From IMG/VR virus record IMGVR_UViG_3300034374_010596, positions 1 to 29,837 of that record: a stretch of 29,837 nucleotides of DNA; one strand, 5' to 3'. The first letter of the stretch is position 1; every line of letters begins with the position of its first letter. The DNA comes from a virus. A program made the position numbers and the translations under genes. The notes under the pieces are model-generated. The model was not told where the DNA came from, made no database searches, and saw nothing but the letters and a program-made list of their open reading frames with translations. Below, one piece after another: positions 1 to 29,837 of the stretch.

Positions 1-12
1 CTCACTGGCCAT
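1..12 (-). CDS. Start of a gene leaving the window (first four codons)
   Basis: Only ATG and three further codons (Met-Ala-Ser-Glu) lie inside the window, so the product cannot be named. The start is supported by an AGGAGACAGACAG leader directly before the ATG. This matches the ribosome-binding leader of several genes here (for example those starting at 12176 and 14515). A promoter-like pair lies about 40 bases upstream at 53-81. In phages with this SSB/DUF2800 module the next gene is often a DNA polymerase, but nothing here shows that. Confidence 0.5.
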
Positions 13-52
13 CTGTCTGTCTCCTGTGTCTGTCTGGACGTATGTTGGGAAG

Positions 53-88
53 AATATAGGGGGTAAACGCGACTGCGTAAACCCCCTA
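53..88 (-). promoter_or_regulatory. Leftward promoter inside an inverted repeat
   Basis: On the minus strand a TTTACG hexamer (81-76), a 17-base spacer and TATATT (58-53) form a sigma70-like promoter facing the gene that starts at 12. It lies within the inverted pair TAGGGGGT-N16-ACCCCCTA, with arms at 81-88 and 57-64. The promoter at 14460-14488 has the same arms, the same 16-base spacing and the same 17-base hexamer spacing. This suggests a shared regulator rather than a terminator. The sequence can also fold as a hairpin, so termination of the gene ending at 110 is a secondary possibility. Confidence 0.6.
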
Positions 89-109
89 ATTTAGTCATGG
101 CCTGTTTTC

Positions 110-940
110 TTAGCCCTCGAGCGTCTTGCGCAGCTCCAGCACCTCGTCCAGGTCGACGCCGGACTTCTCAGCCGCGTCCTTGTACTCCTCGCGGAACTCC
201 TGCTCCTCGCGGGCCGCCTCGAGCTGCTCCTCGAGCTTGGCGAGGCGCTTCTCGGCCTTCGCCTTCGCGAGAGCGTCTTCAGCAGCAGCGAGCTCCTTGG
301 CGGCACGCTTCACGCCCTTCTTTGCTTGCTTCACCGCCTGCTTGAGGGCCTTCTCCTCGCTCATGCCATAGCTGAGGGCCATGAGGAGCGGGTTCGGCGC
401 CATCATTTGAGACACGAGGTCTGCGAGACGAGCGTCCGACTTGCCGTTCTGACGAGAAGACATAAAGACAGGTGCAGGACCACCAGAAGCCCAGCGACCG
501 GTGCGAGTTCCCATCTCGATCTCAGCACAAGGGTTCGTCTCGTAACCGGTGCGCGGAGCGTCAGCCAGGGCGGAACGGCAGTTGACGTGAACGTTCACGA
601 CGTGAGGTGCCGCAGCATGTTTGCTGGAAGGCTCCTCGCCCGGGCGACACACCTTCGTCTGGTTGGCGTAGAGCACCTGGCCGACGTTGTTACGGACGCG
701 GAAGTATTTCGGCCAGCGAGACTTCGTACGATGCGGGTTGCAGAAGCCGTGCAGCCACTTCGCTGTCGGGAAGCCGAAGTCCTCGTCGGCTGACGTCCCC
801 TTGACGACTGCGACGCTGTCTCCGTAGATGGTAGGCACGCGGACCTCGTCGCCCTCTTTGACCATGAAGTCCGAGCGGTACGTGTACCACTTGGCCGTCT
901 CGGCGAACTTGACCCGTACGTAGCGGAATGTGTCTGACAT
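110..940 (-). CDS. Phage protein with C-terminal coiled coil, unknown function
   Basis: 276 residues. The ATG at 940 is chosen because AAGGAG lies nine bases before it; an in-frame start 57 bases further upstream has no such site. The N-terminal two thirds (about 1-150) form a soluble domain rich in Trp, Tyr and basic residues that I do not recognise. Residues about 194-256 are almost all Ala, Lys, Glu and Leu in heptad-like spacing, a convincing long coiled coil (motif AKAEKRLAKLEEQLEAAREE). There is no signal peptide or membrane segment. It is the last gene of the leftward replication block but is separated from the SSB gene by a terminator and its own control region, so it is probably transcribed separately. 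A nucleic-acid or protein-scaffold role is possible but not shown. Confidence 0.8.
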   Translation of the reverse strand: MSDTFRYVRVKFAETAKWYTYRSDFMVKEGDEVRVPTIYGDSVAVVKGTSADEDFGFPTAKWLHGFCNPHRTKSRWPKYFRVRNNVGQVLYANQTKVCRPGEEPSSKHAAAPHVVNVHVNCRSALADAPRTGYETNPCAEIEMGTRTGRWASGGPAPVFMSSRQNGKSDARLADLVSQMMAPNPLLMALSYGMSEEKALKQAVKQAKKGVKRAAKELAAAEDALAKAKAEKRLAKLEEQLEAAREEQEFREEYKDAAEKSGVDLDEVLELRKTLEG

Positions 941-971
941 GATGTGTCTCCTTGCTGTCTGACTTGCTGTC

Positions 972-1007
972 TGTAAATCACCCCCTATTAGTGTCAAGTA
1001 CCCCCTA
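972..1007 (-). promoter_or_regulatory. Paired AATAGGGGGT repeats before the coiled-coil gene
   Basis: Two direct copies of AATAGGGGGT (minus strand; plus-strand ACCCCCTATT at 980-989 and 1000-1009) are exactly 20 bases apart, two helical turns. Each is followed two bases later by a -35-like hexamer: TTGACA (997-992) and TTTACA (77 bases counted as 977-972). No good -10 lies at the right distance, so an activated promoter or an operator is more likely than a constitutive promoter. The core matches the TAGGGGGT arms at 57-88 and 14453-14486. It would drive the gene starting at 940. Confidence 0.45.
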
Positions 1008-1037
1008 TTCAGGGGACCAGCGTTCGGGGGATAAACG

Positions 1038-1065
1038 AAAAGGGGGCCGGATTGCTCCGACCCCC
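1038..1065 (-). terminator. Rho-independent terminator of the SSB operon
   Basis: On the minus strand GGGGGTCGGA and TCCGGCCCCC (1065-1056 and 1051-1042) pair over ten positions with one U-G wobble. They close on a GCAA (GNRA) tetraloop and are followed at once by TTTT (1041-1038). It lies 23 bases after the stop of the SSB gene and ends that leftward transcript. It is the clearest intrinsic terminator in the window. Confidence 0.85.
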
Positions 1066-1087
1066 GTGTGTCTGGACGGTGTGTCTC

Positions 1088-1666
1088 TTAGGCGAGGGGA
1101 TCGTTTTCGTCGACCTTGTCGTCGCTGATCCATTCGTCGTCGATGTCGTCCTCGAAGTCCTCAGCAGCGTCTGTGCGGCTGTCGAGGCGTTCGCCGTCAG
1201 CGACCTTTTGCAGGTTCTGGAGACCGAAGGCCACGCCCTTGCCGACATTGTCGTAGGCATACGCGGTCACGGTCGCCCGGGCGTAGCAGCCTGGGTAGAA
1301 CTCGCTCTCGTCGGTGATCGGGGTGCGGTCCACGTCGATGAGACCGGGACGGAGCTTCGACGACATACGAGCGAAGGGCTTGCCCTCCTCGAAGCCCTCG
1401 AGGTCTTCCTTCTCGGCACCGTCGCGGAACGGCTTCTTGCAGTTGCCCGGCAGGTCCTTCACCTTCTTCTTGAACTTGTCCATGGAGACCTCGTCCGCGA
1501 GTGCCTGCATGGCACGCCAACGCTCCTTGTCCTTTTCAGAGAATTTCGAGGGATCAAACAGTCCGGTCACTTCGAACTTAGGGGCAGAACCCTCCCAGCT
1601 CGACGCTTCGAACACAGACGGGAAAGACACCCGGAAGACCGGGGTCACTACTTTCTTTGCAGCCAT
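1088..1666 (-). CDS. Single-stranded DNA-binding protein, Enc34 type (DUF2815)
   Basis: 192 residues. The N-terminus (AAKKVVTPVFRVSFPSVFEA), the central GLIDVDRTPITDESEFYPGCYARATVTAYAYDN stretch (about 107-140) and the acidic tail (DFEDDIDDEWISDDKVDENDPLA, about 169-192) are all typical of the DUF2815/Enc34 single-stranded DNA-binding family. That family has an OB fold and an acidic C-terminus that recruits partners. It would coat ssDNA during phage replication and recombination. The ATG follows AAGGAAG. It lies downstream of the DUF2800 nuclease and winged-helix genes in the same orientation, the usual association in phage replication modules, and ends at a strong terminator. No oddities were seen. 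Confidence 0.85.
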   Translation of the reverse strand: MAAKKVVTPVFRVSFPSVFEASSWEGSAPKFEVTGLFDPSKFSEKDKERWRAMQALADEVSMDKFKKKVKDLPGNCKKPFRDGAEKEDLEGFEEGKPFARMSSKLRPGLIDVDRTPITDESEFYPGCYARATVTAYAYDNVGKGVAFGLQNLQKVADGERLDSRTDAAEDFEDDIDDEWISDDKVDENDPLA

Positions 1667-1727
1667 GCTAACTTCCTTTCTTGCTTTGCACGGTTATGTA
1701 AACGGACACGGGGCCCGTCGAGTGAGA

Positions 1728-2006
1728 CTAGCCCTTGAAGCCGACGCCGTGGACCACTGTCCGCATCCGTCCTCGCCCCTTGGGTTCGCTCACCGTAGCC
1801 CAAGGGGCATCGAGCGCCGCCTTGAGGTCTCTAGGCTGCGGGTCAGGGAGTGCCTGCTCGTCAGCCCATCTCTCGTACTCTCGCCACAACACTCGTAGGG
1901 GCACGACGAGGTTCGGTCCTATGACGCAGCGTTCGCCTATGAAGCGGAGCGCTCGTCTCGTCCTGGGGTCTTGCTCCCTAGGTTTAGTTGATCCTTCCAG
2001 CTCCAC
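1728..2006 (-). CDS. Stand-alone primase-type winged-helix protein
   Basis: 92 residues with a GTG start after an AGAGGA site seven bases upstream. The sequence FIGERCVIGPNLVVPLRVLW followed by an EYERWADEQ segment, then a basic RGRMRTVVHGVGFKG end, resembles the C-terminal winged-helix segment of P4-type phage and plasmid primases. Those carry a pattern of the type F-x-x-E-R-C-x-x-G-P-x-x-x-V-P with a closing G-x-G. Here the domain stands alone, with no helicase or primase domain attached. The full primase-helicase is at 4939-7326 on the other strand. It may be a DNA-binding accessory of the replisome; the role is inferred. Its start overlaps the candidate small gene at 1937-2107. Confidence 0.65.
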   Translation of the reverse strand: MELEGSTKPREQDPRTRRALRFIGERCVIGPNLVVPLRVLWREYERWADEQALPDPQPRDLKAALDAPWATVSEPKGRGRMRTVVHGVGFKG

Positions 2007-2107
2007 TTGCGTTTCCTCTGCTCTGCCTGTCGTCTCTCGAAGTCACGTATGCGTTCCCCTAGGTCTTCGAGACGGGCCTTGAGGTGTTCCAGCGACCGGG
2101 TCCGCAA
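1937..2107 (-). CDS. Candidate small charged helical protein (TTG start)
   Basis: A 56-codon frame starts at TTG (2107-2105), nine bases after a GGAGG site that lies in the last codons of the DUF2800 gene. It fills the otherwise empty gap to the next gene and then overlaps that gene by 70 bases in another frame. The product begins LRTRSLEHLKARLEDLGERI and continues with a very basic Arg/Lys/Gln-rich helix, a likely short coiled coil. The unusual start codon and the overlap make this uncertain; it may only be the leader of the downstream gene. Confidence 0.35.
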   Translation of the reverse strand: MRTRSLEHLKARLEDLGERIRDFERRQAEQRKRKWSWKDQLNLGSKTPGRDERSAS

Positions 2108-2111
2108 GACG

Positions 2112-3428
2112 TCAGTCCTCCACGTCCTCGAAGTCGGACTGTGCCGAAGCCTTGACCTCCTCTCGGGGGTCGCTCTCAGGAGCCAACGTTAGGGCACCCG
2201 GCTTCTTGAAGAGCAGCTTCGCGCTCATCTCCTTCTTGAGGGCGCCGGAGCCCTTACCCCGGATGAGCTTCTCGGCTGCCGGCCCAGATATGAGGGCCGG
2301 TTCTGTGTACATGTCACTGGCGTCTACGCCGAACTCGGTCATGGCCTTGACGATGTCAGTCTCGCTGAGGTCCTCGATCCACTTGCGTGTGCCGCGCCCC
2401 TCGACCAGCTTGAAGCCTGGGACCTTCGTGCCGCCCTCAGCCAGGCGCTGCGCGTGTGCGTCTACCGATCGACACCAGGCGTCTAGGAACGGGACCCACT
2501 CCAAGGCCTTCGCGATCTTGTCGAGGTCGGTCGGGGCCTCTAGCTCGTGTGGGTCATCGTCGAAGTCCGCGGCCGCTACCTCCATGGCCTTGCGGTTGCG
2601 AGCCTCACAGCCTGCGGGTCCGGCCTGACACCAACGGCAGGTCTCGAGCCCGGGGCTCATGTACTTGTCCATGAACTCGTCAGTCGGGTGCATGCCCCAC
2701 TCAGGATGGTAGGCCTCCTCGGCCTCTCGCACCTTGTCCGCTGCGCCCGCTAGTTCCTCTTCAGCCCACTTGCGGAGCTCGGCCATGCTGATTGACCACT
2801 TGCGCACTCCACCCTTCGGGTGCGGACAGCGGGGCTGTATGACGACAAAAGTGACCTTATCATACAGGAAGCTATCCTCCTGCGCAGCTCCAATCCCATA
2901 ATACATGAACTGCGAGTTCCACTCGGCCTCAACGGGTACGCCCTGACCGTGTTTGTAGTCGAGGACGACTAGCTCGTTGAGGAAGTCAGATACACATGCG
3001 TCGTTCGTGCCAAACATGTCCGGTCGCAGCCACGAGAGGTTGAAGCGTCGCTCGACCGAGAGCTCTGAGCCGGGTAGCCGGTCCATCTCGTCCTTGACAG
3101 CTTCGACGTACACGGACACGGCGTCGGCCATGTCGTCGTCGACCTCGAAGCACTTCATGCCTTTGTCAGACTGGTCGGTCTCATACATCTCGCCGTCGAG
3201 CCCTATCCACATTCCGAGATAAAGCGATGGACTTTCGAAGCCTTCACGTAGACAGTGCTCTCCGAGGCTGTGGGCTGCGGTTCCGAGGTTCGCATACTCT
3301 GAGCTCTCCTCATCAGGCAACGTGGCCTCTAAGGCCAGAGACCCCGGGCAGTTCATCCACTGCTTGGACCCTGAGGCTGAAAGCTTGGCGTGTGCCCGCT
3401 CCATCGGATTGTCTTGGTTGCTACTCAT
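2112..3428 (-). CDS. DUF2800 RecB/Cas4-like nuclease
   Basis: 438 residues. The opening HAKLSASGSKQWMNCPGSLA (about 13-32), then GTAAHSLGEHCL, then a DACVSDFLNELVVLDYKHGQ stretch, matches the DUF2800 family of the PD-(D/E)XK superfamily. The LDYK segment gives the catalytic D-x-K. Cys27 (NCPGS) and the Cys cluster CRWCQAGPAGC near residue 275 look like the four-cysteine iron-sulfur site of Cas4/AddB-type nucleases. The family commonly lies next to DUF2815 SSB genes in phages, as here, and is thought to serve recombination or replication-fork processing. It starts in a 4-base ATGA overlap with the methyltransferase stop. A start at Met9 is possible. The strand specificity of cleavage cannot be judged. 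Confidence 0.8.
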   Translation of the reverse strand: MSSNQDNPMERAHAKLSASGSKQWMNCPGSLALEATLPDEESSEYANLGTAAHSLGEHCLREGFESPSLYLGMWIGLDGEMYETDQSDKGMKCFEVDDDMADAVSVYVEAVKDEMDRLPGSELSVERRFNLSWLRPDMFGTNDACVSDFLNELVVLDYKHGQGVPVEAEWNSQFMYYGIGAAQEDSFLYDKVTFVVIQPRCPHPKGGVRKWSISMAELRKWAEEELAGAADKVREAEEAYHPEWGMHPTDEFMDKYMSPGLETCRWCQAGPAGCEARNRKAMEVAAADFDDDPHELEAPTDLDKIAKALEWVPFLDAWCRSVDAHAQRLAEGGTKVPGFKLVEGRGTRKWIEDLSETDIVKAMTEFGVDASDMYTEPALISGPAAEKLIRGKGSGALKKEMSAKLLFKKPGALTLAPESDPREEVKASAQSDFEDVED

Positions 3429-4006
3429 AATTCATTCCCCATATAATCCCACCCGGGAGTTTCTGTGTTTCTGGCAAAAAGCTCAAGAGGAGACTCCAAA
3501 CAAAATAGCTCTTGTATTTCTTGTCTAAATTCAAGAGGCTTTGCCGAATGTTTAGTTCGTTTGTAAGAATGTAACTGACATGAATTACGTTTAGTAAGCA
3601 ACCTTGAATGTGCTTTCCCTTTAGTAAAAAGCAAGCAACTCTCACATGACTTCATGCCCCAGGGGCCTAGTATTTTGGCGGTGTTACCTTTAGATGTGAG
3701 CTTGTGCCATACAAATTGCAAAGTGGCGTACTTAAAACCCCAAGCTTGGCCTACTTGCATGGCCCACTCAAGATGCGCGTCTGTAGTCCATAGTAGCAAC
3801 ACTGCATTTTCAGCAGCCACATTCTCTACAGGCATGCTCTTTAAGCCAACCAAGCCCGACGTTTCATAGTGGTCCTTCACATTAGAAGTTTGACCCCCGG
3901 CTCGCTTCACATTAGAATTAGAAAAATCCCAAGGCGGGTCGGCATATATTACCGACCATGATTTTCCAGAAGCTTCGAGCTCGCTGAAGCTTTTGTAAAT
4001 TGCCAT
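3425..4006 (-). CDS. MT-A70 family DNA N6-adenine methyltransferase
   Basis: 193 residues. The catalytic DPPW motif lies at residues 23-26 within SVIYADPPWDFSNSN. It is followed by VLLLWTTDAHLEWAM and the closing RNTETPGWDYMGNE, which together define the MT-A70 (M.MunI/Ime4-like) family. It should transfer a methyl group from S-adenosylmethionine to adenine N6, most plausibly to mask phage DNA from host restriction or to mark it. No cognate endonuclease is adjacent, so it is an orphan. The gene is strikingly AT-richer than both neighbours, with many AAA, TTT and ATT codons, a sign of recent import. It ends in an ATGA overlap with the high-GC DUF2800 gene. CGGAGAG precedes the ATG. Confidence 0.9.
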   Translation of the reverse strand: MAIYKSFSELEASGKSWSVIYADPPWDFSNSNVKRAGGQTSNVKDHYETSGLVGLKSMPVENVAAENAVLLLWTTDAHLEWAMQVGQAWGFKYATLQFVWHKLTSKGNTAKILGPWGMKSCESCLLFTKGKAHSRLLTKRNSCQLHSYKRTKHSAKPLEFRQEIQELFCLESPLELFARNTETPGWDYMGNEL

Positions 4007-4204
4007 CTGTCTCTCCGTTTGAATTAGGTTGCTCGTCTCTCCGAGCCGTCACCGCCTGTCCGCCGTCAGGCTTTGCGGTTCAGCCTTTTGCTCTGCGGAC
4101 TGAGGACCTCGCTATACACGTATCGCTAAGTCAGTGCTTCTCTCCCCGGCGAACCGGAATTGACGTGCAGCACCCCTCGAAGCTGCCGTCTACTTGACGG
4201 CAGC
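4007..4204 (-). other. Intergenic stretch with a hairpin across the upstream stop codon
   Basis: The 183 bases between the methyltransferase and the gene at 4190 hold no supported gene. A perfect 9-bp stem (4182-4190 with 4196-4204) with a 5-base loop overlaps the stop codon of the gene ending at 4190. It lacks a T tract, so it is a weak terminator at best; protection of the mRNA 3' end is equally possible. Confidence 0.45.
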
Positions 4205-4609
4205 AATCACGTCGGCGTAGTGCTTTTCGTCGAGCTCAGTCAGCGAGCTGGCACCGAACTTTTGCAGGACTTCGACGAGCGCGTCAGTTCCCTCAATCTC
4301 GCGATAGGCCCCGAGTGCCTTCTTGACGTCGTCCTTCGTTGGCTGCTCGTTCGCGCCACCCTCAGCAAGGGGGTCCGTCTCTTCTTCCTTCTCAGGCTCA
4401 GGGGTAGGCTCCTCTTTTTTGACGACCGGCTTCTTCGCCTCAGCAGGCTTCTTGGCTGGTTCCTTCTTGGCAGTCGTTACCTTGACCTCACCGACCTCCT
4501 CGGTCACGGTCGTGGGGGTAGTCGCCATGCCGGCGACGAGGGCCGTAAGGAATGTCTTTGCGTCCTCGCTAAGGGTCAGCTGGACTTCGATTGTACCGAG
4601 CTTGCTCAT
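4190..4609 (-). CDS. Lys/Glu/Pro-rich linker protein with small C-terminal domain
   Basis: 139 residues. The ATG at 4609 is chosen because AAGGAG lies before it; the frame stays open further upstream without a site. The N-terminal part (about 1-40) is small and hydrophilic. Residues about 45-85 form a low-complexity Lys-Pro-Ala-Glu linker (KKEPAKKPAEAKKPVVKKEE). Residues about 90-139 form a compact helical domain, KKALGAYREIEGTDALVEVL followed by a segment reading FGASSLTELDEKHYADVIA. This C-terminal unit recurs at the ends of small phage proteins encoded near SSB or recombination genes, but I know no proven function. It is the first gene of the leftward block and diverges from the ribbon-helix-helix gene across a 172-base control region. 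Confidence 0.75.
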   Translation of the reverse strand: MSKLGTIEVQLTLSEDAKTFLTALVAGMATTPTTVTEEVGEVKVTTAKKEPAKKPAEAKKPVVKKEEPTPEPEKEEETDPLAEGGANEQPTKDDVKKALGAYREIEGTDALVEVLQKFGASSLTELDEKHYADVIAAVK

Positions 4610-4706
4610 GTGTCTTTCTCCTTTGTCTCGCTCAATGTCTGTGTCGCTCCCCTCGGAACGTCGAACAAAGGATGCGTCATGGGGGAAGACCCGAGAACCG
4701 TCGCTT

Positions 4707-4725
4707 TGCGGTGCAATGCGGTGCA
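4707..4725. promoter_or_regulatory. Tandem TGCGGTGCA repeats, candidate operator
   Basis: TGCGGTGCA occurs at 4707-4715 and again at 4717-4725, a 10-bp period that puts both copies on the same DNA face. It sits in the 172-base region between the divergent genes starting at 4609 and 4782. Ribbon-helix-helix repressors usually bind tandem sites about one turn apart, and the neighbouring gene encodes one. A TATAAG hexamer at about 4745-4750 could be a rightward -10, but no convincing -35 was seen. Confidence 0.45.
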
Positions 4726-4781
4726 CTTCCGCGGTAGGCTCGTCTATAAGGAGCACTCGACACATACACACGGAGATGGAT

Positions 4782-4946
4782 ATGGGAGATACGCAGATAA
4801 GCGTACGGCTACCGCAGGAGCAAGTGCGGGCGATCGACGCCTGGGTCGAGCAGATGCGACGAGACAACCCGGGGATAAAGATAAGCCGCAGCGACTACGT
4901 CCGTAGCGCCGTAGCGAGCATGCGGGAGAAGAGCACGGATGAGTAA
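4782..4946 (+). CDS. Ribbon-helix-helix DNA-binding regulator
   Basis: 54 residues. The opening GDTQISVRLPQEQVRAIDAW is a classic CopG/Arc-type ribbon-helix-helix start: a beta strand (TQISVRLP) that reads the major groove, then helix A. ISRSDYVRSAVASM forms helix B. The ATG at 4782 is preferred over the one at 4776 because GGAG lies six bases upstream of it. It overlaps the primase-polymerase start by eight bases, so the two are co-expressed. It probably dimerises and represses its own divergent promoter region, which carries tandem repeats, and thereby controls replication gene dosage. The operator assignment is inferred. Confidence 0.8.
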   Translation: MGDTQISVRLPQEQVRAIDAWVEQMRRDNPGIKISRSDYVRSAVASMREKSTDE

Positions 4947-7326
4947 GTGGGAACACCAGCCCGAGCAACTCAGGCCACTGGCTGAGGCGGGACTGCACCT
5001 TATACCCCTAAACGTTCCTGACGCTCAGGACCGCAAGGGCCGCAACATAGGCAAGGCGCCGAACGGGCCGAAGTGGCGCGACTGGCAGCCGATGACGCTC
5101 GCCAAGGCCGAGCAGCACATGGAGGGCGGAGCCAACGTCGGCGTGCGGATGCGCGAGACCGACCTGGTCGTGGACGTCGACCCTCGGAACTTCGAGGAGG
5201 GCGACGACCCGCTAGGCCGCCTGGAGCGTGACCTGAAGATACCGCTGCGCGAGGTCTGCCCGACCGTCGTGACGGGCAGTGGGGGCCTGCACCTATACAT
5301 GACGAAGCCCGCCGAGGCGTCGGCTCGAGACACCCTGGAGGACTACCAGGGCATCGAGTTCAAGACGTTCGGCCGACAGGTCGTCGCGCCGGGGTCGATA
5401 CACCCCGAGACACTGCAGGCCTACACGCTGGACCCGCTGTCTCCCGGCTTCGAGGACACGCCCGCGGCGACCGACTTCATGCTGAGGCTGATCGCCCGTC
5501 CGGGCCGGGTCTCCGCCATCGACGCCGGCGCGATCGACCCTGAGCAGCTCTCCGAGATGTTGGGCACGCTGGACGCGACGAAGTACGCAGAGCAGTCCGA
5601 GTGGCTGACGATGATGATGGCCTGCCACCACGCGACCGCTGGTGAGGGACGTCAGGAGTTCATCGAGTGGTCCACGAGTGACCCGCAGTACGCCGGAGAC
5701 GCCTGGATAATCGGTCGTCGCTGGGACAGCCTACACGCTGACACCAAGGGACGTCGCGTCACCGAACGCACGCTCTTCAAGGCGATGTTCGACGCGGGCG
5801 CCGGAGACCTCATACCGCGAGACAGCGCGGAGGACGACTTCGCCGGCCTCGAGGACGCGGAGGACCCGGAGGACGTCAGCCAGTACGCCGGAGACCCTTC
5901 GATCGGCCCACTAGACAGGTTCAACCGCGAGTACTGCGCCGTCGACGACGGCGGCAAGTTCCGCGTGTTCAAGCAGAAGGTCGACCACCAGTTCAAGCCT
6001 CCCCGCCCCTACTGGGAGAAGTACGCCAGAGCCGACTTCGAGAACCTCGAGGCCAACGTGAAGGTCGTCACCGAGGAGGGCAAGGTGCAGCAGATGGCCA
6101 AGAAGTGGATCGAGTGGTCACAGCGCAAGACCTACGACGGCGTCGTGTTCGACCCGGCCCACAGGCTTCCTGCGGGGCACAAGATGCTCAACCTCTGGAC
6201 CGACTGGACCGTGGGCGCTGGCTCGTCTCACGGGTCTTGGAAGTACCTCGACGAGGTGATACGCGAGGCACTGGCCGGCGGAAACGAGGCCATGGCCGAA
6301 TACATACTCGACTGGATAGCCTACATGGTCCAGAACCCCGACGTGCCGGCTGAGACCGCCCTCGTGTTCAGGGGTCCTAAGGGCGTCGGCAAGTCGACAC
6401 TGGGCAAGCTGCTCGTCTCCCTCGCCGGTCGTCACGGCCTGCACATCTCGGACGCGATGCACCTGACTAACCACTTCAACGCCCACCTGCGTGACTGCAT
6501 ATTCCTGTTCGCCGACGAGGCGATGTGGGGAGGAGACAAGCGCTCGGAGGGCACGTTGAAGCAGCTCATCACGGAGCCGACCATCCTCTTCGAGGCCAAG
6601 GGACGCGACGCGGTGCCAGGACGCAACATGGTCCACGTCATGATGGCGTCGAACGAGGACTGGGTCATCCCTGCCTCGCTCGAGGACGAGAGACGCTTCG
6701 CGGTAGGCGACGTGACCGACGTCTTCAGGGGCAAGGACGCCTTCTGGAAGAAGGTATACGGCGAGCTGTTCTCGCCCATATCGAAGGACGACCCGAGGCC
6801 GTCGGGAGCCTCACGGTTCCTGTTCGACATGAAGCTGCGCGACGTGTCAGACTTCCACCCCCGCCGGAACATTCCGGTGACGACCGCGCTCGCTCGCCAG
6901 AAGCTCGAGAGCCTGGACTACCTCGACACCTGGTGGTTCGAGAGCCTGGTCTCCGGGACGATCGGACGCAACATGACCTCTGTCGACGGCGAGTGGGACG
7001 ACGTGCTCGGAGACGGCGCGACCTACTTCACTCAGGACGTGCAAGAGGCGTGCGAGGAGCACCTGCGTAGGCAGGGCGACCGGTTCAGGGGAAAGCGTTC
7101 CCTGCAGACCGTCTTGGGCGAACGCATCCGCAAGCGTCTCGGCGCCGCCGCACCGAAGAGGCAGAAGCGCGTACGGGTGCCGGACGACAGGCCGGACGTT
7201 GACAGGCACTCCGACGGGTATGCGAACGCCTACTGGCTACCGCCGTTGGAGGCGTGTCGTAAGGAGTTCGAGACGCAGCTAGGCGTCAGGATCGACTGGC
7301 GGACGGGACAACCGACCTATGGCTAA
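4939..7326 (+). CDS. Bifunctional primase-polymerase and helicase
   Basis: 795 residues. The N-terminal third is an archaeo-eukaryotic-type primase-polymerase. The metal-binding pair is Asp79/Asp81 in TDLVVDVDPRN, and His118 lies in VTGSGGLHLYM, followed by GRQVVAPGSIH. Residues about 200-270 resemble the PriCT-2 linker. The C-terminal half is a helicase ATPase of the DUF5906/VirE-like group: Walker A GPKGVGKST near residue 478, Walker B IFLFADEAMW near 522, and an MMASNEDWVIP sensor with DERRFAV beyond. It should prime and unwind at the phage origin. It is translated with the upstream ribbon-helix-helix gene and overlaps the next gene. It is full length and intact, and rich in AUA isoleucine codons. 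Confidence 0.9.
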   Translation: MSKWEHQPEQLRPLAEAGLHLIPLNVPDAQDRKGRNIGKAPNGPKWRDWQPMTLAKAEQHMEGGANVGVRMRETDLVVDVDPRNFEEGDDPLGRLERDLKIPLREVCPTVVTGSGGLHLYMTKPAEASARDTLEDYQGIEFKTFGRQVVAPGSIHPETLQAYTLDPLSPGFEDTPAATDFMLRLIARPGRVSAIDAGAIDPEQLSEMLGTLDATKYAEQSEWLTMMMACHHATAGEGRQEFIEWSTSDPQYAGDAWIIGRRWDSLHADTKGRRVTERTLFKAMFDAGAGDLIPRDSAEDDFAGLEDAEDPEDVSQYAGDPSIGPLDRFNREYCAVDDGGKFRVFKQKVDHQFKPPRPYWEKYARADFENLEANVKVVTEEGKVQQMAKKWIEWSQRKTYDGVVFDPAHRLPAGHKMLNLWTDWTVGAGSSHGSWKYLDEVIREALAGGNEAMAEYILDWIAYMVQNPDVPAETALVFRGPKGVGKSTLGKLLVSLAGRHGLHISDAMHLTNHFNAHLRDCIFLFADEAMWGGDKRSEGTLKQLITEPTILFEAKGRDAVPGRNMVHVMMASNEDWVIPASLEDERRFAVGDVTDVFRGKDAFWKKVYGELFSPISKDDPRPSGASRFLFDMKLRDVSDFHPRRNIPVTTALARQKLESLDYLDTWWFESLVSGTIGRNMTSVDGEWDDVLGDGATYFTQDVQEACEEHLRRQGDRFRGKRSLQTVLGERIRKRLGAAAPKRQKRVRVPDDRPDVDRHSDGYANAYWLPPLEACRKEFETQLGVRIDWRTGQPTYG

Positions 7327-7710
7327 GACGAAGAAGATCAGGTCGCTCCCCTGTTACAGGGTGGGCGACTTCCCGTACGAGTACGCCTACTGCCCGGACG
7401 TCAAGTCCTGGCGTCGGCACTTCAAGGCATTGGGAGACGGGTCTCCGCCTCCGTACCCCAGCAGCAAGACGGGAGGTCGGTGCACGTTCGTGGACGGCTT
7501 CGACAGCTGCGTGGTAACAGTCGGGGCTCGGACAACACGGACGAGATGGCGATAGACGTCCTGGTTCACGAGGCGGTGCACGTCTTCCAAGAGGCGTGTG
7601 AGGTGGCAGGAGAGACTAGCCCGTCTAGCGAGTTCCAAGCGTACTCGATACAGCACGTCTTCTCGAACCTCTACCAGGAATACAAGAAGGCCGCCAGGAG
7701 ACGATCCTGA
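7319..7710 (+). pseudogene. HExxH putative metallopeptidase gene, frame-disrupted
   Basis: The 5' part reads in one frame from ATG 7319 (AKTKKIRSLPCYRVGDFPYE) to a stop at 7555. The 3' part continues in the -1 frame (usable from about 7480) to 7710, with VLVHEAVHVFQEACEVAGE holding an HEAVH zinc motif at 7567-7581 and then SSEFQAYSIQHVFSNLYQEY. Joining near the four-G run at 7523-7526 restores one protein of about 130 residues whose order matches small phage HExxH proteins. One extra G there would fix the frame. No canonical slippery heptamer was seen in the overlap. It may be a real single-base loss, an assembly error, or unusual recoding. Its ATG overlaps the primase stop. Confidence 0.6.
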
Positions 7711-7718
7711 CGGCCTTC
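7686..7718. terminator. Hairpin between convergent genes
   Basis: GAAGGCCG (7686-7693) pairs with CGGCCTTC (7711-7718). Inside it CAGGA and TCCTG pair over five bases around a GACGA loop, giving a 13-bp stem with one mismatch. It covers the stop codon of the rightward gene and precedes the stop of the leftward protease gene by about 28 bases. No T tract follows on either strand, so efficient intrinsic termination is uncertain; its place between convergent genes suggests a two-way stop. Confidence 0.5.
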
Positions 7719-7745
7719 GGCACGTAAACGGCTGAAAGGTATGCG

Positions 7746-8438
7746 TTATTCCTTTGCCGAGACGCGCTTCATGTCGATCTTCTTGATACCAGCCTGGAAC
7801 AACTCGTCTGCCTGGGCTATCAGGGCGCAGACCGCGTCCGCTCGCACCATGGTGAAGTGCCCCTCCTTGAGGTTCGTAGCCACTACCATGCCGACGGTGC
7901 GCCCGACGTCGTCGTAGACCGGTGCGCCGGACATTCCGCCGTAAGCGAAGCCCTCGACGTGAGCCAGGTACTCGCCGGCGTTCTCCTTGAAGGAGCCGGA
8001 GGCTATGACGTCGTACTCGGTACCGTTAGGATAGCCTACCGCGAAGAGCAGGTCCTTGTATGGGGTGCCAGCCTCGCGTGAGCAGTCCCACGTCGACAGC
8101 AGGGTGCCTCGTCCGTACGTCGCCACGTAGTCGCCGAGGACCGCGACGTCCGCGAAGTCGTTGACGTACGAAGCCGGAGCCGTCCAGGCATCGTCGGGGA
8201 AGCCGAGCACGGTGATCGGTTCGGAGGTCTCCTGGCACCTACGGACGAAGTGCGCGGCGGTCAGCATCGACCCTCCGCCCTCGGCCATGGTGCCGGACGC
8301 GACTGTGGTCCCGCACTTCAAACGGACGGGACTGGTCGTCGGACCGTCTCCCGGCTCATGGGCATACGCTGGGGGTCCGGCGCCCGCGCAAGACGACAGT
8401 AAAAGGGCCATGCCCAGATAGAGATCGCGGGTTATCAT
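7746..8438 (-). CDS. Secreted lipoprotein serine protease (trypsin/V8-like)
   Basis: 230 residues. The N-terminus is a lipoprotein signal peptide ending in LLLSSC, with Cys17 as the lipidated residue and Ala next to it, which favours the outer membrane. The mature part carries a chymotrypsin-fold triad: His63 in LTAAHFV, Asp97 in FADVAVLG, and Ser170 in GGMSGAPVYD. All three are in the right order and spacing. It should therefore act in the periplasm or at the surface. Its target is unknown; prophage-style receptor or superinfection control, envelope remodelling or virion processing are possible. AAGGAGACAAC precedes the ATG and overlaps the stop of the upstream CtrA-like regulator gene, so the two are coupled. 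Confidence 0.85.
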   Translation of the reverse strand: MITRDLYLGMALLLSSCAGAGPPAYAHEPGDGPTTSPVRLKCGTTVASGTMAEGGGSMLTAAHFVRRCQETSEPITVLGFPDDAWTAPASYVNDFADVAVLGDYVATYGRGTLLSTWDCSREAGTPYKDLLFAVGYPNGTEYDVIASGSFKENAGEYLAHVEGFAYGGMSGAPVYDDVGRTVGMVVATNLKEGHFTMVRADAVCALIAQADELFQAGIKKIDMKRVSAKE

Positions 8439-8447
8439 GTTGTCTCC

Positions 8448-8936
8448 TTAACTGGCCTCGAGCAGCGCGACTTCCTCGCGCTCCCAGACCTTCTGCTCGG
8501 CGTCACGTAGGTTGTCGACAACGAGCGCCTTGACGACGTCGTCTATCGTGCAGTCTCGAGCGAACGCCAGGTCCTCGAGCCTCTTTAGCACGCCGTCGGG
8601 GAGCACGATGCGCACCCCTGGGCCCTCCGGCAATACGACCTCAACGTTCGGGTCGAGCCGGTAGCCACGACCCCATATGGTCTCGAACACGGAGGGCATG
8701 CCGGCGTCGCGCACCTTCTTGCGTATCTTGCACACGAACACGTCGATGATCTTGAGCTCCGGCTCGTCCTGTCTGGCGTACAGGTCGAGGAGGAACGCCT
8801 CCTTGGTCGTGACGCGCGTGCTACCGTAGCGGCACAGGCTCCTGACCATGGTCGCCTCCTTGACCGTGAAGCGACACGTCCGCCCCTCCTCGTCGGAGAG
8901 CTCGTTGGCCGCGCTCAGGTAGAGCTTTGTCTTCAT
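8448..8936 (-). CDS. CtrA-like winged-helix regulator with C-terminal ribbon-helix-helix-like segment
   Basis: 162 residues from the ATG at 8936, which follows AAGGAGG; the frame stays open upstream without a site. Residues about 20-98 form an OmpR/PhoB-type winged helix. The segment DEPELKIIDVFVCKIRKKV and then ETIWGRGYRLDPN are nearly those of the Alphaproteobacteria cell-cycle regulator CtrA (as I recall it, DEPELKIIDVFICKLRKKL and ETVWGRGYVL). There is no receiver domain, so it cannot be controlled by phosphorylation. Residues about 110-145 (VRIVLPDGVLKRLEDLAFA then CTIDDVVKALVVDNL) look like a ribbon-helix-helix unit. It may compete with host CtrA at its sites or rewire phage promoters. 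It lies between the membrane protein and protease genes of the same operon. Confidence 0.75.
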   Translation of the reverse strand: MKTKLYLSAANELSDEEGRTCRFTVKEATMVRSLCRYGSTRVTTKEAFLLDLYARQDEPELKIIDVFVCKIRKKVRDAGMPSVFETIWGRGYRLDPNVEVVLPEGPGVRIVLPDGVLKRLEDLAFARDCTIDDVVKALVVDNLRDAEQKVWEREEVALLEAS

Positions 8937-8959
8937 CTGTCTTTCCTCCTTGTTGAACA

Positions 8960-9127
8960 TCAGAGCAGTCCTCGCACTAGAGCTATCAGGGGCAACACGA
9001 CCGTGAAGCCCCAGAAGGCGATCGAGTAGACGATCGCGATCCACGTCATGTTGCGGTCGAACCATGCAGCGATCGGCCCGGGCTCGTCGTACCACCCGCA
9101 CTCGGCCTTCTCGTATCCGCTAGCCAT
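8960..9127 (-). CDS. Small single-pass membrane protein
   Basis: 55 residues starting ATG GCT AGC at 9127 after GAGGAG. The N-terminal 25 residues are polar with several Trp and acidic residues (ASGYEKAECGWYDEPGPIA). Residues about 28-50 form one hydrophobic helix (WIAIVYSIAFWGFTVVLPLI), ending in ALVRGLL. The basic end suggests the C-terminus lies in the cytoplasm. It overlaps the end of the upstream gene by eight bases and precedes the CtrA-like regulator gene. Function unknown; a holin-like or exclusion role cannot be excluded, but nothing specific supports it. Confidence 0.7.
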   Translation of the reverse strand: MASGYEKAECGWYDEPGPIAAWFDRNMTWIAIVYSIAFWGFTVVLPLIALVRGLL

Positions 9128-9476
9128 GGTGTATCTCCTCGAAGCTGAAGGGGACCCGGTATCGGGTCATGCCCTCGCAGGTCCAGACGCGTTCGTCCGG
9201 CTCGCCCTGTATGACTAACAACGTGCCAGACCTGAAGTCGTTGTGGAACCCTCGAGTGCGGAGGGGCTCCCTGCTCAGCGAGAGCACGTAGCCCGTCACG
9301 TCGTTGGCTCGCGTCCTCAGGTCGAACGAGCTCTCCAGCTCCGGCAGCGGCAGGGTCAGTCCGACCCGCACTAGACCGTCGCCGTAGTCGCCCGGCCCTA
9401 GGGGCACATCGACGCCGTGCAGTTGTCCCACGTTCCACAGACGCCCCTTCGCGTCCCTCGTCCACAGCCTCATCAT
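9120..9476 (-). CDS. Hypothetical small soluble protein
   Basis: 118 residues, probably mostly beta strand (RLWTRDAKGRLWNVGQLHGV at the start, YRVPFSFEEIHHG at the end). No motif, signal peptide or membrane segment was recognised. It begins ATGATG in a 4-base ATGA overlap with the upstream Cys-rich gene and overlaps the downstream membrane-protein gene, so it is one of a chain of translationally coupled genes from about 12176 down to 7746. Family unknown. Confidence 0.7.
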   Translation of the reverse strand: MMRLWTRDAKGRLWNVGQLHGVDVPLGPGDYGDGLVRVGLTLPLPELESSFDLRTRANDVTGYVLSLSREPLRTRGFHNDFRSGTLLVIQGEPDERVWTCEGMTRYRVPFSFEEIHHG

Positions 9477-9748
9477 TCGCTCGCTCCGTCCATGGTCGGT
9501 CGGCCGACGTAGAGCGGTTCGCCCCTAGAGAGCACCCGCACCGTGCCGTCCGGCTCGGTCGTCACCTCGTCGAAGTGGCCGACGCATCGCGCGTCGATCG
9601 AGAAGTCTGCGAAGGCGACCGGGGCCGGTCCCTCCTGCTCGTCCCACCAGGCGTCTGCCTGGGCCTGCAGCTCGTCCGTCCAGCGACGGACGCACGAGGC
9701 GTTGAGGCAGGTCGCCGAACAGAACGTCCGGTCTCTGAAGCACATCAT
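9473..9748 (-). CDS. Small Cys-rich protein, possible zinc binder
   Basis: 91 residues. The N-terminus has Cys at positions 3, 10, 14 and 19 (MMCFRDRTFCSATCLNASCV), a spacing compatible with one metal site. The rest is soluble with an AQADAWWDEQEG helix and a beta-rich end. AAGGAGG lies before the ATGATG start; either Met could be used. It is coupled to its neighbours by ATGA overlaps on both sides. No family recognised. Confidence 0.65.
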   Translation of the reverse strand: MMCFRDRTFCSATCLNASCVRRWTDELQAQADAWWDEQEGPAPVAFADFSIDARCVGHFDEVTTEPDGTVRVLSRGEPLYVGRPTMDGASE

Positions 9749-10263
9749 GTCTTTACCTCCTTAAGTCTCATCGGCACTACGGCCATGTCTTCAGCCTTTC
9801 GGCTCTCTACGGGTTCGGGCTTCGACGGCCCCGAGTACACGACCTCGTTTAGCCCGCCTAACGTGTCGTGACCGCTCCACACCTCACAGTGAAGGCGGTG
9901 CTTGCCCTTGAGCCACCAGGTCAGTGCCTTGCGAGCAGCGACCTCAGTGGGGAACAGACGCGGCACCTCGAGAGGGTCGCAGGTCGGCTCCGTACGGGTG
10001 TATCCGCCGCAGCTCTCCGGCAAGAAGCCTCCCGTCGGCCTGTGCACGATCATCCAGCGAATGAGGCCGGACGCGTTCTCCTTTATGACATGCGGGTGAT
10101 GTGCTGAACAGGTCGGGTTCCGGCCGATCGTGGCATTGCGACAGCCGGGGTACTGACAGTTGAACGTCCGCTTCCCTGCGCCGAGATGGCTCTCATAGGT
10201 ATGCCCGCAGTTCTTGCAGTCACCCATGGCCATCAGGTCCGGGGCATAGTTGTCACACGTCAT
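9745..10263 (-). CDS. Small protein with two zinc-finger-like Cys/His clusters
   Basis: 172 residues from the ATG at 10263, chosen for the GGAGG nine bases upstream; the open frame extends further 5' without a site. The first cluster is CDNYAPDL then GDCKNCGHTYESH (about residues 3-27), a C-x-C-x-x-C-x-H pattern common in tiny phage zinc fingers. The second is NCQYPGCRNATIGRNPTCSA then HH (about 35-57). The C-terminal half (IRWMIVHRPTGGF and later KALTWWLKGKHRLHCEVWSG) looks like a separate small domain. The stop overlaps the next start (ATGA). It may bind nucleic acid or a host protein; unproven. Confidence 0.65.
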   Translation of the reverse strand: MTCDNYAPDLMAMGDCKNCGHTYESHLGAGKRTFNCQYPGCRNATIGRNPTCSAHHPHVIKENASGLIRWMIVHRPTGGFLPESCGGYTRTEPTCDPLEVPRLFPTEVAARKALTWWLKGKHRLHCEVWSGHDTLGGLNEVVYSGPSKPEPVESRKAEDMAVVPMRLKEVKT

Positions 10264-10435
10264 CGTCTTCGCCTCCGAAGGTCTCTTGCAATTCCGCACA
10301 GCCTCGAGCCCAGCGACGCAGCCATGCCTTGAGGGCGTCGCGGGCCTCCTGCCGCACGAACACGTCGCCACTGAACATGGCCGCGTCTATCTCGTCTATG
10401 GCTTTGTCGACGTGGGGGTCACCGGTCTTCTGCAT
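10253..10435 (-). CDS. Small helical protein, unknown
   Basis: 60 residues, almost entirely helical by composition: QKTGDPHVDKAIDEIDAAMF, then VRQEARDALKAWLRRWARGC and an acidic end. It overlaps both the upstream gene (17 bases) and the downstream zinc-finger gene (11 bases), with AAGGGGG before its ATG. The DVFVRQEARDALKAWLRRW part suggests an amphipathic helix that could contact a partner. No family recognised. Confidence 0.6.
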   Translation of the reverse strand: MQKTGDPHVDKAIDEIDAAMFSGDVFVRQEARDALKAWLRRWARGCAELQETFGGEDDDV

Positions 10436-10724
10436 CTGAACCCCCTTCCGGTCTTATTAGGTCCGCGAGCTGGTCCGGCCATACCCACCAAACTGGGAAG
10501 GCGTCTTCCTGTTCGGCCCGCTTGAAGTCTCCGCCGTTGCGACAGCGACGGCCCTTCTGGTCGAAGCACATGGCTGTGAAGTGATACCCTCGCCAGCCCT
10601 TAGCGTCGCCGTGAGCGGTGTCGTTGTATTCGGGGTGAGAGGTCAGGTAGCGAGTGGCGTGCGCGACCCAATGTGCGTGAGACGTGAAAGCCTGTCCTTC
10701 TACGGGTACGAACTCAGCCATCAT
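10419..10724 (-). CDS. Hypothetical phage protein
   Basis: 101 residues, beginning MMAEFVPVEGQAFTSHAHWV; either Met may be the start. The centre GYHFTAMCFDQKGRRCRNGG holds two Cys and is followed by PVWWVWPDQLADL. It is soluble and Trp/His-rich. The start overlaps the stop of the upstream paralog gene. I recognise no fold; the HW...H and C...C residues might form a metal site. Confidence 0.65.
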   Translation of the reverse strand: MMAEFVPVEGQAFTSHAHWVAHATRYLTSHPEYNDTAHGDAKGWRGYHFTAMCFDQKGRRCRNGGDFKRAEQEDAFPVWWVWPDQLADLIRPEGGSDAEDR

Positions 10725-11197
10725 CTCACCCCCTTGTAGGAGTGCGTCTTGACGACGTTGCCCTCGTAGTCGACGAGCTCGAAGCCGCCCAGGGTGATGT
10801 GGTAGCCGGCCTCCTCGACCAGGTCGACGACGGCCTGATACACGACGTCAGGGTGCATCTTCTCCTCGGACGGTCGCCACTGCTTGGCGTGACGCACGTG
10901 CTCCTCGGCGACCTCCCGTCCACGCTGCACGCGACGGGCCTTGTAGAAGCTCTCGCGGACCCGCTTGGCGTCCTCCTTTACGAGGTAGCGCCACTCGCCC
11001 GTCTCGCGGACGTGCAACGCCTTCGCGATCGTGTAGGCAGGACGCATGCTTACCGATGGGTCGATAACGCGCACTTCGGCATGGAAGAGCTCAGCGCATC
11101 GGCCCGGACGCTTCGTGACGTCGTGGTGCACGACCTCATAGTGGCCGTAGTCGGTCAGGAACCTTTCATACTCTGCGTGGCACACGGTCTTGAACAT
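10721..11197 (-). CDS. Paralog A of a tandem pair, without nuclease insertion
   Basis: 158 residues from the ATG at 11197, whose first bases overlap the stop of the upstream gene (TGATG). The N-terminal half (about 8-95: FLTDYGHYEVVHHD, then HAEVRVIDPSV, then RETGEWRYLVKEDAKRVRES) and the C-terminal 50 residues (MHPDVVYQAVVDLVEEAGYH, then GGFELVDYEG) align along their length with the next gene upstream. The two clearly arose by duplication. This copy lacks the central domain present in its neighbour. Function unknown; no membrane or signal segment. A role as a DNA- or RNA-binding pair is only a guess. Confidence 0.7.
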   Translation of the reverse strand: MFKTVCHAEYERFLTDYGHYEVVHHDVTKRPGRCAELFHAEVRVIDPSVSMRPAYTIAKALHVRETGEWRYLVKEDAKRVRESFYKARRVQRGREVAEEHVRHAKQWRPSEEKMHPDVVYQAVVDLVEEAGYHITLGGFELVDYEGNVVKTHSYKGVR

Positions 11198-11934
11198 CAG
11201 CTTGTCCCCTCGTACTTGTGTCGGCACACCATAGGAGGCTCGGCGTTCAGGTTGAGAAGCTCGAAGCCCTCAAGCGACACTCCGTACCCGCGGTGCTTTG
11301 CAAGAGCAATCATGTCCTGCGCAACTTTGTCAGGGTGGGTTTCGTCGGCCGGGTTCGAGGTGCTGTGTCCTGCCATCATCTTGACGAAGGCCTCTGCAGC
11401 GGCAACGCCCTGGATAACGATGATGTCTTTCACGCGCTTCATTTGCTCGTTGGTTCGAGGGCTGTGGAACTGCTTGCACTCCACGTGTATGCCAAAGTCC
11501 GGCAGGTAGAAGTCAAGCCTGCAAGCTCTTGGGTCGCGTTCATCTACAAACGCTATGTTCTCACGCAGGAACCCGTCGTGCAGCACGCGCTCTACAGGGT
11601 CCATCGGCCTCGTTCTCTTCACTGTCTTTGCTCCTTGTTCCAGGGCCATGTCGCGTCGTTGGCACTCTCGTACGTTTGAGCGGAAATGCATGGCCTTATC
11701 GTTTATCAGGTACCGACGCTCGCCAGTGTTTCGAATTGTAAACGCCTTGGCAATGATGTGTGTCAGCTGCGAGGCACGCAGCGAGGGGTCGATGTACCGC
11801 ACTTCGTTCTCAATGAACCGGCTTGCCGATCCGTCGTAACGCACGACCTCGTAGTGTCCGTAGTTGCGGAGGAACGCGTCCAGTCCCTTCTTCGTCGTGT
11901 TCTTGTAGTGTGTTGTCATATGTGGCTTCCTCAT
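11197..11934 (-). CDS. Paralog B carrying an inserted PD-(D/E)XK nuclease domain
   Basis: 245 residues from the ATG at 11934, which overlaps the upstream stop (ATGA); ATG 11919, with GAGGAAG before it, is the alternative. Residues about 18-100 (FLRNYGHYEVVRYD, NEVRYIDPSL, RNTGERRYLINDKAMHFRS) and about 199-245 match the downstream paralog. Between them, about 107-195 form an extra domain. PVERVLHDGFLRENIAFVDE is followed by RLDFYLPDFGIHVECKQFHS, giving Asp141, Glu152 and Lys154 in the D-x10-E-x-K arrangement of DUF559/Vsr-like PD-(D/E)XK nucleases. The N-terminal half is more AT-rich than its neighbours. It may be a homing-type nuclease grafted into a host protein, or a true two-domain effector. 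Confidence 0.75.
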   Translation of the reverse strand: MRKPHMTTHYKNTTKKGLDAFLRNYGHYEVVRYDGSASRFIENEVRYIDPSLRASQLTHIIAKAFTIRNTGERRYLINDKAMHFRSNVRECQRRDMALEQGAKTVKRTRPMDPVERVLHDGFLRENIAFVDERDPRACRLDFYLPDFGIHVECKQFHSPRTNEQMKRVKDIIVIQGVAAAEAFVKMMAGHSTSNPADETHPDKVAQDMIALAKHRGYGVSLEGFELLNLNAEPPMVCRHKYEGTS

Positions 11935-12176
11935 AGCTCGCCCTCTCGCAGGTCTGTCACTTCGTCCTCGAAGAGGTCGTCGGTGTCGAAGGTCAGCTGT
12001 ACGGTGTCGGTCCCGTAGTTATAGACGCTGACCACGTACCCTTCAGTGTATTCGGCCGGGTTGGCCAGTGGGAGATCGTCAGGCAGTTCGCTCAATACCT
12101 GCATGAGCTCCCCTACCGTACGGGCGCGAGGGGTGCGAATATGCACCCGGTAGAACTTCCCTGGAATTTCGAACAT
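11931..12176 (-). CDS. Small hypothetical protein, first gene of the leftward accessory operon
   Basis: 81 residues from the ATG at 12176, preceded by AAGGAGACAGAC. The centre TVGELMQVLSELPDDLPLAN followed by YTEGYVVSVYNYG and an acidic end (DDLFEDEVTDLREGEL) matches a widespread kind of small phage protein with a helix then beta hairpin, of unknown function. Its stop overlaps the next gene. A promoter-like pair lies just upstream at 12206-12236, so transcription of the chain down to 7746 probably starts here. Confidence 0.7.
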   Translation of the reverse strand: MFEIPGKFYRVHIRTPRARTVGELMQVLSELPDDLPLANPAEYTEGYVVSVYNYGTDTVQLTFDTDDLFEDEVTDLREGEL

Positions 12177-12205
12177 GTCTGTCTCCTTCATCTGTCTCAT
12201 TGCTT

Positions 12206-12243
12206 CCTATATTGCGCGTATTGAGGGGAGAGTAAACCCCCTA
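12206..12243 (-). promoter_or_regulatory. Promoter-like pair with the TAGGGGGTTTAC element
   Basis: On the minus strand TAGGGGGTTTAC (12243-12232) places TTTACT as a -35 and, 19 bases on, TATAGG (12211-12206) as a -10. The same 12-bp element occurs at 88-77, 14386-14375 and 14453-14464. The 19-base spacing equals that of the leftward promoter at 14349-14379. It would drive the gene starting at 12176. The long spacer suggests help from an activator. Confidence 0.5.
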
Positions 12244-12280
12244 GAACTGCTATTCCCTCATTTATTTTGGAGCTCCGTAG

Positions 12281-12542
12281 GACCTTACAACCTGCCGGAG
12301 CTAGAAGTTCGTGCGACCTTACAACCTGGACGGTTTGAGGGCGCACGGGCTTTTTGTAGTGTTATCATAGACTTAGTAGCCAAATAGGACCTTACGACCT
12401 GAAAGCACTGTTTGTCGTTATGTGCATGTGCATGCGCACGCGTAGTCGTCATGTTTTGGGTTATAAGGTCATAAGGTCTTACGGAGATTGATAACTATTT
12501 GAATTTATTACATTTTTTCCGTGCAACCTTCTTACAACCTCC
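12281..12542. repeat. Iteron cluster (GACCTTACAACCTG)
   Basis: GACCTTACAACCTG occurs exactly at 12281-12294 and 12315-12328. One-base variant GACCTTACGACCTG is at 12388-12401. A related copy on the minus strand (GACCTTATGACCTT) is at 12478-12465, and a partial copy sharing CTTACAACCT is at 12531-12540. Each unit is itself a pair of ACCT half-sites eight bases apart. Such spacing fits a dimeric protein. Confidence 0.7.
12419..12444. other. 26-base alternating pyrimidine-purine tract
   Basis: From TATGTGCATGTG to GCGCACGCGTA every base alternates pyrimidine and purine without a break, the sequence requirement for left-handed Z-DNA under negative supercoiling. It lies between the third and fourth iteron copies and next to the AT-rich stretch. 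The composition (CA/TG and CG steps) is favourable; Z-DNA formation is inferred. Confidence 0.6.
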
Positions 12543-12559
12543 ACTGGATGGTTGCACGG
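12519..12559. repeat. 10-bp inverted repeat beside the AT-rich segment
   Basis: CCGTGCAACC (12519-12528) and GGTTGCACGG (12550-12559) are perfect inverted copies around a 21-base loop that contains another partial iteron. No T tract follows on either strand, so it is unlikely to be an intrinsic terminator for the gene ending at 12621. A cruciform or protein site at the origin edge is more plausible. Confidence 0.55.
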
Positions 12560-12620
12560 AGGGGCTTAAAGTCGTCGCGCTGGGCCGAACGCCTCGCGTG
12601 CGCGCACGCGTAGGAGCCTC

Positions 12621-13277
12621 TCAGTCGCAGTATGGGAGGTCCTGGCCGAGGGGCCTGACACCCCCTATCTGTGTCCGCTGGACGCAGCGCTCGACTGGCC
12701 GCTCGGTTGGCTGACTGATGGGCTGACTGCTGAGGGGGCAGTAGCGTCTGACTGCGCGCTCGATCGTCTGCTGGACGAAGGGGTGTCGGCCGACGGACAG
12801 GTGGTCCTCCTGAGGGAAGTAGTGTCCCTCGCGCCTCGTCCTCGACCCCTCGGGGTACGAGGGCTCACCACGTTCCCACTGCCTGAAGTCGACGTGCACG
12901 CGGACGTTGCTCGGGACCTCGAAGTCCTCGGGGGCGTCCACGGTCGCGAGGAACGCGATCGGACGTCGCGCCTCTCGAGCGGTCCGTACCGCCCTCAGCG
13001 CTCCGAGGCTGTGGCCGACGAGGCAGACGGGGCCGACGTGGCCCCTGACCTCTCGGGTCCGCACGTCGTCGTGTGACAGGGCGTCCCTGCCGGCGAGGCG
13101 CTGGCTGAGCTCGTTCATGGCACGGCCTATGTGGGGCTGTTCGCCGAACAGGCCGTTGAAGACGTACCGTCCGTCGCCCACCGGCCCGTCGTACGATGCC
13201 GTCGCGCATCCCCCTAGGAGGAGCGCGAGGCTCAGCGCACCCAGACGTGATCGTACTTGTTTGGAAGGTTCTCGCAT
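12621..13277 (-). CDS. Lipoprotein alpha/beta hydrolase (lipase/esterase-like)
   Basis: 218 residues from the ATG at 13277; the open frame runs further upstream without support. A signal peptide (LGALSLALLLGGC) ends in a lipobox with Cys24 followed by Ala, favouring the outer membrane. The mature domain has a nucleophile elbow, VCLVGHSLGALRAV, with Ser90. Asp114 in ATVDAPEDF and His159 in EDHLSVGRHPFV are the likely triad partners. The C-terminus (about 178-218) is Pro/Ser/Gln-rich with two Cys. Substrate unknown; a periplasmic or outer-membrane lipid, or an ester on surface polysaccharide, would fit. It overlaps the 3' end of the upstream membrane-protein gene by 46 bases. Confidence 0.8.
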   Translation of the reverse strand: MREPSKQVRSRLGALSLALLLGGCATASYDGPVGDGRYVFNGLFGEQPHIGRAMNELSQRLAGRDALSHDDVRTREVRGHVGPVCLVGHSLGALRAVRTAREARRPIAFLATVDAPEDFEVPSNVRVHVDFRQWERGEPSYPEGSRTRREGHYFPQEDHLSVGRHPFVQQTIERAVRRYCPLSSQPISQPTERPVERCVQRTQIGGVRPLGQDLPYCD

Positions 13278-13453
13278 GAGTATCCCCTCTTCGGTTCGAC
13301 GTACTCGATCACGCGCTCGCAGTGACCGGTGGAGTGGCTGACCTCTACGGTCGGCATGGACGCCCAGGCGTCGAGGGCCTTCCACGTGACGATGAGGACC
13401 CACGGCAACGCCCCTAGCACGAACCCCGCCCGAATAGCGAACGACCAGCTCAT
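13232..13453 (-). CDS. Small membrane-anchored protein with periplasmic domain
   Basis: 73 residues. SWSFAIRAGFVLGALPWVLI and VTWK (about 2-25) form one N-terminal membrane anchor. The rest, VEVSHSTGHCERVIEYVEPK followed by GYSCENLPNKYDHVWVR, is a small soluble domain with two Cys that could form a disulfide in the periplasm. Similar S-T-x-x-C-V-x-V ... C-x-x-L-P-x-x-Y-x-x-V-W-V proteins occur in many phages without known function. It starts in an ATGA overlap with the previous gene and overlaps the lipoprotein hydrolase gene, a spanin-like arrangement, although the partner is an enzyme. Confidence 0.75.
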   Translation of the reverse strand: MSWSFAIRAGFVLGALPWVLIVTWKALDAWASMPTVEVSHSTGHCERVIEYVEPKRGYSCENLPNKYDHVWVR

Positions 13454-13848
13454 GCTGGACGCCCCTTCTTGCGCATCGGCACCTCAACGCCCTTGCGACG
13501 GAGGTCTGCGGCCACTGAGGCGATGGAGCGGCGCGTCGTCTTCGCCTCAGGGAACTCACGCTTGACGGCCTCCTCGATGAGGTCGTAGGACAGTCCGTCC
13601 TCCATGAGTAGGAGCTCCTTGACGAGTGCGCCGATGGTGACTGAGGGCATCATCGCGCCCCTGAGCTTGATCGGCTTCGGGGCCTCGGGCTCGTCGTCTC
13701 CGATCACGTCGTCTGCGACTTCCGCCCTCATGGCGTCGATGCGTTCCCGTAGGGCGTCCTTCGACTGCTTCCAGGACTTCAGGGGCTTCTTGCCCCACTT
13801 CTCTGCGAACTCGTTGTGCTGCTCGAGGAGCTCTGCTGTTGTGGTCAT
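13450..13848 (-). CDS. Hypothetical protein with C-terminal winged-helix-like domain
   Basis: 132 residues. The N-terminus is a helical unit (LLEQHNEFAEKWGKKPLKSW then KQSKDALRERIDAM, about 7-40). After an acidic linker with PEAPKPIKL, residues about 70-125 read VTIGALVKELLLMEDGLSYD, LIEEAVKREFP, SIASVAADLRRKGVEVP. That is the helix-helix-strand pattern of a winged helix, ending in a basic RKKGRPA tail. DNA binding is plausible, for instance as a small phage regulator. GGAG lies before the ATG. Stop and start overlap with the next gene. Confidence 0.7.
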   Translation of the reverse strand: MTTTAELLEQHNEFAEKWGKKPLKSWKQSKDALRERIDAMRAEVADDVIGDDEPEAPKPIKLRGAMMPSVTIGALVKELLLMEDGLSYDLIEEAVKREFPEAKTTRRSIASVAADLRRKGVEVPMRKKGRPA

Positions 13849-13876
13849 CTGTCTTCTCCGTGGTTGGATTGAGGGG

Positions 13877-14074
13877 TTACCAGTTGATCGGCTTCTCAGT
13901 GCCGTCTTCGAGGGTGACGAAGCCGTCGGCTCCGTGGTCTTCAGGATGGAGGCGTTTGAGCTCCGCGGTCGCTGCCTTCAGGGTGCCGTTCACGATCGTG
14001 CGTGAGGTCATCCCGTAGTCAGTCTCCCAGTGGAACTCGAACTCCTGTTGCGAGAGGTGTTGTTCGCTGTGCAT
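13877..14074 (-). CDS. Small hypothetical protein
   Basis: 65 residues (HSEQHLSQQEFEFHWETDYG, then TSRTIVNGTLKAATAELKRL, then GFVTLEDGTEKPINW). A strand-strand-helix-strand layout is likely. AAGGAGGCAGTCAC directly precedes the ATG, one of the best ribosome-binding sites in the window, which suggests high expression. It lies in the early leftward group driven from 14349-14379. Family unknown; host-takeover proteins of this size are common there. Confidence 0.7.
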   Translation of the reverse strand: MHSEQHLSQQEFEFHWETDYGMTSRTIVNGTLKAATAELKRLHPEDHGADGFVTLEDGTEKPINW

Positions 14075-14086
14075 GTGACTGCCTCC

Positions 14087-14323
14087 TTAGATCGAACAGT
14101 GTTGACGTATCTGTTGTTCGCTCACTTGACCGTGAGGCCAACGAGCGGACACTTCAGAGATGACGACGTCAGCGTCTTCACCGACGGCCTTGACGGCTTT
14201 CGGGAACCACATGTCGTCTTCGAGGGTGCCCTCGTCTTCCGACAGTAGGACTTCCTGATATAGGCCGACAAGTTTCTTGTGGCCGTCGCTGAGTTCCTCG
14301 TGGGCAATTACTGGGTCGAACAT
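14087..14323 (-). CDS. Small acidic hypothetical protein, first leftward early gene
   Basis: 78 residues from the ATG at 14323, preceded by GGAGACAGACAC; the frame also stays open upstream into the control region. FDPVIAHEELSDGHKKLVGL followed by an acidic YQEVLLSEDEGTLEDD stretch suggests a helical acidic protein. It is the first gene after a promoter-like pair with only about 20 bases of leader. Unknown function; position and size fit an early host-takeover protein. Confidence 0.7.
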   Translation of the reverse strand: MFDPVIAHEELSDGHKKLVGLYQEVLLSEDEGTLEDDMWFPKAVKAVGEDADVVISEVSARWPHGQVSEQQIRQHCSI

Positions 14324-14348
14324 GTGTCTGTCTCCGTGGTTGTTACCC

Positions 14349-14379
14349 CTTATATGCCGCAATAAGGGGTACCCGTAAA
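14349..14379 (-). promoter_or_regulatory. Leftward early promoter candidate
   Basis: TTTACG (14379-14374) and TATAAG (14354-14349) on the minus strand are 19 bases apart, with the -35 inside the TAGGGGGTTTAC element at 14386-14375. A separate inverted repeat, TACCCCTTAT/ATAAGGGGTA (14344-14353 and 14362-14371), covers the -10 and could be an operator. Transcription would start near 14342, about 20 bases before the ATG at 14323. Confidence 0.55.
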
Positions 14380-14464
14380 CCCCCTATTTGCGTTTTTCCC
14401 AACTTTTTTCCCGCTCTCTATAATAGGGGAAAAAAGTTGGGAAAAATGCAAATAGGGGGTTTAC
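14375..14464. repeat. Giant inverted repeat, 38-bp arms
   Basis: Positions 14375-14412 and 14427-14464 are inverted copies that match at 37 of 38 positions (the mismatch is a G-T pair at 14392/14447). They are separated by a 14-base loop that contains TATAAT (14419-14424). Each outer end carries the TAGGGGGTTTAC element, so the two arms present mirror-image -35 boxes to the divergent promoters. The inner part alternates T/A runs with CCC/GGG blocks. It could form a cruciform; it is also a natural two-way binding platform. Terminator use is unlikely because genes diverge from it. Confidence 0.85.
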
Positions 14465-14488
14465 ACGCCCGCAGTTACCCCCTATATT
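14460..14488 (+). promoter_or_regulatory. Rightward early promoter
   Basis: TTTACA (14460-14465), a 17-base spacer and TATATT (14483-14488) make the best promoter match in the window. The spacer ends ACCCCC, so TAGGGGGT and ACCCCCTA (14453-14460 and 14477-14484) flank it as inverted arms 16 bases apart, exactly as at 57-88. The start would be near 14495, 20 bases before the ATG at 14515. It probably drives the small genes before the packaging genes, and perhaps the late operon too. Confidence 0.75.
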
Positions 14489-14514
14489 GGCACCAACAAC
14501 CAAGGAGACAGACA

Positions 14515-14718
14515 ATGACGAACAATGATAAAGCCCTCGACGCCTTCCTCGCCAAGAAGGCTGAGATCGACGCACAGCTGAAGCGCCTGCAGGACCTGAG
14601 CGACAACATGTTCGAGGCGCACCCTGACGAAGTCAACTACGGTCACGTCGGCAGCCTCGGCTACATGGCCGAGAAGCTGAAGGAGGTCACCGACTTCATG
14701 TTCAACGAGGGAGAGTGA
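14515..14718 (+). CDS. Small helical protein, first rightward gene
   Basis: 67 residues starting at ATG 14515 after AAGGAGACAGACA. TNNDKALDAFLAKKAEIDAQ then LKRLQDLSDNMFEAHPDEV, and AEKLKEVTDFMFNEG at the end, suggest two helices with a coiled-coil tendency. There is no motif. It is the first gene behind the strong rightward promoter, with a short leader. Unknown family. The size, high charge and placement are typical of early phage proteins that bind a host target, but the target is not known. Confidence 0.75.
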   Translation: MTNNDKALDAFLAKKAEIDAQLKRLQDLSDNMFEAHPDEVNYGHVGSLGYMAEKLKEVTDFMFNEGE

Positions 14719-14721
14719 GCG

Positions 14722-15012
14722 ATGCCTGTCAACTCCCTCACACGCCGTGTCGCCGACGAGTTCAAGGACTGCATGGCTGAGACGCTCCAACCCGACGAGC
14801 TCCGAGCCATAGACGCCGAGAACCGCAAGCGATCGGACGCCACCTGTGCCTCACACGACTACTGCGACGCCAACATGGTGATGAACGAGGCCTTCGAGCG
14901 TCTCGAGCTAGAGGTGTTCGGCGACGACGGGATGTCCGAGGAGACCGTGACGCTGTGGAACGAAGCTTGGGACCTCGCACAGTCTGAGGGGTTCTACTCC
15001 CCACATGACTAG
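14722..15012 (+). CDS. Hypothetical phage protein
   Basis: 96 residues. The middle CASHDYCDANMVMNEAFERL followed by VTLWNEAWDLAQSEGF matches a group of small phage proteins that begin with a LTRxVADEF-type helix (here NSLTRRVADEFKDCM). Function unknown. The ATG lies three bases after the preceding stop, with GAGAGTGAGCG before it, and the gene end overlaps the glycosylase start by eight bases, so the three genes are coupled. The C-A-S-H-D-Y-C-D core holds two Cys and a His that could bind metal. Confidence 0.7.
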   Translation: MPVNSLTRRVADEFKDCMAETLQPDELRAIDAENRKRSDATCASHDYCDANMVMNEAFERLELEVFGDDGMSEETVTLWNEAWDLAQSEGFYSPHD

Positions 15013-15379
15013 GATCAACTGCGTCCCTCCCGAGGAGCTCACGCGGGAGCACCTCGTAGCCGAGTACCGCGAGCTCCCCCGCACGTTCAAGCTCGCCGTT
15101 GCGTGGCACGACCGTGACGGCCGCCTCGAGACGATCCCGCCGACCTATCGCCTCGGCACCGGACACGTCAAGTTCTTCTACGACAAGCTAGGCTACCTGC
15201 TCGACAGGCAGCTAGCCCTCATAGCCGAGATGCTGCGAAGGGGCTACTCCCCTCAACACACCGACCCGTACTCCCTAGTCGTCGACGTGCCCTCCTGTCT
15301 GCTCAACGACTGGGCACCGACGGACGAGGCCCTGGCCAGCAACCGAGAGCGTATAGCGGCTCGCCTGAGGGGCGACTGA
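15005..15379 (+). CDS. denV: Pyrimidine-dimer DNA glycosylase (T4 endonuclease V family)
   Basis: 124 residues. The first residues TRIN and then LTREHLVAEYRELPRTFKLA carry Thr2, the N-terminal nucleophile after Met removal, and Glu23, the catalytic acid, at exactly the positions known from T4 DenV. YRLGTGHVKFFYDKLGYLLD and RQLALIAEMLRRGY also align with it. The family cuts the glycosyl bond 5' of cyclobutane pyrimidine dimers and nicks the backbone, starting base-excision repair of UV damage. It is shorter than T4's 138 residues at the C-terminus. It is expressed with the small genes before the terminase. It likely reflects a host exposed to sunlight. Confidence 0.92.
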   Translation: MTRINCVPPEELTREHLVAEYRELPRTFKLAVAWHDRDGRLETIPPTYRLGTGHVKFFYDKLGYLLDRQLALIAEMLRRGYSPQHTDPYSLVVDVPSCLLNDWAPTDEALASNRERIAARLRGD

Positions 15380-15386
15380 CGACACC

Positions 15387-15413
15387 CTCCTATCGTTGCA
15401 ACCAAGATAGGAG
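15387..15413 (+). promoter_or_regulatory. Hairpin enclosing a ribosome-binding site
   Basis: CTCCTATC (15387-15394) pairs perfectly with GATAGGAG (15406-15413) around an 11-base loop. The 3' arm contains the AGGAG ribosome-binding site of the gene starting at 15422. Folding would hide that site until a ribosome or factor opens it. No T tract follows, so it is not an intrinsic terminator. Confidence 0.5.
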
Positions 15414-15421
15414 AAAGTGAC

Positions 15422-15766
15422 ATGGACGACGAAGTAGCATGGGCGGCAGCCTCGGGACCGGGCACGCTGGCCGCACAGGGCGTCTGCTCCTCAGCCAAGG
15501 CGATGGCCGCCGTACAGAACCACCTGTCACAGGGCCACGTCGTCATCGTGGGCCCCAAGGAGTACGTCGAGGGCATGGTCGGTGAGGTCGGAGGCGGTCA
15601 GCCTGAAGACGACGAGCCGATGGAGTTGACACGTGAGAGCATTGAGGCCGCCGACGAGGCCGAGCTCGACGAGCTGCTCGAGGCTCACGGCCTGGAGGCT
15701 GACGACTTCGAGGACGTCGACGCCAAGCGTGAGGCCGTCCTGAAGGCCGTCTTCGTGGACGCCTAA
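15422..15766 (+). CDS. Acidic hypothetical protein before the terminase genes
   Basis: 114 residues. The N-terminal half (WAAASGPGTLAAQGVCSSAK, then NHLSQGHVVIVGPKEYVEGM) may be a small alpha/beta unit. Residues about 58-112 are strongly acidic and helical: ELTRESIEAADEAELDELLE then AHGLEADDFEDV. A HeH/SAP-like helical repeat is conceivable for this end. AGGAG lies before ATG 15422 inside a hairpin. Function unknown. The position directly upstream of terS hints at packaging or transcription control, but the sequence does not prove either. Confidence 0.65.
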   Translation: MDDEVAWAAASGPGTLAAQGVCSSAKAMAAVQNHLSQGHVVIVGPKEYVEGMVGEVGGGQPEDDEPMELTRESIEAADEAELDELLEAHGLEADDFEDVDAKREAVLKAVFVDA

Positions 15767-15778
15767 GGCACCAGCATG

Positions 15779-15805
15779 AACGCGGGTCCCCACGTGGCCC
15801 GCGTT
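15779..15805 (+). repeat. AACGCGGG...CCCGCGTT hairpin (copy 1)
   Basis: AACGCGGG (15779-15786) and CCCGCGTT (15798-15805) pair over eight bases around TCCCCACGTGG. It lies 13 bases after a stop codon and just before terS. Related hairpins follow at 18663-18679 and 22417-22432, and a half copy lies at 20334-20341, always a few bases after a late gene's stop. Confidence 0.6.
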
Positions 15806-15822
15806 CGTGGCATCCTGCGGGC

Positions 15823-16416
15823 ATGGACAAGAACGACCCGCTATACGACCCAGACGACGACCCAGACGTACGCCTCGACGACCTCGCCCTAGCGACGAGG
15901 GAGGCGGCGGAGCTGACCTCCGCCGAGTTCCTAGCCCAACAGCCTACGGACCTGACCTCCGCACAGCGCGCCTCCTACAGGAAGCGAGCGTTGTTCGTCG
16001 AGAACCTGGCCCAGATGGGCAACGTCGCGATGGCTGCTCGAGCCACCGGTTGGAGCCGAGGCACCCCGTACGCATTGCGGCAGACGGACAAGCTGTTCGC
16101 TGAGGCCTGGGATGAGGCAATCGACATCAGCGTCGACATGCTCGAGGGTCAGGCCTGGAGCCTGGCCATGAAGGGCGTCAAGGAGCCCGTCTTCCACAAC
16201 GGCGAGCAGTGCGGCTTCAAGGTCAAGTACTCGGAGCGCATGCTGGAGATACTCCTGAAGGCCCGACGCCCGAACACCTACCGTGAGAACGTGAAAATGG
16301 AGCACGACGTCAAGGGCGGCGTACTCGTGGTCCCCGGCGTGGCAAAAGAGGCCGACTGGGAGGCCGCTGCCGTCGAGCAGCAGGCCGAACACCGCGCGAG
16401 CACGGGAGAAGACTGA
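15823..16416 (+). CDS. terS: Terminase small subunit
   Basis: 197 residues. An acidic N-terminal segment (about 1-45) precedes a helix-turn-helix region, RKRALFVENLAQMGNVAMAA then RATGWSRGTPYALRQTDKLF (about 52-92), the layout of phage small terminases that recognise the packaging site. Residues about 95-150 (AWDEAIDISVDMLEGQAWSL, then YSERMLEILLKARRP) would form the oligomerisation helices. The C-terminus is basic-acidic and flexible. TerL lies 0.8 kb downstream with two small genes between. The ATG at 15823 lacks a strong ribosome-binding site. Assigned by pattern and gene order. Confidence 0.8.
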   Translation: MDKNDPLYDPDDDPDVRLDDLALATREAAELTSAEFLAQQPTDLTSAQRASYRKRALFVENLAQMGNVAMAARATGWSRGTPYALRQTDKLFAEAWDEAIDISVDMLEGQAWSLAMKGVKEPVFHNGEQCGFKVKYSERMLEILLKARRPNTYRENVKMEHDVKGGVLVVPGVAKEADWEAAAVEQQAEHRASTGED

Positions 16417-16817
16417 TGAGCAAGGTAGACCCAATTCACGAGACGCTGTCGAAGCCTCAACCCCCGAAGGAGGTGCACAGGAAGCTGCGCACTCAGGAGG
16501 ACAACCGTCACAAGGGCCTTGTCGAGGTGACCATCAGCGACGAGACCGCGCACCTGTTGACCGTGTCCGTCTTCTCGGCCGTCAAGCCGCAGTTCCTGCG
16601 CACGGTCAAGATCAAGGACCAGGGGGCTGACGACCGCAACAGACGGGCCTGTGAGATCGCTGCCGGCGCAGCGGCTGAGGGCCTGAACGAGATGTACAAC
16701 GACAAGCTCGACCCCGAGGAGTGCGCCAAGACGGCACGCAAGCTGTTCGACGACACGCTCCGCGCCTTCCGGCTCGAGGTGGAGCACGGTGGCAAGGCCA
16801 CGGGAGTGCTGCAGTGA
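16416..16817 (+). CDS. Hypothetical protein between terS and terL
   Basis: 133 residues. The start overlaps the terS stop (TGATG). A Pro/Lys-rich start (KPQPPKEVHRKLRTQEDNRH) leads to a strand region (VEVTISDETAHLLTVSVFSA) and a helical end (RRACEIAAGAAAEGLNEMYN, ARKLFDDTLRAFRLE). I recognise no family. Position between the two terminase genes suggests a virion or packaging accessory. Confidence 0.7.
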   Translation: MSKVDPIHETLSKPQPPKEVHRKLRTQEDNRHKGLVEVTISDETAHLLTVSVFSAVKPQFLRTVKIKDQGADDRNRRACEIAAGAAAEGLNEMYNDKLDPEECAKTARKLFDDTLRAFRLEVEHGGKATGVLQ

Positions 16818-17236
16818 GACCAGGACTATTCACCCTATCGGTCCAGCGAGGGGCCTCTCTCTGCCTGGACCTGCCCATTCGGAACGACGACGGCACGGCC
16901 TGGGACCTCACCGGTTACCAGGCCAAGCTGCGTGTGTACGACAAGGAACGCACCGTGGTGTTGAGCCTCGACGCCACGGAGGGCACGCCGACGCCGCAGC
17001 TGACTGTTCACGCGTCCAAGGCGGTATTCATAGACGGTGAGATGGTGACGACAGGGGTCGTGGAGCTCGACCTGAACACCTCGACGACCGACCAGCTCGG
17101 CCAGGACGAGAGCCAGGCCATGGCCAACAACAGCGGTCCATTGAGGTATCAGCTAGACATTGTAGAAGGGGGGACCGACAAGACGACTAGAACGCACGTC
17201 GGCGAGGTTATGGTATACAATGGGCGACTTGCATGA
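16814..17236 (+). CDS. Small beta-sandwich-like phage protein
   Basis: 140 residues from a GTG start in a 4-base GTGA overlap with the previous stop. FTLSVQRGASLCLDLPIRND followed by GTAWDLTGYQAKLRVYDKER and later VTTGVVELDLNTSTTDQLG resembles small all-beta phage proteins with a D-L-T-G-Y core that occur in structural clusters (often likened to BppU-type N-terminal domains). It is likely a virion or assembly accessory, but no exact role can be given. The end overlaps the terL start by 17 bases. Confidence 0.7.
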   Translation: MRPGLFTLSVQRGASLCLDLPIRNDDGTAWDLTGYQAKLRVYDKERTVVLSLDATEGTPTPQLTVHASKAVFIDGEMVTTGVVELDLNTSTTDQLGQDESQAMANNSGPLRYQLDIVEGGTDKTTRTHVGEVMVYNGRLA

Positions 17237-18656
17237 CGTTGCCTGGCAGCCCCAACCGGGATCGCAGGTCTTATTCCTGAGCTGCCCTATATACGAAGTC
17301 CTCTACGAGGGGACACGCGGACCCGGCAAGACCGATGCGCTGTTGATGGACTTCGTTCAGCACGTCGGCCAGGGCCTAGGAGCCGACTGGCGAGGCATCC
17401 TCTTCAGACGGACTTACACCGAGCTCAAGGACGTCATCGCCAAGACGCAGAAGTGGTTCAAGAAGTTCTTCCCAGGAGCCGAGTACAACAAGACCGAGAA
17501 GACATGGACCTTCCCGGACGGCGAGCAGCTCGTACTCTCATACATGCGGACGGTCGACGACTATTGGAACTACCACGGTCACGCTTACCCCTGGATAGGC
17601 TGGGAGGAGCTGACCAACTGGCCGGACGACGGCTGCTTCCGCAAGATGATGAGTTGCTCGCGTTCGACCAACCCGAACGCGCCGTTGAAGTATCGGGCCA
17701 CCTGTAACCCGTACGGCGCCGGACACAACTGGGTGAAGAGGCGCTACCGCCTGCCCGGCGGTAGGGGCAAGGTCATACGTGACAGCCTCGACCAGGACGG
17801 TCAGGTCGAACCGGCTCGCGTTGCCATACATGGTGCGTTGAAGGAGAATAAGATACTCCTGGACGCGAACCCCGACTACGTCTCCAAGCTACGAGCCGCA
17901 GCTCGCAACGCGGCCGAGCTCAAGGCCTGGCTGTACGGCAGCTGGGACATCGTGGCCGGGGGCATGTTCGACGACGTCTGGGAGCCGAGGCGTCACGTCC
18001 TCAGGCCCTTCCCGATACCTCGGCAGTGGCGTGTCGATCGCTCGTTCGACTGGGGCTCGTCGAAGCCCTTCAGCGTAGGCTGGTGGGCTGAGGCAGACGG
18101 CTCGGACATAGAGCTGCCCGACGGACGGACGTTGCACACGATCAAGGGAGACCTGTTCCGCATCCACGAGTGGTACGGCTGTGACAAGCGAGAGCCGAAC
18201 GTCGGCCTCCGCATGCTCGCGGAGGACGTAGCGACGGGCATCAAGGAGCGAGAGGTCGAGCTGTTCAACTCGGGACGAGTGCAGGGGCGCATACGACCCG
18301 GTCCGGCAGACACGGCGATATGGACTAGCGAGGACGGGCCGTCCATCGCGTCGAACATGGGCAAGAAGGGTGTGCTATGGGAGCAGGCCGACAAGGCACC
18401 GGGCTCGAGGATACAGGGCTGGGAGGAGATACGGACGAGGCTCAGCAACGCCCTACCCGGAGACGGAGGGGTACGTGAGAAGCCGGGGCTGTTCGTGTTC
18501 GACACGTGCCTGTCGTTCCTTGAGACCTTCCCGGTGCTGCCAAGGGACGACAAGAAGCTAGACGACGTCGACACCGAAGCAGAGGACCACATCGGGGACG
18601 AGGTGCGATACCGTGTCCGTAAGCCCAAGAAGGGCGTACGCTCCGGCACCATGTGA
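17220..18656 (+). CDS. terL: Terminase large subunit
   Basis: 478 residues. The N-terminal ATPase has Walker A GTRGPGKT (31-38), an LFRRTYTEL segment (61-69), and Walker B YPWIGWEELTNW with the acidic pair at 129-130. The C-terminal RNase H-like nuclease begins near residue 277 with RSFDWGSSKPFSVGWW. This ATPase-nuclease order defines the motor that cuts concatemers and pumps DNA into the procapsid. The gene starts inside the previous one. Only weak ribosome-binding sequence precedes it, consistent with translational coupling. It is full length and uses many AUA codons. Whether packaging is headful or cos cannot be told. Confidence 0.93.
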   Translation: MGDLHDVAWQPQPGSQVLFLSCPIYEVLYEGTRGPGKTDALLMDFVQHVGQGLGADWRGILFRRTYTELKDVIAKTQKWFKKFFPGAEYNKTEKTWTFPDGEQLVLSYMRTVDDYWNYHGHAYPWIGWEELTNWPDDGCFRKMMSCSRSTNPNAPLKYRATCNPYGAGHNWVKRRYRLPGGRGKVIRDSLDQDGQVEPARVAIHGALKENKILLDANPDYVSKLRAAARNAAELKAWLYGSWDIVAGGMFDDVWEPRRHVLRPFPIPRQWRVDRSFDWGSSKPFSVGWWAEADGSDIELPDGRTLHTIKGDLFRIHEWYGCDKREPNVGLRMLAEDVATGIKEREVELFNSGRVQGRIRPGPADTAIWTSEDGPSIASNMGKKGVLWEQADKAPGSRIQGWEEIRTRLSNALPGDGGVREKPGLFVFDTCLSFLETFPVLPRDDKKLDDVDTEAEDHIGDEVRYRVRKPKKGVRSGTM

Positions 18657-18662
18657 GGCGGT

Positions 18663-18679
18663 ACGCGGGGAACCCGCGT
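18663..18679 (+). repeat. ACGCGGG...CCCGCGT hairpin (copy 2)
   Basis: ACGCGGG (18663-18669) and CCCGCGT (18673-18679) form a 7-bp stem with a GAA loop, seven bases after the terL stop and 52 before the portal start. It matches the hairpins at 15779-15805 and 22417-22432. Confidence 0.6.
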
Positions 18680-18731
18680 TCCGACAGATTGAAGCTCAAA
18701 GACCGACCGATCGAAAACGAAGGAGGGTCAC

Positions 18732-20327
18732 ATGGCTAACGGCCAAGACACTGACAGGGGCCCCCAGGGCGGACCGTACAAGAGGAAGCAGGTCGGCACG
18801 AGCACGACCAAGAAGAAGGACGACGTCTCCACGACGTCGATGGCCTACGAGGCCATGCTGCCCAAGTGGCGTCTCATCGAGGCGCTACTCGGGGGCACTC
18901 GTGCCATGCGAGCGGCCTCCGACGAGTACCTGCCGAAGCACGAGTACGAGGGCAAGCAGACCTACGAGGAGCGACGTGATCGGGCGACGCTGCTCAACTA
19001 CACCCGCTTCACGTTGAACACGCTAACGGGCAAGGCGTTTCGAGAGCCGCCTCAGCTCTCAGAGGACGCGGCAGAGGAGCTCAAGAACTTCGTCGAGGAC
19101 GTCGACGGCAGCGGCACCGGCCTAGCCGTGTTCGCACGTCGGTGGTTCAAGGCGGGACTGGCCAAGGCCATGTGTCACGTGCTGGTAGACTTCAGTCGTC
19201 CGGAGGAGACGGACGAGGATCGTCCGCGCACCAAGCAGGACGACGAGCGTGAGGGCGTACGTCCCTTCTGGATGCTAGTCGCCCCCGAGAACCTGATATT
19301 CGCTCACGCGGACCTCATCGATGGTCGCGAGGTGTATACGCACGTCCGCATCAGGGAGACGGCCGTTGAGATGGACGGTTACGCCGAGGTCGTCAGGGAA
19401 CGCATCCGCGTCATCGAGCCCGGCCGCTTCGAGCTCTTCGAGATGGAGGAGACCAAGAAGGGCCAGAGGCCCAAGTGGGTGAAGATCGACGATGGAGAGA
19501 CCGGAGTGGACTTCGTGCCGCTCGTCACCTTCTACACGGACCGCGAGGACACCTGCGAGGGCACCCCGCCGCTCGAAGACCTCGCCCACCTCAACGTCTC
19601 TCACTTCCAGTCCACCTCAGACCAGCGGGCCATTTTGACGGTGTCTCGCTTTGCCATGCTCGCGGTAGCGGGCGCCCCGGCGACGGACGAGGAGACGGAC
19701 GAGCCACTGGTCGTTGGACCCAAGCGGTGGCTCTCTACCCCCGACGCCCAGGGCAAGTTCTACTACGTCGAGCCTCAAGGCTCAGGCATAGAGCAGGGCT
19801 GGAAGGACCTGTCCGAGCTCGAGGAACAGATGAGCATGTATGGCGCGGAGTTCCTGAAGAAACGGCCGGGCTCAGTGACTGCGACTGGACGAGCGATCGA
19901 CAGCTCGGAGGCCATCAGCCCGCTGCAAGCGATGGGCGTGGACTTCAAGGACGCACTCGAGCTAGCGTTGAGCTACACGCTCGCCTGGCTGGGGCGCAAC
20001 GACGCGGGGGCCGACAACTACGCCGTGACCTTCGAGGTAGACGTTGACGTCGACGCCTCGGACGGCAAGGAGCTCGACACCCTCGACAAGGCGCGCACTC
20101 GCCGGGACATCAGCCGCGAGACGTATCTGAAGGAGCTCAAGCGCCGAGGCGTCCTGGACGACGACTTCGACGCGGACGACGACAAGGACGCCCTGTCTGA
20201 CGAGACCGACGACATGGGGCTGTTCGGCGGCGAGACGCCTCCGGACGATGATGGCGACGAGACGAACGACGACCCGCCAGTGGACCCCAAGGGGCAGGGC
20301 AAGGTCAAGGAGCCTGAGGTCGTATAG
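18732..20327 (+). CDS. Portal protein (DUF4055 family)
   Basis: 531 residues. The start follows AAGGAGG. EAMLPKWRLIEALLGGTRAM, DEYLPKHEYEGKQTYEERRD and NYTRFTLNTLTGKAFREPP (about 38-105) are typical of DUF4055 portal proteins. VAPENLIFAH, FVPLVTFYTD and NVSHFQSTSDQRAI follow in order. Twelve copies form the ring through which DNA enters and to which the neck attaches. Residues about 470-531 are extremely acidic and Pro-rich with a Lys-rich end, probably disordered. Order terL-portal-MuF-scaffold-capsid supports the call. Confidence 0.88.
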   Translation: MANGQDTDRGPQGGPYKRKQVGTSTTKKKDDVSTTSMAYEAMLPKWRLIEALLGGTRAMRAASDEYLPKHEYEGKQTYEERRDRATLLNYTRFTLNTLTGKAFREPPQLSEDAAEELKNFVEDVDGSGTGLAVFARRWFKAGLAKAMCHVLVDFSRPEETDEDRPRTKQDDEREGVRPFWMLVAPENLIFAHADLIDGREVYTHVRIRETAVEMDGYAEVVRERIRVIEPGRFELFEMEETKKGQRPKWVKIDDGETGVDFVPLVTFYTDREDTCEGTPPLEDLAHLNVSHFQSTSDQRAILTVSRFAMLAVAGAPATDEETDEPLVVGPKRWLSTPDAQGKFYYVEPQGSGIEQGWKDLSELEEQMSMYGAEFLKKRPGSVTATGRAIDSSEAISPLQAMGVDFKDALELALSYTLAWLGRNDAGADNYAVTFEVDVDVDASDGKELDTLDKARTRRDISRETYLKELKRRGVLDDDFDADDDKDALSDETDDMGLFGGETPPDDDGDETNDDPPVDPKGQGKVKEPEVV

Positions 20328-20350
20328 GAATAAACGCGGGGAATTAGACA

Positions 20351-21523
20351 GTGCCTACAGCGAACGAAGAGCTATTCGACGACGTCATCCGTCATCAGAT
20401 CGGTCTGCGACGCTTCACGTCTCGTGAGATACGCGAGATACTGAAGCTACTCAAGCAGGCTGACGACGACCTGCTCGACCTCATTCAGCGACGCCTACGC
20501 GTGTTGTCTGACGGACCGATACCCGAGACCGGCAGTCGCACGCTCGAACGGCTCGAAGCCCTCCTCAAGGAGGTTCGAGAGCTCCGTAAAAAGGCCATGG
20601 CCGAGTTAGCAACCAAGGTCGCGCAGGACATGCGAGACATGTCCGTAGCCGAGGGCGCCCTAGAGGCCGCCGTGCTAACCCAAGCGATACCCATATCCAT
20701 CGAGCTCGCTCGCATCCCGGCCTCGACGCTGAGGGCCTTAGTGAACGCCCGACCGTTCCAGGGGCGTTTCCTGCGTGACTGGTTCCTAGGCTTGGAGCAA
20801 CGAGACCGTCGCGCCGTAGAGACCGCCATCCGTCTAGGCGTTATAGAGGGAGAGACGACCGACCAGATAGTCCGCAGGGTGCGAGGCACCCGGGCGAACG
20901 GCTTCAAGGACGGCGCGCTGTCCATCACCCGACGCAACGCGGAGGCGATCACGCGCACGGCCGTCACCCACTACTCTAACGCGGCTCGCAACGAGGTATG
21001 GAAGGCGAACTCAGACGTCATTGAGGGCCTCCGCTGGACGGCTACGCTGGACGGTCGAACTTCGGCAGTCTGCCGGGGTAGAGACGGCCGCGTCTTTCCT
21101 GTCGATAGAGGCCCGAGGCCTCCCGCTCACGTGAACTGCCGCTCCGTCATGGTTCCCATCCTAGACGGCGTAGGGGTGCTAGGAAAACGACCCACCGTGG
21201 TCGACACGCGTACCCGCGCCAGGCGTGAGGTGGACTTCCGGGCGGAGGCTCGTAAGAGGGGTGTACCGATACAACAAGTCCGCCGTGAGTGGGCTGACAG
21301 CGTCATAGGCAGGGTGCCAGCCGAGACGACATACGAGCAGTTCCTGAGACGTCAGTCCAAGGGCTTTCAGGACGACGTGCTCGGTGATAAGAAGGGAACA
21401 CTGTTCAGGAAGGGAGAGCTACCGCTCGATCGCTTCGTGGACGGATCGGGCCGTGAGTTCGGCCTGGACGAACTCAGGAGACGAGAGCCTGCGGCTTGGG
21501 CCAGGGCGTTCGGCGACGAGTAG
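20351..21523 (+). CDS. MuF-like minor head protein
   Basis: 390 residues from a GTG start. The N-terminal part (about 1-180) is helical. ITRTAVTHYSNAARNEVWKA and then GLRWTATLDGRTSAVCRGRD, then PPAHVNCRSVMVPI (about 200-275) is the SPP1 gp7/Mu gpF head morphogenesis domain, with the conserved Cys and His residues. The C-terminal 110 residues are Arg-rich and unassigned. Such proteins sit at the portal inside the capsid, and some are injected. A half copy of the ACGCGGG element lies between the portal stop and this start. Confidence 0.88.
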   Translation: MPTANEELFDDVIRHQIGLRRFTSREIREILKLLKQADDDLLDLIQRRLRVLSDGPIPETGSRTLERLEALLKEVRELRKKAMAELATKVAQDMRDMSVAEGALEAAVLTQAIPISIELARIPASTLRALVNARPFQGRFLRDWFLGLEQRDRRAVETAIRLGVIEGETTDQIVRRVRGTRANGFKDGALSITRRNAEAITRTAVTHYSNAARNEVWKANSDVIEGLRWTATLDGRTSAVCRGRDGRVFPVDRGPRPPAHVNCRSVMVPILDGVGVLGKRPTVVDTRTRARREVDFRAEARKRGVPIQQVRREWADSVIGRVPAETTYEQFLRRQSKGFQDDVLGDKKGTLFRKGELPLDRFVDGSGREFGLDELRRREPAAWARAFGDE

Positions 21524-21556
21524 AGACAGAGGAATAGACAGAGTGGCTCTAACGGC

Positions 21557-21585
21557 GGGGTGATCCCCCGGCGGAAGGGTGATCC
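21557..21585 (+). promoter_or_regulatory. Element shared with the capsid leader (GGAAGGGTGATCC)
   Basis: GGGTGATCC occurs at 21558-21566 and 21577-21585, 19 bases apart. The second is part of CCCCCGGCGGAAGGGTGATCC (in two pieces: CCCCCGG then CGGAAGGGTGATCC), which recurs with a 2-base deletion at 22542-22560 before the capsid gene. It lies 31 bases before the scaffold start. It may be a late control site or an RNA structure (CGGGG/CCCCG folds around TGATC). Confidence 0.5.
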
Positions 21586-21616
21586 TGAAGCAAACAGTCA
21601 CTAAGGAGACTTTCAA

Positions 21617-22402
21617 ATGGAGTTCGACTTCACAACCAACCAGTCCGTAGAGGACATCAACGCGGTCCCGGAACAGTTCCGGGGGGCCTACGTCGCAAGC
21701 GACGACGGGGTATACAGCATCAGCGACACGGCGAAGGGCCTGGTCGAAGCCGTCACAGGGCTTAACCGTTCCCTAGCTGCTTCCCGCAAGGAGGCTAAGA
21801 CGCTCAAGGGGCAAGTCATCACGCCCGAGAGCGTCATCGGCCAGATTGGCGAGTTCGACAGTGTCGACGCCGTCAAGGAGCACATCGCCGGTCTGCAGAC
21901 CCAGCTCGAGGAGGCCGCCGCCAACGGCAACAAGGTCAACCTCGACAAGATGAAGGCTGACATGGAGAAGGCCTTCGCGGGTCGTGAGCAGGAGTACAAG
22001 GACCGCGACGCCAAGAAGGACGCGGCACTGACACGCTACATGGTGCAAGCAGCCGCAACGTCAGCTCTGGCAAACGCGAAGGGCAGCACTGAGCTGTTGC
22101 TCCCGCACGTCATGGGCAAGGCCCGGGTGGTCGAGGACGGCGACGACTACGTCGTGCGGGTGCTCGACGACGCAGGTGACTATCGTGGCGATGGCAAAGG
22201 TGGCTTCATGACGATCGCGGACCTCGTCAAAGAGATGAAGGCCTCTCAGACCTTCTCCGCAGCGTTCGAGAGCGAGGCGCCTCCCGGAACCGGCGCGAAG
22301 CCCGGTCAGTCACAGCGTGCCAAGCCCGCACGCAGTCAGGATGGCGACCTGAGCGCTCGCGATCGTATCAAGAAGGGACTTGCAGCACGTCGCGCCAAGT
22401 AA
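21617..22402 (+). CDS. Capsid scaffold protein
   Basis: 261 residues. It is highly charged and mostly helical, starting EFDFTTNQSVEDINAVPEQF and RGAYVASDDGVYSISDTAKG, then coiled-coil-like LNRSLAASRKEAKTLKGQ, ADMEKAFAGREQEYKDRDAK. The C-terminal 40 residues are Gly/Pro/Lys/Arg-rich (RAKPARSQ, ending KKGLAARRAK), the usual capsid-binding tail of scaffolds. Position between MuF and major capsid genes is the usual one. AAGGAG precedes the start. No protease motif was seen, so scaffold removal would rely on exit or another protease. Confidence 0.82.
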   Translation: MEFDFTTNQSVEDINAVPEQFRGAYVASDDGVYSISDTAKGLVEAVTGLNRSLAASRKEAKTLKGQVITPESVIGQIGEFDSVDAVKEHIAGLQTQLEEAAANGNKVNLDKMKADMEKAFAGREQEYKDRDAKKDAALTRYMVQAAATSALANAKGSTELLLPHVMGKARVVEDGDDYVVRVLDDAGDYRGDGKGGFMTIADLVKEMKASQTFSAAFESEAPPGTGAKPGQSQRAKPARSQDGDLSARDRIKKGLAARRAK

Positions 22403-22626
22403 CTGCTGGTACCGCAACGCGGGGACCCGCGTCATATATAGCAAGCATAGGGGCGACGAGAGATCGTCGCCCCTGAGAACCTCGGTCGGCCCCAAGCACG
22501 ACCTCGGCCCTCCTCGAAGCGTGACGCTGATAGAGGCCGGACCCCCGGGAAGGGTGATCCGACCCATGTAGAAAGTCAGGGGCATTACGCCGATCAACAG
22601 CCTTAACCCTGAGGAGGGACACGAAA
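22403..22626 (+). other. Structured 224-base leader before the major capsid gene
   Basis: No gene is supported here. It holds an ACGCGG-GGAC-CCGCGT hairpin (22417-22432), a perfect 11-bp stem with a GAGA tetraloop (22449-22459 with 22464-22474), the GGAAGGGTGATCC element (22548-22560), and finally GAGGAGG before the capsid ATG. The tetraloop hairpin has no T tract after it, so it is more likely an mRNA-stabilising or processing structure than a terminator. A small RNA from this region is possible. Confidence 0.6.
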
Positions 22627-23544
22627 ATGGCATCAGTTACCCTGGCAGAAAGTGCCAAGCTCGCGCAAGACGACCTCGTCGTCGGCGTGATCGAAAACAT
22701 CATCACAGTGAACCAAATGTTCGAGATGGTTCCCTTCGACGGCATCGACGGCAACTCCCTCGCATACAACCGTGAGAACGTGCTCGGCGACGTCGAGACC
22801 CTCGGCGTAGGGGGTACGATCACGGCAAAGAACGCTGCGACCTTCACCAAGGTGAACGCTGACCTCACGACCATCATCGGCGACGCTGAAGTCAACGGTT
22901 TGATCCAGGCTACCCGCTCTACCGAGACGGACCAGGAAGAGACCCAGATCGAGAGCAAGGCGAAGTCCGCAGGCCGGAAGTTCCAGTCCATGCTCATCAC
23001 AGGCACCGGTTCAGGCAACGAGTTCGACGGTCTCATCAACCTCACACCCGCCGGCCAGATGGTCGACACCGGGGCGAACGGTCAGGCCCTTTCCTTCGAA
23101 GTCATGGACGAGATGCTTGACAACGTCATCGACAAGGACGGCGAAGTCGACTACATGGTCATGCCTTCTCGCACGATCCGTTCCTACAAGGCGCTGCTTC
23201 GCACGCTCGGTGGCACGGGTGCAGAGGACATGTACGAGCTTCCGAGCGGCAAGCGCATCATCGCTTACTCCGGTGTGCCGATCTTCCGCAACGACTACAT
23301 TCCTACGGACCAGACGAAGGGTACGGGCTCCGGCCAAACTACCATCTTCGCGGGTACCCTGGATGACGGCTCTCGCAGCTACGGCTTCGCGGGCCTGACT
23401 GCTCGCAACGAGGCCGGTATCGTCATCGAGGACGTCGGTGTTCATCAGTCCAAAGACGAGACCATCACCCGCGTCAAGTGGTACTGCGGTCTCGCGCTGT
23501 TCTCCGAGCTCGGCATCTCTGCCGCGGACGGCATCACAAACTAA
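22627..23544 (+). CDS. Major capsid protein (HK97 fold, gp13-like)
   Basis: 305 residues. ASVTLAESAKLAQDDLVVGV, IENIITVNQMFEMVPFDGID and NAATFTKVNADLTTIIGDAE follow the pattern of phage major capsid proteins of the gp13-like HK97-fold group. Later come MDEMLDNVIDKDGEVDYMVM (spine helix region) and the P-domain-like stretch IFAGTLDDGSRSYGFAGLTA. It builds the icosahedral shell. Its codons are strongly biased: no AUA isoleucine and no AGG arginine, unlike most neighbours, as expected for the most expressed protein. It is flanked by hairpins on both sides, and GAGGAGGGACACGAAA precedes the ATG. Confidence 0.9.
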   Translation: MASVTLAESAKLAQDDLVVGVIENIITVNQMFEMVPFDGIDGNSLAYNRENVLGDVETLGVGGTITAKNAATFTKVNADLTTIIGDAEVNGLIQATRSTETDQEETQIESKAKSAGRKFQSMLITGTGSGNEFDGLINLTPAGQMVDTGANGQALSFEVMDEMLDNVIDKDGEVDYMVMPSRTIRSYKALLRTLGGTGAEDMYELPSGKRIIAYSGVPIFRNDYIPTDQTKGTGSGQTTIFAGTLDDGSRSYGFAGLTARNEAGIVIEDVGVHQSKDETITRVKWYCGLALFSELGISAADGITN

Positions 23545-23584
23545 CGGCTTTCCCCTGGGGCTTCAAGCCTCAACTCGCCGCGCC

Positions 23585-23610
23585 GGGGGCCCATCGAGAG
23601 GTGGGTCCCC
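23585..23610 (+). terminator. GAGA-tetraloop hairpin after the capsid gene
   Basis: Positions 23585-23595 pair with 23600-23610 over 11 bases (two G-U wobbles) around GAGA, as in the hairpin at 22449-22474. It is followed by GTTGTCGTTT, a poor T tract, so partial termination or 3'-end protection is likely. The rest of the 162-base gap 23545-23706 holds further GC-rich stems but no gene. Confidence 0.5.
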
Positions 23611-23706
23611 GTTGTCGTTTCTGGAGCGAGGGCTCTCTTGCAGGGCGGGCCGTGACAATTTCGTAGTACCGGCGCGGCCGGGACATCAAACCAAACGGAG
23701 ACATCC

Positions 23707-24219
23707 ATGGCACATACAGTCACAAAGTTTCACCTGGTCGGGCCGTACGCCGGCAAGACCGTAACCCTTGGCGCCAAGAAGAAGGAAATGGGGCGTCAGT
23801 TCGAGTTCGTCGACGGCGTGTACACCTTCAGCGGCTCCGACAAGGAAGCGTTGAGCATCGGGAACTACCTGAAGCGCTGCTACCAGGCCTATCCTGAAGG
23901 GCCGCTGCTTGAGGCCGCAAAGAAGGCCGCAGCAGGCGACGAGCCCGCAGCACCGGCAAAACAAAAGCACACGCAGAAGCCCGTTGAACCGACGCTTCCT
24001 GCGGACCCTGACCCCCTGGCTGACGACAACGACAAGCCCGAGACGGTCGCCGAGGCCTTGAACATGCTCGACCCTGAGGACGACAGTCACTGGACTTCCC
24101 GCAAGCTGCCTCAGGTCGACGAGGTCGAGAAGCTGATGGGTCGTTCTGTCACCCGCGCTGAGATCGAAGAGGCTGCGCCTGACTTCGACCGAGATGCCGC
24201 CAAGGCCGCAAAGGAGTAA
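23707..24219 (+). CDS. Hypothetical structural-cluster protein
   Basis: 170 residues. N-terminal strands (VTKFHLVGPYAGKTVTLGAK, FEFVDGVYTFSGSD) form a small domain to about residue 70. A Pro/Ala/Lys linker (about 75-105) follows, and then a helical C-terminal unit, SHWTSRKLPQVDEVEKLMGR then SVTRAEIEEAAPDF, that looks like a small binding motif. It may be a head decoration or linker protein; this is inferred from its place after the capsid gene. GGAG lies before ATG 23707. No homolog recognised with certainty. Confidence 0.65.
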   Translation: MAHTVTKFHLVGPYAGKTVTLGAKKKEMGRQFEFVDGVYTFSGSDKEALSIGNYLKRCYQAYPEGPLLEAAKKAAAGDEPAAPAKQKHTQKPVEPTLPADPDPLADDNDKPETVAEALNMLDPEDDSHWTSRKLPQVDEVEKLMGRSVTRAEIEEAAPDFDRDAAKAAKE

Positions 24220-24223
24220 ACGA

Positions 24224-24469
24224 ATGGGCCGCATGTCCTCAGCCGATATGCTCAAGGGCCGCCGCGGAAGCGGCGGCCCGAAGCCCGGCGGAAACGCCGG
24301 CGGAGCGAGGCAACCTACGGCTAAGAAGGTTGCAGTGACGATCCCTAAGGGCGGTCGCGCACACGTCGAGAAGGCCAGCAACGGCATCGCCGTCACGGTC
24401 AGCGACAAGAACTACAACACGACCCAAAAGGTGGTCGCCACAGACCCCAGCAAGGTATCATTCGAATAG
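24224..24469 (+). CDS. Small basic Gly-rich head-region protein
   Basis: 81 residues from ATG 24224 after AAGGAG. The first 35 residues are Gly/Lys/Arg/Pro-rich and flexible (KGRRGSGGPKPGGNAGGARQ); the rest is a small beta domain (AKKVAVTIPKGGRAHVEKAS, NYNTTQKVVATD). The codons of the flexible part form two GNRA-loop hairpins (24256-24279 and 24285-24300). It might be a head decoration or connector accessory. No family recognised. Confidence 0.65.
   Translation: MGRMSSADMLKGRRGSGGPKPGGNAGGARQPTAKKVAVTIPKGGRAHVEKASNGIAVTVSDKNYNTTQKVVATDPSKVSFE
24256..24300 (+). other. Two GNRA-tetraloop hairpins inside a coding start
   Basis: GGGCCGCCGC and GCGGCGGCCC (24256-24265, 24270-24279) enclose GGAA; CCGGCG and CGCCGG (24285-24290, 24295-24300) enclose GAAA. 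Both stems are perfect. They lie 30-75 bases after the ATG at 24224 and could slow ribosomes or block degradation from upstream. Confidence 0.55.
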
Positions 24470-24478
24470 GAGACGGCC

Positions 24479-25009
24479 ATGGCTTTCGTCGTACAGCAAG
24501 ATACCCCCGTAGCTTCGGCGAACTCTTACGTGGCCGTGGCCGACTTCAAGGCCTATCACGCGGATAGGGGAAACACATTCACGGCGGAAGACACCGCCAT
24601 CGAGCAAGCCCTCGTAAAGGCTACCGACTACCTAGACACACGCTTCCGCTTCGTCGGCTGTCGGGACACCAAGGACCAGACAACGGAGTGGCCGCGGGAC
24701 CACGCCTACGACGATCGAGGCGACAACGTCGAGGGAGTGCCGCAGGCCGTCAAGGACGCGACGTGTGAGTACGCCCTCCGGGCCATCTCAGCCGACCTGC
24801 TGTCAGACCCCACGCGCGATGCAACCGGTCGAGCGATCAAGTCGAAGTCCGAGAGCGTCGGGCCGATCAAGGAGAGCGTGGAGTACGCCTACGACGGTCA
24901 GGTGTTCCAGCTCCCCGAGTATCCCAGTGCGGACAGGCTGTTGTTTGCCCGCAAGCTAGTCCTTCGTAGGTCTGCCGGCATCGGCGGGGGCATCGTGGGG
25001 AGAGGCTGA
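24479..25009 (+). CDS. Head-tail adaptor, DnaT-like fold
   Basis: 176 residues. ANSYVAVADFKAYHADRGNT, then AIEQALVKATDYLDTRFRFV and TTEWPRDHAY, then VPQAVKDATCEYALRAISAD match the putative DnaT-like/gp6-type connector family found just after capsid genes. It should form the first ring below the portal. GGAGACGGCC lies before the ATG, and its stop overlaps the next start (TGATGA). The last residues (GIGGGIVGRG) are Gly-rich. Assigned by sequence pattern and place. Confidence 0.82.
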   Translation: MAFVVQQDTPVASANSYVAVADFKAYHADRGNTFTAEDTAIEQALVKATDYLDTRFRFVGCRDTKDQTTEWPRDHAYDDRGDNVEGVPQAVKDATCEYALRAISADLLSDPTRDATGRAIKSKSESVGPIKESVEYAYDGQVFQLPEYPSADRLLFARKLVLRRSAGIGGGIVGRG

Positions 25010-25422
25010 TGACGACACAGTACGCAAGCTCTCGCGCCCTAGCCCAGAGGCTGATCAAGAACCGGGGGCGTAACGCAACCATACAACGCAAGTCCGACGG
25101 GACGCCCCCGGACCCTTCCAAGCCCTGGAAGCCGGGGTCAACTCGTTACAGGAACGTCGTGCAACTCAAGCCGATGGTCTTCCTGGAGTATCGCGTATCA
25201 GAGAACAACACTCTCAACTCCTTCGCCCTCGCGGCAACGGTCGGTAAGGCCCTGGTGCCGGAAGCCAAGCAGCTCGCGTACGTCGCAGCCGCAGACCTGA
25301 CCGAGCGACCGAAGGTCGGGGACGTGGTTGTAGACGGACTGTCCAATCACGAGGTGCTCGAGGTAGAGATACTTGCACCAGGCGAAGAGGACGTCCTCTA
25401 CGTCCTGTACTTGAAAGAATAA
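25009..25422 (+). CDS. Head closure (stopper) protein
   Basis: 137 residues. LIKNRGRNATIQRKSDGTPP followed by DPSKPWKPGSTRY and a beta-rich rest (KALVPEAKQLAYVAAADLTE, PKVGDVVVDGLS) fits small head-closure proteins that follow the adaptor in the gene order of siphoviruses and seal the filled head. Its start overlaps the upstream stop. An HNH endonuclease gene begins three bases after its stop, splitting this neck cluster. Confidence 0.75.
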   Translation: MTTQYASSRALAQRLIKNRGRNATIQRKSDGTPPDPSKPWKPGSTRYRNVVQLKPMVFLEYRVSENNTLNSFALAATVGKALVPEAKQLAYVAAADLTERPKVGDVVVDGLSNHEVLEVEILAPGEEDVLYVLYLKE

Positions 25423-25425
25423 GGG

Positions 25426-25785
25426 ATGACGACCGAAAGACATAACAGGTACGAAGACCAGGTGAGATGGCGGAAGAACAACCCTATCAAGCACATGGTC
25501 ATTCGTGCTCGTTGTCGAGCGAGAGACAAGGGTATCGAGTTCTCAATCACACACGAAGACGTCGAGAAGCTCACGCATTGTCCTGTGTTTGGAACCGAAC
25601 TAAACTACGAGCCTCAACCGTCTGCGTTTAGCCACAACGCCGCATCGCTCGACAGGATAGACAACAGCAAGGGATACGTTCCAGGCAACGTGACGATCAT
25701 GAGCCTACGGGCAAACACGCTTAAGCGTGACGCGTCAGTAGAGGAGATAGAGAAGCTTCTCGAATGGATGAGGAGACAGGGCTAA
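25426..25785 (+). CDS. HNH homing-type endonuclease
   Basis: 119 residues. HCPVFGTELNYEPQ (about 46-59), HNAASLDRIDNSKGYVPGNV (about 65-84) and the following SLRANTLKRDAS segment match small free-standing HNH endonucleases of phages, whose D-R-I-D-x-x-K-G-Y-x-x-G-N-V core lies in the beta-beta-alpha-metal site. It is noticeably more AT-rich than its neighbours. It sits precisely between two neck genes (head closure and tail terminator) with tight junctions (3-base gap; TAATG overlap), the signature of intronless homing. It likely cuts related phages lacking it and spreads by repair. Confidence 0.85.
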   Translation: MTTERHNRYEDQVRWRKNNPIKHMVIRARCRARDKGIEFSITHEDVEKLTHCPVFGTELNYEPQPSAFSHNAASLDRIDNSKGYVPGNVTIMSLRANTLKRDASVEEIEKLLEWMRRQG

Positions 25786-26240
25786 TGGCAAGCTTAGACT
25801 TCGAGACGGCTACCGACATCGTGCTCGGTAAGTTCAAGGAAGAGTGGGACCGTCGGGCGGAAGAGGCCACGGCCGGATACGTACCCGAGGTCGAGTGGCC
25901 CAACGTGCGAATAGAGAAGCCCAAGAGCGAGACTTCCAAGGATCGCGCATGGGCACGCATAACCACCCGCCATACTTCAGGCTCACAGAGATCGCTAGGG
26001 GAGGAAGACTGCAGACGCTTCGAGCGGCGCGGCCTGGTCAGCGTGCAGGTATTCGCCCCCGTTGGCCAACGCGGGCTCACCCTTGCTCACCGTTTGGGTA
26101 CAGTGGCTCAAGATGCGTTTGAGGGCGAGCAGTCCGAAGGCGTATGGTTTAGGGACGCCGTCCTCCGAGAGGTAGGTCCCGACGCTCACTGGTACCAAGT
26201 GAACGTGACGGCTGAGTTCGTGTATGACGTCGTCAAGTGA
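25785..26240 (+). CDS. Tail terminator/tail completion protein
   Basis: 151 residues from the ATG at 25785, which overlaps the HNH stop and has AGGAGACAGGGCTA before it. FETATDIVLGKFKEEWDRRA, RAWARITTRHTSG and RRGLVSVQVFAPVGQRGLTL then VTAEFVYDVV follow the pattern of DUF4128-type tail terminator proteins. They cap the tail tube and join it to the neck. It lies directly before the tail tube gene, the usual order. Confidence 0.75.
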   Translation: MASLDFETATDIVLGKFKEEWDRRAEEATAGYVPEVEWPNVRIEKPKSETSKDRAWARITTRHTSGSQRSLGEEDCRRFERRGLVSVQVFAPVGQRGLTLAHRLGTVAQDAFEGEQSEGVWFRDAVLREVGPDAHWYQVNVTAEFVYDVVK

Positions 26241-26262
26241 CACCCCTTAAGGAGGATGCAAT

Positions 26263-27747
26263 ATGAGCACCGGAACAACAATCGACAGCAACAAGGTCGG
26301 TCTGCGCTATGCTGAGGAAGTCCTCGGCTCTATCGGCGTCCTGCCGACCGGACCAGACCCCGACTGGAACCCTTTGGAACCGAACACCTACGGGGAGTTC
26401 GGTCCGCAGATAAGCCAGGTCGCACGCAATCCAATCAACAAGTCTCGCCAACGTAAGAAGGGCGTCGTCGTCGACCTGGACGCTTCAGCCGGCTTCCAGT
26501 CCGACTTCCTTCAGAAGAGCATGTACGACCTGATGCAAGGCTTCATGTTCGCTGACTGGCGAGAGAAGGTCAACACCGAGCCGACTGCAGTCTCAGGGAC
26601 AGGCTACACGGTCGGCGCGGCAGCGTCTGACTATGATGCCAACGACCTCGTGTTCGCCGAAGGCTTCACCAACTCGGGCAACAACGGCTTGAAGCTCGTG
26701 ACCGGTACGACCGGCACTTCTGTGCAAGTCTCCGGCCTGACTGCAGAGGCCTCACCTCCGTCTGGTGCCAAGATCACGAAGGTAGGAGCTCAGGCTACGG
26801 CTGGCGACGTCGCGGTAGACGTCAGCGGCTCGGACCCGAAGCTCACTGCCACCACACTCGACTTCACTGACTTGGGGCTCATCCCGGGCGAATGGCTGTT
26901 CATCGGCGGCGACGCCCTGGCGAACAAGTTCGACACAGCAGCAGACAACGGGTTCGCCCGGGTCAAGAGCGTCTCGGCAGGAGAGCTGGTGCTCGATCGT
27001 CAGCCGTCGACAATGGTCGCGGACGCCGGCACCGGCAAGACAATCCGTCTGTTCGTCGGTCACGTCATCAAGAACGAGTTTGACGAGAGCCTCATCAAGT
27101 GTCGCTCCTATCAGTTTGAGCGCACACTCGGCTCAGCGGGCTTCGAGTACGTCAAGGGCGCGGTCGCCAACACCATGGAGATCGCGATCAACACGGCTGA
27201 CAAAATCACCGTCGACCTAGGCTTTGTCGGCATCGACGCGGAGACGCGTACGGTCGGCGACGGAGAGAAGCCAGGCGCACGCCCTGACCTCCCCGAGGAA
27301 GAGGCCTTCAACTCGAGCTCAGACTTCTCACGTCTGCGTCTGTTGAACGAGGACACTGCTCAGACTTTGGCCACGTATCTCACCGAGATGCGTATCACAA
27401 TCGACAACGGCGTACGGCCGAACAAGGCCATCAGCCAGCTGGGAGCCATCGGCGTTAGTGCCGGGGACTTCATGGCCGCCGGCTCAGTGACTGCCTACTT
27501 CGACGACGTGGCGGCGATGAGTGCCGTGCGCAACAACGACGACGTCTCTCTGGACTTCGCGCTCGTCAAGTCGAACGCCGGTTGGCTGTTTGACCTTCCC
27601 CTCGTATCTATGGGGGACGGTCGGTTGAATGTCGAGAAGGACCAGTCGATCAAAATCCCGCTCACCATGGAGGGAGCGGAACACCCGACGCTGCATCACA
27701 CCCTGCTTGCAGGCAGCTTCACTTACCTCCCGAACGCCGCAATGTGA
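26263..27747 (+). CDS. Major tail (tube) protein
   Basis: 494 residues, AAGGAGG before the ATG. NKVGLRYAEEVLGSIGVLPT, PDPDWNPLEPNTYGEFGPQI, RQRKKGVVVDLDASAGFQSD then YDLMQGFMFADW are typical of the longer phage tail-tube family. Residues about 115-215 are a Gly/Thr/Ser-rich beta domain (SGTGYTVGAAASDYDANDLV, VSGLTAEASPPSGAKIT), likely an added surface domain. The end (MEGAEHPTLHHTLLAGSFTY) is conserved-looking. It assembles into the tube through which DNA passes. Codons are biased as in the capsid gene, with AUA nearly absent. Confidence 0.85.
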   Translation: MSTGTTIDSNKVGLRYAEEVLGSIGVLPTGPDPDWNPLEPNTYGEFGPQISQVARNPINKSRQRKKGVVVDLDASAGFQSDFLQKSMYDLMQGFMFADWREKVNTEPTAVSGTGYTVGAAASDYDANDLVFAEGFTNSGNNGLKLVTGTTGTSVQVSGLTAEASPPSGAKITKVGAQATAGDVAVDVSGSDPKLTATTLDFTDLGLIPGEWLFIGGDALANKFDTAADNGFARVKSVSAGELVLDRQPSTMVADAGTGKTIRLFVGHVIKNEFDESLIKCRSYQFERTLGSAGFEYVKGAVANTMEIAINTADKITVDLGFVGIDAETRTVGDGEKPGARPDLPEEEAFNSSSDFSRLRLLNEDTAQTLATYLTEMRITIDNGVRPNKAISQLGAIGVSAGDFMAAGSVTAYFDDVAAMSAVRNNDDVSLDFALVKSNAGWLFDLPLVSMGDGRLNVEKDQSIKIPLTMEGAEHPTLHHTLLAGSFTYLPNAAM

Positions 27748-27786
27748 TCGGCTTAGGGGTCCCTAGGGGAAACAAGGATTAGACAC

Positions 27787-28248
27787 ATGACTGACAAGAC
27801 CAAAGATACCGCAGCCGACGTGCTGAACAATCCGTTCGCCCTCTTCGAGACTGACCAGTCTGTCGAGGCGGACGGCATCGAGCTCGACTACGGAGCGTTC
27901 TACATCACTGTCGCTCGCGCCGGCGGTTCGAACGAAGGGTTCAAGAAGGCGCTCGCCGACAAGACCCGCCCCTATCGTCGCCTCATCCAAGAGGAGCGCA
28001 TGCCTGAGGAACGCTCGAAGCAGTTGCTTCGTGAGACCGTGGCTGAGACCGTGGTCAGGGGCTGGGGCAGCACGAAGCATGGCGACGGCAAGATGGTCGG
28101 GAAGAACGGTGAGGCTATCCCCTTCTCTGTTGAGAACGTGATTGACCTCTTCGAGAAGCTGCCAGACCTCTTTCAGGACGTCTACGAACAGGCTCAGAAA
28201 GTGTCGCTCTTCCGCGCCAACGAGGCTGAAGCCGACGCGGGAAACTGA
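27787..28248 (+). CDS. Tail assembly chaperone, short form
   Basis: 153 residues. It is acidic and helical (LNNPFALFETDQSVEADGIE, LDYGAFYITVARAGGSNEGF, RPYRRLIQEERMPEERSKQL, FSVENVIDLFEKLPDLFQDV). This matches tail assembly chaperones like lambda gpG, found between the tail tube and tape measure genes. It coats the tape measure protein during tail building. The coding region ends G-GGA-AAC-TGA, a slippery site for the longer product described next. The ATG follows a weak site (AAGGATTAGACAC). Confidence 0.85.
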   Translation: MTDKTKDTAADVLNNPFALFETDQSVEADGIELDYGAFYITVARAGGSNEGFKKALADKTRPYRRLIQEERMPEERSKQLLRETVAETVVRGWGSTKHGDGKMVGKNGEAIPFSVENVIDLFEKLPDLFQDVYEQAQKVSLFRANEAEADAGN

Positions 28249-28595
28249 CGGCGGTCCTCAGCTACTCGCTGACGCAGGGACCGACTGAACGCAAGATCAT
28301 AGAGGCCGCCATCAAGAGACGGCGGCCTCTGCCAGAGACGATAGCTAACGCTCCGTCGCTGTACACGGGCCTCGAGATGTACTACGAGGCGTTCACAGAG
28401 TTGAGCACGTGCCGAGGGCTCTCAGACATGGGGGCCTCAGGTCCGATCCCCTGGACGGCGATCGACGCATACGCAAGGAGAAAAGGCTTCGCCGGCGACG
28501 GCTTCGAGTACCTTGTCAAGATGGTGAGAGCCATGGACGACGTTTTCCTACGCCACCTACAAGACAAACGTGAACAAGAACGTGAGGAAAACTAG
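27787..28595 (+). CDS. Tail assembly chaperone, -1 frameshift fusion
   Basis: Join 27787-28245 with 28245-28595: the heptamer GGGAAAC at 28239-28245 lies in frame as G-GGA-AAC, one codon before the short form's stop. Slipping back one base continues without a stop as LTAVLSYSLTQGPTERKIIE and on to YYEAFTELSTCRGLSDMGAS, ending REEN; 116 codons are added for a 269-residue product. Without frameshifting the bases 28249-28376 would be non-coding and the next ATG (28377) has no ribosome-binding site. This is the lambda gpG/gpGT arrangement; the long form carries the tube-binding extension. Confidence 0.88.
28239..28283 (+). promoter_or_regulatory. Slippery heptamer and stimulatory hairpin
   Basis: GGGAAAC (28239-28245) is followed after six bases by a two-stage stem. 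CGGTCC (28252-28257) pairs with GGACCG (28278-28283), and inside it TCAGC (28258-28262) pairs with GCTGA (28268-28272) around TACTC, leaving a 5-base bulge. Spacing and stability fit a -1 frameshift stimulator. A further perfect 10-bp stem lies at 28301-28310/28321-28330. Confidence 0.85.
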
Positions 28596-28597
28596 CC

Positions 28598-29041
28598 ATG
28601 GCAGGATTTGCGGACTTCGGTAAGAGGATGGGGGACCTCGCAGTAGAGGTCACCGATGGCTCAGACCGCATAGTCCGCAAGACCGTACTAGCGGTAGACC
28701 AAGCCGTCGTCATGTCTACCCCGGTAGACAGAGGACGGGCCCGGTCCAACTGGGTCGCTCAGCTCGACGAACCGTACAACGGAACGATAGACCCATACGC
28801 TCCAGGTGAGGGGCTCGGTGTCGGAGAACAGGCGAACGCGCAAGCCGCTCTCGCCCAAGCAGCCTCGGTCTCGGCCGCCTACGACGGCGACCGCAATAGC
28901 GAGGTACACATCACAAACAACCTGCCTTACATTGAACGCCTGAACGACGGGTATTCCGCCCAGGCTCCCGCTGAGTTCGTCGAAGAAGGCGTACGAGAGG
29001 GGGTGAAGGCTATCAAGGAGGCCCGCCTATTGGAGGACTGA
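28598..29041 (+). CDS. HK97 gp10-like tail-completion protein
   Basis: 147 residues. FADFGKRMGDLAVEVTDGSD, VMSTPVDRGRARSNWVAQLD and HITNNLPYIERLNDGYSAQA followed by PAEFVEEGV are the hallmarks of the HK97 gp10-like family (T-P-V-D-x-G-x-x-x-x-N-W and N-x-x-P-Y-x-x-x-L). The family is usually a neck or tail-completion component; here it lies unusually between the chaperone and tape measure genes rather than in the neck cluster. It may act as a tail-tip or initiator part. GAGGAAAACTAGCC lies before the ATG. Confidence 0.8.
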   Translation: MAGFADFGKRMGDLAVEVTDGSDRIVRKTVLAVDQAVVMSTPVDRGRARSNWVAQLDEPYNGTIDPYAPGEGLGVGEQANAQAALAQAASVSAAYDGDRNSEVHITNNLPYIERLNDGYSAQAPAEFVEEGVREGVKAIKEARLLED

Positions 29042-29044
29042 TAG

Positions 29045-29837
29045 GTGCCGACCGAACGTATTGACATAGTCGTATCCGAGCGAGGCTCTCGCCGGGTACG
29101 TCGTAACATTGAGGACGTAGGGTCTAGCGCCACCAAGTCAGGTAAGGCGGTAGGCTTCTTCACGTCTGAGCTCAAGCGTCTCGCCATCGGAGCCTCGGCG
29201 TCCGCAGCCCTCATAGGCGTCACACGCGCAGCCATCCAGTTCCAAGACGCCATGGCCGAGGTCTCGACTTTGGTCGACACGGCCGTGTTCGACATGGACA
29301 GGCTCAAGCGAGCTGCTCTCGACCAGGCCGCAGCGTTCGGGCAACAGCCCGTCGCACAGGTGCAGGCCATATATCAGATAATCTCCGCCGGAGCCTCTTC
29401 GGCAGCCGACGCGACTGAACGCCTGGAGGCAGCCAACAAGCTGGCCGTGGGAGGCGTGACGGACGTGGCGACGGCTGCAGACGGCTTGACTTCCGTGCTC
29501 AATGCCTACGGGCCTCGCGTCGAAGGCGCGACTGCGGTCACGGACGCGTTGTTCGTAGCCATGAAGGCCGGCAAGACGACGATTGCGGAACTGTCGAGTG
29601 CCATAGGTAAGGTCGCTCCACTAGCCGCTCAGACCGGCGTGTCCTTCGATGAACTGCTCGCTTCAATCTCAGCCCTCACTAAGGGAGGCATCAAGACGAC
29701 GGAAGCCGTCACGGGCGTGCGAGCCGTACTCGCCGCCGTGGCCAAACCGACCAAGGAGGCTTCCGACCTCGCGAACGCCCTAGGCATCGAGTTCAACGCG
29801 GCTGCACTCCAGTCCCTCGGCCTGGCGGGCTTCCTCG
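29045..29837 (+). CDS. Tape measure protein, N-terminal part (runs off the window)
   Basis: 264 codons are visible from a GTG start three bases after the previous stop, preceded by GGAGGACTGATAG. RRNIEDVGSSATKSGKAVGF, then FQDAMAEVSTLVDTAVFDMD, AAFGQQPVAQVQAIYQIISA, LAVGGVTDVATAADGLTSVL and VAPLAAQTGVSFDELLASIS are the standard TP901-type tape measure N-terminal domain. The protein sets tail length and is ejected with the DNA. A possible hydrophobic helix (LAIGASASAALIGVTRAAI, about 46-64) is present. Domains beyond residue 264 are not in view. Confidence 0.92.
   Translation, partial: MPTERIDIVVSERGSRRVRRNIEDVGSSATKSGKAVGFFTSELKRLAIGASASAALIGVTRAAIQFQDAMAEVSTLVDTAVFDMDRLKRAALDQAAAFGQQPVAQVQAIYQIISAGASSAADATERLEAANKLAVGGVTDVATAADGLTSVLNAYGPRVEGATAVTDALFVAMKAGKTTIAELSSAIGKVAPLAAQTGVSFDELLASISALTKGGIKTTEAVTGVRAVLAAVAKPTKEASDLANALGIEFNAAALQSLGLAGFL

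Follow-up and report, generated by a model that had tools for sequence, protein, structure and literature searches.

A G-block promoter element with fixed -10 spacing, widespread in viruses and resembling the T4 early promoter design

The 12-mer sites of the window and their surroundings

The window analysed here is a single virus record of 29,837 bases, whose proteins are related to those of the Rhodobacter phages RcSimone-Hastad and RcRudolph and, more distantly, to those of PaMx11-, MP1412- and CN2-like siphophages. It contains four exact copies of the 12-mer TAGGGGGTTTAC, at 88-77, 12243-12232 and 14386-14375 on the minus strand and at 14453-14464 on the plus strand, and none elsewhere in the record. 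These positions and strands agree with the initial annotation. The features of the four sites (P1 to P4) and of the loci discussed below are as follows.

53-88, minus strand: P1, with TAGGGGG at 88-82, -35 box TTTACG at 81-76, spacer of 17, -10 box TATATT at 58-53 and a second arm ACCCCCTA at 64-57
12-10, minus strand: ATG of the gene behind P1, which is read leftward and runs off the contig
980-1007, minus strand: P5-like region, in which TTGACA (997-992) separates two TAGGGGGT boxes lying in direct orientation at a distance of 20 bp, no 12-mer
8448-9101, minus strand: winged-helix regulator of the CtrA/OmpR type (Trans_reg_C, PF00486, phrog_31800)
12206-12243, minus strand: P2, with TAGGGGG at 12243-12237, -35 box TTTACT at 12236-12231, -10 box AATATA at 12213-12208 or TATAGG at 12211-12206, and the ATG at 12176
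14087-14323, minus strand: first gene behind P3, function not assigned
14349-14386, minus strand: P3, with TAGGGGG at 14386-14380, -35 box TTTACG at 14379-14374, -10 box CATATA at 14356-14351 or TATAAG at 14354-14349, and the ATG at 14323
14375-14464: inverted repeat of 38 bp (arms 14375-14412 and 14427-14464), with the A-rich upstream sequence, G block and -35 box common to P3 and P4
14453-14488, plus strand: P4, with TAGGGGG at 14453-14459, -35 box TTTACA at 14460-14465, spacer of 17, -10 box TATATT at 14483-14488, a second arm ACCCCCTA at 14477-14484 and the ATG at 14515
14515-14718, plus strand: first gene behind P4, phrog_14596, function not assigned

All four 12-mers are intergenic, in a window that is ~11% non-coding by the gene calls used here (p ~1e-4), and each promoter is followed by a gene start 25-45 bases beyond it. 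The general form is TTTAC-N18-[TAC]ATAT, which appears as TATAT at P1 and P4, AATAT at P2 and CATAT at P3. The -10 box of P1 and P4 is TATATT, exactly 17 from TTTACR, and the boxes of P2 and P3 are poor at that spacing, the best readings being AATATA and CATATA, respectively, at 17, or TATAGG and TATAAG at 19. The proposal of a -10-like hexamer at 17 or 19 was thus a fair description. A TGn motif is absent before the -10 box at all four promoters. The A-rich element upstream is GGGAAAAAAGTTGGGAAAAA at P3 and P4 and is weaker at P1 and P2. With regard to translation, the genes behind P1 to P4 have in common a ribosome-binding leader, GGAGACAGACA, before the start codon (for example at 14325-14344 and 14495-14514).

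The second inverted arm noted at two of the sites is present at P1 (88-57) and P4 (14453-14484), where TAGGGGGT-N16-ACCCCCTA forms 32-bp dyads. The bare 8-mer TAGGGGGT has 10 exact copies in the window, two of them within genes (12660 and 22808), so that it is not diagnostic by itself. In the P5-like region, which had been described as holding degenerate copies, boxes do occur, but only as two exact 8-mers in direct orientation. A terminator (1065-1042) lies directly upstream of this region and the gene at 940-110 downstream, and no good -10 box was recognised at 980-1007. The sequence GTTGGGAA, known to be shared between 44 and 14436 (both plus strand), has a further copy at 14396 on the minus strand. 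A separate feature of the window is a set of three 19-bp direct repeats of the AGGACCTTACAACCTG type at 12276-12401, within an AT-rich non-coding stretch of ~420 bp, possibly an origin or a control region of another kind.

It could be argued that such a word arises by chance or as an artefact of composition, and the frequency of the 8-mer would fit this view. However, the number of TAGGGGGTTTAC copies expected in the window under an order-3 Markov model of both strands is 0.0005, and no shuffled window gave 5 matches to TAGGGGGTTTAC at two mismatches. Together with the spacing control described below, these results refute chance, whose probability is negligible, and the earlier statement that four copies are far from random is well founded. 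A G-quadruplex was also considered and rejected, each site having a single G run.

P3 and P4 form the two ends of a single inverted repeat, the arms of which are 97% complementary around a 14-nt loop containing TATAAT, and the four 12-mer sites are therefore not fully independent. In addition, a nearly identical contig (G003) has the P3 cassette a third time, in front of a different gene. It may be supposed that the repeats arose through recent duplication of a single promoter cassette travelling with small genes and that the word is conserved by descent only. This is improbable, as the word recurs at fixed spacing and with different flanks in unrelated phages, and the copies in Roseobacter phage RDJL6 are unlike each other outside the motif. 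The spacing data across phages refute duplication as the sole explanation; duplication explains the spread of copies within the window phage, not the conservation of the word.

Fixed spacing and spread among viruses

The IMG/VR collection was scanned for the 12-mer followed by TATAW at nine spacings, 14 to 22, duplicates being removed and all figures referring to the matches listed. Among these, 81 of the 102 unique viral sites have N18 from TTTAC (17 from TTTACA), 12 have N17, and each of the other spacings accounts for at most 7. Of the 81 N18 sites listed, only 4 lie within a long ORF; the gene start, where one could be assigned, is mostly 20-50 nt downstream of the -10 box. In cellular genomes the same scan gave broadly spread spacings, with N18 in 23 of 113 and a bump at 15. 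This bump is probably due largely to one metagenome-assembled genome with many matching contigs. One Atribacteria genome of this kind (JASGLU; contigs L194, L222, L245 and others) has at least 10 contigs with the 12-mer, the TATAW spacing being 15 in the three whose spans were read, and the word may be a repeat of its own there.

In 28 viral contigs and RDJL6, the copies of GGGGTTTACA number as many as 16 in a contig and usually lie on the same strand, and the reversed control word gave one match in total across the same 29 records. Several of the carrier contigs are T4-like, as judged by a DNA polymerase of the gp43 type or by baseplate (hub) proteins. A blastn search of phage records with the consensus promoter returned mostly AT-rich noise, and pointed to the RDJL phages and to the T4-like phages SP18 and HMGUkp2, in which GGGGTTTAC has two and three copies, respectively. 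The word GGGGTTTAC was absent from T4, Syn9, KVP40 and HTVC008M, from which it follows that the G block is not needed for a promoter of the T4 early type. The G-block promoters are thus a class widespread in viruses, not a private operator of one phage. In a subset of them from AT-rich contigs (L097, L114, L125, L135 and similar), a common leader resembling GGGATAGAATACTAGTG was also seen right after the -10 box; no gene is evident there, and the leader may represent a small RNA or be structured.

Among the viral sequences compared, 145 promoters with a G block (G4 or more) were set against 325 other TTTACA promoters. The two profiles are alike from -21 to -6, with an A-rich stretch at -21 to -18 and TNTGG before the -10 box. 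They diverge over -41 to -36, in where the A-rich stretch lies, and in an excess of C at about -29 to -23. The A-rich upstream sequence is likewise found in the viral G-block set. Unlike the window promoters, the IMG/VR G-block set commonly has TGn before the -10 box (G 0.73 at -14). In a viral sample not selected for G, G4 or longer runs preceded TTTACA at spacing 17 in 7/137 cases, as against 1/129 before TTGACA and 1/94 at a wrong spacing; two viral scans at spacing 15 served as controls of this kind.

Genes behind the promoters and candidate regulators

The first gene behind P3 is 41-43% identical, and the first gene behind P4 41-51% identical, to RDJL6 and RDJL Phi 2 (RDJL2) genes behind the same promoter type. 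In RDJL6, the homologues of the genes at 13450 and 14515 face away from each other around the promoter region, as they do in the window. The element is thus borne out as a real, repeated promoter element upstream of genes, which lies outside the structural arm and recurs in relatives. That P4 might serve structural genes was considered and rejected, since the homologue of its first gene in RDJL6/RDJL2 is surrounded by small genes and lies apart from the structural genes. The contig G003 runs ~12 kb further into structural genes without an extra copy in that stretch, and the window itself is a 29.8-kb fragment, so the initial description of the element as genome-wide was overstated. The search for near relatives that span P1 and P2 gave only proteins of ~33% identity. 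Two further genes were noted in the window: a protein with a pyrimidine dimer DNA glycosylase domain at 15005-15379, two genes behind the first gene of P4, with homologues in several relatives, and an HNH/endonuclease VII-type gene at 25426-25785, within the structural gene block.

The 13450 homologue of RcSimone-Hastad and RcRudolph has a promoter with TTTACA, a 17-bp spacer, TAATCT and an A-rich upstream stretch, and no G block. The frame of the promoter is thus conserved, with the G block as one of its variable parts.

A plain core promoter does not account for the C run facing the G block or for the 32-bp dyads of P1 and P4. An alternative is that the G block, in many cases together with a C block facing it, serves as an operator that overlaps the -35 box of an otherwise ordinary promoter and at which a dimeric regulator, either a phage repressor or a host factor, would shut the promoters on or off. 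The dyads spanning both boxes at P1 and P4 favour such an operator, as do the two boxes at 980-1007, which are set apart from any TTTAC. An excess of CCCC downstream of the -35 box (17/145 G4+ promoters against 5/325 without G; Fisher p 6e-6) points in the same direction, and a C run opposite the Gs occurs in 13.3% against 1.8% in the broader set. In the siphovirus lineage, moreover, the genomes with the G block (the window, RDJL6 and RDJL2) encode the CtrA-like regulator, and those lacking the block do not. On the other hand, this protein has homologues only in RDJL6 and RDJL2 among the genomes tested, and it is missing from the T4-like contigs with 5-16 copies of the element. The spacing of the dyad arms is not constant (N8, N10 and N16), a C arm is lacking from most G-block promoters, and the 13450 homologue of RcSimone-Hastad and RcRudolph is preceded by a promoter that retains TTTACA and the A-rich stretch but has no Gs. 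Such an operator is therefore considered unlikely.

Three regulators were named as candidates in the initial annotation. Besides the CtrA-like protein at 8448, whose absence from the multi-copy T4-like carriers counts against it, the 13450 protein is also present in relatives without the G block, and the genomes compared contain no homologue of the ribbon-helix-helix (RHH) protein named at 4782 (gene 4779); none of the three is a cognate regulator shared by the carriers tested. In the claim of a phage early regulon, the promoter element is supported, but its control by a phage regulator is not supported as stated, since the module is found in many viruses and its distribution is matched by none of the regulators tested. 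It is still less probable that the G block and the opposing C block form a site for a host or phage factor on early promoters of unrelated aquatic phages; such a site would be a common control switch of early phage transcription, beyond a strong core promoter.

A G-block variant of the T4 early promoter and its relation to known systems

The preferred explanation, to which we assign a probability of about 0.72, is that TAGGGGGTTTAC is the upstream part of a strong sigma-70-type phage promoter, read by the host early in infection, and represents a G-block variant of the T4 early design. It builds on what is directly supported: the module, its fixed spacing, its wide viral spread and rarity at that spacing in cells, the linkage to the P3 and P4 genes, and the match to T4 outside the G block. 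In this reading the 12-mer spans -42 to -31 of a promoter made up, in order, of an A-rich upstream element, TAGGGGG, the -35 box TTTACA, 17 bp and a TATAAT-like -10 box. The five Gs are fused to TTTACA, the conserved T4 G at -36 being extended to 4-6 Gs. Host RNA polymerase alone may read the promoter directly, without a phage factor, and the modules expressed would be small and replication-side (early-type) genes. The G run, which separates the UP element from the -35 box, may help to seat the polymerase there, by which the phage could outcompete host promoters. Early firing of the G-block promoters is likely, judging from their likeness to T4 early promoters and from their gene content.

As a word of locked spacing that is common to T4-like environmental phages, Xiamenvirus phages and the present relative of Rhodobacter phages, the promoter element provides a simple marker of early-type transcription units in uncultured viruses, and points to where genes of host takeover may be sought. 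It also raises a question for RNA polymerase, namely the effect of a G run between the UP element and the -35 box. RDJL6 and RDJL Phi 2 are cultured, which makes the G-block promoters directly testable. In the open-access literature, no phage promoter report for the exact strings GGGGGTTTAC, GGGGTTTAC and GGGTTTACA was found among the matches listed, and nothing usable was found on RDJL promoters or marine early promoters; the class is apparently undescribed, as far as this literature shows.

In T4-type early promoters (Straboviridae), GTTTAC occupies -36 to -31, the UP region is A-rich and the -10 box, TATAAT, lies at 17; the host polymerase transcribes them immediately upon infection (PMC2988021, PMC1524935). 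The present element shares with them the GTTTAC -35 box, the A-rich UP element, the 17-bp spacer, the TATAAT-like -10 box and the occurrence of many copies before small genes. A GTTTAC-type -35 box is found at all four window sites, the A-rich UP element is present, and a -10 box lies about 17 bp downstream, as TATATT at P1 and P4 and in weaker form at P2 and P3, the spacing being locked in the viral matches listed. It differs in that the G at -36 is extended to G4-G6; a scan of T4 found 43 TTTAC promoters, 25 with a G before TTTAC and none with GGGG. Furthermore, the window promoters stand in a siphovirus-type genome and lack TG before the -10 box, and because of the missing TG they are classed as a variant of the T4 early design and not as members of it.

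On the E. coli model, host sigma-70 promoters that carry UP elements likewise have two hexamers at 17-bp spacing and A-rich DNA upstream, but the -35 box of the element is TTTACA instead of TTGACA, and TTGACA promoters of viral contigs have no G block. Counterparts are also found in the Roseobacter phages RDJL6 and RDJL Phi 2 (Xiamenvirus), where GAGGGGGTTTACAagCCC-N-TATCCT, identified from sequence in this analysis and not annotated in the record, stands before homologues of the P3 and P4 genes of the window. The copies in these phages differ from those of the window in their first base, which is mostly G or A instead of T, and in their -10 box, which is TATTCT or TATCCT.
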